The position numbers and the translations under genes were made by a program. From Methanoculleus bourgensis MS2 (lineage in GTDB: Archaea > Halobacteriota > Methanomicrobia > Methanomicrobiales > Methanoculleaceae), in contig NC_018227.2 in the NCBI RefSeq assembly GCF_000304355.2, positions 62,001 through 126,000 of the forward strand: a DNA stretch of 64,000 nucleotides. The letters are read 5' to 3'. Below the pieces are notes generated by a model that did no database searches, was not told where the DNA came from, and saw only the letters and a list, made by a program, of their open reading frames with translations. Shown here piece after piece: positions 1 to 64,000 of the stretch; position 1 is the stretch's first letter; each line of letters opens with the position of its first letter.

Positions 1-410
1 GTTGTTTGGGGGCGGCGGGTGAGTGGGAGGCGGGGTAGTTACCCACGGGATCCCGTCCAAAAGAAGAGCGTCCTTCACGCCGCCTGGAGGATTGGCGATC
101 GGTGACCGGAGCGGCCGTGAGCCCGCCTGGGGTGAGGGGTTTTTGCCCCTGCCGTTCGGCGCGGCCCCGGCACCCGGGTTGTCGCGGCTGTTTCCGGAGA
201 ACATTCGATTTGGGAGCTCCAATGTGCAGACGCGTGTCACATAAAAGGTATATAGCAGGACGAGTGAGCTCTCACTCGTGGATAGCGGGGTTGCCCATCC
301 CCGGGTTTGACGCCCGGCGGCAACAGGGTCTACGCATTCCGTGTGCGAAGGTATCCCTCTCCCGCCTTAGGCTGTGGAATCTACCGCGGCGTCCAATCAG
401 AGGTTTTGAC
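1..410. other. Leading region without a supported gene
   Basis: No reading frame here looks protein-like. The open frame that runs into the following lipoprotein from position 102 is arginine- and proline-rich and has no signal or domain, so I treat it as noncoding upstream sequence. I see no tRNA or repeat copy in it. Confidence 0.5.
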
Positions 411-1349
411 ATGCGATTAAAGATTGGTGCACTCATCTGCCTCGCTCTCGCGATCATAGCCGGGTGCGTATGGGTTCTTGGTCCGGGCCAGGCTCCGGAA
501 AGCCCTCTTCCCGCCGGGGCGGGCTCAGGCGAAGAGAAGTACTCTCTCACCGCTGAGTTCCCGGAGGTGCGGGACTCGTACACGCTCTACCGGGTAGTCC
601 CTGCCGCCATCACGGAAGAGCAGGTCCGGGAGGTTGCGGAGCGGTTTGGACTCTCGGGGGAACCAGGGGCGATGAACAAAAAGACGGGGGCGTCCCTCCT
701 CATCGACGCCTCGAAGGATCCGGAGGAGCAGGTATCGGTGTATGCACATTCCGGCGCCGTGGCCTACCACATCCCTGACCTGGAACTGCCGACCGAGGTG
801 ACCCGGCAGCCGGACCTCCCGACGGATGCGGAGGCAGAGAAGATTGCGCTTGCGTTCCTTGAGAAGACCGGCATGCAGTCGCCGGATGCCCGGGTCGTGG
901 AGGTTGGGGTGAACCAGAAGCAGGAGGTCTGGAAGGCGGGCGAGAGCGAGCCGGAGGCGTCGTACGATGTGACGAAAGCAGTCCGGTTCGGCCGTTCACT
1001 CGACGGGCTGCCGGTCTATGGCGACGAATTTGCGGTGATCCTGGGCGACGGCGGCGAGGTCGTCGGGCTCGTGAAGACCTGGCGGGAGGTGACGCCGGAC
1101 GGGAATGCCAGCCTCCGATCCTCCAGGGAGGCGTATGAGGATCTCCTTGCAGCAAAGACTGTCCGCCCCCACGGGGGTGGGGAGTATGATCAGATCACGA
1201 TCGAGAACGTCGCGATCGGTTACTGGATGGAGCCGGGAGGTGTCGTCCAGGATCTGGTCCGGCCGGTGTATGCGTTTTCCGGAACCGCGGTCCGGGGCGG
1301 TGCTCCTGAACCATATATCGAATACGTCTTTGCTGATGCAGGGGAGTGA
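411..1349 (+). CDS. Exported lipoprotein with PepSY/FTP-like region
   Basis: This is a 312-residue protein. I start it at ATG 411 because the residues that follow form a lipoprotein signal: a basic MRLK start, a hydrophobic stretch and a lipobox ending IAGC at about residue 19. The upstream extension of the same frame is low-complexity and unlike protein. The mature part is acidic and hydrophilic and has no membrane segment. Residues around 180-225 (GRSLDGLPVYGDEF, then a glycine-rich turn and GLVKTW) resemble PepSY/FTP propeptide domains, which inhibit or chaperone secreted metalloproteases. The next gene starts at its stop codon, so the two are probably co-transcribed. The lipoprotein call is firm; the PepSY/FTP similarity is from reading only and the function is unknown. 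Confidence 0.65.
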   Translation: MRLKIGALICLALAIIAGCVWVLGPGQAPESPLPAGAGSGEEKYSLTAEFPEVRDSYTLYRVVPAAITEEQVREVAERFGLSGEPGAMNKKTGASLLIDASKDPEEQVSVYAHSGAVAYHIPDLELPTEVTRQPDLPTDAEAEKIALAFLEKTGMQSPDARVVEVGVNQKQEVWKAGESEPEASYDVTKAVRFGRSLDGLPVYGDEFAVILGDGGEVVGLVKTWREVTPDGNASLRSSREAYEDLLAAKTVRPHGGGEYDQITIENVAIGYWMEPGGVVQDLVRPVYAFSGTAVRGGAPEPYIEYVFADAGE

Positions 1350-1357
1350 TTCGGGAG

Positions 1358-2257
1358 ATGATGAAGAGCATCAAAGTGCGGCTGCCTGGTCTGCTGCTGG
1401 CATCAGTGCTCATCGGGACGTTCTTCGTTCCGGTGGTCTCTGCCGGTGGGGAGAACACAAACTGGCTTGATACCTTCGACGAGTGGGTCACACCCCGGGA
1501 TATGTCGATGTACAACAAACCGATAGTTACGAAAGAGCCGGTGCGCCCGGGCCCCGAAGACCTGGCCAGGCACCCCGGCATGATCCTGCTCGGGGAGAAT
1601 GTGACGTTCCCCGATATCGCATCTGCGACGGTGTCGGGCTTCCCGTCCGGCCCTACGGTTGGCGTGGTTGTGACCGATCCGGGCTACTTCAGCCCGGTCC
1701 CGCAGGCCGGCGAGGTGAACCTCACAAATCTCCCGCCCCTCCGGAACTACGACCTCGCGACCGCCGACCCAGGGGCGTTCGTCGCCGACGTGGGTTCGGG
1801 GAGCCCGGTGACGCTCCGCCTCTCCGGCCGGGAGTTCGTGCTCGACCTCAAACCGGTGCCGGGTCCCGTTGCAGAAGGCGCCCGGGCTTTTGTGAAGAAC
1901 GAGTCGGGCACGTTCGCCGTCGCTCTCCCCCGTATTTGGTCCTTCGAGGGGATGATCGCCGGGGAACCCGGGAGTTCCGCATCCTTCACGGTCGGCGATG
2001 ACGTGATCCTCGGGACGATCAAGAGTAATACGACGTCGCTCGTCATCGCCCAGGCCGGGACCGTCGAGATCGACGGAGTGCAGAGAATCGTGCATGTCAT
2101 CTACGACGAGCGGGACGTCATCCCAAAATTCTGGCCCCTGGCGACCGATCGCTGCGTGCCGCCGGACGGGGCTGAGGGTTCTCCGGATGTTACCGGAAGC
2201 CGGGTTGCCGGCCTTGCAAAGAGCCTGAGCGACGCTATGAGGCCGGGAAGAGCCTGA
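1358..2257 (+). CDS. Secreted protein resembling an M12-type protease prodomain, no catalytic domain
   Basis: About 300 residues. Several starts are possible (GTG 1346, ATG 1358, ATG 1361). The ATGs place a basic residue run directly before a hydrophobic signal ending in VVSAGG. The middle of the protein (about residues 155-245) reads like the N-terminal prodomain of reprolysin-like metalloproteases: a strand-rich FVLDLKPVPG segment, then SFEGMIAGEPGS, a DDVILGTI turn, and HVIYDERDV near residue 250. The HExxHxxGxxH zinc motif that should follow in such a protease is absent, and the protein ends 60 bases before a CTAG-bounded repeat. It may therefore be a truncated protease or a free prodomain. 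It overlaps or abuts the lipoprotein gene upstream. Confidence 0.55.
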   Translation: MMKSIKVRLPGLLLASVLIGTFFVPVVSAGGENTNWLDTFDEWVTPRDMSMYNKPIVTKEPVRPGPEDLARHPGMILLGENVTFPDIASATVSGFPSGPTVGVVVTDPGYFSPVPQAGEVNLTNLPPLRNYDLATADPGAFVADVGSGSPVTLRLSGREFVLDLKPVPGPVAEGARAFVKNESGTFAVALPRIWSFEGMIAGEPGSSASFTVGDDVILGTIKSNTTSLVIAQAGTVEIDGVQRIVHVIYDERDVIPKFWPLATDRCVPPDGAEGSPDVTGSRVAGLAKSLSDAMRPGRA

Positions 2258-2316
2258 TGACTGAGGGGTCGCCGGGTGTACCCGGGGTACCGGCCGCCCC
2301 TTCAATGTCCACCCTC

Positions 2317-2618
2317 CTAGTGGACTATTTCACCTTATCTTGCGGGTTTTGGTGCGGATCACCAACCGCTCGCGTGAGGCGATGGTGCCCATGCAACAAC
2401 CATCAGGCTACGCTCTCCGGGCTGCACGCATGAAAACAGTCTGCTCCCCGGACAGTGGACCGTGGTGGGCATCACCCTGGGGGGTGGGGGCAGGGGAGGG
2501 GGCTCGCCCCCTCCCCCCGTACGGAAGCCATGCCCGGGGCACAAACAGGGCCATGATTCCCCCACCCGCCAAACCAGGGCAGTTTTCATGGGAAATGTTA
2601 GCTGAAATGCTCCACTAG
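2317..2618 (+). repeat. CTAG-bounded element, family B, copy 1
   Basis: This is a noncoding repeat of about 300 bp. It begins CTAGTGGACTATTTCACC and its far end, read on the other strand, begins CTAGTGGAGCATTTCAGC, so the ends are imperfect inverted repeats. The core holds a G-rich/C-rich block (GGGGGCAGGGGAGGGGG) and a phrase about a GGACAGTGGACCGTGGTGG sequence that recurs in other copies. Its right CTAG is also the left CTAG of the next copy. Confidence 0.8.
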
Positions 2619-2919
2619 TGGAGCATTTCACCTTATTTTACGGGTTCTGGTGCGGGGATCACCAGCCTCTCGCGGAAAGCCACGCGGGAGCATTCATGGG
2701 GTAGAGCGAGAGGCTCGACGCAGGAACGCGGAGTTTCCCCCGGCTCACCCGGGCAGGGGACCGTGGTGGCTATCGCCCTGGGGGTGGGGGCAGGGGAGGG
2801 GGCGAGCCCCCTCCCCGCACAACCCGGACCCGGAGGCACGATCGAACAGAGCAGGGGAGCCGCCCGGTCGCCAACCCAGGGAGGTCTCCGTGGAAAATTT
2901 AGCTGCAACGCTCCACTAG
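2615..2919 (+). repeat. CTAG-bounded element, family B, copy 2 (tandem)
   Basis: Second family B copy in direct tandem with the first, sharing the CTAG at 2615-2618. It starts CTAGTGGAGCATTTCACC, contains the same G-rich core, and ends in an inverted match to its start followed by CTAG at 2916-2919. Immediately after the end comes a palindrome and what looks like the start codon of a lost MNT gene (2920-2939). Confidence 0.8.
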
Positions 2920-2925
2920 ACATAT

Positions 2926-2939
2926 GTCCAATATTGGAC
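2926..2939. promoter_or_regulatory. Perfect 14-bp palindrome before a lost MNT start codon
   Basis: GTCCAATATTGGAC is a perfect palindrome. On the minus strand it is followed after two bases by an ATG (2923) and then TCTAG. The same layout, with a slightly degraded palindrome, precedes the start of the intact MNT regulator at 6223. It looks like an autoregulatory operator whose gene has been replaced by repeat elements. Confidence 0.5.
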
Positions 2940-2964
2940 AGTTCGCGGCCCCCGGGTAGCCGGA

Positions 2965-4689
2965 TCAGCTGAGGACGAGGCTCCCGGTCTCCGCGGCCCT
3001 TCCGTCCCCCTCGCTGCAGGAGACGGTCCAGCGGTAGGTGCCCGGCCCCTCCGGCTCCAGCCAGAACCCGATCTCCTCTCGCCGGGAGTCGTTGAGAACC
3101 GGCACGTCAAAGAAGCGGCGTTCACACTTCTGGCCGCCGGGACCGTCCACCCGGAACTCCGCCGCCCGCAGGAACGCGTCCGCGGTGTCCCGGTAGTCGC
3201 ACCCCACCACGATAAGGTAGCGCTCGCTGGGGGTGTAGGTGCGGGTGTAGGTTTGAGCCGATGCCAGGCAGGTTGCCCCGCCGGTCTCATCGACCTGCAA
3301 AATTCCCCCGTCGAGTTCGACCATCCCGTAGCTCGAGATGGAGAAGTCGGTCCGGTCGACCCCGAGGACCGAGCCGTCCGGTCCGTATGCCACGACCGTG
3401 AAGGAGTGCGGCCCCGGGACCGGGATGACCGCCTGGTCTTCCTCAAGATCCCGGATCAGGATCCCGTCAAAGTAACCGTCGACGCGGGCGACCTCTTCCG
3501 GGCGGTCGAGGCGGTAGGAGAGCGGGACGGCCGCAAAGGTGAGGTGGATTGGAGGATCTTCGCCCGGTTCGGTTTTGCCCCCCCAGGGGATGGTGACGGC
3601 GCTCCCCGATACCGTCGGCGGCACGATCTCTACCCCCTCCCCCATGACCGTCGCGACCGCTTTCGCCCCGGTGGGGCCGTAGGTGACTGCCTGCACAACG
3701 TGCGGACCTTTCGGGAGGGTGACCGACCCGGACGGGAGCACCCCGAGGCTGGTGCCGTCGACGATCACCTCGATCGGTGCGTCATTCAGAGTTGTGAAGA
3801 TGACTGTCCCGTTCTCGACCGAAAGGTCGATTCCCGGCCCGTCACCGCCCGCGTCAAGCCCCACAACCGTCCCGGCGACAATCTCAGCACACTCGGCGGC
3901 AAGGGTGTAGTTGAGCCTCTCCGGCCGGTCGTCGGCGGTATGGATGATCGCATAACTGTCGCGCTCGTAGAGCCGGATCGTCGGTATCCCGGCGGCACGG
4001 AAGGCGTGTTCGTCTCCCCGTGCAGCGTCGAGCAGCCGCGCCGGCGTCTCCTCGATGCACGGCGGGAGCACGTCAAGGATCCACCGGTGCTGGGGGAGCG
4101 TCGTCGCGAGCAGCCGGTCTCCGGAGGCGATGCAGTCGAGGTTGATCGCGGCGACGATCCGGTCGTGGAGGTCCGGGTTGTCGGCGAGCCACCGCCTGCT
4201 CCCCTCAAGCCCGGTCTCCTCGCCGCCGAAGGCGATGAAATAGACCGTCCGGTTCAGGGGGGTGGCGTTGAGGATCCTGGCGACCTCGAGCATCGTCGCC
4301 ACGCCCGCGGCGTTGTCGTCGGCGCCGGGCGTCTCCGGGACGGCGGTGTCGTAGTGTGCGGATATGACGACGATACGGTCGCTCGCCCCCTCCCTGACGC
4401 CAATGATGTTCGAGGAGAGGGCAAGCGGCGGGTCGAAGTAGCAGTTGCTGTACGAAAATCTCCCGGTGCTGACCGAGAGCCCGCGCTCCTCCATCGCGGT
4501 GGCGATATAGGCCGCGGCCGCCGTCCGCTCTTCCGACCCCAACGCCCGCTCGAACGTGCAGAGGTCGCGGGTCATCTCCTCGATCCGTGCAGGATCGGCC
4601 GTAAGATTGTCGAGGGCGGCCGTCGGCGCGATCCCGGCGAGCACTACTAGGAGCACGGCGGCGCCCCTCAGTATTAATGATTGTCTCAT
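2965..4689 (-). CDS. Secreted M28-family zinc aminopeptidase
   Basis: 574 residues with an N-terminal signal peptide (hydrophobic stretch ending GIAPTAA, about residue 25). The catalytic domain spans about residues 30-280. Metal-binding motifs of M28 peptidases are visible in order: SAHYDTAV (His, near residue 112), PGADDNAAG (bridging Asp), GGEETGLEGS (catalytic Glu and ligand Glu), a later NLDC Asp and a C-terminal IIHTADD His. The remaining 290 residues are strand-rich, Ig-like modules probably exposed outside the cell. The family removes N-terminal amino acids from peptides. A second M28 gene survives only as a 5' stub at 6243-6356, and both stubs share the upstream sequence CATGGTTCTCTCTC, so they are paralogues. 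The start is set by the signal peptide. Confidence 0.85.
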   Translation of the reverse strand: MRQSLILRGAAVLLVVLAGIAPTAALDNLTADPARIEEMTRDLCTFERALGSEERTAAAAYIATAMEERGLSVSTGRFSYSNCYFDPPLALSSNIIGVREGASDRIVVISAHYDTAVPETPGADDNAAGVATMLEVARILNATPLNRTVYFIAFGGEETGLEGSRRWLADNPDLHDRIVAAINLDCIASGDRLLATTLPQHRWILDVLPPCIEETPARLLDAARGDEHAFRAAGIPTIRLYERDSYAIIHTADDRPERLNYTLAAECAEIVAGTVVGLDAGGDGPGIDLSVENGTVIFTTLNDAPIEVIVDGTSLGVLPSGSVTLPKGPHVVQAVTYGPTGAKAVATVMGEGVEIVPPTVSGSAVTIPWGGKTEPGEDPPIHLTFAAVPLSYRLDRPEEVARVDGYFDGILIRDLEEDQAVIPVPGPHSFTVVAYGPDGSVLGVDRTDFSISSYGMVELDGGILQVDETGGATCLASAQTYTRTYTPSERYLIVVGCDYRDTADAFLRAAEFRVDGPGGQKCERRFFDVPVLNDSRREEIGFWLEPEGPGTYRWTVSCSEGDGRAAETGSLVLS

Positions 4690-4830
4690 GGTTCTCTCTC
4701 GTTATAGGCGGCCCCCCTCCTGATCGAAGAGCTTGTTCTCGCGCTATAAGTGATTTCTGTGTCAAGAGTCAACTCTTCGGGCTGCCGGGGATGCGGGCGG
4801 CAACGGATACCTTTTTGATAGAGGATCGGT

Positions 4831-5008
4831 ATAGTAGAGCATTTCATCTAATATTGTCCATGCAATACCATCTCACGCGAAGGGCGCGAAGCCGCGAAGT
4901 TCGGTTGCTGGGCGGCAGGGTCCCCTTCGCGTCCTTCGCGCCTTCGCGTGCGGTGGCGATCGCTACTACGCATCAGGACCCGCAACATAAGGTGAAATGG
5001 TCCAATAG
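4831..5008 (+). repeat. CTAG-type element, family A, copy 1
   Basis: One copy of the most uniform repeat (about 178 bp). It reads AGCATTTCATCTAATATTG at the left and AACATAAGGTGAAATGG at the right, which are imperfect inverted repeats of each other. The core carries CGCGAAG words on one side and TTCGCG words on the other, so the transcript could fold into a long hairpin. The outer CTAGs have decayed here (ATAG at both ends). Confidence 0.8.
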
Positions 5009-5155
5009 GGACCGGGCCCCCTTCCCGTGCGGGTGCCCGAGCCGGGCCGCGGCATCCCGGGCCGGTCGGTCTACGAGATGATGGGAAGCCTCTCTGTGGG
5101 CGAGGTGACGCGGGTCGTGGCATCAGCGATCGGGTGGCTTCGCTCCGCCGCTTTC
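5009..5155. other. Possible 3' remnant of a plus-strand gene
   Basis: On the plus strand a frame from the repeat end to a TAG at about 5171 reads as a plausible protein tail containing SVYEMMGSLSVGEVTRVV. It has no start of its own and begins where the family A repeat ends, so it could be the 3' end of a gene cut off by that repeat. I do not recognise a family, and chance cannot be excluded. Confidence 0.25.
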
Positions 5156-5642
5156 TCACCCCTCTTCCCGTAGCGCCTCCGTCAGGCGTCCCCTCAGAGC
5201 CCCGATGGCCTTCTCGCTCATCCCGTCGACGATGCCAGTGCATTTCACCAGAAATCGAGGGGCGGCCCGGATAAGTTCTTCGCAGAAAAGGTCGGGAATC
5301 TCCCGCGAGACGTAGTACTGGGCATCGACCCGTGCTCCCCTTGCCTTTTCCACGAGTATCGCCTCGGCAGGAGCGAAATAATCGGAGAGAAGCCGTTCCA
5401 TGAGCAGGATGGTGCAGGCATGGTTCTCGCACCGGATCCCGATCCGCGTGAGGACAGCATAGAGGGAGAAGTACATCGCGTAATATGCGGTCGTTATCCT
5501 CCAGTCGTGAGCGGGGAATCGTCTGCATCGTCTCAAGGGCCTCTTCGGCCTTCTTCAGGTATGCCGACGCCAGGGTCTCATTCGGGGCGGTGAGGGAGAT
5601 GCCGTTTCTGATCCGGCCGCACCATACAAGCTGGTCCATCAT
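5156..5642 (-). pseudogene. HEPN-domain toxin partner, frameshifted
   Basis: The first 45 codons, from ATG 5642, and the rest of the gene lie in different frames. Removing one base from a four-G run on the plus strand (5513-5516) joins them into a single protein of about 161 residues, reading ETMQTIP then AHDWRITTAYY across the join. The product is a helical HEPN-domain protein (COG1895/2250 type), with AYYAMYFSLYAVL as a typical helix. Its start overlaps the stop of the MNT gene by four bases (ATGA), the usual antitoxin-toxin layout. Either the toxin is dead, or the run is a sequencing error or slippage site. The repaired length fits the family. Confidence 0.7.
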
Positions 5643-6223
5643 CCCACCGCCTTCTCGACGAAGTATTCGGCGCCTTTGATCAGCACATGGTTCCGGAGCA
5701 CCTCCCGGAGGAAGGGGTCCGTACGGAGGTCCCGGTCAAAGATCTCCAGAGGGTAGACGGTGAGGTGAATCCTGATGCCGTAGGTCTTACCAATTCTCTC
5801 AATTTCCTCCCCCCGGCATTCACCGGCAACGAACAGGTCGAGGTCAGACTCCTCGTCTGCGGTCCCCTCTGCGTGGCTCCCGAAGACTGCACCGCTTCCC
5901 TCGATATGGGGGACGATCCGGCTGAGAACTCCGGCGAGGAAGGGTTCCTCCTCCCGGAGGCAGATCCTCCGGTAGACCTCTGCAAGGGTGCAGAAGTCCC
6001 GCGCGTGATCGCCCCGGCGCAGGGAGAACAACCGTGTCCTGCCCTTGGTGACGGAGCGGAGGACCTGCTTTGCCTCAAGATATTCAAGGGCCGTCTGGGC
6101 CGTTCCACGGCTGATCGGAAGGCACCTGGAGACCTCCCGGATGTACATCTCGCGGTCGTAGCCCCGGGTGAAGAGGGAGAGGACCCTGAGATGGTCCTCC
6201 CGGATGTCCAATCTTTTAGACAT
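5639..6223 (-). CDS. MNT nucleotidyltransferase with N-terminal winged helix
   Basis: 194 residues from ATG 6223. The first 75 residues look like a winged helix-turn-helix (repeated basic helices, RGTAQTALEYLEAKQVL), so it may bind its own operator. Residues about 105-145 carry the minimal nucleotidyltransferase motif: AVFGSHAEGTADEESDLDLF, that is GS followed by DxD. In related systems the MNT protein AMPylates and neutralises the HEPN toxin, which here is the downstream frameshifted gene. I chose 6223 rather than the longer frame because the extra N-terminal residues are derived from the peptidase remnant. A degraded palindrome (6226-6241) lies two bases upstream of the start codon and suggests autoregulation. 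Confidence 0.75.
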   Translation of the reverse strand: MSKRLDIREDHLRVLSLFTRGYDREMYIREVSRCLPISRGTAQTALEYLEAKQVLRSVTKGRTRLFSLRRGDHARDFCTLAEVYRRICLREEEPFLAGVLSRIVPHIEGSGAVFGSHAEGTADEESDLDLFVAGECRGEEIERIGKTYGIRIHLTVYPLEIFDRDLRTDPFLREVLRNHVLIKGAEYFVEKAVG

Positions 6224-6225
6224 AT

Positions 6226-6241
6226 GTCCAGAATGTTGGAC
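6226..6241. promoter_or_regulatory. Operator-like palindrome upstream of the MNT regulator
   Basis: GTCCAGAATGTTGGAC has five-base perfect arms and sits two bases before the MNT start codon. The same element in perfect form is at 2926-2939, also before an ATG. A further GGACAT half-site lies just inside the coding sequence. It is a plausible binding site for the winged-helix domain of the MNT protein. Confidence 0.5.
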
Positions 6242-6242
6242 G

Positions 6243-6356
6243 ATCCCCCACATCAGGATTCCGGTTGGGGGCGGTCTCGATCCCTGCCGCCGGTGCGATC
6301 CCGGCAAGCACGATCAGGAGCACGGCGGCGACCGCCCGTATCGAGAGTTGTTGCAT
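6243..6356 (-). pseudogene. 5' remnant of a second M28 peptidase
   Basis: From ATG 6356 the frame encodes a signal peptide (MQQLSIRAVAAVLLIVLAG, then IAPAAG) that closely matches the start of the M28 peptidase at 4689 (AAVLLVVLAGIAPTAA). The flanking 5' sequence CATGGTTCTCTCTC and the CGCGCTATAAG further upstream are also shared. After about 35 codons the similarity ends and the sequence runs directly into the MNT operator. The catalytic part has been deleted. It is evidence of a duplicated peptidase-MNT-HEPN locus. Confidence 0.7.
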
Positions 6357-6512
6357 GGTTCTCTCTCCCGGGTATCCTGATTGGAGGGTTCGTCGTCGCG
6401 CTATAAGCGGCCTCCGGTCCCCCGGACGGCGGCATCGCCGTGACCGCCCCCCGCTTCCCCTGCACGCTGAATGACAATCCTTAAGGCGGATCTTACGAGA
6501 GATACTATTCAA

Positions 6513-7418
6513 ATGCTCGATCAGTTCAAGGGCTGTCTTCTCGGGGCCGCAATGGGCGATGCGCTCGGCATGGCGCGGGAGAGCACCCCTCCCGACTTCC
6601 AGCGCCTCCATGAGGGATACCGCCGGGCCTGGCGCGGCCACCCGAACGCGGGGTTGAAGCCCGGGCGGTTCACCGACGACACCCAGATGATGCTCCTCGT
6701 CGCCGGGATGCTCGTCGGCGGCACCTACTCTGAGCAGGGGTACGCGGCCGCCCTTGCCCGGATGTACATGAACGAGGAGCTCCGGTTCCCCGACGCCGCC
6801 GTGGACGCCGCGTGCCGGCGCCTCCTCCTCTCCGGCGAGCAGTTGGGCGGCGTCGCTTCCAACACCGCCGGCTGCATCAGCATCTCCATCCCGTTCGCGC
6901 TCGCCTACAGCGACCCGGTCGATGTGACCGAACGGGTGGTCCAGGCCTGCAGCGTCACCCATACTCACCCGGCGGCGCACGCCGGCGCGGTCACCGTCGC
7001 GATGCTCGTCCACTACGCCGTCCGCGGCCGCCCCGACGCGCTCTCCCTCGCCGAGAAGCATGCGGGCCTCGAGGACATCACCCTCGGCAACAAGATCCGC
7101 GCCGCCGTCCGCCTTGCAAACGAGGGGATCAGCCTTGAGAGCGCGCTATCGGTGATCGGGAACGACGTGACCGTCTACCAGACCGTCCCGCTCGCATTCT
7201 TCCTTATCCACCGCATCAGGGATGTCTCAGTGCTCCTCAACACCGCCGCCCATGTCGGGGGGAACACCGACACCATCGCGTTCATCTGCGGCGCCTACGC
7301 GGGCGCGACCTACGGAAAATCCGCGCTGCCCCGTGACCTCCTCGAAGGTCTTGAGGGTCGGGATGCGATCGAATCGATGGCTGCCCGGCTCTACGAACGA
7401 TACATCACAAAGCCTTAA
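6513..7418 (+). CDS. ADP-ribosylglycohydrolase family protein
   Basis: About 301 residues from ATG 6513; an upstream ATG at 6471 would add 14 residues unlike the family. The family removes ADP-ribose from proteins or small molecules (DraG/ARH type). Motifs fit: [15 protein letters not shown] at the very start, the metal-binding FTDDTQMM near residue 53, [11 protein letters not shown] in the middle, and [15 protein letters not shown] near residue 250 holding the second metal ligand set. It lies alone between the peptidase remnant and the arginine operon. No nitrogenase gene is nearby, so a DraG role in nitrogenase control cannot be assumed. Confidence 0.9.
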
Positions 7419-7444
7419 GATTCTATAAAAGACACATCTTCCGT

Positions 7445-8431
7445 ATGGAAATTGCGATTATCGGTGCATCCGGATACACCGGCGGCGAGTTAATGCGGCT
7501 CCTGCTGAACCACTCGTCCGCAGACGTCGTCACCGCGACATCCCGGAAGCTGGACGGCACCCCCGTCGCCTCGGTCCATCCCCACCTCCGGGGGTTGACC
7601 GATCTCGTCTTTCGGAACATCGAAGCCGGCGATATCGACGCCGACTTTGCCTTCCTCGCCGTACCGCACACCGCGGCGATGAAGATTGCCGGGACGCTTG
7701 CAGAGCGGGGGATTAAGACCGTCGACCTCTCTGCCGACTACCGGCTCGCAAAGGACGTCTACGAGAAGACCTACGGCGTGCGCCACGAGGCCTACTTCGA
7801 GGCCCCCTATGGTCTCGTCGAACTCCACCGGGACGAGGTCAGGGGGGCATCCTTCGTCGCGAACCCGGGCTGCTTCCCGACCGGGGCGACGCTCGCGGCG
7901 GCACCGCTGGCGAAGTTTGCCCACACGATCATCTACGACTCAAAGACCGGGGTCACCGGGGCAGGCAACACCCCGTCGGGAACCACCCACTACCCCAACG
8001 TCGGCGACAACTTCAGCGCCTACAAGTGGACGACCCACCGCCACCTTGCCGAGATGAAACAGGAGGCAGCCCGGCTCGGCTCAACCGCCCGGTGCTACTT
8101 CACGCCGCACCTCCTCCCGGTGAACCGGGGCATCCTCACGACGGCCCATATCCTCCTCCGCGAGCCGATGGAGCAGGACGAGGTCGAGGCGCTCTACCGG
8201 AAGTTCTACGAAGACGAGTTCTTCGTCCGCTACCAGAAACCGACCCTTGCCGCCGTGCGGGGAACGAACTTCTGCGACGTGGCCGTGGAGAGCGAAGGCG
8301 ACCGCGTCGTCGCGATATCGGCGATCGACAACCTGGTCAAGGGCGCAAGCGGCCAGGCGATCCAGAACATGAACCTGATGTGCGGGTTTGCGGAAGACGA
8401 CGGTCTCCGCTTCGCCGGCATGCTTCCATGA
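7445..8431 (+). CDS. argC: N-acetyl-gamma-glutamyl-phosphate reductase
   Basis: 328 residues, the usual length. ArgC reduces N-acetylglutamyl phosphate to the semialdehyde with NADPH, the third step of arginine synthesis. The N-terminus has the dinucleotide-binding [14 protein letters not shown]. The active-site cysteine lies in [12 protein letters not shown] (about residue 143). It starts the cluster argC-CBS protein-argJ-argB. An AT-rich TTCTATAAAAG lies 14-24 bases before the start and may be the TATA box of this operon. Confidence 0.96.
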
Positions 8432-8435
8432 GGTG

Positions 8436-8930
8436 ATGGCGGTGCTGATCAAGGATATCATGACCCCGGACCCGGTGACCGTCCGGGTCGACTCACCGGT
8501 CCGCGAGGCGGCAGGGCTGCTCCGGAAGTACCATATCGGCGGGCTCCCCGTCATGGATGGCGACCGGGTGGCGGGAATCGTCACCGAGACCGATATCATA
8601 TCGCTCCTTGATGTCGGCGATCTCTCAAGCGACCTCTGGCTTCCGTCGCCGCTTGAGGTGATCGAGGTCCCTATCAGGGAGTTCATCAACTGGGAGAAGA
8701 CAAAACGGGCGCTCACCGATATCAGCGATATGGAGGTGCGGCGGGTGATGAGCAGCCCGGTCGTCACGATCGACGAAGAGTCTGATATCGTCGATGCGGC
8801 CTCCCTGATGCTCAGGGAGAGGATCGCACGCCTCCCGGTGCTCCGCGACGGAAAGCTGGTTGGGATCGTCACCCGGGCCGACATCGTCCGGGGCATCGGG
8901 GCGCCCGCCGGGGAGGAGGAAGAGGCATGA
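8436..8930 (+). CDS. Two-CBS-domain protein inside the arginine operon
   Basis: 164 residues made of two CBS domains. The first (IKDIMTPDPVTVRVDSPV, LPVMDGDRVAGIVTETDII) is separated by about 40 residues from the second (VRRVMSSPVVTIDEES, LPVLRDGKLVGIVTRADIV). CBS pairs bind adenosine ligands such as AMP or ATP and regulate partner proteins. It starts five bases after argC and its stop overlaps the start of argJ (ATGA), so it is translated with the arginine enzymes; a regulatory role toward them or toward cell energy state is inference. GTG 8442 is an alternative start with better ribosome-binding-site spacing. Confidence 0.88.
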   Translation: MAVLIKDIMTPDPVTVRVDSPVREAAGLLRKYHIGGLPVMDGDRVAGIVTETDIISLLDVGDLSSDLWLPSPLEVIEVPIREFINWEKTKRALTDISDMEVRRVMSSPVVTIDEESDIVDAASLMLRERIARLPVLRDGKLVGIVTRADIVRGIGAPAGEEEEA

Positions 8931-10066
8931 AGAGCATCTGTGCGACAAAAGGCGTCAGCGCCGCCGGGATCAAGGAAGGAAAGTTCGGGCTTGCGCTGAT
9001 CCGGGCGAGCGGGACCGCGGCCGGGGTCTTCACCTCGAACAAGATGCGAGCGGCCCCGGTCGAGGTGATGATGGACCGGATGCGTCGGGGCAGACTCGAT
9101 GCCGTCGTCGTGAACAGCGGGTGCGCAAACGCCTACACCGGCAAGCGGGGAATCCGCGATGCGGAGGAGATGTGCGCTATCGCGGCCGCTCCGCTCGGGC
9201 TTGAGCCGGAGTCGGTCGGTGTTGCGAGCACCGGGGTGATCGGGCGCTACCTCAACCTCCCGCTCATTCGGGACCAGTGCGAGCGCATAGCCCCGCTCCT
9301 CGCCCGGAACGACGATGCCGAGGACGCAGCGGCCCGGGCGATCATGACCACCGACACCTTCCCGAAACACGCCCTTGTCGAGACCGGGTCGTTCTCTGTC
9401 GGCGGGATCACCAAGGGGAGCGGGATGATCGCCCCCAACATGGGGACGATGCTTGCGTTCATCTACACCGACGCTGAGGTTGAGGCCCCGGTCCTCCACG
9501 ATATCCTCCGCCAGGCGACCCGGCGGTCCTTCAACCGGGTCGTGGTCGATGGGGACACGAGCACGAACGATGTGGCCCTCTGCACCGCGACTGGGGCTGC
9601 AGGAAAGGTGAACCGGGAGGAACTCGCAGACGCCATCGAGGCCGTCTGCCGCAACCTCGCGGTCCAGATCGCCCGCGACGGCGAAGGAGCGACGAAACTC
9701 CTCGAGGTCACGGTCCGCGGCGCCGCAGACGAGGACGAGGCCGCCGCCGTGGCGCGGACGATCGTCGCCTCCCCGCTCGTCAAGACCGCCATCTATGGCG
9801 AGGACCCGAACTGGGGCCGGGTGGTCGCGGCCGCCGGCCGGTCGGGCGCTGAGTTCGACCCCTACGCGGTCTCCCTCCGGGTCGGGGGGGTGCCCCTCGT
9901 CGTCCGCGGCGAGATCGTCGCCGATCTCGGAGCGGCGAAGGTCGCGATGCACGGTGATACCGTCTCCTTCGACCTCGACCTTGCGGCAGGCGATGGGAAG
10001 GCGACGGCGTGGGGATGTGACCTCACCGAGAGATACGTGGAGATCAACGGGAAGTATACGACATGA
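8927..10066 (+). CDS. argJ: Glutamate N-acetyltransferase / ornithine acetyltransferase
   Basis: 379 residues. ArgJ moves the acetyl group from N-acetylornithine to glutamate and so recycles it; some ArgJ enzymes also use acetyl-CoA. The self-cleavage site is visible as [20 protein letters not shown], with cleavage expected before the Thr of the MLAF-distal motif in this family; the strongly conserved Lys-Gly-Ser-Gly-Met-Ile segment is present. The C-terminus contains [11 protein letters not shown], another family signature. It overlaps the CBS gene by four bases and argB by four bases, indicating tight coupling. Whether it is mono- or bifunctional cannot be told from sequence alone. Confidence 0.95.
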
Positions 10067-10932
10067 AACGAGAAGACGTGTTGATGGAGGCACTCCCCTA
10101 TATCCAGAAGTTTTACGGGAAGACGATCGTGATCAAACTCGGCGGCCACGCGATGGTCGACCAGAGCATCCTTGAGACAGTGATCAGGGATGCCGTCCTC
10201 CTCCGCTATGTGGGGATGAAGGTTGTCCTGGTCCACGGCGGAGGACCCGAGATCACCGCAAAGATGCGGGCGATGGGCAAGGAACCGAAGTTCGTCGGCG
10301 GGCTTCGGATCACTGACCCCGAGACCCTCGAGATCGCACAGATGGTCCTCGTCGGCAAGATCAACGACGGGATCGTCTCCCTCATCGCGAACTGCGGCAC
10401 CCGGGCGGTCGGGATCTCCGGGAACGACGCAAACCTCCTCATCGCCCGGAAGATGGAGCCCCAGCGGGTGATGGTGGGGGATGTTGTCCAGGAGGTGGAC
10501 CTCGGCAGGGTCGGCGAGATCGAGGAGGTCGACCCCGAGGTGCTCCACTGCCTCCTCGCCCAGGGCTACATCCCGGTGGTGGCGCCGATGGCCCTCGACC
10601 GGCAGGGCGGGAGCCTGAACATCAACGCCGATACCGCGGCCGCCGAGATCGCGATCGCTCTTCGGGCATTCAAGTTGATCAACCTCACCGACGTCGATGG
10701 GGTGATGAACGCCGACCGAACCCGGGTCTACCACCGCTTGACGCTCCCCGAGGCTGAGGCGATGATCAGCGACGGGACGATCGCCGGCGGGATGATCCCG
10801 AAACTCGAGGGCTGTATGAAGGCGGTCAGGAACGGCGTTACGAGCGCTCACGTCGTGAACGGCAACCGGGAGCACAACCTGCTCCTCGAGCTCTTCACCG
10901 ACGAGGGCGTCGGGACGATGATCACACTCTAA
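10063..10932 (+). CDS. argB: Acetylglutamate kinase
   Basis: 289 residues of the amino-acid kinase fold. It phosphorylates N-acetylglutamate with ATP. Characteristic motifs are [12 protein letters not shown] near residue 25, [10 protein letters not shown] near residue 60, the [15 protein letters not shown] stretch and LTDVDGVMN. It is the last gene of the arginine cluster; its start overlaps the argJ stop. A run of seven or eight T follows its stop codon. Confidence 0.96.
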
Positions 10933-10933
10933 A

Positions 10934-10943
10934 TCTTTTTTTC
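10934..10943 (+). terminator. T-rich terminator of the arginine operon
   Basis: An ATCTTTTTTTC tract follows the argB stop directly. Archaeal RNA polymerase terminates at such T runs. The region also marks the junction with the convergent chorismate mutase gene. Confidence 0.5.
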
Positions 10944-11226
10944 ACGGCAGGTTGCCGTCCCCGGTGCACTCCCGCTGCCGCTCTTCGTTCATCTCGATCA
11001 GGATCTCAAAGATCTTCCGGACGGCGACCGGGTCGATCCGGCTCTCGACGGCGTGGGTGAAGACCCGGTCGAGGACCACTTTCCGCTGCTCGTCGTCGCG
11101 GATAGGTAGGCCGTTCTCCTGTTTGAGGCGGGCGATCCGCGCCGCCAGTCTCTGCCGTTCTGCAACAAGATCGATGATTTGCTCATCGATCTCCTGGATT
11201 CCGTTCCTGACGGCATCAAGGGACAT
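10942..11226 (-). CDS. Chorismate mutase, AroQ type
   Basis: 94 residues, the size of a free-standing AroQ mutase, which converts chorismate to prephenate for phenylalanine and tyrosine synthesis. The helical fold and active-site residues fit: an N-terminal IDEQIIDLVAERQRLA helix with Arg, a KQENGLPIRDDEQRK turn with the Lys and Arg/Asp residues, and a C-terminal IFEILIEMNEERQ helix. It converges on argB with 9 bases between stops and no obvious operon partner. Confidence 0.9.
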   Translation of the reverse strand: MSLDAVRNGIQEIDEQIIDLVAERQRLAARIARLKQENGLPIRDDEQRKVVLDRVFTHAVESRIDPVAVRKIFEILIEMNEERQRECTGDGNLP

Positions 11227-11464
11227 ACTCCATGATTAGCCCCGGCGGGGGAATAAACATGACGGGCCTGGCGGGGGGATGCACCCGGTGTGCCCGGGCG
11301 TTGGGCGAGGGTATCCCACAACGGTCATGCGACCATTTCGGCCGCAGGCCCGATCGATGAAGATCAGGTCTCCGTGGGTCTGTCCCTGTGCAGTGGACCC
11401 GGAGTGGAGATCGGGGGTCTCCCTTTGATGCGACGATACCCGCGAAACCCCTCACCCCGCCCCC

Positions 11465-11993
11465 CTAGTGTATCATTTCATCTAATATTGTCCATGCAAT
11501 ACCATCTCACGCGAAGGGCGCGAAGCCGCGAAGTTCGGTTGCTGGGCGGCAGAGTCCCCTTCGCGTTCTTCGCGCCTTCGCGCGAGGTGGCGATCGCTCG
11601 CCCCGCATCAGGACCCGCAACATAAGGTGAAACGGTCCAGTAGTGGAGCATTGCATCTAATATTGTCCATGCAATACCATCTCACGCGAAGGGCGCGAAG
11701 CCGCGAAGTTCGGTTGCTGGGCGGCATAGTCCCCTTCGCGTTCTTCGCGCCTTCGCGCGAGGTGGCGATCGCTCGCCCCGCATCAGGACCCGCAACATAA
11801 GGTGAAACGGTCCAGTAGTGGAGCATTGCATCTAATATTGTCCATGCAATACCATCTCACGCGAAGGGCGCGAAGCCGCGAAGTTCGGTTGCTGGGCGGC
11901 ATAGTCCCCTTCGCGTTCTTCGCGTCTTCGCGTGAGGTGGCGATCGCTCGCCCCGCATCAGGACCCGCAACATAAGGTGAAACGGTCCACTAG
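11465..11993 (+). repeat. Three tandem family A elements, 175-bp period
   Basis: The phrase TCTAATATTGTCCATGCAAT recurs at 11481, 11656 and 11831, an exact 175-base period. Each unit is a complete family A element and the three are almost identical. The array opens with CTAG (11465) and closes with CTAG (11990-11993); the internal junctions read CAGTAGTGG. No spacer variation is present, so it is not a CRISPR. Confidence 0.92.
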
Positions 11994-12128
11994 GGCGCAG
12001 GGGCAATCGTGGCGAAGAGCCACCACGGTCCACTGTCCTGGGTTCTGTCCTCGTTTCCACTGTTCCTCAAATCACCTGGAATACCATTTACTGCAGCCCG
12101 TCGCGTCCCGGAAGAAGCGAAGAATCTT

Positions 12129-12740
12129 ATGATCCCGGCGCAAACCTGGTACCGGATGCTGGAAAAAATACCGCCACGCGAGCGCCGGGATCTCCTGATC
12201 GCGTGGCTTGCCATCTCACTCGCCTTCACCCTGATCTTCATCCGGGGTGGGGTGGACATCATCGGGCTCATCTTCTTCTTCGTGCTCTCTCTCCTCACGG
12301 TAGGGGTCGCCTTCGTCCTCCACGAGCTCGCGCACAAGTTTGCCGCGATGCGCTACGGTTACTGGGCTGAATTCCAGAAAGATAACCAGATGCTCCTCGT
12401 CGCCGTGGTGATGGCGGCGCTTGCGGGGATCGTCTTTGCGGCCCCGGGAGCGACCTACATCTACGGAAACGTGAATAGGACTGAGAATGGGCTGATATCG
12501 GCGGCAGGACCGATCACGAACCTCATCCTCTGCATACCGTTCGCGGTCCTCATGCTCTTCGGCGGCGGCCTCATCGGCATCGTGGGCCTCGTCGGGCTCC
12601 GGGTCAACGCCATGATTGCCACCTTCAACATGCTCCCGGTCGGCGTTCTCGACGGCCGCAAGGTCCTCTCCTGGAACCCGGCCGCGTTTGCAATGCTCAT
12701 GGCCGCCTCTCTCGGGGTCCTTATCTGGTCGCTCTTCTGA
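12129..12740 (+). CDS. Small M50-family membrane metalloprotease
   Basis: 203 residues from ATG 12129; the frame continues upstream into the repeat-flanking sequence but those residues look random. After a short basic N-terminus there are about five membrane helices. The zinc motif HELAH lies at the end of the second helix (about residue 67) and a second ligand motif NMLPVGVLDGRK near residue 172 matches the NxxPxxxLDG signature of site-2 proteases and related rhomboid-like M50 enzymes. The protein is short and has no PDZ or CBS domain. Its substrate is unknown. It stands alone, after the triple repeat. Confidence 0.85.
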   Translation: MIPAQTWYRMLEKIPPRERRDLLIAWLAISLAFTLIFIRGGVDIIGLIFFFVLSLLTVGVAFVLHELAHKFAAMRYGYWAEFQKDNQMLLVAVVMAALAGIVFAAPGATYIYGNVNRTENGLISAAGPITNLILCIPFAVLMLFGGGLIGIVGLVGLRVNAMIATFNMLPVGVLDGRKVLSWNPAAFAMLMAASLGVLIWSLF

Positions 12741-12899
12741 GAGACCTTCGCCCGGGGGCTATCCTGGCCCCCCGAGGCGCGATACTCGGACCGTCCTGGA
12801 CTGCCTGAGGGGCTCAACCCTCCGCAGACGGCCCCCGGAGTGCTCATGAAATCCGGGGACCTTCAATCGCTGGAGACTTCTGGGATGAGCCCCCTTGTT

Positions 12900-15800
12900 T
12901 TATGTCGTTCGCTTCAGCGTGAACCGAAACGCCGCGCCGCATTCCGGGTGTCCCGGCACCCGGTCGTCGACCCAGATCCGGCCGCCGTAGCGCGTAATAA
13001 GCATCCGGGTGATGTAGAGCCCGAGGCCCTGGCCACTCTTCTGGTTCCTGCTCTGCCCAAACCGCATGAATACGGCTTCTTTCATCTCGTCAGGGACCCC
13101 CGGCCCGGTGTCCTCGATCGAGACCAGGACGTCATCGCCGCTCTCCTCCACCCTGATGGTGACCTCGACCGCCGGTCCCCCGAACTTGATGGCGTTCCCG
13201 ATCAGGTTCGTGAAGACCTCCGGGAGGAGCTGGTCGGCCATGATCACGAGATCTCTGCGGTCGTATTGGAAGGTGACCTCGGAGAAGATCTCGATCTCGT
13301 CCTGGATAACCTGGTCAAGATCGACCGGCACGAGTATGGTCGACTCGTGGTGGATCCGGCGGATGGTCGAGACGTTCCGTAAGATCTCGATGCTCTTCCT
13401 GATGCTGCTCCGGAGCCTCTGTGCGTAACCCCTCGCTTCCCCCTCGAGCATATTGATGAGGAGATCGGTGTAGAGGCTCGAGACGTTCTCAGCGTTCCTG
13501 ATATCGTGGCTGAGGATATCGAGGTAGAGGTTCGCCTCCCGCTTGGCCCTCTCCAGTTGCCGGATCAGCATGGTGCGCTCGATGGAACTCCCGATCTCCC
13601 TTCCGATGGCCACCAGGAGGGAGCGTTCGACGTCGGTGAACTGTTTGCGGTCGTGAGGCACCACGTTCAGGGACCCGACGACCCTTCCGGGCGCCACGAT
13701 CGGGATGCTGGCATACGGGGGTATGTCGCGCTCCCCAGGGTCGTCGACGAAGAGGGGCTCTCCCGCCACGAATACATCCGCGTACGGCGGTACGGCGATG
13801 TCGGGGACGCCAGGCGGTGGGATGAAGTCATCCGGCATGCCCCGGACGCAGACGAGCCGGGCGCTCTGCCGGCCTGGTTCGACCAGGTAGATCCCGCCGC
13901 CCCGGAGATCGAGGAGGGCGATGGTTGCCGCGAGCACGTCCTCCAGCGCCTCCTCGATGTCGGTCGCGGATGTCGATACGCCGATGATCTGGTTTAAGAC
14001 CGAGAGTTTCCGGTTATGGGCCTGGATCTCCGCCTCGGCCCGTTTCAGGTCGGTGATATCTGCGATCGAGGCCATGAGGCAGATCGGGGCCCCGGCGTCG
14101 TTCGTGACCAGGTTCCCGGAGTACGTGACATAGAACGCCGTCCCGTCCCGGCGTCTTCCGATCCGCTCGCCGACATACCTTCCGGAAACAAGGAGTGCCC
14201 GGAGAGCATCTGTAGCATCCTCTTCGTCCTGCCAGAACTCAGTAATCGATCGCCCGAGCACCTCGGCGGCGGAGGTATAGCCCCACATGGAGAGAAACGC
14301 CTGGTTGACGTAGGTCAGGCGGCCGTCGAGATCAGAGATCGTGAACGCATTGAGCGAGGATGCTATCGCCATATCACGGATCCGGAGATCCTGCTCGGCC
14401 AGTTTCCGCTGGCCGATATCGATCCCGGATCCCATCAGGCAGAGCGGCCTGCCTGACTCGTCGGTGACGACGGAGAGAGCAAGTTGCATGGGAAAGGTCG
14501 TCCCGTCACACCGTTGCGCCTCTATCTCCCCGAGCCAGGCGCCGTTCCGGAGGGCCTCTACCCTGGTCCGCTCCCCCTCCTCCCGGTCGGCCCAGATCAT
14601 CGAGAACGGCTTCCCGATGACCTCTTCCTCTCGCTCCCATCCATGCACGGCGAGGGAGGCACGGTTGACGTAGATGATCCTCCCCTCGAGGTCGGCGAGG
14701 GCGACGGCACCAAGTGACGACGCTATCGCCATGTCCTTGATCCGGAGTTCGAGGTCGGCACGCTTCTGCTCGGTGATGTCCCGGAGGGAGCAGAGCATTC
14801 CGGTGGCGTTTCCGCGGTCGTCTTCCAGGGCGCTGAGGGTCGCATCGACGAATAGGGCTTCCCCGTCCCGTTTCCGGTGGATGGTGACGCCGCGCCAGAT
14901 TCCTGGATCCTGGAGGGCGGTTTGGGCCTCCTCTTCGTCGTCCGGGCGGAGCCATTCGTAGGTGAAGAAGTCCGTGTTGAGCCTGCCGAGAGCCTCACTC
15001 GAAGAGACGCCGTAGAGCCGCTCTGCGGCCCGGTTCATGTAGGTGATCCGCCCATCCGCGTCGACCGCGATCACGGCGTCATCCACCTGCCCGAGCACCA
15101 GGGCCTGGAACTGGAGCTGTTCTTCCACCCGTTTCCGCCTGGTGACGTCCCGGCTGATCCCGAGCAGGTTGCGGACGGTGCCGTCGCTTTCCGTCATCGG
15201 GATGAGGCGTGTCTCAAGCCAGGTGCCGCCATCGTCCCCAAGCAGCAGGGTCTCCTCGGTGAGGGATCCCGCGGCTGGCTCCGCCGCCTTCCGGAGCATC
15301 GCAACCCACCTCTCTGCAATCCGGGGCGGAAACATCTCCCTGACGTTCATCCCCTGCAGCGCCCCGGGCTCTCTATCAAGCAGGCGGCCGCCGGCACTGT
15401 TCACGTAGAGGGCATTCCCTTCCATGTCGACCAGAAAGATGATATCCGGCGCCGACTCCGCAAGCGCCCGGTAGCGCTTCTCGCTCTCCCGGAGCGCCTC
15501 TTCCATGCGCCTCTGCTCGGTGACATCGACCGCGGTGGCCATGATGCAGACTGGATCCCCGGACCTCTCAGTGACGAAGTTTAAGGTCACGTGGGCGGTA
15601 AACTCAGTCCCGTCGGCCCGCCTGCCGGTCAGTTCTTCGCTGCACTTACCCCGCTCAGCAAGCATCCGGAGAACCTCCCCGACCTTCCCGGGGTCTGCCC
15701 AGAACTCCGCAAGGTGCCGCCCGAGGATCTTGCCGGGGTCGGTGAGCCCGCCCATCTCGAGCAACGCCTGGTTGGCGTAGGTCAGGTATCCGTCGAGGTC

Positions 15801-16970
15801 GGCGATGGCGATTGCGGAGAGCGACGACTCCATCGCCATCTCACGGATCAGGAGTTCTCTCTCGGCCGCTTTCCTCTCTGTGATATCAGAGTGCGTTCCC
15901 ACGATCCGGAGCGGCATCCCGTCCGCATCCCGGCTGACCACCTGGAGCCGGTCCAGCACGTAGATCCATCTCCCGGATGCTGACCGCGCCCGGAACTCCA
16001 TCTCGAAACGATCGCGTCCTTCGGCGACCATATCGTTGAGCGCCGCCTCCACCCGGTCGCGGTCTTCAGGGTGGACGAGCGAGAGGAGCGAGGAGACCGT
16101 GGGCACGAACTCCCCCGGTTCGTAGCCGAGCATCGTGAAGCACCGCGGGCTGTAAAAGATCGTCCCGGTGCCGAGGTCCCAGTCGACCAGCCCGTCGTTT
16201 GCAGCCATGAGCGCAAGGTTCAGCCGCTCCTCACTCTCCTGCAACGCCTGCTCGGCACGCCTCCGTCCGGTCACGTCGAGGAGCGACATCACCGACCGGT
16301 TCGTCCCCGGGATCATGCCGATGGTGGCCTCGACGGTATGGATGTTCCCGGACCGGTCGGCAAACGAGAAGGAGTAGTTCTTCGGTGCGGCCAAAGGATC
16401 GCTCCGCCGAAGGGTGTGGTAGCCGGTAATCCGTCGGAGTTCTTCGGCCCGGGGAACAAAATCGGTCAGCCGTTTGACCCCGACGATCTCCCGGCGCGGG
16501 TACCCGGAGAGCCGCTCGAACTCGGTGTTCGCGACTGAGATGGTACCGCCGTCCTCGATGAGGATCGTCGCCGTCCCGGTGTACTCGACGATCTTCTCGT
16601 AGTCCCCGGCGTCCGGGAATTCCCGGAACCACAGTAACCAGCCCTCGTCGGACGGCGCCTTCCGGCCCGAACAGAGACACCGTCGCTCTCCCCCTTCCAG
16701 ATCCCGGATCCGGCACTCAAACTCGGGGGCCTCACCTTCATCCTTGAGTGCCGCAAGGATTCTCCCGGCAAGATCCCCGTCCCCCCCGAGCGCGTGGATG
16801 GCCTGCCAAAGATCGCCCTCCGGCACCCCAAGCACCCGGCGGAAGGCCGGGTTTGCCCAGACTATTTTGTGATCCTCACCGACCAGGAGACACCAGTCAT
16901 CGACACCGTCGAGTATCCGGTACTCCGGCGGCGCTTCATAAATGGTTCCCGGGGGCCTGATGGGAGTCAC
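12900..16970 (-). CDS. Soluble histidine kinase with eight PAS domains and a GAF domain
   Basis: 1356 residues, no membrane segment. I count eight PAS units in series (about residues 15-1000), most ending in a PAC-type DITE/DVTE linker; units 4, 7 and 8 are near-duplicates sharing MAIASSL- and YVNQA-type phrases. A GAF domain follows (about 1000-1145). The kinase core starts with DILSHDIRNAENVSS (phospho-His box) and ends with an HATPase domain containing NLIGNAIKFGG (N box), DTGPGVPDE (G1) and GQGLGLYITRM (G2). It probably integrates several small-molecule, light or redox inputs. No response regulator is encoded nearby, so it is an orphan in this window. The start ATG at 16970 is the first in frame after an AT-rich promoter region. 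Confidence 0.92.
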   Translation of the reverse strand: MTPIRPPGTIYEAPPEYRILDGVDDWCLLVGEDHKIVWANPAFRRVLGVPEGDLWQAIHALGGDGDLAGRILAALKDEGEAPEFECRIRDLEGGERRCLCSGRKAPSDEGWLLWFREFPDAGDYEKIVEYTGTATILIEDGGTISVANTEFERLSGYPRREIVGVKRLTDFVPRAEELRRITGYHTLRRSDPLAAPKNYSFSFADRSGNIHTVEATIGMIPGTNRSVMSLLDVTGRRRAEQALQESEERLNLALMAANDGLVDWDLGTGTIFYSPRCFTMLGYEPGEFVPTVSSLLSLVHPEDRDRVEAALNDMVAEGRDRFEMEFRARSASGRWIYVLDRLQVVSRDADGMPLRIVGTHSDITERKAAERELLIREMAMESSLSAIAIADLDGYLTYANQALLEMGGLTDPGKILGRHLAEFWADPGKVGEVLRMLAERGKCSEELTGRRADGTEFTAHVTLNFVTERSGDPVCIMATAVDVTEQRRMEEALRESEKRYRALAESAPDIIFLVDMEGNALYVNSAGGRLLDREPGALQGMNVREMFPPRIAERWVAMLRKAAEPAAGSLTEETLLLGDDGGTWLETRLIPMTESDGTVRNLLGISRDVTRRKRVEEQLQFQALVLGQVDDAVIAVDADGRITYMNRAAERLYGVSSSEALGRLNTDFFTYEWLRPDDEEEAQTALQDPGIWRGVTIHRKRDGEALFVDATLSALEDDRGNATGMLCSLRDITEQKRADLELRIKDMAIASSLGAVALADLEGRIIYVNRASLAVHGWEREEEVIGKPFSMIWADREEGERTRVEALRNGAWLGEIEAQRCDGTTFPMQLALSVVTDESGRPLCLMGSGIDIGQRKLAEQDLRIRDMAIASSLNAFTISDLDGRLTYVNQAFLSMWGYTSAAEVLGRSITEFWQDEEDATDALRALLVSGRYVGERIGRRRDGTAFYVTYSGNLVTNDAGAPICLMASIADITDLKRAEAEIQAHNRKLSVLNQIIGVSTSATDIEEALEDVLAATIALLDLRGGGIYLVEPGRQSARLVCVRGMPDDFIPPPGVPDIAVPPYADVFVAGEPLFVDDPGERDIPPYASIPIVAPGRVVGSLNVVPHDRKQFTDVERSLLVAIGREIGSSIERTMLIRQLERAKREANLYLDILSHDIRNAENVSSLYTDLLINMLEGEARGYAQRLRSSIRKSIEILRNVSTIRRIHHESTILVPVDLDQVIQDEIEIFSEVTFQYDRRDLVIMADQLLPEVFTNLIGNAIKFGGPAVEVTIRVEESGDDVLVSIEDTGPGVPDEMKEAVFMRFGQSRNQKSGQGLGLYITRMLITRYGGRIWVDDRVPGHPECGAAFRFTLKRTT

Positions 16971-17250
16971 ATACGCGTCCTTTTGTGGTCCTGAAAAACA
17001 TCTCGCGTGTTTATACTGAAGAGAGTTCTCACCGAAATCTTATTAAAATACTCCGGTTGCAGACCAAAAGGAAATATTGTTGATCCGTACATCAGGGGCC
17101 GTGCCCGGGCATGCCGGCACGCGCGGGCTTTGGGAAATATTCTTCACTTTCTGTGTGCTCGTCTAGAACATCCTTTACCTGGGGGCTGTATCCGCGTTCC
17201 GATCCCGGGGATAGAATCCCACCTGCGGGTGCTCCGGGCCGGGTGGGACC

Positions 17251-17877
17251 TCAGGCCTCCGCGTCTTCTGGCGCCTGCAGCTTCCGGAGGAGGCCGACCA
17301 CTTCCCGCCCCTTCTCCCACCCTTCCGCGAGTGCGGAGGGGTGCCCTGCAATCCCGCCGTAGCGGTCCAGGTCGTTTGCGATGACGTTATCCCAGTACTC
17401 AAACCCGGTGGTGTTGAAGAAGGCGGTGATTGCAGGGAATGCCGCGTCAAAGACGTTCTCCCACCCAAGCCCGGCGGTCGATATGAAGATCCCCTTATGA
17501 TGCCGGGTGTGTTCGGCGGTGAAGTAGAGGGTCTTCATGATGAACTTGCGCGCCCAGATGTACTGGGCCCGGTCGATCAGTCCCTTGAGTTCCGCCGTGA
17601 TCCCCATCGAGTAGATGGGGGACGCGACAGCGAGGACATCGGCGGCGGCGATCTTCTCAAAGACCGGGGTGAGGTCGTCCTGGATGACGCAGACCCCGGT
17701 CCGGTGGCAGGCGTTGCACCCCCGGCACGAGGCGTAGTCAAGCGACCGAAGGACGATCTTCTCGACCTCCGCCCCCGCCTCCCGGGCACCCTCAAGCACG
17801 GCGTCAAGCAGGGTCTCGGTGTTCCCGTGCCGCCGGGGGCTCCCCGATATCCCGAGGACTCTTAAGGGTACGGTCAT
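17251..17877 (-). CDS. Iron-sulfur flavoprotein, NADPH-dependent FMN reductase family (1)
   Basis: 208 residues with a flavodoxin-like fold. The FMN phosphate loop is ISGSPRRHGNTE at the N-terminus. A compact cysteine motif, CRGCNACHRTGVC (about residues 50-62), is that of archaeal iron-sulfur flavoproteins and would bind a 4Fe-4S cluster. SPIYSMGITAELKGLIDRAQ contacts the flavin. Such proteins move electrons from ferredoxin, sometimes to O2 or H2O2. Its start overlaps the stop of the next flavoprotein (17874) by four bases, so the two are a translationally coupled pair, perhaps forming a hetero-oligomer. Confidence 0.88.
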   Translation of the reverse strand: MTVPLRVLGISGSPRRHGNTETLLDAVLEGAREAGAEVEKIVLRSLDYASCRGCNACHRTGVCVIQDDLTPVFEKIAAADVLAVASPIYSMGITAELKGLIDRAQYIWARKFIMKTLYFTAEHTRHHKGIFISTAGLGWENVFDAAFPAITAFFNTTGFEYWDNVIANDLDRYGGIAGHPSALAEGWEKGREVVGLLRKLQAPEDAEA

Positions 17878-18485
17878 GCCACGCCGACCTCCCGCAGGTG
17901 TGCGATGACCTCTCCTGCCAGGGTTTCTGCATCGTGCATGGCGGTGGGGTGGCGGTCGATCGCGCCCTTCTCATCGACGCCGTTCACCATCAGGTACCTG
18001 ATATCTCTATTTCTGACGTCGATGACGTTGAAGAAGCACTTCACCGACGGGATCGCCGCGTCAAAGACGTTCTCCCAGGTCTGCCCGGCGGTCGAGAGGA
18101 AGATCCCGACCCGCTTCCCTTTGCGCTCCGGCGGGACGACCGGGAGGCCGAGGACGTACTTCCGGGAGCGGAAGACCTGCGTCCGGTCGACCAGCACCTT
18201 CGCCTGCGCCGCAAGCCCCATGCAGTAGATGGGGGACGCGAGGACGATGCAGTCGGCCGCTACGATCCGGTCGTGGAGGTAGTCCATATAATCCCGCTGG
18301 ACGCACCGGTTGAGCTTCTCACAGGCGTTGCACCCCCGGCAGGGTCTGATATCTGCTTCCGGGACGATGATCTTCTCGACCGCTGCTCCCTCCCTCTCCA
18401 TCGCCGCGAGCACCCGGTCGAGCAGGGTCTCGGAGTTGCCGTGGCGACGGGGCGAGGTCGCAAACGCGAGGACGTCAATGGTCAT
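17874..18485 (-). CDS. Iron-sulfur flavoprotein (2), paralogue of neighbour
   Basis: 203 residues from ATG 18485; the longer open frame upstream belongs to the antisense of the BCCT gene. It shares with its neighbour the TSPRRHGNSETLLD phosphate loop, CRGCNACEKLNRC cysteine cluster and SPIYCMGLAAQAKVLVDR segment, and both have a conserved FISTAG / FLSTAG-WENVFDA region. This marks a tandem gene duplication that has diverged. It is the first gene of the two-gene unit. Confidence 0.88.
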   Translation of the reverse strand: MTIDVLAFATSPRRHGNSETLLDRVLAAMEREGAAVEKIIVPEADIRPCRGCNACEKLNRCVQRDYMDYLHDRIVAADCIVLASPIYCMGLAAQAKVLVDRTQVFRSRKYVLGLPVVPPERKGKRVGIFLSTAGQTWENVFDAAIPSVKCFFNVIDVRNRDIRYLMVNGVDEKGAIDRHPTAMHDAETLAGEVIAHLREVGVA

Positions 18486-18580
18486 ATAGGAAGTATTGTC
18501 GGGCCGGAGGTAAAAAAAGTGCCGGGGTATTCCGGCGGCGAAGAGCGGTCCGTCACTGTGGTCCCGCCTGCCTCCTCCCG

Positions 18581-20077
18581 CTACTCCGGTACCTTCTCCT
18601 GCGACAATCCGATCGCGAGCGTGTAGCAGAGGATGAGCATCACGAACAGGAACGGAAACGCCGCCGTGATCGCCATCTTCTGCAGGGACGAGAGCCCTCC
18701 GGTGACGAGGAGGATGATCGCGACGGCGGAGAGGGAGAGTCCCATGATCACCTTCTTGTAGGTCGGAACGGCCAGGTTCCCGTTCGAGGTGAGCGAACCG
18801 AGGACCACCGTCGCCGAGTCTGCCGACGTGACGAAGAAGACGAGGAGGACGGCGATCGCGACGAGCGAGAGGATGCCTGCGAACGGGTAGTGTTCGAGGA
18901 ACGCAAAGAGGGCGAGTGTGATGTCCTCTCCTGCGACTGCGGCGAGGTGCGCTCCCTGGTTCAGTTCGAGGTTCAGGGCCGATCCCCCGAAGACTGAGAA
19001 CCAGACAAAGGTGAAGAGGGACGGGACCGTAAGAACGGTCAGGACGAACTCCCGGATCGTCCGGCCCCGGGAGATCCGCGCGATGAAGAGGCCCACAAAC
19101 GGCGACCACGAGATCCACCACGCCCAGTAGAAGACCGTCCAGTTCCTGCTCCACTCAAACCCTGCAAACGGATACGACTGGAGGCTGAGGTCGATGATGT
19201 TGTTGATGTAGCCGCCGAGGGAGGAGGTGAAGACATTGAGGACGTAGGGGGTTGATCCGAGGGCGAGGATAAAGAGGAGCAGGGCTACTGCCAGGACGAT
19301 GTTGAACTTCGAGAGGACCTGGACTCCCTTCTCAACCCCCATGATCGCGGACGCCATGAAGAGGGCTGTTGCGATGATGATGATCCCGATGGTGACTGAG
19401 ATCGCAGACGAGATCCCGTAGAGGTGAGTGAGACCGCTGTGAATCTGCAGGGCGCCGAAGCCGAGCGAAGTTGCGGTCCCAAAGACCGTCGCAAAGACCG
19501 CGAGCACATCCACCAGGTTCCCGGCCAGGCCATAGATCCGGTCGCCGAGAATGGGGTAGAAACAGGAACTGATCAGCGCCGGCATCCCGCGCCGGAACGA
19601 GAAGTACGCTATGGAGAGGCTGATGATCGCGTAGATAGCCCACGGGTGAACACCCCAGTGGAAGAATGAGTAGCGCATAGCAAACGCAGCTGAGTCGGGG
19701 GATGCAGGGTCAAGGAAGGGTGGCGGCTGGAGATAGTGAACAAGCGGTTCGGAGACTCCCCAGAAGAGGAGCCCGATCCCCATCCCTGCGGCAAAAAGCA
19801 TCGCGACCCAGCCGAAGAACCCGTACTGCGGCCTCTCGGTGTCACCCCCGAGTTTGATCCTCCCGTAACGAGAGAATGCGAGGCCTAAGGCGAAGACGAG
19901 GAAGAAGAATACCGAGATGAGGTAGAGCCAGCTGAAGTGGTTGAGGATCGCCGCGTGGACTGCAGAGGAGGCCGCGTCGAGGAGGTCCGGCCTGACGATG
20001 CCGATGAGTATGAAGAAGAGGATGACTCCGGACGAGAGGAGAAAGACCGCCTCCCTCCGGAGATACTCACGAAGCAT
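18581..20077 (-). CDS. BCCT-family transporter, probably glycine betaine uptake
   Basis: 498 residues with about twelve membrane helices. BCCT signatures are present: FAAGMGIGLLFWGVSEPL near residue 100 (the glycine-rich helix of the substrate site) and WTVFYWAWWISWSPFVG near residue 313 followed by FIARISRGRTIREF. The aromatic box of tryptophans in the second motif binds trimethylammonium groups in BetP-like carriers. Both termini are short, without the long regulatory tail of BetP, so osmosensing may differ. Betaine or another quaternary amine is a likely substrate; uptake for osmoprotection is more plausible than catabolism. Its start overlaps the stop of the universal stress protein gene by 11 bases. 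Confidence 0.93.
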   Translation of the reverse strand: MLREYLRREAVFLLSSGVILFFILIGIVRPDLLDAASSAVHAAILNHFSWLYLISVFFFLVFALGLAFSRYGRIKLGGDTERPQYGFFGWVAMLFAAGMGIGLLFWGVSEPLVHYLQPPPFLDPASPDSAAFAMRYSFFHWGVHPWAIYAIISLSIAYFSFRRGMPALISSCFYPILGDRIYGLAGNLVDVLAVFATVFGTATSLGFGALQIHSGLTHLYGISSAISVTIGIIIIATALFMASAIMGVEKGVQVLSKFNIVLAVALLLFILALGSTPYVLNVFTSSLGGYINNIIDLSLQSYPFAGFEWSRNWTVFYWAWWISWSPFVGLFIARISRGRTIREFVLTVLTVPSLFTFVWFSVFGGSALNLELNQGAHLAAVAGEDITLALFAFLEHYPFAGILSLVAIAVLLVFFVTSADSATVVLGSLTSNGNLAVPTYKKVIMGLSLSAVAIILLVTGGLSSLQKMAITAAFPFLFVMLILCYTLAIGLSQEKVPE

Positions 20078-20897
20078 GGAACCTCCCTGGTTGCGGCACC
20101 AGGAAGATCGAGGCGCCTGATTCGGTCACGATCCGTTCTGCCGTATCTCCCAACGGGGCAGAGGGGAACGCCGGGCTCTTCCTCCCGAGGACGACGACGT
20201 CAGCGCCGATCTGCTCTGAGACATGGAGCACCTGTGCTGCGGGATTCCCGATCCTCTGCTCGGAGGTGACACGTTCAAAGGACGGGCGGAGATCTTCTGC
20301 TATCGCGTGCAGTTCCTCGTCGACGGCCTTCCTCCGCCGCCGTTCTGTCGTTGGGTCCGCCATCCTCCCCCTGACGTGCAGGATATGGCACCAGGATCCC
20401 TGGAACTTCATCACGTAGGGGAGCAGGCGGACCGACGCCTCATCGAGGTCGGTCGCATAGAGGATCTTCAGCCCCTCGCGCCGGGGTCCGACCCCATCGC
20501 CCGGCAGGCGGGGCCGGACCTTCTGGACAAATACCGGCACGTCTGCAAGACGGAGGAGATCCCGTGAGACGCTCCCAAGAAGCATCGTCTCGATGTGCCA
20601 GCGGCGCTTTGTCTTCATGTAGATGCTGTCAGCCCCTTCGAGGAGGGCTGCTTCTGCGATTGCCGAGGCGATGTGGCCGCTTCCTCTCTTCACCTCCACG
20701 GCAAGCCCCGTCTCTCTGAGTACCTCCGCAAGACGGGTGAGCCACGAGAGATCGGCACCCCTGAAGAGGGAGGCGGGTTCGTTCACGTGGTAGAGGCAGA
20801 TCGACCTGGATCCGAGGCCTCTGAGGAACCTTCCGACCTTTCTCAACTCTTCGGGTCTCTCACCATAGGCCACTGGAATCAACGTCTTCTCAAACAT
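20067..20897 (-). CDS. Universal stress protein, two tandem Usp domains
   Basis: 276 residues. Each half is a Usp fold. The first half ends in MKTKRRWHIETMLLGSVSRDLLRLADVPVFV and has lost the usual G-2x-G-9x-G(S/T) ATP loop in part; the second half has VVLGRKSPAFPSAPLGDTAERIV and a final IFLVPQP strand. Usp proteins bind ATP or AMP and often regulate neighbouring transporters. Here the gene overlaps a BCCT carrier by 11 bases, so control of that carrier is a reasonable inference. It is the promoter-proximal gene of the pair. Confidence 0.88.
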   Translation of the reverse strand: MFEKTLIPVAYGERPEELRKVGRFLRGLGSRSICLYHVNEPASLFRGADLSWLTRLAEVLRETGLAVEVKRGSGHIASAIAEAALLEGADSIYMKTKRRWHIETMLLGSVSRDLLRLADVPVFVQKVRPRLPGDGVGPRREGLKILYATDLDEASVRLLPYVMKFQGSWCHILHVRGRMADPTTERRRRKAVDEELHAIAEDLRPSFERVTSEQRIGNPAAQVLHVSEQIGADVVVLGRKSPAFPSAPLGDTAERIVTESGASIFLVPQPGRFHAS

Positions 20898-21210
20898 TCT
20901 TGAGATCCCTCACAGAAAAAATACCGGGCCGGCACCCGGCAAATCCTGAATGCAGGTACCATCGGGCTTTCGGCACCATTAATGTAATGGAGGCGTATCC
21001 GGACCCATCTGACCCGGTAACCCGTGGTTCCGGGGTTATCTCCCTCTCCGCACGATCGCATCAGAGAAACAGGTATGACCGTTCATGCACCGGGATCGTT
21101 GACCGGTCAGGATTCCTTGTCGCCTGCCGGTCGCCCGGGGAGCATATCGGGGCGGACGGGCGACTCTCGCGGGATGCCGGGAAAAAAGAGGAGGTTTGCC
21201 TGACGGACGA
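20898..21210. other. Intergenic region between stress protein and peroxiredoxin genes
   Basis: About 310 bases without a credible reading frame. It should hold the promoter of the usp-BCCT unit at its left end (an A-rich stretch ending AAAAAATACC lies about 20-35 bases before the start on the minus strand). Nothing else recognisable. Confidence 0.4.
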
Positions 21211-21855
21211 TCAGAGTTTCTTGAAGCAGAGGTACCAGTCTTTGCACTCGTACCCCTCTTTCATCCTCTTCTCTATCTCTTCTGGGGTCTTTGGCGCCGG
21301 GACGATGACCTTCTCCCCCGGTTCCCAGTTCGCCGGTGTCGCGACGTGGTGCTCGTCCGAGGTCTGGAGGGCCTTTGTGAGCCTGAGGATCTCGGGCATC
21401 GAGCGGCCGTTGGACATCGGGTAGTAGAGCATGGCCCGCATGACACCTTTATCATCGATGAAGAAGACCGTCCTGATGGTGGAGGTGCTGCTCTGCCCGG
21501 GATGGATCATCCCGTAGCGTCGGGCGACCTTCATGTCGAGGTCGGCGATGACGGGGAACGGGATCTCGACGCCCATCTTCTCCTTGATGTTCCTGACCCA
21601 CGCAAGGTGCGAGTGGACGCTGTCGATGGAAAGCCCGATGAGCTGGACGTTCAGTTTCGCGAGTTCGTCGGCGATCCCGGCAAACGCCATAAACTCAGTG
21701 GTGCAGACCGGCGTGAAGTCGGCCGGGTGGGAGAAGAGGATGACCCACTTCCCCTTGAGGTCTGAGAGTTTCAGGGGTCCGTGGGTGGTCAGCGCGTCAA
21801 ACTCAGGTGCTTTCTCACCGATAACCGGCATCTGGGGTAATTCTTCAGGTTCCAT
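21211..21855 (-). CDS. Peroxiredoxin, archaeal Prx6/ApTPx type
   Basis: 214 residues from ATG 21855, preceded by a strong GGAGGTAAC ribosome-binding site. It reduces hydrogen peroxide and organic peroxides. The peroxidatic cysteine lies in DFTPVCTTEF at residue 51. Two further cysteines close to the C-terminus, in YECKDWYLC, match the spacing of the resolving cysteines in the Aeropyrum enzyme. It opens directly onto a CMD-family gene, desulforedoxin and a zinc ribbon in the same orientation, forming a four-gene oxidative-stress unit that could supply reductant. Confidence 0.94.
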   Translation of the reverse strand: MEPEELPQMPVIGEKAPEFDALTTHGPLKLSDLKGKWVILFSHPADFTPVCTTEFMAFAGIADELAKLNVQLIGLSIDSVHSHLAWVRNIKEKMGVEIPFPVIADLDMKVARRYGMIHPGQSSTSTIRTVFFIDDKGVMRAMLYYPMSNGRSMPEILRLTKALQTSDEHHVATPANWEPGEKVIVPAPKTPEEIEKRMKEGYECKDWYLCFKKL

Positions 21856-21859
21856 AATG

Positions 21860-22216
21860 TTACCTCCGGGGACGGTTACCCAGGTACTCTTCGAGGGCGG
21901 TCTTGCCGTGGACGTAGGCCGGCATCCCCGCGAGCAGGAACGCGACCCGAAGCCCCTCCTCGATCTCCTCTTTTGAGACACCCAGTCTTCCTGCACCCGC
22001 CATCTGCGCCCGGACGGCATGACCGTCCCGGAGGGCGGCGGCGATCGCTATCGCGATGATCTTCTTTGTCTGCCTCGAGAGCGCGCCGTCGGCCCAGATC
22101 ATCTGGTCAAGCCCCATCACCTTCCCGTAGAGGTCGGGGTCAGTCTCTTTGAGTTCCTTGAAGATCTCGGGCACTTTCCCGATCTTCTCTTCAAGGTTCT
22201 TCTGTTCCTCTGCCAT
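21860..22216 (-). CDS. Carboxymuconolactone decarboxylase (AhpD-like) protein lacking CxxC
   Basis: 118 residues from ATG 22216, supported by a GAGGAG ribosome-binding site eight bases upstream. It has the CMD/AhpD helical fold (MIWADGALSRQTKKIIAIAIAAAL, then GVSKEEIEEGLRVAFLLAG and a terminal YVHGKTALEE). The catalytic CxxC of AhpD is replaced by DGHAVRAQM, so disulfide reductase activity of the AhpD kind is not expected. It lies five bases upstream of the peroxiredoxin. The role beside peroxiredoxin is unknown. Confidence 0.85.
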   Translation of the reverse strand: MAEEQKNLEEKIGKVPEIFKELKETDPDLYGKVMGLDQMIWADGALSRQTKKIIAIAIAAALRDGHAVRAQMAGAGRLGVSKEEIEEGLRVAFLLAGMPAYVHGKTALEEYLGNRPRR

Positions 22217-22221
22217 GGGTA

Positions 22222-22347
22222 TCACTCCTCAAGCACCATCGGCTCGCCGCAGCAGACCAGTTCGCCGCCGCCGACTTCCAGTACTTTGACCACATTGCCG
22301 CAGATCTCACAGGTGTAGACCTGCCCTTCGGCTGATACGTTCACCAT
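22222..22347 (-). CDS. Desulforedoxin-type small iron protein
   Basis: A 41-residue protein. From ATG 22347 the product reads [20 protein letters not shown] and ends [13 protein letters not shown]. The CxxC plus CC spacing is that of desulforedoxin or the N-terminal domain of desulfoferrodoxin, which binds Fe(SCys)4. The catalytic superoxide reductase domain is absent, so it is probably an electron carrier for the peroxiredoxin next to it. A GAGGTGAGAAGT ribosome-binding region precedes it, and its stop lies five bases before the CMD start codon. Confidence 0.9.
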
Positions 22348-22361
22348 ACTTCTCACCTCGA

Positions 22362-22598
22362 TTATTCTGCTTTCTTCCTCTCCGGAGGACGCTTTGCATC
22401 CTCTGGTGTCCTGACGTCGGGCCTGATGTGAGTCATCGGGAGGCAGTTGTAGACCTCACAGGCGCAGGTTGGGCACCTGACAAGGTCGGCGTCGGTGCTG
22501 TCAAGCCGGATCTCCCGTCCGCAGTCGATACAGATGTAGCGGCCGCGGCCCGGCTTCTCTCCAGCTTTCGCTGTCTTTTTTGTTCCTGGTTCGACCAC
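22362..22598 (-). CDS. Rubredoxin-like / zinc-ribbon small protein
   Basis: 78 residues starting at GTG 22598, with GGTGA upstream. Two pairs of cysteines, YICIDCG and [13 protein letters not shown], form a zinc or iron ribbon; the N-terminal 20 residues are lysine-rich and the C-terminus is charged. It is the first gene of the unit leading to desulforedoxin, CMD protein and peroxiredoxin. Electron transfer is possible but a structural zinc site is equally likely. Confidence 0.7.
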
Positions 22599-22705
22599 AG
22601 GGATTCACCGGAACGATAGTATCTTTTCAAGGTATTTAGCAGTATCCTCTGGGGCAGAACCGGTTGTCCGCACCCTATTAATAGGGCCGCATGCAACCCT
22701 GCATC

Positions 22706-23299
22706 ATGTCGAAGAAGGTTATCGCACTTCTCGGAAGCCCGCTCCTTGAGGGAAACACCGCCCGCCTCCTCGATGAGGCCATCCGGGGCGCGGAGGATGC
22801 CGGCTGCGAAGTCGAGAAGATTGCCGTTGCACACCTGGATGTTGCACCCTGCATGGAGATCTTCTACTGCATGGAGAACGAGACCTGCCGGATCAAGGAC
22901 GATATGATCGAGATCTATGACAAATTCCGGGAGATGGACGGCCTGATCCTCGCCACCCCGGTGATGACGATGGGCATCCCCGGGAAACTGAAGGCGTTCA
23001 TAGACCGGTTCCAGGTCTTCTACATGGCCAAGTACTACCGCGGGGAGTCGTTCATCTCCCCTGAACGGCGGAAGAGGCGGAAGATGCTCTTTATATCGAT
23101 CGCCGGGATGAACCTCCCGACCGTCTTTGACGGTGCGAAGATGACCGTCCGGGCGTTTGGGGAGATCATCGACTGCCCCTACTGGGACGAGGTCCTCAGA
23201 AACGACATGGATACAATCCAGGATATCAGGACGCGGCCTGAGGTGATGGAGGCGGCGTACCGGAAGGGCTACGAACTCGGGCGGCTCCTGGTGCAGTGA
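22706..23299 (+). CDS. NADPH-dependent FMN reductase-family flavoprotein (3)
   Basis: 197 residues from ATG 22706; the ATG at 22691 is an alternative. The FMN loop is LLGSPLLEGNTARLLDEA. The cysteine cluster seen in the two earlier flavoproteins is reduced to CMEIFYCMENETC, so the 4Fe-4S site is altered but three cysteines remain. TPVMTMGIPGKLKAFIDRFQ corresponds to the SPIY segment. It is divergent from the zinc-ribbon gene, and a TATTAATAGG element about 25 bases before 22706 may be its TATA box. Confidence 0.85.
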   Translation: MSKKVIALLGSPLLEGNTARLLDEAIRGAEDAGCEVEKIAVAHLDVAPCMEIFYCMENETCRIKDDMIEIYDKFREMDGLILATPVMTMGIPGKLKAFIDRFQVFYMAKYYRGESFISPERRKRRKMLFISIAGMNLPTVFDGAKMTVRAFGEIIDCPYWDEVLRNDMDTIQDIRTRPEVMEAAYRKGYELGRLLVQ

Positions 23300-23361
23300 G
23301 TCGCCACGGTTTGAGGGTTTTGGCGTGAAAGACCGTGCCAGCATCTACGCACCATTGCTTC

Positions 23362-23707
23362 ACGCATGAGGTGGCGATCGCTCACCCCGCATCAGGACCC
23401 GCAACATAAGGTGAAATGCTCCATTACTGGAGCATTTCAGCTAACATTTCCCATGAAAACCGCCCTGGTTTGGCGAGTGGGGGAATCAGGGCTCTGTTTG
23501 TGCCCCGGGTCCGGTTTGTGCGGGGAGGGGTCGGGCCCCCTCCCCTGCCCCCACCCCCCCGGGGGTGATAGCCACCACGGTCCACTGTCCGGGGAGCAGG
23601 GTTTTTCCTGCGTACAGCCCCGCGCTCTGCCCATGAGCGCTCCACATCCCTTCGCGCTCTTCCGCGTGATCCACGCCAGAACCCGCAACATAAGGTGAAA
23701 TGGCCCA
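23362..23707 (-). repeat. Family A fragment plus family B element copy
   Basis: The right half of a family A unit (GAGGTGGCGATCGCTC to ATAAGGTGAAATGCTCCA, 23368-23415) joins a complete family B copy at a decayed CTAG (TTAC). The B copy runs from about 23417 to 23707 in the orientation opposite to those at 2317-2919 and includes the CCCTGGTTTGGCGAGTGGGG and G/C-rich blocks. Its far end (ACATAAGGTGAAATGGCCCACTAC) abuts a family C element. Confidence 0.75.
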
Positions 23708-23864
23708 CTACTGCATCGTGCCACTTTATTTTAAAGATCTCGATGCACGGGGTGGAATGCCAATTGCCACATATGAAGACGGGGATACAACCCCACGCGG
23801 AAGCACGCGGGAGATCGCGAAGGTGATGTCGGATTTTTGGGGTTAAGATGACAAAGAGCACTAC
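23708..23864 (+). repeat. CTAG-type element, family C, copy 1
   Basis: About 155 bp. It reads TGCATCGTGCCACTTTATTTTAAAGATCTCGATGCA at its left and GGTTAAGATGACAAAGAGCACTAC at its right. The second copy (61247-61407) has the same text on the opposite strand with intact CTAG ends. The TAG that ends the neighbouring CDF gene (plus-strand CTA at 23861-23863) lies inside this end. Confidence 0.8.
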
Positions 23865-24727
23865 GGTGAGTCGTCGGGCTCGATGTGGACGACGACCTCG
23901 GAAAGCCCCGGGACCGTCTCTCTGAGCCTCCGCTCCACCTCCTCAGAGATCGCGTGGGCCCGGGAGACAGAGAGCGCCGGGTCGACGGTGACATGAATGT
24001 CAGCGAAGATCTCGCCGGGTTTGCCCCGGCACCGGAAGTCATGGTACCCGGCCACCCCGGGGGTATCCATCACCACCGCCCTGACGAGCGCCGGGTCGCA
24101 GGGGAGGTTCATCGAGTCGGTGAGGATCTCCGCGGCCTCGTAGAGGATCCTGATCCCCATCCTCGCGATGAGGAGGCCGATGGCGAAGGCGATGATCGGG
24201 TCGGCCTCGGGAAACCCGAGCCTGACCGCGAGGAAGCCACCGAGGACGGCGATGGAGACGAAGACGTCGCTTCTGGTATGGAGGGAGTCGGCGACGAGGA
24301 TCTGGCTCTGGTACTCCTCACCCTTCCGCCGCTCGTAGGTGGAGACGGCGATGTTGATGATGAGCGTCCCGATCATGACCCCGACGGTGACTGCGGTGAT
24401 CGAGGGGGCGACCGGGGAGATGAGCCGCCGGTAGCCCTCGATGAGGATGCCGGCGGCGGTCAGGAGGAGCATCGACCCGATGACAAGGGTCCCGAGCGTC
24501 TCGATCTTGCCGTGGCCGTAGGGGTGCTCCGGGTCAGGGGGTTTCCCTGCAAGGTAGATGGCGATGATCCCGACGATGTTTGAGAAGGAGTCGAACCCCG
24601 AATGGAGGGCGTCGGCTACCATGCTCACCGACCCGGCGATGATGCCAAAGACTGCTTTTGCGAGTGCGACGGCGAGGTTTAAGGCGAGGACGATGATGAA
24701 GACCCGCTGTACCCGGTCACCCTGCAT
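23861..24727 (-). CDS. Cation diffusion facilitator (divalent metal efflux)
   Basis: 288 residues from ATG 24727; upstream in-frame residues are cysteine- and proline-rich and unlike the family. About five to six membrane helices (FIIVLALNLAVALAKAVFG first). The HxxxD / DxxxD zinc sites are visible: SMVADALHSGFDSF in helix 2 and LVADSLHTRSDVF in helix 5. The C-terminal cytoplasmic domain ends in VVHIEPD. CDF proteins export Zn, Fe, Mn or Co in exchange for protons. Its stop codon lies in the end of a family C repeat. It is divergent from rubrerythrin. Confidence 0.92.
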   Translation of the reverse strand: MQGDRVQRVFIIVLALNLAVALAKAVFGIIAGSVSMVADALHSGFDSFSNIVGIIAIYLAGKPPDPEHPYGHGKIETLGTLVIGSMLLLTAAGILIEGYRRLISPVAPSITAVTVGVMIGTLIINIAVSTYERRKGEEYQSQILVADSLHTRSDVFVSIAVLGGFLAVRLGFPEADPIIAFAIGLLIARMGIRILYEAAEILTDSMNLPCDPALVRAVVMDTPGVAGYHDFRCRGKPGEIFADIHVTVDPALSVSRAHAISEEVERRLRETVPGLSEVVVHIEPDDSP

Positions 24728-24940
24728 ATACCGGTAATGGTTGCTCCAGCGGCATAGGGTTTGCCGTGGAAACACCCGGTCCGGCATACTGATACCTGCA
24801 TCCAGCACCCCGTTTTTGCAGCATGAGACCACACCGGTTCGGCCCGGGTCACGGCCCTCCCCGGCGGCGATACCCGGGAAAAACCGGATCCGTTCTTCTC
24901 CCGGGCATATGCCAGCCTCCGGGAGACCGCGGTGAAAGGT

Positions 24941-24948
24941 TTTTAATA
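24941..24948 (+). promoter_or_regulatory. TATA box of the rubrerythrin gene
   Basis: TTTTAATA preceded by purine-rich GGTGAAAGG (BRE-like). The rubrerythrin ATG is 25 bases further on, the normal distance from a TATA box to the transcription start, so the mRNA may be leaderless. Confidence 0.55.
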
Positions 24949-24972
24949 AGGGGCTCTCGAAACAATTACTTT

Positions 24973-25473
24973 ATGCCGACAGACAAGAATGCTCAGGAAG
25001 CGTATGCCGGGGAGTCCCAGGCAAACAGGAAGTACTCGGTCTTTGCCGAGAAGGCAGCCGCCGAGGGGTACCCGGCGGTCGGGAAACTCTTCCGTGCGGC
25101 AAGCGAGGCTGAAGCCATCCACGCAAAGCGCCTCCTTTTCATCCAGAACGCCGTCGGGAGCACCGAGGAGAACCTGAAAGGCGCGGTCGAGGGGGAGACC
25201 TTTGAGTTCACGGAGATGTACCCTAAGTTCGTTGCCGAGGCAAAGGAGGAGCGGAAGAACGAGGCCGCTATCGTCTTCACCCACGCCATGAAGGCGGAAG
25301 AGGTGCACGCAAACCTCTACCTCCAGGCGCTTGAGGCTGTCCGGGAGGGCAAAGACCTCGATGTGGAGAAGGTCTACCTCTGTCCGGTCTGCGGGAACGT
25401 CGAACTCGGGGCGGCGCCGGAGAAGTGCCCGATCTGCGGGGTCCCGGATCGCATGTTCCGCGAAGTCCAGTAA
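24973..25473 (+). CDS. Rubrerythrin
   Basis: 166 residues from ATG 24973. The N-terminal four-helix bundle carries the di-iron ligands: EAYAGESQANRKYSVFAEKA, EAEAIHAKRLLF, and the later EERKNEAAIVF and KAEEVHANLY, with the doubled ExxH pattern of rubrerythrin. The C-terminal rubredoxin domain has CPVCGN and CPICGVP (iron ligands). Rubrerythrin is an NADH- or rubredoxin-linked peroxide reductase in anaerobes. The start is fixed by the promoter and by homology to short archaeal forms. Confidence 0.95.
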   Translation: MPTDKNAQEAYAGESQANRKYSVFAEKAAAEGYPAVGKLFRAASEAEAIHAKRLLFIQNAVGSTEENLKGAVEGETFEFTEMYPKFVAEAKEERKNEAAIVFTHAMKAEEVHANLYLQALEAVREGKDLDVEKVYLCPVCGNVELGAAPEKCPICGVPDRMFREVQ

Positions 25474-25554
25474 CCCCCTCTTTTTCGGTCCGGCACCTCC
25501 GTGCCCGGCCCCTTCACCCACAAGTTAAATAGGCCCCTCGAGCTATCCCCCTCT

Positions 25555-26736
25555 ATGGCAGGTGTGAAGGTCTACACGACAGAGAACTGCCCCTACTGCC
25601 GGATGGTCATTGCGTTCCTTGAGAAGTACGGGGTCGAATACGAGACCGTCGATGTCGGGAGAGACCGCGAGGCGGCCCGGGAGATGATAACGGTCTCGGG
25701 GCAGCGGGGCGTGCCGGTCACGATCTTTGGCGATGCGGTGATCGTCGGGTTCGACGCGAAGCGGCTCCGGGAACTCTTCGGGAAGCCGGTGACTGACGGG
25801 GTCTACGACGTGGTCATCGTGGGCGCCGGGCCGGCCGGGCTGACGGCCGCGGTCTACTGTGCGCGAAAGCTCATGAAGACCGTCATCATATCTGAGAATA
25901 TCGGCGGCCAGGCGACCTGGAGCTGGGCGATCGAGAATTATATGGGCTTTCGGATGATCACGGGCGAGGACCTGATCAGGAAGTTCGAGGAGCAGGTCAG
26001 GGGGCTTGACGTCAACCTTGAACTGGATAGCGTCCAGAGTGTCCAGAAAGAGGGCGATATCTTCCTTGTCCGGACAGCCCCCGGGAACACCTACCGCTGC
26101 CGGACGGTCATCCTCACCCCCGGGAAGCACCCCCGGACCCTGGGGCTCCCCGACGAGGACCGGCTGATGGGGAGGGGCGTCTCGGTCTGCTCGACCTGTG
26201 ACGGCCCGCTCTTCCGCGCACGACCGGTCGCCGTCGTCGGCGGGGGGAACGCGGCGATCCAGACCGCGATCGAGATGGCAAGGATCGCGAGTTCCGTGGC
26301 CCTGGTCGTCAGGAGCACCCTCAAGTGCGACGAGATCTACGTCGACCGGGCAAAGGAGATGGGTGTGCAGATATTCCTCCACAGCGAAGTTTCGGCGCTC
26401 CACGGCGAGGCGACCCTGACCGGGATCACGGTCAGGGACCGCGAGACTGGGAAGGCGACGGTCCTCAACGTGGAGGGGCTCTTCCTCGAGATCGGGCTTG
26501 TGCCGAATACAGGGTTCCTTAAGGATCTGGTGGCGTTAAACGATCTGGGAGAGATCATCGTCGACGAGAACAACCACACGAGTGTCCCCGGGGTCTTTGC
26601 GGCCGGGGATGCGACCTGCATCAGGGGCAAGCAGATCATCATCGCTGCCGGCGAGGGGGCGAAGGCTGCGCTTGCGGCGCATGAGCACCTCCTGAAGGAG
26701 GGGCTCTCCCGCGCCCCCACACCAGCGGCCTTATGA
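25555..26736 (+). CDS. Glutaredoxin-thioredoxin reductase fusion
   Basis: 393 residues from ATG 25555. Residues 1-80 are a glutaredoxin-like domain with the active site CPYC (12-15) and the cis-Pro RGVPVTIF. Residues 82-390 are a low-molecular-weight thioredoxin reductase: FAD motif VGAGPAGLTAA (about 90), redox pair CSTC (212-215, usually CATC), NAD(P)H motif GGGNAAIQTA (about 229) and a terminal AAGDATCIRGKQII. The fused domain could be the direct substrate of the reductase, passing electrons to peroxiredoxin or ribonucleotide reductase. It follows rubrerythrin by about 80 bases. Confidence 0.93.
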   Translation: MAGVKVYTTENCPYCRMVIAFLEKYGVEYETVDVGRDREAAREMITVSGQRGVPVTIFGDAVIVGFDAKRLRELFGKPVTDGVYDVVIVGAGPAGLTAAVYCARKLMKTVIISENIGGQATWSWAIENYMGFRMITGEDLIRKFEEQVRGLDVNLELDSVQSVQKEGDIFLVRTAPGNTYRCRTVILTPGKHPRTLGLPDEDRLMGRGVSVCSTCDGPLFRARPVAVVGGGNAAIQTAIEMARIASSVALVVRSTLKCDEIYVDRAKEMGVQIFLHSEVSALHGEATLTGITVRDRETGKATVLNVEGLFLEIGLVPNTGFLKDLVALNDLGEIIVDENNHTSVPGVFAAGDATCIRGKQIIIAAGEGAKAALAAHEHLLKEGLSRAPTPAAL

Positions 26737-26769
26737 GCGGGCGCACCCAACCGGATGTGGAGATGGCGT

Positions 26770-27714
26770 ATGGTACTTGAGGAGACACTCATCATCCGCG
26801 GCCCGATCGATGTCCCGGAGGTCACGCGTGCCTTCAGGGAGGCGGGCATGCCGGCACGCATCACGCAGACTGTTGCCCTGGAGGGTCTGGTTTCTGCAAA
26901 AGGAACGATACGGGACCTTAAGGCGCTGCTGAAGGAGGAGGTTTCCCGGATCGAGGAGGGTGAGGATACCGGGCCTGGGGGGGTGCATGACCCCTTCCTT
27001 GACGTGGTGGAGCGCATCGCTGAAGTTCTCGCCGAATTCATGGAGAGATACCAGCCCGGGGACGTTATCCCCATGGCCGACATCAAGGAGTGGATGGCGC
27101 CGTCTGCCGGGGCCGCTCCGGAAGAGGAACCGGCGGAGGCTGTGTCACCGGATGCCGAGAGTTCCATGCTGTACAGGTTCATGGCGATCACCGCCCTGGA
27201 CGAGAACGGCCTGATCGAGACCGGGGCTGAGGGGGCGGTCGTGCAGGGGCATATGGAGCCCGAGGATGTCGTTCTCACCCTCCCGGGTGGCGTCGTCGAG
27301 GATATCGAGCCCGAGGTCCTTAAGGAGCACGGTATCCTGACGGAGATGACCGTCACCGCGGTGCCTGAGTACCGGCTGGAGTTCGGCCCTGAGGCTGTCC
27401 TCGGGGCGGATCTCGACAAGGTCGACGAACTTGCCGATGACCTGGAGATCGATGAGGATGAGTATATCTCGTTCCGGGAGGGCGTCTCCCTGAAGCAGGT
27501 CGTCACCGCGAGAACCATAGAAGTCCTCGAGGAACGTGGGACGCTGGCGCCGGCAGAGGTTGCGGAGGCGCTCGGGAGCAGTACCGTGGGGGATACCGAG
27601 GACGGCTGGGGGATCGTGCTGGACCTCACCCCTGAGTTTGTGAAAGGGCTCCTCACCGACCTCAGGAAGATCGGCCTGGTGCGCAAGAAGGGTGGAGGGT
27701 TCCGCTCGGTCTAG
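26770..27714 (+). CDS. Conserved protein of unknown function
   Basis: 314 residues from ATG 26770, which has a GGAG motif seven bases upstream. It is acidic with no signal peptide or membrane helix. Residues 120-210 contain alternating glutamates and hydrophobic residues, and the C-terminal 60 residues (LEERGTLAPAEVAEALGSSTV, then PEFVKGLLTDLRKIGL) look like a winged helix. I do not recognise the family. The stop codon TAG is contained in CTAG at 27711-27714, the start of a repeat. Confidence 0.7.
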   Translation: MVLEETLIIRGPIDVPEVTRAFREAGMPARITQTVALEGLVSAKGTIRDLKALLKEEVSRIEEGEDTGPGGVHDPFLDVVERIAEVLAEFMERYQPGDVIPMADIKEWMAPSAGAAPEEEPAEAVSPDAESSMLYRFMAITALDENGLIETGAEGAVVQGHMEPEDVVLTLPGGVVEDIEPEVLKEHGILTEMTVTAVPEYRLEFGPEAVLGADLDKVDELADDLEIDEDEYISFREGVSLKQVVTARTIEVLEERGTLAPAEVAEALGSSTVGDTEDGWGIVLDLTPEFVKGLLTDLRKIGLVRKKGGGFRSV

Positions 27715-27958
27715 CGGGGTGTTTCACCTTATCTTGTGGGTCCTGGTGCAGATCGCCACCTCACGCGAAGCCGCGAAGGGCGCGAAGGAGTATACCGTCC
27801 TGCGACCGAACTTCGCGTCCTCCCACGTGCTTCCGCGTGAGTTGATAGGATGCCACATAAGACCGTCCGTGTTTGGCGGGTGGGGGAATCATGGCTCTGT
27901 CTGTGCCCCGGGCATGGCTTGTGCGGGGAGCAGGCTGTTTTCATGCGTGCAGCCACTA
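27711..27958 (+). repeat. Mosaic CTAG-type element (A and B segments)
   Basis: CTAGCGGGGTGTTTCACCTTATCTTG opens the segment and matches the left end of the B family. The middle contains CGCGAAG words and an A-like hairpin, then a B core from GTTTGGCGGGTGGGGGAATCATGG to the next CTAG at 27956. It appears to be a recombinant of families A and B. Confidence 0.65.
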
Positions 27959-28134
27959 GTGGAGCATTTCATCTAATATTGTCCATGCAATACCATCTCA
28001 CGCGAAGGGCGCGAAGCCGCGAAGTTCGGTTGCTGGGCGGCATAGTCCCCTTCGCGTTCTTCGCGTCTTCGCGTGAGGTGGCGATCGCTCGCCCCGCATC
28101 AGGACCCGCAACATAAGATGAAATAGTCCACTAG
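27956..28134 (+). repeat. CTAG-bounded element, family A, copy
   Basis: A full family A unit of about 178 bp with intact CTAG at both ends; 27956 CTAGTGGAGCATTTCATC and 28131 CTAG. It shares a CTAG with the mosaic element on the left and with the D element on the right. Confidence 0.85.
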
Positions 28135-28440
28135 TGCCAAGTCAATCATTCAACGTCGGATATGGGCGTGCTCGTGCTGCTGGGATGGGCACTCTGGTCT
28201 CACGCAGAAAGCCACGCGGGAGACCGCGAAGTTCGGTATAATCCCCTGCAACGCCCCTTCGCGCCCTTCGCGGCTTCTCGTGAGACGTTGGTACTCTCTA
28301 TTACCCATCACGCGAAGACGCGAAGACGCGAAGAGAGACGGGAGATCTCTACATTGAAGATGACAACAAGGTTCCAAAAATCTCTAAAATAAGATGACAC
28401 GGTGCACTATTGCGACAATTTGTCGTTGACTTGGCACTAG
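28131..28440 (+). repeat. CTAG-bounded element, family D, perfect 15-bp inverted ends
   Basis: Starts CTAGTGCCAAGTCAA at 28131 and ends TTGACTTGGCACTAG at 28440, exact inverted repeats of 15 bases. The inside includes CGCGAAG words and, near the right end, AAGATGACACGGTGCACTATT, which resembles the end of a C element. The right CTAG supplies the stop codon of the truncated nucleotidyltransferase remnant on the minus strand. No coding capacity for a transposase. Confidence 0.88.
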
Positions 28441-28975
28441 ACCCGGATGTCTTCGGCCAGCGCCTGGTGGATGAAGGGGTTCTTCTTCCTGACCAGTTCA
28501 GCGAACTCTTCGTCGGTGTAGCAGATCGGCTCAATCGGGAGGTCGGTGAGATCGAGGATGGTTGCCGCCCGGCTTTGTGGAACCGCTCGCCGAATTCCCC
28601 GACGCCGAGATCGATGTCGCTTGCCTCGTGGAAGTTCCCGCGGGCGAACGAGCCGTAGCGGATGATGGTGCTGACGCGCCGGCGCGACCGGATCTCGCGG
28701 GCGAGGTCCCGGACCTGCCCGATCACCCGGAGAGCGACCGCCTCGCGGCACTGCAGATCGAATCCGCGAGACGAGATGCATTCTCTGGCATCCTCCTGGT
28801 CGTAGTATTCAGACGGCGTCAGGTTCCCGACGATGCTGTCCGGACAGCGGGTCATGATGTACGCGCTGTCGAGCACCTTGGCCTCACTCTTCAGGATCTG
28901 GGTCGAGGGGCTCCCCGCCTTCTGTCGGGAGTAGTTGACGAAATCCGCTGCCGACCGCCTGAACAAGAACGGCAA
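28437..28975 (-). pseudogene. Decayed HEPN-MNT toxin-antitoxin remnant
   Basis: The frame from TTG 28975 begins like the C-terminal third of a HEPN domain (KVLDSAYIMTRCPDSIVGN, then YYDQEDARECI) and passes into an MNT core (IIRYGSFARGNFHEASDIDLGV). At 28568-28580 the reading frame shifts: the end of the MNT protein (AATILDLTDLPIEPICYTDE onward) is in another frame, consistent with loss of one base in a G run. The remnant ends at a TAG created by the family D element. A front part of HEPN is missing. The repaired product would be non-functional as a toxin; the MNT half might still have been recent. Confidence 0.7.
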
Positions 28976-28978
28976 ACG

Positions 28979-29164
28979 TCACAGCGGGATCTCCACGAGT
29001 TCTTCTGTCTCCTGGATCCGCTTGATATCTTCTACAAGACGTCGCTTCTTTTCGTGCTCGATCATCTCCTCTATTAGTTCAGAGAAGGTCATCCCCGGCT
29101 CTCGCATACTGGAGAGGGCAGCCCAGACCTCTTCCTTGACAACGATGCGCTTTGTGGCAATCAT
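28979..29164 (-). CDS. VapB-type antitoxin
   Basis: 61 residues. A short N-terminal strand (KRIVVKEEVWAALSSM) followed by a helix (TFSELIEEMIEHEKKRRLVED) is typical of ribbon-helix-helix-like archaeal antitoxins that pair with PIN-domain toxins. The expected toxin gene downstream is absent; a HEPN fragment begins three bases after its stop instead. So it is an orphan, or its toxin was replaced by recombination. Confidence 0.65.
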   Translation of the reverse strand: MIATKRIVVKEEVWAALSSMREPGMTFSELIEEMIEHEKKRRLVEDIKRIQETEELVEIPL

Positions 29165-29304
29165 GGCATTCTTGGTAGATATTACTGACAGGAAAACATT
29201 GCCGGTGTATCGGGTGCTCTCCGGCAGATTTGTCTCCTGATCACCGGACGCTATCTAAAACGCCTCTCCCGTCCGGCATGTGCAAGGTTCGGCGGAGCAG
29301 AGCA

Positions 29305-29456
29305 TCAACAGATCGAAAGCAGGCCCGGCGAGGTATTCACGAAGACGGAGGTCCTCTTCAGTTCTGTCTTGCCGACTCTCCGTCTGCCGGTGACGACGAG
29401 AAAGGAGGGGGCCCGGGCGTAGGGGTGCTCAGTAGGCCAGAGTTCTCCCTGCCGTA
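29305..29456 (-). pseudogene. Remnant of an archaeal P-loop ATPase (PF01637-like)
   Basis: A short minus-strand frame, 29421-29305, reads YARAPSFLVVTGRRRVGKTE then ends in TGA after 20 further codons. TGRRRVGKTEL is the Walker A of the archaeal ATPase family. About 30 bases upstream YGREN, in another frame, matches the FxGRExEL that precedes it. The two parts are shifted and the rest of the gene is missing. It is a degraded fragment. Confidence 0.6.
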
Positions 29457-29482
29457 GGACATCGCAGTGATTATATCCATAA

Positions 29483-29500
29483 TGATTATTTCTATAATCA
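29483..29500. promoter_or_regulatory. A/T inverted repeat upstream of the ATPase remnant
   Basis: TGATTAT-TTCT-ATAATCA: seven-base perfect arms with a four-base spacer, in an AT-rich island unlike the surroundings. It lies where the promoter of the ATPase remnant should be, and 56 bases before the phosphatidyltransferase-type gene. Probably an operator or old promoter. Confidence 0.4.
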
Positions 29501-29555
29501 TTCCCTCAGCCCCGGGAGAGACACCCTTATCTCCCTGCAGGTGAGATTTCCTGCC

Positions 29556-30194
29556 ATGGATCGGTCGGGGGCTGTCGTGGATCTCTCCCCGGTGATCGAG
29601 GACCGGCTCCGGGCACGGACGAACGGGGCGCTCATGCGGGTGGCAGGCCTCATCGCCAAGACGGGCGTGACCCCGAACACCCTCACCGTGCTCGGATTTC
29701 TCGGGATGGTGGTCGCCGGGATTCTTTGTGCTTCAGGTTCATTCTTCCCCGCCGGGATTGTTGTTGCGGCGTCGTGCGCCTTTGACGCGCTCGACGGGGC
29801 GCTCGCCCGGGCGAGCGGTGCGGTCTCTGTCTTCGGGGCGTTCCTTGACTCGTTCCTGGACCGCTACGCCGAGGCTGCGGTCTACGCCGGGATTCTTATC
29901 TACTACACCGGTGCGGGTCCGGCCTGGGGTGTGGGGGCCACATTTGCCGCCGCGATCGGGTCGCTGATGGTCAGTTATGCCCGGGCCCGGGCCGAGGGGC
30001 TCGGGGTGGCGTGCCGGGCCGGGCTCTTCGCCCGGCCTGAGCGGATCGCGGTCATTATTGTTGGGCTGGTCACGGGTCTCGTCCTCCCGGCGCTCGTGGT
30101 TCTTGCAGTCGCCACGAACGCCACCGCGGCTCGAAGGCTTCTCCATGTCAGAGGGGCTACGCTTCCTGCGTCACGGCCTCCTCGGTCACCGTGA
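29556..30194 (+). CDS. CDP-alcohol phosphatidyltransferase, archaetidylinositol-phosphate synthase-like
   Basis: 212 residues from ATG 29556 (an earlier ATG at 29541 adds five residues). It has about five membrane helices. The signature of the family, DG(x2)AR(x8)G(x3)D(x3)D, is DGALARASGAVSVFGAFLDSFLD (about residues 81-103 of this start). In archaea such enzymes join CDP-archaeol to inositol phosphate or related alcohols for membrane lipids. The reaction is inferred; substrate cannot be told from sequence. The C-terminus (about 20 residues) is arginine- and proline-rich and may be an out-of-frame read-through. Confidence 0.85.
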   Translation: MDRSGAVVDLSPVIEDRLRARTNGALMRVAGLIAKTGVTPNTLTVLGFLGMVVAGILCASGSFFPAGIVVAASCAFDALDGALARASGAVSVFGAFLDSFLDRYAEAAVYAGILIYYTGAGPAWGVGATFAAAIGSLMVSYARARAEGLGVACRAGLFARPERIAVIIVGLVTGLVLPALVVLAVATNATAARRLLHVRGATLPASRPPRSP

Positions 30195-30202
30195 ACTCAT
30201 CT

Positions 30203-30370
30203 ATGTCGCCGGGAATACGGCAATTTATGTTCACCTCCGGGTTCGGCTCGCTCTTCCAGATCGCAAACGCCGTCTGGGCGCTGCCCCTCTTCCTCGCCGG
30301 GATGCAGGTCGTTTTCTCCGGCATCTTCACGAGCATGGTGCTCCTGAACCGGGGAGAGGGGCAGGAATGA
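30203..30370 (+). CDS. Small membrane protein or 3' remnant
   Basis: A 55-residue frame from ATG 30203 reads MSPGIRQFMFTSGFGSLFQI then two hydrophobic stretches (ANAVWALPLFLAGMQVVFSGIF) and ends VLLNRGEGQE. An upstream frame from ATG 30145 (MSEGLRFLRHGLLGHRELIY) runs into it with a one-base shift, so the original gene may have started there and be frameshifted. The terminal region resembles the hydrophobic tail of some glycosyltransferases, but I cannot name a family. Confidence 0.4.
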   Translation: MSPGIRQFMFTSGFGSLFQIANAVWALPLFLAGMQVVFSGIFTSMVLLNRGEGQE

Positions 30371-30512
30371 CTGTTTCTGGGGCTTGCCCCCGGGTACTTA
30401 AAGCCGCTGGTACCATCACCCGGGCGCTCTCCTCGTTGTCCGAGAGCCGCCCCCTCACAAACAAAACCATCATCTGCGGCGGGTTTGAGAGTATGAACAT
30501 CCGGCGCAGAAA

Positions 30513-30926
30513 CTATTGCCGGAGTTCACGTGGAGCCCCGTCCTCAAACGACTGCAGGAATCTTTCGACCTCCTGCCGGAAAAGAGCGAAATCCCCGATG
30601 TGCTCCGTCAATATCGAGAAGGCAAGTGCGTCGTCGATTGCTCCGTAACGGTGGACGACGATATTCCGGAACCCTTTCATCGCTTTCAGGTTCTGCCGCA
30701 TGTCGGGGCCGAATACTCCGTGCTGCACGAGGTTCTCGAGGATATCCTCGTCGGTACCCGGGACGCCGAGGTGAAGGTCTGCATTTACGATGGCGCAGAT
30801 ATCAAAGACGTTCTCGATGGCATACTCTATGCGTTTGTAGATGCCGTCCTTTATGATGCCGAGCCGTCCGAACGACTCGACCGAACTAGGAAGGTGCTCC
30901 CTGACCATATCGACGCTCTCGGCCAT
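30513..30926 (-). CDS. hepT: HepT-type HEPN RNase toxin (1)
   Basis: 137 residues from ATG 30926, with the DUF86 pattern: LGIIKDGIYKRIEYAIENVFDIC and the catalytic R-x4-H of FRNIVVHRYG near residue 100. HepT toxins cut RNA and are silenced by MntA. Frame analysis suggests the real start is upstream: a CTG at 30974 would overlap the mntA stop (CTGA), lies eight bases after AAGGAGG, and would add an N-terminal helix found in other HepT proteins. If so the gene runs 30513-30974 (153 residues). It is in one operon with the MntA gene upstream. Confidence 0.85.
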   Translation of the reverse strand: MAESVDMVREHLPSSVESFGRLGIIKDGIYKRIEYAIENVFDICAIVNADLHLGVPGTDEDILENLVQHGVFGPDMRQNLKAMKGFRNIVVHRYGAIDDALAFSILTEHIGDFALFRQEVERFLQSFEDGAPRELRQ

Positions 30927-30970
30927 CTCCTGGAGTTTGATGCGGATGACCGTGTCCCTGACCTCTTCCT

Positions 30971-31387
30971 TCAGGTCATCGCCTCCTTCCCGATGTAATC
31001 GTACAGTCTATGTTTGAAGTCATCGAACTCCCGGATCGTCCGATACGCGACGTCGTAGAGGAACCGCTCGTCGGTGCAGTAGAGAACCTTTCCGCGGAGG
31101 ACTTCCGTCCGGACGTAGAGCGGCAGGTGAGAAAAGATCTGGATGTCGTAGCGGTCGTCCGCAAGTTCGGAGAGCGCCGCAAATCGGAACCGGGCGGCCT
31201 CCTCACGGTCCCCGTCGTAGTAGACGGCGAGATCGATATCTGACCCCGCTTTCGCCCGCCCTTCGGCGACGGAGCCGTAGAGGATGATGAAGCGGACCTT
31301 CTCGAACCCCTCGACGGTCTTAAGCCGCTCAAGTGCGTGCCGGACGTCCCGCTCCGCTCTTCTCATCCCGAAAACTCCCTTGTCCAT
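30971..31387 (-). CDS. mntA: MntA-type antitoxin nucleotidyltransferase (1)
   Basis: 138 residues from ATG 31387; ATG 31396 is an equal candidate. The core is YGSVAEGRAKAGSDIDLAVY with GS and DxD residues of minimal nucleotidyltransferases, about residue 40-58. A later FSHLPLYVRTEVLRGKVLY segment is family-like. MntA AMPylates HepT on tyrosine and blocks its RNase. Translationally coupled with hepT, which begins at its stop codon. Confidence 0.88.
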   Translation of the reverse strand: MDKGVFGMRRAERDVRHALERLKTVEGFEKVRFIILYGSVAEGRAKAGSDIDLAVYYDGDREEAARFRFAALSELADDRYDIQIFSHLPLYVRTEVLRGKVLYCTDERFLYDVAYRTIREFDDFKHRLYDYIGKEAMT

Positions 31388-31475
31388 AGATGGCATCTGT
31401 CCCCTAATAACGTTTGCATGGGAGAGCATTCAGCCTGCTCTCCCTCGCCGGGGTGGCGAAGAGGATGCGGGCGGC

Positions 31476-31901
31476 CTACGGGTCGATAGACCCCTGTTCA
31501 CAGAGGTATTCCTGTATGGTATTATGGAATGCTTTGAGAACACCGAGGTCCTGGTGCAGAATGGCGTAGACCTGTTCGAGGTCCAGACCCCAGTAAATGT
31601 GAACCAGAACATTGCGAAATCCCGCCAGATCCGAGAGATCGGGGACGAGCGATTCCGGGAGGATCTCCTCTTCACCGAGGATCTCGAATGTTTCACGGTA
31701 ACTCGCAGGCCTCCGGAATCGCTCCTCGGCGATCAGATCGGTTGCAATATCGATTGCAGACTGGATCCCGAGCATCATAGCGTAGAAGACCATATTCCGG
31801 GTATCTCGGTCGGAGAAGAACTGCTCACGCGGAATGCGCTGATACCGTTCCCAGTCTCGCAACGCATCCTGCAGTTCCTGCATGGGGCGGAGTACTCTCA
31901 T
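31476..31901 (-). CDS. hepT: HepT-type HEPN RNase toxin (2)
   Basis: 141 residues. The catalytic motif is FRNVLVHIYWG (Arg then His), preceded by a helical repeat MLGIQSAIDIATDLIAEE. The first 25 residues are tryptophan- and arginine-rich. Its start overlaps the stop of the MNT gene (ATGA, 31898-31901), the usual order antitoxin-toxin. The sequence differs clearly from the first HepT, so the two systems were probably acquired separately. Confidence 0.88.
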   Translation of the reverse strand: MRVLRPMQELQDALRDWERYQRIPREQFFSDRDTRNMVFYAMMLGIQSAIDIATDLIAEERFRRPASYRETFEILGEEEILPESLVPDLSDLAGFRNVLVHIYWGLDLEQVYAILHQDLGVLKAFHNTIQEYLCEQGSIDP

Positions 31902-32317
31902 TGTCCCACCGGCGCAAGAAGCGCCCTGTTCATCCTGTCGTAGAGATACTTGAGGTCGAGATACTTCGCCAGTACATCGGCCTCGAATGCGACCCGCACG
32001 TTCTCGTCCCGGGCAAAAACGACCTGCCCTGTTTTCACCACTTCGTACTGGAACTCTACAGGTGCCGTGTTGAGGACCCGGAGATCCACCTCACATCTTG
32101 GTGTAATGCATCGCTCCAGGTCTGATGCGATCCTCATGGCATACTTAAAGAGTTCATACGGTGTGCGTTCCCCGGCAACGAGTAGCCCTATGTCGATGTC
32201 GTTAAAATCGTTTCGCACAAGGAATGAGCCATAGAGGTAACCCAGCAGGAGGTCCTCGACGCCGGAGAGACACCGGCTGATCTCTTTTACCATGCGTTCT
32301 TTATCAAGTTCGCTCAT
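31898..32317 (-). CDS. mntA: MntA-type antitoxin nucleotidyltransferase (2)
   Basis: 139 residues from ATG 32317, with a GGGAGGAACG ribosome-binding site; the upstream 29 residues of the open frame are unlike the family. Core GYLYGSFLVRNDFNDIDIGLLV holds GS and DxD of the nucleotidyltransferase. First gene of the second MNT/HEPN operon. Confidence 0.88.
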   Translation of the reverse strand: MSELDKERMVKEISRCLSGVEDLLLGYLYGSFLVRNDFNDIDIGLLVAGERTPYELFKYAMRIASDLERCITPRCEVDLRVLNTAPVEFQYEVVKTGQVVFARDENVRVAFEADVLAKYLDLKYLYDRMNRALLAPVGQ

Positions 32318-32627
32318 CGTTCCTCCCAGGCCATCCGGGGACGCAATGGCTGTACCTGATACTAGACTTGCATGGTAGCCGCATAAAAGTAGCGCCAATT
32401 TCAAGGTGCAGGAGGGGTCGGCCCATCCGGAAGTCGTGACCGGCCTTGTTGCCGCATGTGTAGCGTGTGGCCTCGTCGGTAACCCTTCTTCTCATCGTGG
32501 CCTTCGCGTGAATTTGAGATAGCGATGACGGTAACGCCTTAGGATTTTCGTGAACTACCCCGGCCTGAAGGTCGGGGTCTTCCCGCTCACGCCGCCGGCG
32601 AGCTCCGCAGAGATAAAAGAGATGGAT
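32318..32627. other. Intergenic region with an IS200/IS605-type hairpin
   Basis: About 300 bases between the MNT gene and tfrB. The section at 32558-32590 reads GAACTACCCCGGCCTGAAGG then TCGGGGTCTTCC, a hairpin closely like the right ends of IS200/IS605-family elements in archaea (stem CCCCGGCCT / AGGTCGGGG). No transposase is present, so it would be a solo end. Confidence 0.5.
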
Positions 32628-34091
32628 TTACGCGGAGTCCTTCTGCTCCGCATCCTTCTTCCGGTAGCCCTCGAGGAGGACCGTCACCAGGTTCTTCACG
32701 GGCACATCCGTGCAGTCTGCGATATGGAACTCGCAGAACGGGCAGACCGTCACCACCACGTCAGCGCCGGTCGCCTTCACGGCCGCATCACGCTTCGCCC
32801 CGAGCGCCTTTGCCTCCTCAGGCACCCCCGACCTGACACCGCCGCCGGCCCCGCAGCACTGCGAGGGCATCTCCACGAACTCCCCAACAGCCTCGCGGAG
32901 AAGCGCCCGAGGCTCCTCGCTGATCCCCTGACCCCTGAGGAGGTGGCAGGGGTCGTGGTAGGTCGCCGTGATATCGAGTTTTGCCGGGGGCTCGATCCCG
33001 TACTCGGTGAGGACCTCGGTGACATCCTTCACCGCAAACGGCGTCTCGTAATCGTTCTTCAGCGTCGCCCCGCACCCGGCGCAGATCGTCATCACGGTCT
33101 CGATCCCGCGGTCGGCGAAGGCCTTGATATTCTTCTGCTTCAGGTCGGAGACATTCGACGTCTGCCCGGTCCTGATCAGCGGCGAGCCGCAGCAGACCTG
33201 GTCGTGGGGGACGATCACCCGGATACCGTTGCGCTTCATGACCTCCATCGCGTCGAGCGCAGTCTGCGGCACCCGGCCGTTGAACATACACCCGACAAAG
33301 AACCCGACCTCTCCGCGGACGGGACCGTCGGGCTCGATCACCTCCGGCACCTGCTCTAAAAACGTCGGCACTGTCCGCTCGACGCTTCTTCCTGTCTCCT
33401 GCACCAGTTTCGCCACCTCCTGGTGGCGGGGCAGGGTCAGCCCGCGCCGGTTCGCAAGTTCCCTGAGTTTCTCAATAGCCTTCCCAGGGACATCGATCTC
33501 CTTCGGGCAGACCTCCAGGCACCGCTTGCAGGTCGTGCAGTAGAAGAGCCCCTTCTCGATCGCATCGCCGATCCGGTCCCCCGAGTCCCGGGGATCGAGG
33601 GCGAGGCGCATCTCCTGCCTGAGCACCGTCGGCCCGGCGAACTCGGTCACCTGGAGCGCTGGGCAGGCCGATACACAGCAGAGACACTCGATACAGTCCC
33701 GGAGCGGCTTGATCGCCTCGATCTCCTCCTTCGTCGGGAGCCCTGCGTCCGGTGCCGGGCATATCCGGGCGATCTTTGCTATCACCGGCCCCATATCCAC
33801 CGTCAGGTCTTTCAAGACCGGGAGATCCAGCGGCTCGACCGTCATACCGTCGCGGGCCTCCTCCATGCAGGCAAGGACGGGCGTCCCGTCCACCTGGACG
33901 GCGCAGCTCCCGCACTGCCCCGACCCGCAGCAGTAACGGTAGGCGAGCGTCGGGTCGTGGTCGTCGTGGACCGCGTGGAGGGCGTGGAGCACCCGGGCGC
34001 CCTCGTTGACCCGGACCGTATACTCCTCAAAGTGGGGCTCAGCGTCCTCGGCAGGGTCGTAGCGGGAGACCCGGAGCGTGATCTCTCTCAT
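32628..34091 (-). CDS. tfrB: Thiol:fumarate reductase subunit B
   Basis: 487 residues. The N-terminal half is a succinate dehydrogenase/fumarate reductase iron-sulfur subunit: CCGSGQCGSCAVQVDG and LACMEE for the 2Fe-2S cluster, CIECLCCVSACPA and CTTCKRCLEVCP for 4Fe-4S clusters. The C-terminal half has two CCG-domain cysteine motifs (CCGSPL; CCGAGGGVRSG) like HdrB, where heterodisulfide is formed. TfrAB reduces fumarate with CoM-SH and CoB-SH, giving heterodisulfide. The start overlaps the tfrA stop by four bases. Confidence 0.95.
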   Translation of the reverse strand: MREITLRVSRYDPAEDAEPHFEEYTVRVNEGARVLHALHAVHDDHDPTLAYRYCCGSGQCGSCAVQVDGTPVLACMEEARDGMTVEPLDLPVLKDLTVDMGPVIAKIARICPAPDAGLPTKEEIEAIKPLRDCIECLCCVSACPALQVTEFAGPTVLRQEMRLALDPRDSGDRIGDAIEKGLFYCTTCKRCLEVCPKEIDVPGKAIEKLRELANRRGLTLPRHQEVAKLVQETGRSVERTVPTFLEQVPEVIEPDGPVRGEVGFFVGCMFNGRVPQTALDAMEVMKRNGIRVIVPHDQVCCGSPLIRTGQTSNVSDLKQKNIKAFADRGIETVMTICAGCGATLKNDYETPFAVKDVTEVLTEYGIEPPAKLDITATYHDPCHLLRGQGISEEPRALLREAVGEFVEMPSQCCGAGGGVRSGVPEEAKALGAKRDAAVKATGADVVVTVCPFCEFHIADCTDVPVKNLVTVLLEGYRKKDAEQKDSA

Positions 34092-35722
34092 GCCGCCACC
34101 TCCCGCTGCTCGATCCCTTCCCGGGAGAGCGAGACGTAGGTGTGCCCGAACGGCGACTTTGCCGGCTCCCAGGTGGAGGTCTCCTTATCGTTCCTGACGT
34201 GAGCCCCCCGGTTCTCGGGCCGCAGCAGGGCGCACCTGATGATCAGGGATGCCGTGGTGCACATGTTCCTGACCGTGCAGCACTCCGGGATGTTCGCAGT
34301 CGATGCTGCGAAGAGCCGGCGGTCGGCAAGCCTCTTGACGCTCGTAAGCGCCGTCGCAAGGTCGGGCGAGTTTCTGAAGATCCCGGCATGGTTCCACATC
34401 GTGAGTTTCAGGTCCTTCCTGACCGCAGCGGGGCTTATCGCCCCCTCGAAGAAGTCGTCGAGCATCCCGAGTTCCGCCTCAATCCAGGCCTCATCGACCC
34501 GGCCGCTCCGTTCAGGCGACTTCCCGGCAAACTCCCCTGCCCGCTTCCCGAAGACCTGCGTATCGGCAAGCGCGTTCCCGCCGAGACGGTTCGCGCCGTG
34601 CACTCCGCCGGCCACCTCGCCGCAGGCGAAGAGGGCCGGAACGGTCGTCCGGCACTCTGGCGTGATCCGGAGGCCGCCCATGATGTGATGAGCGGTGGGC
34701 GCCACCTCCATTGGCTCCTTCCTGATATCCACGCCGAAGGCGAGGAACTGTTCGAGCATCACCGGGAGCCGGGTCTCGATCCGCTCCGCGGGGAGGTGCG
34801 TCACGTCCAGGTAGACCCCGCCGCGCTTCGTCCCCCGCCCCTCCAGCACCTCGGTCGCGATCGCCCGGGCCACAACGTCCCGGGTGGAGAGTTCCATCCG
34901 GTCGGGGTCGTAGCGCTTCATGAACCGTTCCCGTCGCGCGTTTAAGAGGAGCCCTCCCTCCCCCCGGACCGCCTCGGTCACCAGCCGGCCGCGGGCGTCG
35001 TAGGGGTAGACCGCACCCGTGGGGTGGAACTGGACCATCTCCATATCGATCAGTTCCGCCCCGGCCCGGTAGGCCATGGCAAACCCGTCGCCGGTCCCGG
35101 CTGCGGAGTTCGTGGAGATATCATAGATCTGTGTCCCTCCGCCGGTCGCAAGCACCGTGGCGTCCGACCGGAAGAGGATGACCTCCCCTTCCCGGTCCAG
35201 GGCGATCGCACCGGCGACTGCACCGTTCTCATCCTTGACGAGGTCGACGACCGTAACCTCGTTGTAGAGTTGCGTATCGGTCGCATCAAGGCGGTCGAGG
35301 AGGGTCATCATTATCTCGTGGCCGGTCCGGTCTCCGGCGTAGCAGGTCCTCGGGAACCGCTGCCCGCCGAACGGCCGCTGCGCCACCTGTCGGTCATCGG
35401 TGACGTCAAAGACCGCACCCCACCGGACGAGATCTCTCAGGCGCTCCGGCGCCTCGCGGACCAGCACGTCCACCAGGGCCGGGTCGTTCAGGTACGCTCC
35501 ACCGGAGAGCGTATCTTCGCGATGGACCTCGATAGAGTCCAGGTCCCGCAGAACGGCGTTGAAGCCGCCTTCTGCCATCGTCGTACACCCTCCTTTGCCG
35601 GCGATGGTCTTGGAGGCCAGGACCACGCTGCCGTACCGGGAAGCCTCGATGGCGGCCCGCACCCCGGCGCCGCCGCTCCCGATAACCAGCACGTGAGCGT
35701 CCACAATCTCGTCTACAAGCAT
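34088..35722 (-). CDS. tfrA: Thiol:fumarate reductase subunit A
   Basis: 544 residues from ATG 35722; ATG 35752 is possible but lacks similarity. The flavoprotein subunit has the FAD loop LVIGSGGAGVRAAIEA and catalytic motifs of fumarate reductases: GKGGCTTMAEGG (His/Thr region), RPFGGQRFPRTCYAGDRTGHEI, and AHHIMGGLRI then HGANRLGGNALADTQVFG. It accepts fumarate in the last step of the reductive half of the incomplete TCA cycle. It is divergent from aspartokinase with 60 bases between the starts. Confidence 0.95.
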   Translation of the reverse strand: MLVDEIVDAHVLVIGSGGAGVRAAIEASRYGSVVLASKTIAGKGGCTTMAEGGFNAVLRDLDSIEVHREDTLSGGAYLNDPALVDVLVREAPERLRDLVRWGAVFDVTDDRQVAQRPFGGQRFPRTCYAGDRTGHEIMMTLLDRLDATDTQLYNEVTVVDLVKDENGAVAGAIALDREGEVILFRSDATVLATGGGTQIYDISTNSAAGTGDGFAMAYRAGAELIDMEMVQFHPTGAVYPYDARGRLVTEAVRGEGGLLLNARRERFMKRYDPDRMELSTRDVVARAIATEVLEGRGTKRGGVYLDVTHLPAERIETRLPVMLEQFLAFGVDIRKEPMEVAPTAHHIMGGLRITPECRTTVPALFACGEVAGGVHGANRLGGNALADTQVFGKRAGEFAGKSPERSGRVDEAWIEAELGMLDDFFEGAISPAAVRKDLKLTMWNHAGIFRNSPDLATALTSVKRLADRRLFAASTANIPECCTVRNMCTTASLIIRCALLRPENRGAHVRNDKETSTWEPAKSPFGHTYVSLSREGIEQREVAA

Positions 35723-35782
35723 CTTATTAGTCAGTGCGTTGTATAATACCATAAAGTAATTGCAGGGGACGAGTGAGCCAGA
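35723..35782. promoter_or_regulatory. Divergent promoter region tfrA / aspartokinase
   Basis: 60 bases, much richer in A/T than the flanks (TTATTAGTCAGTGCGTTGTATAATACCATAAAGTAA). TATAATACC could serve either direction. The closeness of the starts means both genes share this control region. Confidence 0.45.
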
Positions 35783-37183
35783 ATGAGGCTTTTAATGAAA
35801 TTTGGCGGCACATCCGTTGGGGAAGCAGACTGTATCCAACGGGTTGCAGATATCATAGAACCACACCATGCAGCGGGTGACGAGGTTGCGCTGGTTGTAT
35901 CGGCGTGCTCCGGAGTTACCGACCAGATCATCGCGATGGCCGATGAGGTCGTGAAGAGCAAGAAACAGCCCCCGGTCGGGACATTCCTCCAAGCGATGCG
36001 GACCCGGCACACCCGGCTCCTTGCCGAGGTCGCCCCAGACTACGTCGACGAGGTGACGGCGGTCATCGAGGACCGGCTCGGCCGGCTGCAGAACATCCTC
36101 GCCGCCGTATACACCTTAAAGGAACTGACTCCCCGGTCCCGCGACTACATCATATCCTTCGGGGAACGGCTCTCGGCCCCGATCGTGAGCGCCGCTCTCC
36201 GCCAGCGCGGTATTCCCTCGGTCGTCCTCGACGGCGCCGAGGCCGGGATCATCACGACGGCGAACCACGGGGACGCCCGTGCCCTCCCGGCGAGCGAGTC
36301 GAGCATCAGGAGCCGGGTCGTGCCGCTGCTCGCCGACTCCGTCCCGGTGATCATGGGTTTCATGGGAGCGACCGAGCAGGGTGTGACCACCACGCTCGGG
36401 CGGAGCGGTTCTGACTACTCGGCCGCCATCATCGGCGCCGGTATCGATGCCGACGAGATCTGGATCTGGACCGATGTCGACGGGGTGATGACCTCAGACC
36501 CCCGGCTCATCAAAGACGCCCGGGTGCTCGACGACATCTCCTACCTCGAGGTGATGGAGCTCTCCTACTTCGGCGCCAAGGTGCTCCACCCGCGCTCGGT
36601 CGAACCCGCGATGCAGAAGGATATCCCGATCCGGGTCAGGAACACCTTCAGGCCCGAGTGCCCCGGGACGATCATCCTTCGCAAAGAGCACCTGGAGAAG
36701 CGGGTGGTCAAGGCCATCGCCCTGATCGAGAAGGTGGCGCTGGTCAACATCAACGGTGCGCAGATGATCGGCCGCCCCGGCGTCGCACGGATGATCTTTG
36801 AGGCGCTCGCTCTCCGGGAGGTGAACGTCATGATGATCTCGCAGGGCTCCTCTGAAGCAAACATCTCGGTCATCATCGACGAGTCTCACCTGGATGCCGC
36901 CATGTGCGCGCTCACCCCGATCGTGAAGCAGGGCACTGTGCGCGAGATCACCTACGACCGGGACGTCGCCGCGGTCGCTGTCGTGGGCGCCGGGATGGCC
37001 GGAACCCCCGGCACGGGGGGCAGGATCTTCTCGGCGCTCGGCCAGGCCGGGATCAACGTCATGATGATCTCGCAGGGCTCAAGCGAGGTGAACGTCTCGT
37101 TTGTCGTGAAGGGTGGAGACGGCAAGCGTGCTCTGCAGGTGCTGCACGATGAATTCCGCCTCTCGGAGAACTCTGATGACTGA
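35783..37183 (+). CDS. Aspartate kinase with two ACT domains
   Basis: 466 residues. Catalyses ATP-dependent phosphorylation of aspartate, the entry to lysine, threonine, methionine and isoleucine synthesis. Motifs: MKFGGTSVGEAD at the start, TTLGRSGSDYSA near residue 210, and WTDVDGVMTSDPR. The last 150 residues hold two ACT domains, both with an NVMMISQGSSE phrase, which should bind threonine or lysine as feedback inhibitors. Its stop overlaps the purM start by eight bases. Confidence 0.95.
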   Translation: MRLLMKFGGTSVGEADCIQRVADIIEPHHAAGDEVALVVSACSGVTDQIIAMADEVVKSKKQPPVGTFLQAMRTRHTRLLAEVAPDYVDEVTAVIEDRLGRLQNILAAVYTLKELTPRSRDYIISFGERLSAPIVSAALRQRGIPSVVLDGAEAGIITTANHGDARALPASESSIRSRVVPLLADSVPVIMGFMGATEQGVTTTLGRSGSDYSAAIIGAGIDADEIWIWTDVDGVMTSDPRLIKDARVLDDISYLEVMELSYFGAKVLHPRSVEPAMQKDIPIRVRNTFRPECPGTIILRKEHLEKRVVKAIALIEKVALVNINGAQMIGRPGVARMIFEALALREVNVMMISQGSSEANISVIIDESHLDAAMCALTPIVKQGTVREITYDRDVAAVAVVGAGMAGTPGTGGRIFSALGQAGINVMMISQGSSEVNVSFVVKGGDGKRALQVLHDEFRLSENSDD

Positions 37184-38168
37184 ACATACTTACCGTGAAG
37201 CAGGGGTCGACATCGACCTCGAGGCCCGGGCGGTGCGGGCGCTGATTGACAACCTTACCTACCAGAGAACCGGCTCGTTCCCGATGATGGGTGCGGTCGG
37301 GCACTTCGCCGGGCTCATCGACTGCGGGCCGTATGCCCTCGCGCTTGCGGTCGACGGCGTTGGGACCAAGATGCTCGTCGCAGACGCGCTCCGCAACTGG
37401 CGGACCGTCGGGATCGACTGCATCGCGATGAACGTCAACGACCTCTACGTGATGAACCTCGAACCCGTGGCGTTCGTCGATTACATCGCGACCGACGCCC
37501 TCTCGATCGAGAAGATGGAGCAGATCGGCCGGGGATTGAACGAAGGGGCCAGGCTTGCGAATATGAACATCGTTGGCGGCGAGACCGCGACGCTCCGGGG
37601 GCTCGTAAACGGCCTCGACCTTGCGGGGACCTGTCTTGGTGTCCAGAAGAAGGAGAAGATCGTCACCGGGGAGGGGATCGTCCCCGGCGACCTGATCGTC
37701 GGCGTCCCCTCAAGCGGCATCCACAGCAACGGCCTCACGCTTGCCCGGAGGATCGTCGAGGAGTATGCCTCGTATGATACGCGTCTCTCAAACGGAAAGA
37801 CCCTCGGCGAAGAACTCCTCACACCCACCCGGATCTACCACGAGGTGCTCCGGGTGACGGAGGCCTGCACCGTGCATGGGATGTGCCACATCACCGGCGG
37901 CGGCCTCTTAAACTTCCGGAGGCTCTCCGACTACGGGTTCTCGATCACCGCCCCCCTGGAAGTCCCCGCCATCTTCCGGTGGCTGCAGGAGAAGGGAAGC
38001 ATCGGCGACGTCGAGATGTACCGCACCTTCAACATGGGCATGGGCTATGCCTTCGTCGCTCCGGAGGAGAGCGTGGCCGCTATCAGGTCGATCATCCCCG
38101 GCGCCCGGGTGGTCGGCGAAGTGACGGAAGAGCCCGGCGTCAGGCTGAAGGGCGTCGAGATCCGGTGA
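37176..38168 (+). CDS. purM: Phosphoribosylformylglycinamidine cyclo-ligase (AIR synthetase)
   Basis: 330 residues from ATG 37176, inside the last codons of aspartokinase. PurM closes the imidazole ring in purine synthesis. Motifs: DGVGTKMLVADAL near residue 64, GGETATLRG near 130, GVPSSGIHSNGLTLARRI near 180 and HITGGGLLNF near 240. Pairing with aspartokinase may be a feature of the genus; there is no metabolic reason for it. A GC-rich stem and T-rich region follow. Confidence 0.95.
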   Translation: MTEHTYREAGVDIDLEARAVRALIDNLTYQRTGSFPMMGAVGHFAGLIDCGPYALALAVDGVGTKMLVADALRNWRTVGIDCIAMNVNDLYVMNLEPVAFVDYIATDALSIEKMEQIGRGLNEGARLANMNIVGGETATLRGLVNGLDLAGTCLGVQKKEKIVTGEGIVPGDLIVGVPSSGIHSNGLTLARRIVEEYASYDTRLSNGKTLGEELLTPTRIYHEVLRVTEACTVHGMCHITGGGLLNFRRLSDYGFSITAPLEVPAIFRWLQEKGSIGDVEMYRTFNMGMGYAFVAPEESVAAIRSIIPGARVVGEVTEEPGVRLKGVEIR

Positions 38169-38179
38169 AGGTCTCACTC

Positions 38180-38235
38180 CTTACCCCGTTTTTTGAACGG
38201 CGGGTAAGATCTCCGTCACCTTCTCTTTTATTGAG
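38180..38235 (+). terminator. Terminator-like hairpin after purM
   Basis: CTTACCCCGTT-TTTTG-AACGGCGGGTAAG folds into a hairpin with one bulge, followed within 20 bases by TTCTCTTTTATTG. Consistent with termination of the aspartokinase-purM transcript. Confidence 0.5.
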
Positions 38236-38299
38236 TTTATTTGGCTTTGTTGAAACCCTACCTGTTGGCTCTCAATAGTCGCACTCATGGGGCACCCCG

Positions 38300-38738
38300 G
38301 TACACGGCTCATCCCCGGATATCCCATGACTGCCCCCGCCCCTCAGCGCCCCTGAGGGGCGGGGGGGTGGGGTGGGGTTGATATGTGTGTCTCGTTATGG
38401 GTTCGAGACAGGGGGAGGGGGGATGCTCCTCCCCCTCCCCGTCAGCCCCACCCCTAATGGCGATTTCCACCACGGTCCACTGCCTGGGTGAGGCGAGGAA
38501 CAGGCCGGATCCGACATCAACCTCATCGATACATTGCACCATAGGATACGTTCGCGCCAACGGGGTCTCCCTCGCCTTCTGATTTTTGAGTTCCGGGTGC
38601 CCATCGCAGCGCTCGCCCACTCTGGAACACCTGCCTCACGCGAAGTCCGGTACCCGCACCTCCCTGTCAAGGCTTCGCTTGAGTTTAGAGATCCGGGAAG
38701 TGAAACGAGGCGTATGGAGGGTGCGAGTGCGACACCCC
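38300..38738 (+). repeat. Degenerate family B-like repeat and GC hairpin
   Basis: A GC hairpin at about 38334-38366 (CCCGCCCCTCAG then CTGAGGGGCGGG) precedes the B-family core (GGGGGAGGGGGGATGC, then CCACGGTCCACTGCCTGG). No clear CTAG ends remain. No gene is convincing between purM and the vapBC remnant. Confidence 0.5.
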
Positions 38739-38843
38739 TTAATGCTCCACAACGTCAGCGGGTGACAATCTCCCGCCGGGCGTTCTCTCAAAATCGTTGT
38801 CGAAAGATATGAGCACAAGGCTATGCTCAACCGCTGCGCCATG
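38739..38843 (-). pseudogene. vapC: C-terminal remnant of a PIN-domain toxin (vapC)
   Basis: About 34 codons in the minus strand, out of frame with vapB: AAVEHSLVLISFDNDFERTP then GGRLSPADVVEH and TAA. The LxSfDnDF phrase is the C-terminal acidic-residue motif of PIN nucleases. The rest of the toxin, including the other catalytic acids, is missing, so it is an inactive fragment directly following vapB. Confidence 0.65.
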
Positions 38844-39033
38844 ACAACGACTCTTTCTGCAGATCGAGAGCGGTGTAGGTGTCCCGATACCGACGAAGCG
38901 CCCCCGCCCAGGTCTGCCGGAGCGGTTCGCCTCGCTTGCGCCTCTGCTTCTGGAGGAGGTAGGCGACAAAATCGAGTGCCTCTTTCCGGTGTTCGGGGGA
39001 GAGTTCCCTCATGAGTTCTTCGATATCTGCCAT
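38827..39033 (-). CDS. vapB: VapB-like (DUF2281-type) antitoxin, toxin lost
   Basis: 68 residues from ATG 39033, with GGGG eight bases upstream. It starts ADIEELMRELSPEHRKEALDF, a typical helical N-terminus of DUF2281-type antitoxins, and has AYLLQKQRRKRGEPLRQTWAG in the middle. The vapC partner is reduced to its last 34 codons and overlaps the 3' end, so the deletion junction lies close to this stop codon. Confidence 0.7.
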   Translation of the reverse strand: MADIEELMRELSPEHRKEALDFVAYLLQKQRRKRGEPLRQTWAGALRRYRDTYTALDLQKESLSWRSG

Positions 39034-39254
39034 GATGTTCATCCCCGCTAGCGATCCCACGGTTCCGGATGCGCTATCCGATCCACGGTCTGGATAGACG
39101 TCTTTTGGTCAGGCATGAGAAGAATGTTTTCCCCCGAACGTGCAAACCCTCTTCATGCCATTCCAACCGTTGTGTTCGGGTGCCCCTGCGGCGCTATTCG
39201 CTGGTTCGCGACGCTCCCCCTCGCAGTTCTTGGGTCCGTCGCTTCCCCGGCCAC

Positions 39255-39491
39255 TCACGCCCCGCCGCCGTACTCCTGGAAGTAGTGCAGCGCATCAGGG
39301 GTCTGCTTCCTGACCTCCCGCAGGAAGTAGTTTGCGAGGTCAGGGTCGGCCACCTGGAGCGAGTGCTGCATCGCCCGCTCCGTATCCTTGGTGAGCCCGC
39401 CCTGCCGTTCCATCTCTCCCCTGATGTCCCGGACGGCGTTGTCGACATCCTGTTCGCTCTCCCACTTCAGCACAGATATCGTTCGTGCCAT
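39255..39491 (-). CDS. Small conserved-looking protein of unknown function
   Basis: 78 residues, ATG 39491 with GAGGTGA seven bases upstream, which supports real translation. The N-terminus (SVLKWESEQDVDNAVRDIRG) is charged and helical; the middle has QHSLQVADPDLANYFLREV. No known domain. It is preceded by element E and followed by a noncoding stretch. Confidence 0.55.
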   Translation of the reverse strand: MARTISVLKWESEQDVDNAVRDIRGEMERQGGLTKDTERAMQHSLQVADPDLANYFLREVRKQTPDALHYFQEYGGGA

Positions 39492-39550
39492 CTCTCTTCA
39501 CCTCACGGTGTGGCGTATGGGGAGGTGGTTCTATTTGAGGTTAACCCCGG

Positions 39551-39781
39551 GGCACAGTACTTCGCTAAAATGTTTGAGCCCGTCCTCAGGAGGGCAAACC
39601 ATCGATTTCCCTTCGCGCTCTTCGCGGCTTCGCGTGAGATTTCAGCACGAGGGGATAGAGCCTCGCGCGTTGCCCGCGAAGCCGCGAAATCCAGTTTCCG
39701 GGCGCTGAGAACTCACGTTGAGGCGTCACGTGAGGCCGCATCATTCGATGTCGGCTGTCAGAATTAGCGAAGTACTGGGGC
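39551..39781. repeat. Element E with 14-bp inverted ends
   Basis: CAGTACTTCGCTAA at 39555-39568 and its exact reverse complement TTAGCGAAGTACTG at 39764-39777 bracket about 190 bases of CGCGAAG/TTCGCG-word sequence (for example CTTCGCGCTCTTCGCGGCTTCGCG). Outside the arms GGGGCA also matches with one base change. No CTAG ends, so it is a separate family or a decayed relative. Confidence 0.75.
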
Positions 39782-39885
39782 AGGGCAGATCCGGAATCAC
39801 CTGGTCGTGATGCGCGGGAGGGTATAGCGGGAACGATAGCAGTCGCGGTACGGATCTCCGGTACCCCCGGGCCAAAAAAGAAAAA

Positions 39886-40410
39886 TCAGGTCGTTCTCTC
39901 GAGCCGCGTCTTTTCAGCCTTCTCACTGACGAGCGCGCTGTTCCCGGCGGGATCCTCGAGGACGACCGTGAACGGGAAGGCCGCCTCCCGGGCTCTGGCG
40001 ATCCTCTCCTGCACCCTGAGCGCTGCCGCCCGCTCGTCTTCACTCTCTGCGTGGGCGAGGGCGCTCTCCACCGCCCCCTCGAACCGCGAGAGAACCCCCT
40101 CGATATTGGTGACGAACCCCTCACAGGCGGTCCCGGGCTCGACAGCGAGCCCGAGTTCCGGGATCGTGATCGTCCCGGTCATGCTCCGCACCACCCTGAT
40201 GGAGAGATCGGCGGGCTCCTCAACCCGCACCGTCCACCGGGCCGGTTCCCCCTCCTCCGGTATGATGGTGTCGGTGTGCCGGTAGCCGCAGGCGTCGCAC
40301 GCGATCGAGACGATCAGGAGATCCGGGAAGTGGGGGATCTCGAGACGGTGGTGGATGATCTGGATCTCGCGCCCGCATGCGGGACAGGTTCCCGGGTAGG
40401 CCTCCCGCAC
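39886..40410 (-). CDS. ZPR1-type zinc finger protein
   Basis: 174 residues, GTG start at 40410 directly after the sepF stop. Zinc motif CPACG (residue 9) and CDACGYR (about residue 39), as in ZPR1 domains. The following segment ITIPELGLAVEPGTACEGFVTNIEGVL is typical of the ZPR1 beta-barrel. Archaeal ZPR1 has unknown function; the eukaryotic protein binds elongation factor 1A and folds it. It is co-oriented with sepF and the PUA protein. Confidence 0.88.
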   Translation of the reverse strand: MREAYPGTCPACGREIQIIHHRLEIPHFPDLLIVSIACDACGYRHTDTIIPEEGEPARWTVRVEEPADLSIRVVRSMTGTITIPELGLAVEPGTACEGFVTNIEGVLSRFEGAVESALAHAESEDERAAALRVQERIARAREAAFPFTVVLEDPAGNSALVSEKAEKTRLERTT

Positions 40411-40788
40411 TTACAGGCCACCGCCGATCTTCTCGCGCGAGACCTTGACGGACATGGGCGTGATGATGACGTACTTCTGCTCGCCAAGGCCGACGATATC
40501 GCCGTTCACGTCTCTTGCCACATCGCGGAGGTCCTTTAAGACCCGCTCGAAGGTCACCTTGTCCATCTTCAGCCGCCCGATATCGACGATGACGATGTTG
40601 CCGTTATAGACCTCGTCTTTGACACGGGGGGTATCCTTGAGGTCGGCGATGGTGGCGATCTTGACGTACATGGATGCCGGCTCTTCTGAGGTCGATCCCT
40701 CATAGGAGGCGAGATCGAGTTCCATGTACTCGTCTTCGTTTTTTACAGGGTTTTTACCGAGAATACTGTCAAAGAGCTTTTTAACCAT
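40411..40788 (-). CDS. sepF: SepF cell division protein
   Basis: 125 residues. SepF anchors FtsZ to the membrane in archaea that lack FtsA. The N-terminus (MVKKLFDSILGKN) is an amphipathic membrane-binding helix; after an acidic linker the core SepF domain has YVKIATIADLKDTPRVKDEV and NIVIVDIGRLKMDKVTFERV, ending in YVIITPMSVKVSREKIGGGL. The length fits archaeal SepF. Its stop codon touches the ZPR1 start codon. A TATA-like ACTATTAAATAAAATT lies about 25 bases before the start. Confidence 0.9.
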   Translation of the reverse strand: MVKKLFDSILGKNPVKNEDEYMELDLASYEGSTSEEPASMYVKIATIADLKDTPRVKDEVYNGNIVIVDIGRLKMDKVTFERVLKDLRDVARDVNGDIVGLGEQKYVIITPMSVKVSREKIGGGL

Positions 40789-40838
40789 AGAAAAAGTGAG
40801 GAAAGAATTTTATTTAATAGTATCTTTTAATTTCCACG

Positions 40839-41336
40839 TTAGATCTCGAGATTCCAGATATCGTCCCCGACGTGGTGGATGCTCCTGACCGATTTCCCCT
40901 TCTCCTGCTGCTCCATATCGGCGGCATCAAAGAGCGCAATCCCCACGGCAAGCGGTTTCCCGTGGCGTTCCTCGACGACCTGCACCGGACGCCCGGCGCG
41001 GATATCCGGTGATATCGAGACGATCCCGGGGCGCATGGCATCCGCGCCGTTTGCGACGAACCTGACCGCGCCGGTATCGACCACCACCCGGCGCTCGGGG
41101 ATGGGGTGCTCGACCAGCCCCCGCAGGGTGGGAAAGGTCCAGGTGTCGGCGGCCATCAGGAGCGGTTTTTTGTCGACGAGGTAGATCCCGACGGGAGCGT
41201 CGGTCTCGACCCGCTCGATCCGGTCGGACCGGAAGAGTTCGGCCGACGGTCCGATCTCTTCGGCGAGCCGGTCGAGGAGCCGGGCAATCTGCGATTTTCT
41301 GATAACGTGACGTTTTTTTACGGTAAACTTCGACAT
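40839..41336 (-). CDS. PUA-domain RNA-binding protein
   Basis: 165 residues. N-terminal half KKRHVIRKSQIARLLDRLAEEIG and a C-terminal PUA domain (VVDTGAVRFVANGADAMRPGI, then RAGRPVQVVEERHGKPLAVG). It resembles the MCT-1/DUF1947 class that binds RNA in translation or tRNA modification. It is divergent from the LSm/L37e/purF operon, which is common in euryarchaea. No enzymatic motif. Confidence 0.85.
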   Translation of the reverse strand: MSKFTVKKRHVIRKSQIARLLDRLAEEIGPSAELFRSDRIERVETDAPVGIYLVDKKPLLMAADTWTFPTLRGLVEHPIPERRVVVDTGAVRFVANGADAMRPGIVSISPDIRAGRPVQVVEERHGKPLAVGIALFDAADMEQQEKGKSVRSIHHVGDDIWNLEI

Positions 41337-41674
<338 letters not shown>

Positions 41675-41688
41675 GTAGGTGAGAGAGA

Positions 41689-41871
41689 ATGTCAAAAGGC
41701 ACACCATCAATGGGCAAGCGGCAGAAGCGTACCCACATCACCTGCAGGCGTTGTGGCAAGCCCTCATTCCATGCGCAGCACAAGGTCTGTGCGGCCTGTG
41801 GCTTTGGAAAAAGCCGGAGATTACGCAGTTATCGTTGGACAGAGAAGAAAGCAAAGGTACCGACGCATTAG
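41689..41871 (+). CDS. Large-subunit ribosomal protein eL37 (L37e)
   Basis: 60 residues, full-length for archaeal L37e. Begins [13 protein letters not shown] and has a four-cysteine zinc ribbon: CRRCG and CAACGFG. Binds 23S rRNA. Second gene of the LSm-L37e-purF operon; 14 bases follow LSm and 9 precede purF. Confidence 0.96.
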
Positions 41872-41880
41872 AGTTGTATC

Positions 41881-43317
41881 ATGTGTGGTATCGTTGGCAT
41901 CGTCGATGCTGGCGGTGTCTCTTTTCCGCTGTACTACGCCCTGTACGCTCTCCAGCACCGGGGGCAGGAGAGCGCAGGGATATCCACTTTTGAAGGCACG
42001 ACCCTGTACACCCACAAGGCCCAGGGGCTCGTTGCCGAAGTCTTTGATCGCCACACCCTGGAGGGACTGCGTGGCAACGCCGGGATCGGGCATGTCCGCT
42101 ACCCGACGACCGGGTCGAAGGTCCCGGAGAACGTCCAGCCGTTCAATTTTCGCTACCGGGGGCTTGACCTCTCGATCGCCCACAACGGCAACCTGGTCAA
42201 CACGGCCGAGATGCGGGAGGAGTACGAACGCCGGGGGCAGATCTTCTGCACCTCCGCCGATACTGAGATCATAGGGAACATCATCGCCGAGGCGCTCCGG
42301 ACCTCAAAGAGCATGGAGGATGCGGTCAGGCTCTGCATGCGGCGCCTGCGGGGCTCCTACGCCACCGTTGCGCTGTTAAACGACACCGTCTATGCTTTCC
42401 GCGACCCGCTCGGCATCAAACCGCTCTGTATCGGCAAATTCGACCACGGCTACATCGTCGCCTCCGAGAGCGTGGCGATCGATGCGCTCGACGGCACGCT
42501 CATCAGGGATGTGCGGCCGGGAGAACTCGTCCGTATCGATGAGAACGGGCTCTCTTCCGTCCAGATCGCGACCGCGAACCGGAGAGCGCACTGCATCTTC
42601 GAGTACATCTATTTTGCCCGCGCCGATTCGGTCATAGACGGGACGCTGGTCTACGACGTCCGCCGCCGGATCGGGCAGGGGCTCTATGATGCAGCTCCGG
42701 TTGAGGGAGACATCGTCTGCCCGGTCCCCGACTCCGGGACCGCCTACGCCGCCGGCTACGCCGAACGGTCGGGCGTCCCGTTCGTCGAGGGGCTGATGAA
42801 GAACCGTTACATGGGACGGACGTTTATTATGCCGACCCAGCAGCAGCGGGAACGGGCGGTCAGGATCAAGCTCAACACCGTCAGGGGCAACCTCAAGGAC
42901 AAAAGGGTGGTCCTCGTCGACGACAGTATCGTCCGGGGGACGACGTCCCGCAGGATCGTGAAGATGATCCGGGAGGCGGGGGCGAGCGAGATCCATCTCA
43001 GGGTCGGCTCCCCGCCGATCATCTCCCCCTGTTACCTCGGGGTTGATATGCCCACCCGTGCCGAACTGATCGCGAGCGGGAAAGAGGTCGAGGCGGTGCG
43101 GGAGAGCATCGGCGCGACGTCGCTTACCTACGTCCCGCTCAAGGACCTGGTGGAGGCGATCGGGTGCGACGAGCGGAACCTCTGCACCGGGTGCCTGACC
43201 GGGTGTTACCCGGTGGATATCAACGGGGAGAAGTGTTACCACTGTGTGGTGGACTACGTGGCCGGCACCCACCAGGCCGACCTCTCGACCTTCAGGACCG
43301 GGAAGCAGCGGACATAA
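41881..43317 (+). CDS. purF: Amidophosphoribosyltransferase
   Basis: 478 residues. PurF makes phosphoribosylamine from PRPP and glutamine, the first committed step of purine synthesis. The catalytic cysteine is residue 2 (MCGIVGIVDAGG). The PRPP-binding motif is VVLVDDSIVRGTTSRR near residue 342. The C-terminal LCTGCLTGCYPVDINGEKCYHC cysteine-rich tail is that of the 4Fe-4S type enzyme, so an Fe-S cluster is likely. Last gene of the operon. Confidence 0.96.
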   Translation: MCGIVGIVDAGGVSFPLYYALYALQHRGQESAGISTFEGTTLYTHKAQGLVAEVFDRHTLEGLRGNAGIGHVRYPTTGSKVPENVQPFNFRYRGLDLSIAHNGNLVNTAEMREEYERRGQIFCTSADTEIIGNIIAEALRTSKSMEDAVRLCMRRLRGSYATVALLNDTVYAFRDPLGIKPLCIGKFDHGYIVASESVAIDALDGTLIRDVRPGELVRIDENGLSSVQIATANRRAHCIFEYIYFARADSVIDGTLVYDVRRRIGQGLYDAAPVEGDIVCPVPDSGTAYAAGYAERSGVPFVEGLMKNRYMGRTFIMPTQQQRERAVRIKLNTVRGNLKDKRVVLVDDSIVRGTTSRRIVKMIREAGASEIHLRVGSPPIISPCYLGVDMPTRAELIASGKEVEAVRESIGATSLTYVPLKDLVEAIGCDERNLCTGCLTGCYPVDINGEKCYHCVVDYVAGTHQADLSTFRTGKQRT

Positions 43318-43647
43318 CTTCCCCCTGTGCGCGGTTCACGGGCGGCCCCGGGCCCACGCTCTTTTTCTGTATCCGGCTCGTCTCATTGCCGAACACCGCG
43401 ACGTGATACCCCGGTTCCCGGGACGGATGTCTGTCACAAATCACGCTTCCGGCGCTCAGGCATCCGCGAAACCCCTCCCGTTTGCCCCACGCACGCACCC
43501 ACCGGGCAGCCGCCTGGAACACTCATGCGCGTGGCCGTGAATCCCGGTCAAGGCTCCCATGCCGCGAATGCGCCGGCTGCCGGGAGAACATGTCTTTGCT
43601 GGCTTGAGGAGAATACGGAACAGAGAAGAGTGCGCGAAAACAGAAGA
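43318..43647. other. Intergenic region after purF
   Basis: About 330 bases with no convincing reading frame and no repeat of the families seen elsewhere. It ends at the tRNA. Nothing recognised. Confidence 0.4.
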
Positions 43648-43722
43648 TAGCGAGGGATGGATTTGAACCATCGGTCTACGGGTTATGAGCCCGCCGGGAT
43701 TTCCTGACTACCCCACCTCGCT
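43648..43722 (-). tRNA. Initiator tRNA-Met (CAT)
   Basis: 75 bases on the minus strand. Acceptor arm AGCGAGG/CCTCGCT with an A1-U72 pair and A at position 73; anticodon arm GCGGG-CTCATAA-CCCGT with anticodon CAT; T arm GATGG-TTCAAAT-CCATC. The three G-C pairs of the anticodon stem and A1-U72 mark an initiator tRNA. The 3' CCA is not encoded. A TATA-like GGTATATATCC lies about 40 bases upstream on the minus strand (43757-43764). Confidence 0.95.
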
Positions 43723-43756
43723 CCAACCTGTGAGGTATAATAAATTGGAGGTACTT

Positions 43757-43764
43757 GGATATAT
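43757..43764 (-). promoter_or_regulatory. TATA box of the initiator tRNA gene
   Basis: GGTATATATCC on the minus strand, about 38 bases from the 5' end of the tRNA; transcription would begin 10-15 bases before the mature end. Confidence 0.45.
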
Positions 43765-43833
43765 ACCTTTGTGAAGGTCCGATCGCCGTTTCCCACCCAA
43801 CCATTATAGGGACGTGCATCATAATCCCGTTGT

Positions 43834-44250
43834 ATGGAAGAGAACAGACCGATGGATGACGACCTGCAGCGCCTCCGCGAAGAGCGCCTCCGGGAGCTTG
43901 AGGCCGGCCTCCTCGGCGACACCGGCGGGGTCATCGAGATCAGCGATACCTCGTTTCAGGACGCCGCAAAGAAGCATCCTTTCCTTGTCATCGACGTCTG
44001 GGCGGAATGGTGCGGCCCCTGTCGGATGGTGACCCCGGTGATCGAGGACCTTGCGCGTGATTTTGCCGGCAGGGTGACCTTCGGCAAATGCAACGTCGAT
44101 CTCAACCCCGGGATAGCGACGAGTTTCAGCATAACGGCGATCCCGACGCTCCTGTTCTTTGCAAACGGCATGCTCGTCGACAGGGTGGTCGGCGCGCTCC
44201 CTAAAGAGGCCATACGGTCAAGGGTCATGCGGGCCTTCGGGGCCGGTTAA
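43834..44250 (+). CDS. Thioredoxin with N-terminal extension
   Basis: 138 residues. The thioredoxin domain (about residues 33-136) has the active site WAEWCGPCRM and the cis-Pro segment ITAIPTLLFF. The first 30 residues (DDDLQRLREERLRELEAGLL) form a charged helix seen in several archaeal thioredoxins. It stands alone, divergent from the tRNA. Substrates might include the peroxiredoxin of this window. Confidence 0.93.
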   Translation: MEENRPMDDDLQRLREERLRELEAGLLGDTGGVIEISDTSFQDAAKKHPFLVIDVWAEWCGPCRMVTPVIEDLARDFAGRVTFGKCNVDLNPGIATSFSITAIPTLLFFANGMLVDRVVGALPKEAIRSRVMRAFGAG

Positions 44251-44369
44251 GTGCATCGAGCCGTCGTTGAGGGTTCTCGCCAATACCCAGGCAGCCTTCG
44301 CTATCGGCGCCTCTGCCCCGTCAACGCACGCGAGAATTGCGCGAAACGACGCGAAGGAAAGGTAGCAAA

Positions 44370-44547
44370 CTAGTGGAGCATTTCACCTTATGTTGCGGGT
44401 CCTGATGCGTAGTAGCGATCGCCACCGCACGCGAAGGCGCGAAGGACGCGAAGGGGACTATGTCGCCCAGCAACCGAACTTCGCGGCTTCGCGCCCTTCG
44501 CGTGAGATGGTATTGCATGGACAATATTAGATGAAATGCTCCACTAG
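44370..44547 (-). repeat. CTAG-bounded element, family A, copy (inverted)
   Basis: Full family A unit in opposite orientation to the others, with CTAG at both ends: 44370 CTAGTGGAGCATTTCACC, 44544 CTAG. Near-identical to the 11465-11993 units on the other strand. Confidence 0.88.
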
Positions 44548-44599
44548 TACACCGATTCCGAATTATCAGACTCAGTTGACCACCTGTTCGGGTTCAGGT

Positions 44600-44870
44600 G
44601 CTCGTCCCCACCCACCACAGCATGGGTGGTGAACGCGGAGTATCCCCCGGCTCACCCGGGCAGTGGACCGTGGTGGCTATCACCCTGGGGGTGGGGGCAG
44701 GGGAGGGGGCTCGCCCCCTCCCCGCACGAGGCACGAAACCCCTGTCCCCGGAGCAGGGCAGTGCGTGGTGATGCCCAGGTGTGGCGCCGGGACGCGCGAC
44801 TGTCAAGATCGGGCGAAACCCGATCGGTCATTGCTTCTCGTGAGTATACTGGGTGCTGGGAATCGATGCA
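44600..44870 (+). repeat. Degenerate family B core
   Basis: Contains GGGGGTGGGGGCAGGGGAGGGGGCTCGCCCCC and the GGCAGTGGACCGTGGTGGCTATCACC phrase of the B core. The left end is lost. The right end runs to CTAG at 44871-44874, where the stop codon of the pterin dehydratase lies. Confidence 0.7.
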
Positions 44871-45218
44871 CTAGAGCGCTCCGCCCTGCCGGCACCGGAG
44901 CCACTCGGAGAGCCGTGCGGCCATGATAAAGTCGTTCCTGGAGAGCCCGCCGATGGCGTAGGTGTACCAGGCGACATCCACGATCCGGCCTTTGTGGATG
45001 CTGATATCAGGGTGATGGCTCTCCCGCGCGGAAAACCGTGCGATCTCCTGGAAGAATGCTACGGCATCGCAGAACTCTTTACAGGCAAACTGGGCGACCA
45101 GGCGCCCGTCCTCGAGCGACCATCCCGGGATCTCAGGCAGGAGGTCGGCGATCTCCCGCCGGGTCAGCGGTGCCGTATCCGCGACATCCGGGCTGATCGG
45201 TTCAGACGAAAGATCCAT
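44871..45218 (-). CDS. Pterin-4a-carbinolamine dehydratase
   Basis: 115 residues from ATG 45218, with a GGGAGAGGG region upstream; the longer frame is random. The catalytic histidines of the family appear as ESHHPDISIH (two His plus acidic) and WYTYAIGGLSRNDFIMAARL. The enzyme dehydrates 4a-hydroxytetrahydrobiopterin or related pterins; in archaea it probably acts on methanopterin-type or other pterins. Its TAG stop codon is within a CTAG repeat end. Confidence 0.9.
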   Translation of the reverse strand: MDLSSEPISPDVADTAPLTRREIADLLPEIPGWSLEDGRLVAQFACKEFCDAVAFFQEIARFSARESHHPDISIHKGRIVDVAWYTYAIGGLSRNDFIMAARLSEWLRCRQGGAL

Positions 45219-45349
45219 TGCTTGATCCCTCTCCCGGGGAGGATAAAAAAGGTTCTTCTCCGCGCCGGTGCCCCCCCGGGACCCGGGAAACACCCCTCTT
45301 CTCTCCCCGGGCGAGAGGCTGCACGGATAAAGTCCGCCCATCAGCCCGG

Positions 45350-46729
45350 TCAGGGGTGGCGCCTGAGGTAATCCCTGATCCCCGCCGACTCAATCCAGCC
45401 TGAGTCGAGCCTGCTGATGAGGCTGTGGATGGTGTAGGCCTGTTCGACGATCGTTTCTGCAGACCGGCTCTCCTCCATGCAGGCGAGCCCCACGATCACC
45501 TGCAGCGGGTTCCTGATATGGTCGCCGAGGATCGCAAACTGCTCGATGTTCCTGTCGATCTGGGTGTATGCCTCCCGTTTCTCCTCCTCGAGCTCCGAGA
45601 GTTTTAGGGTGGAGGCGAGGTCCTTTGCCACTGTGGTGAGCAGGTCGACCTCATTCTTGTTCAGTCGGGCACCGGAGGTATGAGCGACGGCAAGGACGCC
45701 CAAGACCTCGCCTCCTGTCATCATGGGTATCGCCCGGAAGTCGCCGAACGACGCCATTTCGGGGCTTAATTTCCCGTCTCCTGCGGTATCCCGGGAAACA
45801 ATCTTCTTCGTCTCGCAGGCCTGCCTGATGAGGTTTTCAGCCGACCGGTCGGAGGAGAGATGCTGGTAGTCATCGTCAGATAGAGCGAACGGAGTGATCC
45901 CCTCCCCAGCCTTCAACCATATGCCGATGACGAGCCCCTCCCGTACGTTGCAGAGGTTTGCGCAGGCCTTCTGAAGCAGGCTATGGGTATCCTGTCCTCG
46001 TACTAGCATCCCGGAGAGTTTTGCCGCGCCCCGGAGCAGGGTCTCTGTCCTCTGCCGTTCCGTGACATCAACGATGGTGCAGACCACATCATCCCCGGAG
46101 AGGACCCCGGCTGAGATCACGACGTGGTGCCGTGCCCCCCGTGTGTCGGTGAAGGTCCCCGTGTGTTCTAAGACCGCACCCGACTTCCCCAGTCTCCCGA
46201 GGAATGCGCGGACCTCTTCCTCATCCCTCCAGAATGATAGCAGGTCGGCGCCGTTGAGGTCCCCGGGGCTGCACTCGAGGATCTCCGCGGCGCGCCGGTT
46301 GGCCTCCAGGATCCGGAGATCCCTTTTGTTGATGAGGAAGACACCTGCCTGGGAGTTCTCGAAGATGCCGCGGTACCGCTTCTCCCGGTCCCTGAGGAGG
46401 GTGACGAGGTAGAAGATGATCGTGGCGATCCCGATCAGGGTGATGAACTGGACGACTTCCCCTGCGAGGGCGACGATATCGGGGTAGGTGAAGTGGTAGA
46501 CCATCCCGATGTAGAGCGATGAGAGCAGCAGGGAGAAGAAGAATCCGTTTCGTTCGTAGCGGTAAATTGCAAGGAGGATCGGGATATAAAGAAGGTGCGG
46601 GAAGACCTCCGTGAGGCCGCGTGACAGACCATACGCCGCGAGGGCAAGCGTGAGGGCCGACGTGACCAGCAGTACGGGAAGCCAGAGATCTGGTGCCCGG
46701 CCCGGCACCAGACTTCCATCGTGCACCAT
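45350..46729 (-). CDS. Membrane sensor with PAS and GAF domains and a kinase DHp stub
   Basis: 459 residues. Four to five N-terminal membrane helices (residues 15-115) precede a PAS domain (YRGIFENSQAGVFLIN, IVDVTERQRTE), then a GAF domain (RGAAKLSGMLVRGQDT to LAVAHTSG). The C-terminus has a DHp-like box, FAILGDHIRNPLQVIVG, but the protein ends 60 residues later without HATPase motifs (N, G1, G2 boxes). It may be an adaptor or partner for another kinase. Its promoter TATA (CTTTATAGCG, minus strand) is 28 bases before the start. Confidence 0.85.
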   Translation of the reverse strand: MVHDGSLVPGRAPDLWLPVLLVTSALTLALAAYGLSRGLTEVFPHLLYIPILLAIYRYERNGFFFSLLLSSLYIGMVYHFTYPDIVALAGEVVQFITLIGIATIIFYLVTLLRDREKRYRGIFENSQAGVFLINKRDLRILEANRRAAEILECSPGDLNGADLLSFWRDEEEVRAFLGRLGKSGAVLEHTGTFTDTRGARHHVVISAGVLSGDDVVCTIVDVTERQRTETLLRGAAKLSGMLVRGQDTHSLLQKACANLCNVREGLVIGIWLKAGEGITPFALSDDDYQHLSSDRSAENLIRQACETKKIVSRDTAGDGKLSPEMASFGDFRAIPMMTGGEVLGVLAVAHTSGARLNKNEVDLLTTVAKDLASTLKLSELEEEKREAYTQIDRNIEQFAILGDHIRNPLQVIVGLACMEESRSAETIVEQAYTIHSLISRLDSGWIESAGIRDYLRRHP

Positions 46730-47020
46730 GCAATCATACGCGATGTGTGCATGCGGCGCTATAAAGGCACCGGTTTGTCCTCTAAATTGAGATCGCGTTT
46801 CCGGCGGCGTTAACGCCGATCATATGTGCAATTGGGAGTTTCTCGATATTTTCCGTGAATCGGCTGGTTTCTGACTCCGCATGAGGTCTGCTCACATACT
46901 GAGCCGATCTGCAGGAATAGACCCAGCCTGGTATTTTCCCGGGCAGGGAAGCGTGGCGGCTCTTCGCCGCCGGGAAAGGTGGTCTCCCCTGGTGCGGACG
47001 CCGTGCCCGGCGAGCCCGCC
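46730..47020. other. Intergenic region upstream of the sensor gene
   Basis: About 290 bases. It contains the sensor promoter at its left end. The remainder has no credible gene; GTTTCCGGCGGCGTTAACGCCG is a small inverted repeat (46798-46819). Confidence 0.35.
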
Positions 47021-47587
47021 TCATTGCAGTCTCTTGATCAGGAACGCCACGTTCTCGGCGAACCGCCTGACCGTCTTCATCCCTTCCTCGTCGTTTACGG
47101 CTTCTCCGGGAGTCCTCCCAAAGACCATGTTCCAGTAGGTCGAGCCCGGCACGATCATATCGTTGATCAGGAAGAACATCAGCAGTTCCTGGAGCGTGGC
47201 GGTATGCCCGCCCCGCCGTGCCACGGCGATCGGCCCGCCTACCTTCCGCGAGAGGAACGAGTCCGACGACATCGAGACCATACCGATCCGCTGCAGCGCC
47301 GAGAGCACATCGCCCCGTGCGGTCCCGAAGTAGACCGGGGTGCCGACGATGAACCCCTCCGCCTCCCGTATCCTCCTGATGATGTCGTTTAAGCTGTCAT
47401 CGAGAGCGCACTCCCCGCCGGTGCAGAGCCCGCAGGCGGTGCAGGAGAGGATCCGGTTCTCTGCAAGCAGTATGGTCTCGGTCTCGATACCCTCGCGCTC
47501 GAGGACCTTTGCGCACTCCCCGAGCACCAGCGCGGTGTTCCCCTCGAGCCGGGGACTCCCGCAGAGCAGTACTACTCTTCCGGTCAT
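47021..47587 (-). CDS. NADPH-dependent FMN reductase-family flavoprotein (4)
   Basis: 188 residues. FMN loop LLCGSPRLEGNTALVLGE; cysteine motif LSCTACGLCTGGEC as in iron-sulfur flavoproteins; TPVYFGTARGDVLSALQRIG and the RRGGHTATLQELLMFFL region differ from the two tandem flavoproteins. Ends in a helix. It follows the DUF362 ferredoxin-like gene by six bases, so both probably act together in electron transfer. Confidence 0.88.
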   Translation of the reverse strand: MTGRVVLLCGSPRLEGNTALVLGECAKVLEREGIETETILLAENRILSCTACGLCTGGECALDDSLNDIIRRIREAEGFIVGTPVYFGTARGDVLSALQRIGMVSMSSDSFLSRKVGGPIAVARRGGHTATLQELLMFFLINDMIVPGSTYWNMVFGRTPGEAVNDEEGMKTVRRFAENVAFLIKRLQ

Positions 47588-47593
47588 TCTTTC

Positions 47594-48697
47594 TCACACC
47601 TCGATCAGCCGGTAGGACGCATCGCCTAGACCAATCCTGGCAGCGTAGCTGATCTGGTAATCGGCATCCGTGTAGTCCCAGACCCCCATAAATTTGTCCT
47701 CTCCGGGGGCGTGGTTCCTTGCAAGCGCTGTTTGAGCAAAACCCCTCTGGCTGTTGACGAGATCGATGCTTGCGTGGTCGATAGCGACCGGATCGGTGGA
47801 GGCGAGGATCCCGATATCGGGGACGATTGGAGCGTCGCTCCAGGGGACGCAGTCGCAGTCGGGGGTGATGCCGAGGAGGAAGTTGATGTAGCCCACCCGC
47901 CCGGGCTTATCGAGGACGGCGCCGAGAGCGTACTCGCAGAGCCGCTCAAGGAACGGCCTGATTTCGGTGGTCCAGTCGAACTCGATCGCTTCCGTCGGGC
48001 AGGAGCGCATACAGTCGCCGCACCCGACGCAGTGCTCGGGGTTGAGCCGCGCCCGGCCTTCCACGACCGTCATCGCCGCCTGCGGGCAGACCATGGTGCA
48101 CTTCCCGCATCCCCCGCACCGCTCGACCTCCACGAACGGCCGGCCCGCGTGCTGCTCCGCCTTCCCGGAGGGCGGGGCGCACCCCATCGCCAGGTTCTTG
48201 ATCGCCCCCCCGAACCCGGCAAGGTCGTGGCCCTTGACGTGCGAGAGGACGATCATGCTCTCTGCGGCGAGGATATCCCCTGCGATCCTGACGCTGCCAA
48301 AATGCTTCCCGTTGATCGCGACCTCTGACCAGTGATCGCCCCGGAGCCCATCGGCGATGATCACCGGGGCGCCGACCACCGCGTAATCGAACCCGTGCTC
48401 GATGGCGGTGACGGTATGCCTGACCGCATCCGCCCTGCTCCCGGCGTAGAGGGTGCCGGTATCGGTGATGAAGGGATGTGCTCCACGCTCCTTTATCTTA
48501 TCGACCACCTGCCTGGCAAAGACTGGGTGTATGTAGGTGTCGCACCCCCGCTCCCCGACATGCAGTTTGACGGCCGCAAGGTCGTCCGGCCGGACGACCT
48601 CGTCGAACCCGGCGGCCTCAAAGAGGCGGCGGATCTTCTGGGATCTACTCTCATGGTGGCTCCTTGCCCGGAGATTGGCGAAATAGACGTCTGCCAT
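47594..48697 (-). CDS. DUF362 protein with two 4Fe-4S clusters
   Basis: 367 residues from ATG 48697. The DUF362 core (VKLHVGERGCDTYIHP, GHDLAGFGGAIKNLAMGC) surrounds a dicluster ferredoxin insert at about residues 185-245: CGGCGKCTMVCPQ and CVGCGDCMRSCPTEAIEF. C-terminus ends SYRLIEV. Members are poorly characterised iron-sulfur proteins. Together with the FMN protein downstream (six bases) it suggests a soluble electron-transfer module. Confidence 0.92.
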   Translation of the reverse strand: MADVYFANLRARSHHESRSQKIRRLFEAAGFDEVVRPDDLAAVKLHVGERGCDTYIHPVFARQVVDKIKERGAHPFITDTGTLYAGSRADAVRHTVTAIEHGFDYAVVGAPVIIADGLRGDHWSEVAINGKHFGSVRIAGDILAAESMIVLSHVKGHDLAGFGGAIKNLAMGCAPPSGKAEQHAGRPFVEVERCGGCGKCTMVCPQAAMTVVEGRARLNPEHCVGCGDCMRSCPTEAIEFDWTTEIRPFLERLCEYALGAVLDKPGRVGYINFLLGITPDCDCVPWSDAPIVPDIGILASTDPVAIDHASIDLVNSQRGFAQTALARNHAPGEDKFMGVWDYTDADYQISYAARIGLGDASYRLIEV

Positions 48698-48759
48698 CGT
48701 CGTCTGCACCCTTCGCAGGTACTCTCTGATCAGCAGGGCATAAGGGTTGTGCCTGCCGG

Positions 48760-49626
48760 TCAGAGCCCCGAGAGGCCGATACCCCCGTTTGAGGCGGTGA
48801 CGGTGATCGTCGGCCCCCCGTCGCCGAGCAAGCCCGAGACCGAGGTCCCCGTCGACTCGCTGACCCGGAGCGGGAGGTCGTCGACCGTCACTCTCCCGTT
48901 TGAGGTGGTGGCGACCACCCGGGCGTTCAGGTCTTCCGTCAGGCGGAGCGCTATCCCGCCGTTGCTTGACGATATCGTCACGTCGCCGCGGACGGCCGAG
49001 ATCTCGGCGGATATCGGGCCGTTTGATGTCTTCAGACCCGCGACTCCTCCGCAGTCCTCCACCGTGATCCCGCCGTTGCTCGTCGTTGCCGTGACGTAGC
49101 CTTCGACGCCGGAGAGATCGATCCCGCCGTTCGAGGAGACCACCGCGAGATCGCTGCCCGGGGCACCGTCCACGACCACAGGGCCGTTCGATGTCGCCAG
49201 TTCCGTTCCGGCCACCCGCACCCCCGAGAGTTTGATCGGACCGTTCGAACTCTCGACCCGCCGCAGGACGACACCCGACGGCAGCCGTATTGTGTAGTCC
49301 ACGCGCACCTGCGGGTTAAACCCGGCATGCACCGTCTCGATCCGGAGGGGATCACCCCCCGTCACCTCAATCCTGACCTTCGCGAGGTCGTCCCGGCCGT
49401 AGACGGTCCGTTTGACCGCCGTAACGGCGACGTAATCCTCCTCCCAGACGCTCACGTTCACGCCCCCGTTCCGGTTGACCACGACAAGACCGCTCCCCGG
49501 CTCGGCCGGGACCGTCCGATTGAACTCCTCCGTCTCCTCTGGGCCCGGCACCCCGGCGCACCCGGCGAGAGCGACGGTGGTGATGAGGGCCAGCAACGTC
49601 AGTACCGTACAGACCGTTCTCTGCAT
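48760..49626 (-). CDS. DUF4097-type beta-helix lipoprotein
   Basis: 288 residues from ATG 49626, a lipoprotein: hydrophobic signal then lipobox LAGC. The mature part has seven or so repeats of SNGG(I/V) or SNGP(I/V) spaced about 20 residues apart, the hallmark of DUF4097 beta-solenoids exposed on the cell surface. It follows an ABC-2 export pair by 23 bases, possibly reporting or serving envelope stress. Function unknown. Confidence 0.85.
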   Translation of the reverse strand: MQRTVCTVLTLLALITTVALAGCAGVPGPEETEEFNRTVPAEPGSGLVVVNRNGGVNVSVWEEDYVAVTAVKRTVYGRDDLAKVRIEVTGGDPLRIETVHAGFNPQVRVDYTIRLPSGVVLRRVESSNGPIKLSGVRVAGTELATSNGPVVVDGAPGSDLAVVSSNGGIDLSGVEGYVTATTSNGGITVEDCGGVAGLKTSNGPISAEISAVRGDVTISSSNGGIALRLTEDLNARVVATTSNGRVTVDDLPLRVSESTGTSVSGLLGDGGPTITVTASNGGIGLSGL

Positions 49627-49649
49627 GGTTACCTCTCTCGCGTCTCCCC

Positions 49650-50486
49650 TCATGTCACCACCGCCCGCCGGAACGTCCGGCGGGCGAGGAGGTACATCAC
49701 CGTTGCAAAGACCACCAGGTAGGAGAACGAGAGGAGGATATCGGCCGTGGTGTAGGAGTACTGGGCTCCGACAGCGAAGAACTCGCTCCCGAGGGCGAAG
49801 TAGCGGACCCCGTTGACCATGTGGGTCAGGGGATTGTAGGCCGAGAGGGCCTGTAGGAGCGGCGGGAACGCCTGGATTGGGTAGAGGGCGTTAGAGACGA
49901 AGAAGAGCGGCAGGGTGAGGAGGGTGATGATCCCCTGCAGCCCCTCAGGGCTCTCGAGGCGCATCGAGATGTTCGAGGAGAAGAGGAGGAACCCGAGCGA
50001 GAAGGCTCCGACGAACGCAAATATCCCGAGGATCGAGACGGCGATCCGGGCGGGCGAAAATCCGGGGAAGAACCGCACCCCGAGGAGGAGCCCGAAGGCC
50101 ATGATGATCGCCACCTGGATGAACGACTTCGTCATCCCTGAGAGGCTCACCCCCAACATGATGTGGGTCCGGGGCATGGGGCTTGCGAGCATCTCCCGCA
50201 TCAACCCCCAGTTCTTGTCAAAGAGGAGGCTGATACCCCCAAAGAGGCTTGTGAAGAGGGTCGTCATCGCGATCACCCCTGCGGCCATGAAGGTGAGGTA
50301 ATCGACCGGGACGACACCCGCCGGGACCGGGATGGCGGCGGTGAACCGGTTGAAGTTCGAGGACATCGCAACACCAAAGAAGGCCATCCAGAGCGCCGGC
50401 TGCAGGAGCGACGAGAAGAGTTGCGTCCTGAACCTGACGAACCGGATCATCTCCCGCCAGTAGACGGTGAGAAACTCCCATGCCAC
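49650..50486 (-). CDS. ABC-2 type exporter permease
   Basis: 278 residues, six membrane helices. Motifs of the ABC-2 membrane family: LLFDKNWGLMREMLASPMPR before helix 3, and LTLPLFFVSNALYPIQAFP. Its start is 7 bases after the ATPase gene stop. Pairs with the ATP-binding protein to form an exporter; substrate unknown (lipids, antibiotics or polysaccharide). Confidence 0.9.
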   Translation of the reverse strand: MAWEFLTVYWREMIRFVRFRTQLFSSLLQPALWMAFFGVAMSSNFNRFTAAIPVPAGVVPVDYLTFMAAGVIAMTTLFTSLFGGISLLFDKNWGLMREMLASPMPRTHIMLGVSLSGMTKSFIQVAIIMAFGLLLGVRFFPGFSPARIAVSILGIFAFVGAFSLGFLLFSSNISMRLESPEGLQGIITLLTLPLFFVSNALYPIQAFPPLLQALSAYNPLTHMVNGVRYFALGSEFFAVGAQYSYTTADILLSFSYLVVFATVMYLLARRTFRRAVVT

Positions 50487-50493
50487 CGTCTAC

Positions 50494-51444
50494 TCACGCT
50501 CCCGTATCGCGCAGTTCCCTGCCGGTGTAGTGAACGAAGACGTCGTCCATCGTCGGTTTCTTGAGGTTCACGCTCGAGATATCGATCCCGGCACCGCGCA
50601 CCCGCTCGACGATCCGCGGAAGACAGTGGCTCCCGTCGGTCGATATCGTGATCGAGAGGCCGCGGGGTGATTCGGTGATCGACTGGATCTCCTCAACCCC
50701 CTGGAGGCTCTCCCGCGCCTTCGTGTCATCCCCGGTCTCCAGGTAGACAACGTCCTCACCGAGGGTGTTCTTCAGTTCCTCCGGGGTGCCGGAGACGATG
50801 ATCCTGCCGTGATCGATGATGCTGATCCGGTCTGAGAGCATATCGGCCTCCTCCATGTAATGCGTCGTCAAAAAGATCGTCGTCCCGGCCGCGTTCACCT
50901 GCCTGATGTAGTCCCACATCCGCATCCGTGTCTGGGGGTCAAGCCCCTGCGTCGGCTCGTCCAGGAAGAGGACCCCCGGCCTGGTCATCAGCCCGCGTGC
51001 GATCTCGAGCCGTCGTTTCATACCCCCCGAGAGATTCTTTGTCCGCTCGTTCCGTTTGGCCTCAAGTTCCACTACCGTGAGCATATCATCGATCCGGCGT
51101 CTCCGCTCATCGCGGGGGATCGAGTAGAGCCGTCCGTGAAACTCCATCGTCTCCCAGACCGTGAGGTCGCGGTCCAGCACCTCGTCCTGGAAGACGATAC
51201 CGATAGACTCCCTGACCCTCTCCGGCTCCCGTGCGACGTCGTAGCCAGCCACCCGCACCGTGCCCCGCTGGATGGGGAGGAGCGTCGTCAGGATGTTGAT
51301 GGTGGTGCTCTTCCCTGCGCCGTTGGGGCCGAGGAAGGAGAAGATCTCGCCCCTTCGAACGCTGAAACTGATGCCGCGCACCGCCTTAACGCCGTTGAAC
51401 GCGTGTTCGAGGTCTCTCACCTCGATGATATCATCCTCTCCCAT
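50494..51444 (-). CDS. ABC transporter ATP-binding protein
   Basis: 316 residues from ATG 51444. Walker A GPNGAGKSTT, Q loop VFQDEV, signature LSGGMKRRLEIARGL, Walker B VLFLDEPTQGLD, H-loop THYMEEAD. The C-terminal 80 residues are an extra domain often seen in DrrA/NatA-like exporters. First gene of the ABC/DUF4097 operon. Confidence 0.93.
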   Translation of the reverse strand: MGEDDIIEVRDLEHAFNGVKAVRGISFSVRRGEIFSFLGPNGAGKSTTINILTTLLPIQRGTVRVAGYDVAREPERVRESIGIVFQDEVLDRDLTVWETMEFHGRLYSIPRDERRRRIDDMLTVVELEAKRNERTKNLSGGMKRRLEIARGLMTRPGVLFLDEPTQGLDPQTRMRMWDYIRQVNAAGTTIFLTTHYMEEADMLSDRISIIDHGRIIVSGTPEELKNTLGEDVVYLETGDDTKARESLQGVEEIQSITESPRGLSITISTDGSHCLPRIVERVRGAGIDISSVNLKKPTMDDVFVHYTGRELRDTGA

Positions 51445-51661
51445 CGGTCGACACCCCGGTCTCCTTCCGGCGCGTGTTGTACCTTCATGCGCGGTGTTCT
51501 CATATTTCCCTTTCCCCTCCGGGATGCAATGATCCCCATGGTCCCCGCGTTTCGCCTTTCCCCTGAATTCCGTGCGACAAATGCCTCCGGCAACCCCTGA
51601 TGAGCCCGCCCGGATAGATACCCTGAAATACCGGAACCATCCCACTCCCTCTCCAGCAACT

Positions 51662-52204
51662 ATGTGCGGCTACAGTCTGCTCACCTGTACCGGCGACCCC
51701 GGCATACCGGCGAAGAAGGAGCGGAGGCTCCCCCTCCTCGTCCTCGCCGTGCTGGTGCTTGCTGCGGCCATAACTCCTCCCGCGGCCGCCGCCGGTCTCA
51801 ACCTGACCCCGGCGGAGGTGGACCTCCTCTTTGCTATGCGGGAGTATACCCTGACCTACAACGAGTATGCCGGCCGGCTGCCGGGGTGGGTGACCGGCCC
51901 ATTCGCGGACGAGAAGGTCAACCTCCGCGTCGCGTCCCCGGACGGCGTGATGGTCATCGGGATCACCTTCCATGACCGGAGGATCATGCTCTTCGACGCA
52001 AAAGGCTGCCCGGCCCCGATCGCCACGGTGACCACCGACCGGGCGACGGTGGAGGAGGTCATGGCGTCAGACCGGCCGTTTGATGCGTTCCGTGCAGGGG
52101 TGCGGAACGGCACGATCAGGATCGAGGGCAACACCCTGCTCGGGACGTTGCGGTGGGGCATGGTTGGATTCGGGCTCCGGGTGATGGATCTCATCGGATT
52201 GTGA
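51662..52204 (+). CDS. Secreted protein of unknown function
   Basis: 180 residues from ATG 51662. After a short N-terminus there is a hydrophobic segment PLLVLAVLVLAAAITPPAA (about residues 24-42), then a soluble domain with NLTPAEVDLLFAMREYTLTYNE and VNLRVASPDGVMVIGITF. It resembles no family I know. Divergent from the ABC ATPase gene. Confidence 0.55.
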   Translation: MCGYSLLTCTGDPGIPAKKERRLPLLVLAVLVLAAAITPPAAAAGLNLTPAEVDLLFAMREYTLTYNEYAGRLPGWVTGPFADEKVNLRVASPDGVMVIGITFHDRRIMLFDAKGCPAPIATVTTDRATVEEVMASDRPFDAFRAGVRNGTIRIEGNTLLGTLRWGMVGFGLRVMDLIGL

Positions 52205-52548
52205 GCGCAAAGGAGCAAAAACTCCGTCTCCAATTCTGAGGAGATTTTCATGCGAAAGTTCGCGTGCACCATGAAGACGCGGGGGGACTGCAACGCCCGG
52301 CAACTGAACTTCGCGCTCTTCGCGTGAGATTTTAGTACAGGGTAGCAATAGAGTCTCACGCGAAGGCCGCGAAGGGGGCGTTGCTACACTCCTGAACTTC
52401 GCGCTCTCCCGCATGCGACTGGCGAGTCGCCTCACTCCCTCAAAGTAAGATGCCGTATGCGCGGTTAACCGGTGATCATTGACCCCCTTCGGGGCCTTCA
52501 CGCCCGGCGAGTGCACTGGAAAATGTTTCAGGCCGGCCCGGTGCCGCC
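52205..52548. repeat. CGCGAAG-word repeat region
   Basis: About 340 noncoding bases holding TTCGCGCTCTTCGCGTGAGA, TCACGCGAAGGCCGCGAAGG and TTCGCGCTCTCCCGC on both strands. No CTAG ends are clear. Can form strong hairpins on either strand. Confidence 0.5.
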
Positions 52549-52749
52549 TCACAGTCCTGCAATACGCATGCAGAACCCGAGGATCAGCCCGGACATGGCC
52601 GCTGTCGCCGAGAGGGCCGCAAGAACGGCGCCGTTCATCACCGGGCCGATCCTGATCGGGATGTAGGTCGGGTTGCGGTGCAGCCGCCGCACTGCCCGGA
52701 ACGGCTTTGCGGTTAGAGAGATGGGGGGTTTATAGCGCTTGATCTTCAC
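52549..52749 (-). CDS. Small single-membrane-helix protein
   Basis: 66 residues, GTG start at 52749 with GGAGG eight bases upstream. The N-terminus (KIKRYKPPISLTAKPFRAVR) is basic; the C-terminal 30 residues are one hydrophobic helix (AVLAALSATAAMSGLILGFC). Probably a tail-anchored protein. A TATA-like ATACTTATAATC lies about 60 bases upstream on the minus strand. Confidence 0.6.
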   Translation of the reverse strand: MKIKRYKPPISLTAKPFRAVRRLHRNPTYIPIRIGPVMNGAVLAALSATAAMSGLILGFCMRIAGL

Positions 52750-52923
52750 AATGAACACCTCCTCCTGGGTGAGTGGTGGATAATATTTCCTGAGAGGCGA
52801 TTGTTTCCCCTGATTATAAGTATTGTGGTTCCGCTCCCCCGGCCGGCGGGCGAGCACAGTCCGCGACAGGTTTATCCATTTTCCAGGGAGAAATCTCCTG
52901 ACTGGAGTGCCAACGGATGCATC

Positions 52924-52934
52924 GGTATATAAAA
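52924..52934 (+). promoter_or_regulatory. TATA box of arcA-arcC
   Basis: ATCGGTATATAAAAATAC reads as a strong archaeal TATA box. It lies about 120 bases before arcA, giving a leader of roughly 95 bases with a GC-rich hairpin near its end. Confidence 0.55.
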
Positions 52935-53053
52935 ATACATCTCTACGGCCTGCTGGCGTTTGCCGTCTTTCCAGGCATCAGTTCCATCATCGAAGGTCAG
53001 GAAGGCCGGGTTCACGCTGCAGTGACCGCCCCCGGGCGGGGGCGGTGAGACTG

Positions 53054-54352
53054 ATGACAGCGAGGGTTCGGGCAGAGTGGGAGAAGCTCCGGAGGGTTGC
53101 CGTCCACAGGCCGGGGATCGAGATGTTCTTCGGGTTGCTTGAGCCGTATGCGGCGCTCTACGAACGGGCGTTCAGCCGCTACGAGGCGCGCCGGGAGCAC
53201 GAGCGCCTCGAGTACACCCTCAGGGAGGAGTTCGGGGTCCGGGTGCTGCGGCTCAAGGAGACCATCCTCGACGCCGCCGACCGCGACCCGGCGGTGCGCC
53301 GGCGGCTCGTCGACTGGGCACATGAGACCGTCACCATCAGGGGCGGGAGGCAGGAGGTGGCGGAGGCCCGCAGGAGCATGGAGCAGAACGCAGACGCCCT
53401 GGACTCGCAGCACTTCTTCACCCTCCTCCTCTTAAACCCGGTCATCGAGGTGGGAGAGGGAAGCACCGGCGGCGGGGTGGACGTCCGGATTATGGGGCAG
53501 GAACCGCTTGCAAACCTCTACTTCATGCGCGACCAGCAGGCGGTTACTGAATGCGGCCTGGTCAGCGGCCGGCCGGCAAAGCCCCAGCGGTCCCGGGAGG
53601 CTGAGATAACCAGGTTCCTCTGGGAGATCATCGGCATCCCCATCGCCGGGACGGTGCGGGAACCCGGGACCTTTGAGGGCGGCGACTTCATGCCGATGGG
53701 GGATTTTGCCCTCATCGGCACCGGAGACCGGACGAACGAGGCCGGGATCCACCAGTTCCTCGCCTGTGCCACGGGTTTTGACGAGATTGGCGTCGTCCAC
53801 CAGCCGGGCCACCCGCTCGTCCCGAGCAGGCGGCCTGACCCGATGATCGACATGCATCTCGACACCTACTTCAACGTCGCCTCGAGCGGGGTGGTGATCG
53901 GCTCCGAGATCCTCCTCCGGAGGGCGCAGGTCGACGTCTACCACCGGACAGGCGAGGGATACGAGTCATCGGGGGAGACCACGACCCTCTATGACTACAT
54001 CCGATCGAAGGGATTTGCGGTGATCGATCTCTCGATCCTGGAGCAACTCTCCTACGCCGCAAACGTCCTCTGCGTACGGGACGGCGTCATCCTCACGGTG
54101 GAAGGGGAGCGGGTGATGAAGACGGTGCTTGCGAACCTGGAGCGGAAGGCCGCGGTTGATACGGCGCGCTACGGGCGGCTCCTCCGTCACGCTGAGGAGG
54201 ACTACCGCCGGATCAGGAACGTCGGGCAGTTCTTCCCGCACAAGGCGGAGTTCTACCAGCATGATATCGAGACCTGTCCGCTGCACTTCGAGAACCTGAC
54301 CGGGGGCTACGGTGGTCCCCACTGCATGACCTGCGCACTGGAGAGGGGGTGA
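53054..54352 (+). CDS. arcA: Arginine deiminase
   Basis: 432 residues from ATG 53054. Hydrolyses arginine to citrulline and ammonia. Catalytic features are present: TFEGGDFMPMGD (Asp), MIDMHLDTYFNVAS (His) and the C-terminal GGPHCMTCALERG with the nucleophilic cysteine. The family N-terminus (EWEKLRRVAVHRPG) fits. Next gene is carbamate kinase; ornithine carbamoyltransferase is not in the window. The start is supported by GGTGA upstream. Confidence 0.9.
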   Translation: MTARVRAEWEKLRRVAVHRPGIEMFFGLLEPYAALYERAFSRYEARREHERLEYTLREEFGVRVLRLKETILDAADRDPAVRRRLVDWAHETVTIRGGRQEVAEARRSMEQNADALDSQHFFTLLLLNPVIEVGEGSTGGGVDVRIMGQEPLANLYFMRDQQAVTECGLVSGRPAKPQRSREAEITRFLWEIIGIPIAGTVREPGTFEGGDFMPMGDFALIGTGDRTNEAGIHQFLACATGFDEIGVVHQPGHPLVPSRRPDPMIDMHLDTYFNVASSGVVIGSEILLRRAQVDVYHRTGEGYESSGETTTLYDYIRSKGFAVIDLSILEQLSYAANVLCVRDGVILTVEGERVMKTVLANLERKAAVDTARYGRLLRHAEEDYRRIRNVGQFFPHKAEFYQHDIETCPLHFENLTGGYGGPHCMTCALERG

Positions 54353-54357
54353 ACCGG

Positions 54358-55302
54358 ATGGTGGAGAAGGCTGTGGTGGTCGCGCTTGGCGGCAACGCCA
54401 TCCTGCGGCATCAGGAGATGGGAACCGCTGAAGAGCAACTTGCAAACGTCCGCCGGACATCGCGGCATATCGTGGATATCATCCGCGAGGGTTACGACGT
54501 CATCATAACACACGGGAACGGGCCGCAGGTGGGGGATATCCTCCTCCGGAACGAGATGGCGAAAGATACCCTCCCGCCGATGCCGCTCGACATCTGCGGG
54601 GCCGAGAGCCAGGGGATGATCGGGTATATGCTCCAGCAGTCGCTGAATGAGGCCCTCAGGGAGGCAGGGCTCGCCCGTCCGGTCGTGGCTGTGCTGACGC
54701 AGACCCTGGTGAAAGGCGATGACCCGGCGTTTGGGAACCCGACGAAACCAATCGGCCCGTTCTATACCGCCATGCAGGCAAAGAGGCTCATGGTGGAGAA
54801 GGGCTGGAAGATGGTGCAGATCCGGGGACGGGGTTACCGGCGGGTGGTCCCCTCGCCGCGCCCGGTCACCCTCGTGGAGGGAGAGGTGATCAACCGGCTC
54901 TTCAGGGGCGGGGCGGTCGTGATCGCCGCAGGCGGCGGGGGCATCCCGGTGGTCGCCGGTCCGGGCGGCACCCTCCGCGGCGTCGAGGGCGTGGTGGACA
55001 AGGACTACACCGCGGCGCTCCTCGCCCGGCTCGCCGACGCCGACGACCTGCTGATCCTGACCGATGTTGACTACGTGTTCTTAAACTACGGGTGCCCGGG
55101 CCAGCAGGCACTCCGTGAGATGACGGTTGCCGAGGCAAAACAGCATCTTGAGGCGACGCATTTCCCGCCCGGGACCATGGGGCCGAAGATCGAGGCGGCC
55201 ATCGCGTTTCTGGAGGCCGGGGGGCGCCGGGTGGTTATAACATCGCTTGATTCGGCAGGTGACGCCCTGGCCGGGCGGGTGGGCACCTGGATCCACCGGT
55301 AG
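54358..55302 (+). CDS. arcC: Carbamate kinase
   Basis: 314 residues from ATG 54358 (GTG 54349 possible). Motifs of the amino-acid kinase family: VALGGNAILRH, THGNGPQVGDILLRNE and LILTDVDYVFLNYG near residue 240. Makes ATP from carbamoyl phosphate, or in some archaea makes carbamoyl phosphate. Its start overlaps or nearly overlaps arcA, so the ADI pathway is arranged arcA-arcC. Confidence 0.95.
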   Translation: MVEKAVVVALGGNAILRHQEMGTAEEQLANVRRTSRHIVDIIREGYDVIITHGNGPQVGDILLRNEMAKDTLPPMPLDICGAESQGMIGYMLQQSLNEALREAGLARPVVAVLTQTLVKGDDPAFGNPTKPIGPFYTAMQAKRLMVEKGWKMVQIRGRGYRRVVPSPRPVTLVEGEVINRLFRGGAVVIAAGGGGIPVVAGPGGTLRGVEGVVDKDYTAALLARLADADDLLILTDVDYVFLNYGCPGQQALREMTVAEAKQHLEATHFPPGTMGPKIEAAIAFLEAGGRRVVITSLDSAGDALAGRVGTWIHR

Positions 55303-55364
55303 CCGGGGCCCGACCCCAACGTTTATATTCTAGATCCCCGACCACCCGGCGGTGAAGGAGTGTT

Positions 55365-55703
55365 ATGGCGAATAACTTCTGGACGGGTGTCATCGTCGGC
55401 TGGCTCGTAGGGCTCATCCTGGGCTTCCTGCTGCCGGTCATCGGGCCGCTGGTCGGCGGGTTCGTCGCCGGCTGGATGGTCAGGGGCGGGGTTGGGAACG
55501 GCGCAAAGGCCGGGCTGCTTGCCGGCATCCTCGGTGCCATCGTCATCGCGGCGCTGCTTCTTATCGGCGGCACGATTCTGCTCGGTGCGTTTGGATTCAT
55601 CGCGGGGCTCGGGACATCGCTCGTCATCATTGTAGCGGCGTTCGTCTACCAGGGATTGCTCTCCCTGATCGGCGGCGCCATCGCGGGGGCGATCCGGCGG
55701 TAA
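55365..55703 (+). CDS. DUF5518-type small membrane protein
   Basis: 112 residues with four hydrophobic helices rich in glycine (GWLVGLILGFLLPVIGPLVG first). Looks like the archaeal DUF5518 membrane family, often in stress islands. An AT-rich TTTATATTCTAG promoter is about 30-45 bases before its start. Confidence 0.75.
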   Translation: MANNFWTGVIVGWLVGLILGFLLPVIGPLVGGFVAGWMVRGGVGNGAKAGLLAGILGAIVIAALLLIGGTILLGAFGFIAGLGTSLVIIVAAFVYQGLLSLIGGAIAGAIRR

Positions 55704-55996
55704 CGCGCCGGCACATCTAACACTTCACACGCAACGGTGACTCACGCGAAGAGCGCGAAGCCGCGAAAGATGTGGCGTTCCCTCCCTTTCCCTCTTCGCG
55801 GCTTCGTGGCTTCGTGTGCGACCTTTCATCACCGCCCGCATCTCATGTGGCCTCCTGCAGAAGTGCGCGATGCTGCGAAGGGGACTGTCCACACCCATTA
55901 CCAAACTTCGCGGCTTCGCGCCTTCGCGTGAGATCGTTCACCATCGCCTGTATCGTATGTTGCCTCACGCGCCAGAATGACGGCTCGATGCAGCAG
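55704..55996. repeat. CGCGAAG-word repeat region
   Basis: About 290 noncoding bases: TCACGCGAAGAGCGCGAAGC at 55742, TTCGCGGCTTCGTGGCTTCG at 55794 and TTCGCGGCTTCGCGCCTTCGCGTG at 55905. Arms on both strands would fold. Confidence 0.5.
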
Positions 55997-57220
55997 TCAC
56001 GGGATACGATCCCCGATCTCCTCCTGGAACCGCACTACAATGCGCGCCCGGTACATCCAGAGGTAGGCCGCCACCGCTGCAGATTCGACGATGATGACGT
56101 ACGCGACGACATGGGTGAGGGATACATCGTAGAGGACCCCCATCACGGCGCTCCCCATGAACCACGCCGTCCCGAAGACCGCGCTCAGGATGCCGTAGAC
56201 CTCTCCCCTGCGCTCGAGCGCCGTGGACTCCGCGATCGATGCCCTGAGCACGGTCTCGAAGATCCCGATCCCGGCCCCCCAGGCGAGCGATCCCGCGACC
56301 GCCATCCCCGGGGTGAGCGAGAAGGCGAACAGGACCATTGCAGTGCTGAGAACCGGGATGGTGAGGAGGGCATGGGCGCCGATACGGTCGAACGCCCTGC
56401 CGATGAGCAGCGCCACGACGACCGAGACTGCCATCGCCGATGCGTAGACGAGGGGGATGGCGGCGTCGGAGATGATCGCCTGGGCCTTGAAGTGGTAGGA
56501 GATGAGCGGGAACGCCGCAAACCCGGCCATGCCGAGGAAGATGAACGTTGCGTAGGGCCTGATCCCGGGCAGATCCGCGGTCTCCTCCCCCCTCCCGTTC
56601 AACTGCACCTCCAGGCGCCCGGGCCTCGGCACCGCCGATCGGGCGATGAGGAGGACTATCGCGACGCCGAAGAGCGGGATCCCGAGCAGGAGAAACCCGG
56701 CGGTGTATCCGCCGGTGAAGACCAGGGCAGCGACCATGACCAGCGGTCCGATGACCGCACCGGCCTGGTCGAGTGCCTTGTGGACCCCAAACCCCCACCC
56801 CCTCCCGACTGCCGCCGTCGCGTGGGAGAGGATCGTGTCCCGCGCCGGTGTCCTGATGGCCTTCCCTATCCGCTCGAATATGATGAGGAAGGCCGCTACC
56901 TCCCAGCGCCCGGCAAAGGCAAGGAGCGGGATGGCGACGAGCAGGCCGTAGCCGGCCATCGCCACCTTCCAGTAGTGGCGGCCCTGGCCGACGTAGGAGC
57001 CGGCGACGAACCGGAGCGCATACCCTACAAACTCGCCAAACCCGGCAATCAGCCCGACGACGGCCGCGCTTCCCCCGAGGAGGAGAATGTAGGGGCCGGT
57101 GACGCTCCTGGCGCCGTTCGAGACCAGGCTCCCGCAGAGGCTCGCCACGCCGAGCAGCAGGATGAGGTGAACCGAGATGTCCCTGACCCTCTGGCTGGTA
57201 TCGAGGGGAGAATCTGGCAT
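55997..57220 (-). CDS. MFS transporter (1)
   Basis: 407 residues, about twelve membrane helices. ERIGKAIRTPARDTILSHA between helices 4 and 5 is a motif of the MFS group often called YfcJ/permease. A charged central loop (RLEVQLNGRGEETADLPG) separates the halves. Substrate unknown. Divergent from the next transporter. Confidence 0.88.
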   Translation of the reverse strand: MPDSPLDTSQRVRDISVHLILLLGVASLCGSLVSNGARSVTGPYILLLGGSAAVVGLIAGFGEFVGYALRFVAGSYVGQGRHYWKVAMAGYGLLVAIPLLAFAGRWEVAAFLIIFERIGKAIRTPARDTILSHATAAVGRGWGFGVHKALDQAGAVIGPLVMVAALVFTGGYTAGFLLLGIPLFGVAIVLLIARSAVPRPGRLEVQLNGRGEETADLPGIRPYATFIFLGMAGFAAFPLISYHFKAQAIISDAAIPLVYASAMAVSVVVALLIGRAFDRIGAHALLTIPVLSTAMVLFAFSLTPGMAVAGSLAWGAGIGIFETVLRASIAESTALERRGEVYGILSAVFGTAWFMGSAVMGVLYDVSLTHVVAYVIIVESAAVAAYLWMYRARIVVRFQEEIGDRIP

Positions 57221-57360
57221 CTTCTCCGGGGAGTGGTGGCTGATTTTATATAAGATAATGCTCTGGGAGCATCAGTGCCCTTATCCGCAGCAAGCGCAAA
57301 TACCCTGTAACGGAGAACCCGAACGGGGATAGGACTCCTCGGGGTGCATGAGGGACGGCG

Positions 57361-58734
57361 ATGGAGCAGGGAGACGGGCAATCGTATTCGCGAAGATTCA
57401 TCCTCGTACTGATCACCATCGCTACGTTCCTCAACCCCTTCACAGGCACCGCGATCAACCTCGCCCTGCCTGTCATCGGGACCGAGTTCTCAGCCGACGC
57501 CACCACGCTCGCCTGGGTCTCCAGCGCCTATCTCCTCTCGTCGGTCATCTTCCTCCTCCCTGCCGGGAAACTTGGCGACTCGCGTGGAAAGGTCACCGTC
57601 TTCATGGCCGGGATCGTGGTCTACACCGCCGGGGCTATCCTCACCATCTTCACGCCCACGATAGGCACGCTCCTCGCCTTCCGGTTCCTGCAGGGGATCG
57701 GCGGCGCCATGATCTACGCAAACAGCGTGGCCCTGATCACCCACCTCTACCCGGTCGGGGAGCGGGGCTATGCGATCGGGCTCAACATCACAGCCGTCTA
57801 CGCCGCGCTCTCGCTCGGGCCGTTCCTCGGGGGCATCCTGACCCAGTTCTTTGGCTGGCGGAGCATCTTTGTCGTGACCGCGCTCATCGCCGCCCCGGTC
57901 CTCTTCTCCGCAGACAAATTCCCGGCGTTCCTCAACGATCGGCACCGCGAAGACTTTGACATCCCCGGGCTGGTCCTCTCCTCGGCTCTGATCCTCTGCC
58001 TCTTCCTGGGTCTGGCCAAAGCGACCACCCCGACCGGCCTCGCACTCCTCGCGGCAGCCCTCCTGCTCGGGGTGGCCTTCTTCCGGGTGGAGCGGCGGCA
58101 CCCCTCCCCCCTCCTCCCGGTCTCGCTGCTTGCGTCGAACCGGGTCTTTGCCTCGTCAAACCTCGCCGCCCTGATCAACTACAGCGCCACATATGCGGTC
58201 GGGTTCCTCCTCTCCCTCTACCTCCAGTACATCCGTGGCTACGAACCCGCCGCCGCAGGCACCCTCCTCCTGGTCCAGCCGGTCATCCAGATCTTCGTCG
58301 CCCCGGTGGCGGGCCGCCTCGCCGACCGGATACGCCCCGGGCTCATCGCCGCAGGAGGACTCGCGCTCTCGGCCGCCTGCCTCTTCGGCCTTGCCGCGCT
58401 CTCGGAGACGACGCCGGTTGCGGCGATCATCGTGATCCTGGCCGTCCTGGGCGTCGGAGTCGGGCTCTTCTCGTCCCCGAACACCACCGCCGTCATGGGG
58501 AGCGTGGGGAAGCGCTACTACGGGAGCGCATCCGCGATGGTTGCGATGATGCGGTCGCTTGGGATGATGATGAGTATGGGGCTGGTCCTCGTGGTCTTTG
58601 CGGTCATCATGGGGTCGACCGTCGTCACACCGGCGATATTCCCGGAGTTCCTTGCGAGCATGAACCTGATATTCCTGGTATTTGCGGTTCTTTCGGTATT
58701 CGGCATCTTCTTATCCCTCAAAAAGAATGATTGA
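57361..58734 (+). CDS. MFS transporter (2), DHA2-like multidrug type
   Basis: 457 residues, about fourteen helices, of the EmrB/QacA type: GTAINLALPVIGTEFSADATTLAWVSSAYLL at the first helices, KLGDSRGKVTVFMAG (motif A) and a proline-rich motif C region GLNITAVYAALSLGPFLGG. Exports drugs or organic compounds by proton antiport; which is unknown. Confidence 0.9.
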   Translation: MEQGDGQSYSRRFILVLITIATFLNPFTGTAINLALPVIGTEFSADATTLAWVSSAYLLSSVIFLLPAGKLGDSRGKVTVFMAGIVVYTAGAILTIFTPTIGTLLAFRFLQGIGGAMIYANSVALITHLYPVGERGYAIGLNITAVYAALSLGPFLGGILTQFFGWRSIFVVTALIAAPVLFSADKFPAFLNDRHREDFDIPGLVLSSALILCLFLGLAKATTPTGLALLAAALLLGVAFFRVERRHPSPLLPVSLLASNRVFASSNLAALINYSATYAVGFLLSLYLQYIRGYEPAAAGTLLLVQPVIQIFVAPVAGRLADRIRPGLIAAGGLALSAACLFGLAALSETTPVAAIIVILAVLGVGVGLFSSPNTTAVMGSVGKRYYGSASAMVAMMRSLGMMMSMGLVLVVFAVIMGSTVVTPAIFPEFLASMNLIFLVFAVLSVFGIFLSLKKND

Positions 58735-58823
58735 GGCTAAGGACGTGTCGTTTCAAAGAGAGGACCCCCTGGAACCCTAAAGAAACCGTTAAAGCCCCGG
58801 AGACCCTCTGATCTTTTTATCAG

Positions 58824-60395
58824 ATGGAGCTCGCGATTGGGAAGGCCGGGGACCGTGACATCACGGTCGATGCCCAGGAGGTGGTCACAGGACGGACCTG
58901 CATCATCGCGCAGTCGGGTGCCGGGAAGAGCTGGGGCATCGCGGTCCTCTGCGAGCAGCTCCTCCAGGCGCGGATCGGGTTCTGCCTCATCGATACGGAG
59001 GGCGAATACTTCTCGCTCAAGGACCGGTTCTCCCTCATCTGGATCGGCTCAGGCGAGAGCTGTGACGCGGAGATCGGGAAGACTGATATCAGGGAGGTGA
59101 TGCACGACGCGATCCGCTCCCGGACGGCGGTGATCTTCGATGTCTCGGAGGCAGAGGATATGCGCGACGAGGTGGCGAAGCTTGCCGAGATCCTCTACGA
59201 CCTGGAGAGTAGACTGAAGCAGCCCTTCCTGCTGATCGTGGAGGAGGCTGACAAGTTCATCCCCCAGATTGGCGTCTCCATAAAAAAGATTGAGGAGATC
59301 TCCCGCCGGGGGCGGAAACGCGGGCTCGGGTTGATGGTCGCGACGCAGCGCCCGTCGCTCGTGGCAAAGAATGTCCTCTCGCAGTGCAACAGCCAGATCA
59401 TCGGGAAGCTCTCGATCGAGAACGACTTAAAGGCAGTCAGCCTCTTCTTCTCGTCCCGGAAGGAGGTCGAGGAACTCGCAGAGCTTGAGCCGGGGGAGTT
59501 CTTCGTGATGGGCGGGCTCTCCCGGGAGAAGGTGAAGATGAAGTTCCGCGACCGGGTGACGAAGCACCGGGGGGTGACGCCCCGTCTTGTGCCTGCACCG
59601 CCGGTCCCGGTACCGGAGTCCCCTGCTGCCCCTCCGGAGGAGGAAGTGGGGGAGGACCCGCCTGCCGCCGGGGATGCGGTTATCCCGGTGCTGCTCCGTG
59701 AGGAGGCGCTCGATATCGCGAAGGGTAAACGGAAGCGCCGGTTCCGGATACTCGAACCTGAAGAGCGGATCGTCTCCGGAGAGCGGGTCTACAGGCCGCT
59801 TCTTGCGGTGGAGGTCCGCTACCTCGGCGGGTTTATCCGGAAGACGACGAAGACCGCGTCGTTCGTCCTCGACGCCTGCACCGGCTGTATCGTCGAGCTG
59901 GACCGCGGGATGAAGGTCAGGCCCGGGTTCTCTGAACTCCTGGGGCTCGATGAGGCGGCGGTGAAGATCGTCGCAGGGCTTGCGAACGGCGGCTCGACGG
60001 TGGCCGAGATCGAGGCCGACACCCACCTCCCGCCCGGCGTGGTGAAGAAGGCGGTGAAGCAGCTCGCACAAGCAAAGCTCATCACCGAGGTGAAGACGAT
60101 GGGCAGCGCCGTGGTGTATGTACCCCTGCTCACCGAGGAGGTCCCGGGATTGCACGCCCTCCGGCGGGGGGAGGATCTCCCGATGGAGCCGCTCCGGGAG
60201 GTGCCTCTCGAAGCGAAGGTCACGGAGTCCTCTCTCCGGACCATCCTGAAAGGGCTTGAGCCGACGGCCGAGATCGTCGGGCTTGAGACGATCTACTACC
60301 CGGTCTATGAGATCTGGTTTGCATCGGAGCACGGGGAGCGCTCGATCGTCCTCGACGGCATCTCCGGAAAGGAACTCCCTCTCCCGGTATCCTGA
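58824..60395 (+). CDS. HerA/VirB4-type ATPase with winged-helix tail
   Basis: 523 residues. N-terminal ATPase with Walker A AQSGAGKSWG near residue 33, Walker B FLLIVEEADKF near residue 135, sensor LMVATQRPSL near residue 172. A proline-rich linker (about 255-285) is followed by a C-terminal part with a winged-helix-like unit (EADTHLPPGVVKKAVKQLAQ). Related to HerA and archaeal DUF87 proteins. No NurA neighbour, so a role in DNA end resection is not implied. A repeated YPVYEIWFAS region ends the protein. Confidence 0.85.
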   Translation: MELAIGKAGDRDITVDAQEVVTGRTCIIAQSGAGKSWGIAVLCEQLLQARIGFCLIDTEGEYFSLKDRFSLIWIGSGESCDAEIGKTDIREVMHDAIRSRTAVIFDVSEAEDMRDEVAKLAEILYDLESRLKQPFLLIVEEADKFIPQIGVSIKKIEEISRRGRKRGLGLMVATQRPSLVAKNVLSQCNSQIIGKLSIENDLKAVSLFFSSRKEVEELAELEPGEFFVMGGLSREKVKMKFRDRVTKHRGVTPRLVPAPPVPVPESPAAPPEEEVGEDPPAAGDAVIPVLLREEALDIAKGKRKRRFRILEPEERIVSGERVYRPLLAVEVRYLGGFIRKTTKTASFVLDACTGCIVELDRGMKVRPGFSELLGLDEAAVKIVAGLANGGSTVAEIEADTHLPPGVVKKAVKQLAQAKLITEVKTMGSAVVYVPLLTEEVPGLHALRRGEDLPMEPLREVPLEAKVTESSLRTILKGLEPTAEIVGLETIYYPVYEIWFASEHGERSIVLDGISGKELPLPVS

Positions 60396-60481
60396 CCGGA
60401 GCACTTATCCATGCCTGGGTCGACATGAGATTGTGTGCCCTCACCAGCCCGGGGGGCGGGTGAGGGGAAGGAGAACTTGTT

Positions 60482-60640
60482 ATGGATTCGTACCGATGCA
60501 CACTCTGCGGCTACATCTACAACCCCGCGATCGGGGATTCTGCCCGCGGCGTTGAGCCGAATACAGCCTTCGAAGACCTCCCTGCAAACTGGAGATGCCC
60601 CCGGTGCGGCGCGGCGAAGAGCCGGTTCGTGAAGGTCTGA
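60482..60640 (+). CDS. Rubredoxin
   Basis: 52 residues. Reads [16 protein letters not shown], then [14 protein letters not shown]; the two CxxCG pairs and the 30-residue spacing are those of rubredoxin, an electron carrier for rubrerythrin and other oxygen-defence enzymes. TGA at 60638. A GGAGAA lies nine bases before the ATG. Confidence 0.95.
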
Positions 60641-60803
60641 GAAGCGGTCCAGCTCTGGATCACTACAACCAGTCTATTCTTTCCGGGAGGCCCGGGAGTC
60701 TCCTGGTCCCGCGTGAGGCGGGAGAGGACGGTTATCACCGTCGTCTCCTGCACCAGAACCACAAGATAAGGTGGTGCAAATGCTCCAGTAAACCCCCTTT
60801 TCT

Positions 60804-61044
60804 CTAGTGGAGCATTTCATCTAATATTTCCTATGAAAACCACCCGATTTGGCGAGTGGGGGTCATGGCTCTGTTTGTGCCCCGGGTCCGGCTTGTGCGG
60901 GGAGGGGGTCTCCCCCTCCCCTGCCCCCACCCCCCAGGATGATAGCCACCACGGTCCCCTGCCCGGGCTCGCCCGGAGAGCGTAGCCTGATGGTTGTTTC
61001 ATGTGCACCTTCGCCTCACGCGAGTGGTTGGCGATCCGCACTAG
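60804..61044 (-). repeat. CTAG-bounded element, family B, short copy
   Basis: About 240 bp. CTAGTGGAGCATTTCATCTAATATTTCC starts it, then GATTTGGCGAGTGGGGGTCATGGCTC, the G/C block and GCCACCACGGTCCCC. It ends at CTAG 61041, which is also the start of a family A copy. Confidence 0.85.
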
Positions 61045-61218
61045 TGGAGCATTGCATCTAATATTGTCCATGCAATACCATCTCACGCGAAGGGCGCGAA
61101 GCCGCGAAGTTCGGTTGCTGGGCGGCATAGTCCCCTTCGCGTCCTTCGCGCCTTCGCGTGCGGTGGCGATCGCTACTACGCATCAGGACCCGCAACATAA
61201 GGTGAAATGGTCCACTAG
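61041..61218 (+). repeat. CTAG-bounded element, family A, copy
   Basis: Full unit with CTAG at both ends and the same interior as the triple at 11.5 kb. Follows a B copy and is followed by a 36-base fragment bounded by two CTAGs (61215-61250). Confidence 0.88.
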
Positions 61219-61246
61219 AACCCGCAAAATAAGGTGCAATGCTCTA

Positions 61247-61407
61247 CTAGTGCCCTTTGCCATCTTAAACCCTAAAATCCAATGTCACCTTCGCGACCTT
61301 CGCGGCTTCGCGTGAGGTTGTAGTGGACTCCCCGTCTCCATATGTGGCAATTGGCATTCCACCTTGTGCATCGAAATCTTCAAAAATAAAGTGACAAGAT
61401 GCACTAG
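61247..61407 (-). repeat. CTAG-bounded element, family C, copy 2
   Basis: 161 bp, CTAG at 61247 and 61404. Ends CTAGTGCCCTTTGCCATCTT and CTAGTGCATCTTGTCACTTT (other strand) are imperfect inverted repeats. Includes CGCGACCTTCGCGGCTTCGCG. Ends six bases before the deformylase-like stop codon. Confidence 0.85.
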
Positions 61408-61412
61408 CCCCA

Positions 61413-61931
61413 TCACCCGAACCTGAAGACCCAGAGCCCCTCCCCGGCGATCTCCCGCCCGGCCAGATGCTCAAGTTCGTGGTCGATCCCGTAGGCGGTG
61501 GAGCCGGAGAAGGTCATCTCCGCAACCTCGAGTTCTTCGGTCCTGATCTCGCGCTCGAGCGGGTTGACGGTCATCCTGATGACCCGGTCGGCGCCGAGGC
61601 GCACCCGGTAGGGCCGCTCGACCAGCAGCCGGGCAGGGACCTCACCGCACTTCTCGAGCCGGTGGACCGTGCCTTCACGGTCAAGGAGCACCGGGTTTGT
61701 GAAGAGGTAGATCTCCTCGAGGGAGTAGCCGGTCCGGCTCTCGTCGTCGTAGACCGTGGTCTTCTTCACCGCCGATATGGCGGTGACATCCCCCGAGGCG
61801 TAACTCCAGTCACCCCCGTAGCGGAGCGAGAAGAGGAGGGGGATGAGGGCGTCGGCCGGTATGCCGAACCGGTCGGCAAGCGCGGCCTCTGTGGCGGCAA
61901 AGGCGATCTGTCGTGGAATGTCGCTCTCCAT
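61413..61931 (-). CDS. Peptide deformylase-like metalloprotein
   Basis: 172 residues. The C-terminal half has motifs that line up with peptide deformylase: NPVLLDREG, then EKCGEVPAR (EGCLS equivalent with the metal Cys), VERPYRVRLGADRV and the HELEHLAG zinc motif (HExxH). The N-terminal GxGLAAPQ motif is absent and instead there is YGGDWSYASGDV. Archaea start proteins with unformylated methionine, so a normal deformylase is not expected; another substrate is possible. It is downstream of wtpC, 43 bases, in the same orientation. Confidence 0.65.
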   Translation of the reverse strand: MESDIPRQIAFAATEAALADRFGIPADALIPLLFSLRYGGDWSYASGDVTAISAVKKTTVYDDESRTGYSLEEIYLFTNPVLLDREGTVHRLEKCGEVPARLLVERPYRVRLGADRVIRMTVNPLEREIRTEELEVAEMTFSGSTAYGIDHELEHLAGREIAGEGLWVFRFG

Positions 61932-61973
61932 CGGTTATCCCCTGGGCGGGCCGGGATAAAATACCCTGCCCCG

Positions 61974-63023
61974 CTATCGGGGGAAGACGTGGACCGCCGA
62001 GGCCTTGAAGGTGACATGGGCCTCTTCCCCTTCGGCGAGGCCCAGGCGGGCGACGCTCTGCCGGGTCAGGACGGCGACGAAGGGCAGGCCTGCGTTGACA
62101 ACGACTCGTGAGAAGATGCCGTTCTGCTGGATCTCGGTCACCGATCCTGAGAAGGCGTTTACGGCGCTCGACTCAAACGCCTCACGGGAGACGATCATCT
62201 CCTCGGGCCTGATGCCGACGCAGACGTCGCCCTCGACCGCGGTGACGGTCCGGAGGGTGATGGCGCCAAGGTCGATCGTCGCCTCCCCGTCCCTGACCCT
62301 CGAGACCCCGTAGAAGACGTTCTCCATGCCGGTGAAGGCGGCGACGAACTCGGTGGCTGGCTTCCTGAAGACCTCGTCCGGCGTCCCTGTCTGGGCGATC
62401 CTCCCGTCCTGCATCACCGCCACCCGGTCGGCGAGGGCGAAGATATCCTCAAAGTGGTGGGTGATGTGGACGACCGTCGTCCCGGTCGCCCGGTGGACGG
62501 CTTTGAGTTCCCGCCTGAGCCGGTCCCGGGTGACGGCGTCGAGCGCCGAGAGCGGTTCGTCCAGGAGGAGGACGCGGGGCCGGAGGACAAGCGCTCTGGC
62601 GATTGCGGCCCGCTGCTGCTCGCCGCCCGAGAGCGTCCCCGGGGTGCGGTCGAGGAGGTGGCCGATCCCGAGCAGGTCTGCAGTCTCAGAGACCAGCTCC
62701 CTGATCCGGTCTGGTTCAGTCTTTCGCTGCAGGAGGCCAAACCCGATATTCTCTTCCACGGTGAGGTGGGGGAAGAGCATGTAGTCCTGGTAGACCATCC
62801 CGATCCCCCGGTCCTTCGGGTCGGTGCGGGTGATATCACGGCCGTCGAGGCTGATCGTCCCCGAAGCGGGCGCATAGATCCCTGCGATCGTCTCAAGGAG
62901 GATGGTCTTTCCCGCACCGGTCGGCCCGAGGATGATGAAGTACTCTCCGTCGTCGACGGTCAGGTCCACGCCGTCGAGGGAGAACTCCCCGAGGGAGAGG
63001 GAGAGCCCCCTGATATCGAGCAT
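61974..63023 (-). CDS. wtpC: Tungstate/molybdate ABC transporter ATP-binding protein
   Basis: 349 residues. Walker A GPTGAGKTILLE, signature LSGGEQQRAAIARAL, Walker B VLLLDEPLSALD; C-terminal TOBE-like domain (GIRPEEMIVSREAF) that may sense oxyanion. The pattern with a CysA-like core and wtpB neighbour indicates tungstate or molybdate uptake; which anion cannot be told. Its start overlaps the permease stop by one base (TGATG). Confidence 0.88.
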   Translation of the reverse strand: MLDIRGLSLSLGEFSLDGVDLTVDDGEYFIILGPTGAGKTILLETIAGIYAPASGTISLDGRDITRTDPKDRGIGMVYQDYMLFPHLTVEENIGFGLLQRKTEPDRIRELVSETADLLGIGHLLDRTPGTLSGGEQQRAAIARALVLRPRVLLLDEPLSALDAVTRDRLRRELKAVHRATGTTVVHITHHFEDIFALADRVAVMQDGRIAQTGTPDEVFRKPATEFVAAFTGMENVFYGVSRVRDGEATIDLGAITLRTVTAVEGDVCVGIRPEEMIVSREAFESSAVNAFSGSVTEIQQNGIFSRVVVNAGLPFVAVLTRQSVARLGLAEGEEAHVTFKASAVHVFPR

Positions 63024-63835
63024 CAGAAGATCCCCCGGCTGTCGCTGTAGCGCTCAAAGACCGCAAGCGACGCCACCGATATGACGATCAGGATGACCGA
63101 TGCGGCGATGGCAAGGTCGAGGTCTCCGGTTGACATGTTCAGGAAGAGCGCGATAGGCAGGGTCTCGGTCTTCATCTGGGTGGCTCCCGCGAGCATGAGG
63201 ACCGCACCGAACTCGCCGATGGACTTAGACCAGGTGATGACGAGACCGGCGACGATGCCGCTCCTGGCCAGCGGGAGGGCGACCTGGCGAAACGCCCCCC
63301 ACTCGGTGCATCCGAGCGTCCGGGCGACGTGCTCGTAGCGGGGGTTGATCGTCTCGAAGGCGGACCGGGTGACCCTGACCATGTAGGGGAGGTTGACGAA
63401 GAACTGGGCGACGATGATCCCGAGCGGGGTGTAGATGACGTCGAGCCCCGTGGCCGAGAGCATCCGCCCGAACGTCGAGGGACCGTAGAAGATGAGCAGC
63501 GCCACGCCCGCAACGAGCGGCGGGAGGGCGAGCGGGATATTGAAGATGCTGTTGATGAGCCCCCTGCCCGGAAACGAGAACCGGGCGAGGGAGTAGGCGA
63601 CCGGGACGGCGGCGACTACACAGAGGGTGGTCGAGATCACCGATGTGATGAGCGAGAGTTTGATGGCAAAGAGGATCTCGGGGGAGGTGAGGCTCTCGAT
63701 GAGGGCCGGGAGCGGCGGGTAGACCACGAGGCCGACGATGACGACGACCATGTAGGCGACCAGACCGAACAAGACTGCGAGAAAGAGCGCCTTAAATGCG
63801 GAGGGGCGGGAGAGGGCATCCCGGTTCGGGGGCAC
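63023..63835 (-). CDS. wtpB: Tungstate/molybdate ABC transporter permease
   Basis: 270 residues from GTG 63835, 12 bases after the trmO stop. About six membrane helices; the EAA loop reads INPRYEHVARTLGCTEWGAFRQVALPL. The inner motif SKSIGEFGAVLMLAG is typical of ModB/WtpB. The longer frame overlaps trmO and is rejected. The binding protein WtpA is not inside the window. Confidence 0.88.
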   Translation of the reverse strand: MPPNRDALSRPSAFKALFLAVLFGLVAYMVVVIVGLVVYPPLPALIESLTSPEILFAIKLSLITSVISTTLCVVAAVPVAYSLARFSFPGRGLINSIFNIPLALPPLVAGVALLIFYGPSTFGRMLSATGLDVIYTPLGIIVAQFFVNLPYMVRVTRSAFETINPRYEHVARTLGCTEWGAFRQVALPLARSGIVAGLVITWSKSIGEFGAVLMLAGATQMKTETLPIALFLNMSTGDLDLAIAASVILIVISVASLAVFERYSDSRGIF

Positions 63836-63846
63836 GGCCGACCAAC

Positions 63847-64000
63847 CTAGAATGATGCGCTCTGCCGCCTGATCTGTTCGACGTGCCGGGGCGTCACCCA
63901 CCCCGATCTCGCGTCAGGGACGCTGTCAAACTCAGGGATGTAGGGCCTGATGTCGAGGACCGGCGTCCCGTCCAGGAGGTCGACGCCCTCGACGGCGATC
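63847..64000 (-). CDS. TrmO (TsaA) family tRNA methyltransferase, 3' part
   Basis: Partial; only about 50 codons of the 3' end. Reads GVDLLDGTPVLDIRPYIPEFD, a strongly conserved TsaA/TrmO signature, then ends RRQSASF and TAG. TrmO methylates t6A37 in tRNA using SAM. It overlaps nothing and is followed 12 bases later by wtpB, so it may share that operon. The start lies beyond the window. Confidence 0.85.
   Translation of the reverse strand, partial: IAVEGVDLLDGTPVLDIRPYIPEFDSVPDARSGWVTPRHVEQIRRQSASF

Follow-up and report, generated by a model that had tools for sequence, protein, structure and literature searches.

Work on peptide deformylase (PDF) treats it as a bacterial drug target linked to fMet, and loss of the glutamine in its motif 1 is expected to cripple classical deformylase chemistry. 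Archaea are described in a 2026 review as lacking FMT and, in general, a canonical PDF (PMC13234167), and O-formyl residues have been reported in proteins of Methanosarcina mazei (PMC4350412). “Type 3” PDFs with altered motifs occur in archaea, trypanosomatids and some bacteria; the archaeal representatives are mostly described as weak or inactive (PMC5591237), whereas those of T. brucei are active (PMC12690207). Because such proteins have already been described, archaeal PDF homologs with altered motifs are known in general, and the clade presented here is a marked variant of that kind. Judging by the published descriptions, type 3 enzymes carry substitutions within the motifs, whereas in this clade motif 1 is wholly replaced. 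No publication on the clade itself was found in the literature searched, where most subscription papers fell outside reach.

The gene lies in the window, the 64,000-nucleotide stretch analyzed here, within a 2.79-Mb Methanoculleus genome, and encodes a PDF-like protein that we call PDFL (Table 1). Relatives are present in 48 of 232 genomes and 10 of 40 genera in a sample of the class, and in 65 of 393 genomes in a sample of the phylum, ranging over Methanomicrobiales, Methanosarcinales, Methanoperedens, and two Methanobacteriaceae. A contig scan with strict patterns returned 35 loci, all archaeal, from Methanoculleus, Methanoperedens, Methanolobus, Methanosarcina, Methanolinea, Methanofollis, and Methanogenium in addition to the two Methanobacteriaceae. 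PDFL is a real gene under purifying selection, as its dN/dS values against named relatives indicate (about 0.08-0.15 by YN00 and 0.15-0.33 by NG86). The Methanoculleus sequences form one clade in the tree (support 100/99), and one genome (G113) carries two copies. The gene is missing or decayed in several Methanoculleus genomes, and partial or decayed forms were seen in G010, G013, G020, G007, G512, and G530; it is thus useful but dispensable.

Table 1 Features of the PDFL locus (window positions).
Feature	Position	Strand	Remarks
PDFL (PDF-like protein)	61413..61931	(-)	ORF, ATG start, 172 aa
Motif 3 equivalent HELEH, residues 151-155	61467..61481	(-)	His151 and His155 predicted ligands, Glu152 predicted catalytic
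Motif 2 equivalent EKCGE, residues 93-97	61641..61655	(-)	Cys95 predicted metal ligand; aligns with EGC of PDFs
GGDWSYA, residues 39-45	61797..61817	(-)	At expected place of motif 1; no Gln
Molybdate/tungstate-type ABC ATPase (WtpC/ModC-like)	61974..63023	(-)	NF040840 WtpC 428 bits, cut-off 440
Molybdate/tungstate-type permease (ModB/WtpB-like)	63023..63901	(-)	TIGR02141 modB 186.6 bits, cut-off 182.6

A first-pass annotation had called the product peptide-deformylase-like and named a profile search against PF01327 as a check. That search gave a sub-threshold match: PDFL scores 19.1 bits, under the 22.8 cut-off, and reaches 13.0 against a cut-off of 103.95 with TIGR00079. We also compared a profile of 70 PDFL sequences with one of 15 PDFs (14 archaeal loci and E. 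coli Def). The two profiles align with an hhalign score of 44.0 (E 2.6e-6), against 22.1 for the best of 200 column shuffles and 21.3 for the reversed profile, and the 29 PDFL members of alignment A2 alone score 39.0 (E 1.8e-5). The alignment starts at the PDF Gln column and spans motifs 2 and 3 in register together with the intervening strands, pairing PDFL E93, C95, R101, R106, H151, E152, and H155 with E. coli E88, C90, R97, R102, H132, E133, and H136.

AlphaFold models of PDFL (pLDDT 94.2) and of a Methanosarcina homolog (91.8) agree in secondary structure. In Foldseek searches of the PDB, ranks 1-22 for the PDFL model are all PDFs (probability 0.99-1.00; next entry 0.20), and every match of the Methanosarcina model with a probability of at least 0.97 is a PDF. 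TM-scores to PDFs are just 0.28-0.50 for both models, with rmsd of 6-12 Å, so that, as modeled, the overall geometry of PDFL differs from that of PDFs or the match is local. PHROGs and a viral fold library returned weak or unnamed matches only. PDFL shares with PDFs (PF01327, TIGR00079) the motif 2 Cys, the motif 3 HExxH, a conserved Glu preceding that Cys and two Arg following it, and the order of the strands and final helix. Unlike them, it lacks the motif 1 GxGxAAxQ, fails to align in its N-terminal part, has extra residues ahead of the last helix, stays under the PDF model cut-offs, and sits in a genome without Fmt. We regard homology to PDF as very probable: the profile-profile score and the PDFs as sole confident structural matches uphold the proposed likeness, while the sub-threshold PF01327 score and the low TM-scores count against it.

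Across 70 distinct full-length relatives, Cys95 is invariant (70/70) within EKC(G/S), the strict EGCLS of PDFs not being retained, and Glu93, Arg101, and Arg106 are each equally constant. HExEH (His151, Glu152, and His155), in which Glu replaces the Asp of the PDF HExDH, is found in 69/70; the sole exception appears to be locus L092, where the reading is out of register. These counts are not those of chance, and they confirm the earlier claim that the deformylase Cys and HExxH ligands are kept. The claim that the first PDF motif is missing also holds, since GxGxAAxQ occurs neither in PDFL nor in any of the 70 relatives, whose motif 1 region contains no conserved Gln. In its stead stands a conserved GGxWS, with Gly39, Gly40, and Trp42 invariant and Ser43 present in 69/70; its place as the counterpart of motif 1 is read from the start of the profile alignment at the template Gln column. 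In the PDFL model, strands are predicted at residues 42-46 and 49-62, and HELEH falls inside a predicted helix (143-156). The KKTTVYD segment was considered as a substitute for Gln50, which is unlikely because its Lys57 is present in merely 44/70 sequences.

The genome that contains the window has no detectable Formyl_trans_C (Fmt) domain in a search that did match ten bacterial control genomes but no archaeal genome. Its sole Formyl_trans_N protein is PurN, and no canonical PDF was found in it. The lack of both Fmt and another PDF supports a role for PDFL outside fMet removal in this genome, which we consider likely from gene content. The general statement in the first-pass annotation that archaea do not formylate is not universal: a Methanomicrobiales genus (g18, probably Methanocorpusculum) has adjacent def and fmt genes, both above their NCBIfam cut-offs. 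The pair lies at 405-893 and 895-1824 of locus L187 (G076 C1), separated by 1 nt, and recurs in G056, G091, G094, and G095. The PDFL family was not found in this genus, which has the canonical PDF. Its def-fmt pair runs counter to the rule that Fmt is missing from archaea and merits a study of its own. These genomes each encode a second PDF as well (loci L140-L144), below the TIGR00079 cut-off, in which GLSAPQ is kept, EGCLS has become EGSPC, and motif 3 reads HEKDHHEG.

The proposed transporter neighborhood is real at this locus. The WtpC/ModC-like ATPase gene ends 42 nt upstream of PDFL and is preceded by the ModB/WtpB-like permease gene, and a ModA-type binding protein gene lies past the window edge on the same strand. 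From upstream, the minus-strand order is thiM-/thiE-like (both named by eye), TrmO-like, ModA-like, TrmO-like, ModB/WtpB, ModC/WtpC, and PDFL. PDFL has a wtpC relative upstream, its end no more than about 115 nt away, at the majority of Methanoculleus loci and likewise in Methanoculleus sp. FWC-SCC1, but the link is missing at five Methanoculleus loci (L060, L067, L070, L071, and L185) and at every PDFL locus outside Methanomicrobiaceae, where the neighbors differ. No PDFL neighbor is conserved across orders; those found are lineage-specific, such as the uracil-DNA-glycosylase/NUDIX-like pair (named by eye) beside the relative in some Methanoperedens. We therefore rejected the wtp transporter as a general functional partner. 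Since the wtpC link is limited to Methanoculleus and a near relative, it is a matter of local history or regulation.

Several other features of the region were recorded. The ModA-like gene of the molybdate/tungstate cluster has a TrmO-type gene on either side (L146 348-833 and 1749-2240, just past the window). At the majority of Methanoculleus loci, a HerA-like ATPase gene (DUF87; window 58824-60395, plus strand) adjoins a major-facilitator-type gene. An arginine-deiminase-like gene overlaps a carbamate-kinase-like gene at 52823-55302 (plus strand; assigned by eye). A dispersed intergenic repeat, CTAGTGGAGCATT(T/G)CATCTAATATT, occurs in 12 copies in the window where none is expected, at 60804-60838, 61041-61075, and 10 further places; there are 87 copies genome-wide, on both strands and in places spaced about 175 nt apart.

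The best reading of the family is a distinct PDF-superfamily clade of methanogenic and methane-oxidizing archaea. PDFL itself would be a divergent metallohydrolase of this superfamily that is probably active, and we put the probability of an active enzyme working on something other than fMet at roughly 0.6; the lost motif 1 Gln and the dispensability of the gene weigh against it. Cys95, His151, and His155 would hold one divalent metal, and Glu152 would activate a metal-bound water for attack on a formyl or small acyl amide. The metal, together with the backbone NH following Cys95, would hold the oxyanion; the conserved GGxWS hairpin might take over from the missing Gln50, or the function of that residue might not be needed. 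The substrate is most likely a small compound carrying a formyl or acyl group, or else a rare damaged protein, rather than an N-formylmethionyl protein. More tentatively, and at somewhat less than even odds, the clade may be a separate enzyme family of the PDF superfamily, restricted to methanogens and methanotrophic archaea, that uses the deformylase mechanism without motif 1 to hydrolyze a metabolite of these archaea bearing a formyl or acyl group.

The main rival is a deformylase-derived protein that binds metal and is inactive, with a structural, sensor, or regulatory part to play. Such a protein would explain why all 70 relatives have lost motif 1 with its oxyanion Gln, and it would resemble the mostly weak or inactive archaeal type 3 PDFs (PMC5591237); a pure metal binder, however, needs no general base, and Glu152 is kept in 69/70 relatives alongside the three ligands, so that we think this reading unlikely. 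Activity might instead be that of a genuine N-formyl-peptide deformylase repairing sporadically formylated proteins. Superfamily membership, the predicted metal site, the O-formyl residues of M. mazei (PMC4350412), and the active T. brucei enzymes (PMC12690207) all lend this idea some credit. It is nonetheless the more doubtful of the two, given the lost motif 1, the unreached PDF cut-offs, a genome without Fmt, and the absence of PDFL from the very archaeal genus that bears Fmt, where a canonical PDF is found instead.

A part in molybdate/tungstate uptake or cofactor handling, tied to the wtp genes, is improbable: the 42-nt spacing and the order kept at the majority of loci in Methanoculleus and in a near relative speak for it, but five loci of the genus break the link and no other family's locus has a wtpC neighbor. 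Least credible by far is a retropepsin-like aspartic protease, the identity implied by the Pfam label “putative ATP-dependent zinc protease” (PF05618 Zn_protease, a RimK-associated retropepsin-like domain). This model matches all 29 A2 members, several above the cut-off (up to 49.1 against 27 bits), and gives PDFL of the window 24.7 against the same gathering threshold. Yet genuine archaeal PF05618 proteins carry a DTGA or DTGA-type motif (alignment A4), which is absent from every PDFL family row, the match in the PDFL family beginning past the catalytic Asp. The two families do not align (hhalign probability 0.3), and no aspartic protease appears in the Foldseek lists of the PDFL and Methanosarcina models. 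The missing motif and the failure of genuine relatives to align led us to reject the retropepsin identity and make the label look like a misannotation; its most probable cause would be that Methanosarcina sequences slipped into the Pfam seed. PF05618, with L090 5971-6513 among its matches, scores two apparently unrelated families over its cut-off, one retropepsin-like with DTGA and the other the PDFL family.

A conserved PDF relative with an intact metal site in archaea without formylation would show this fold in another job. PDFL would also test how far the motif 1 Gln is needed, and would correct a “zinc protease” label that misleads for Methanosarcina and its relatives.
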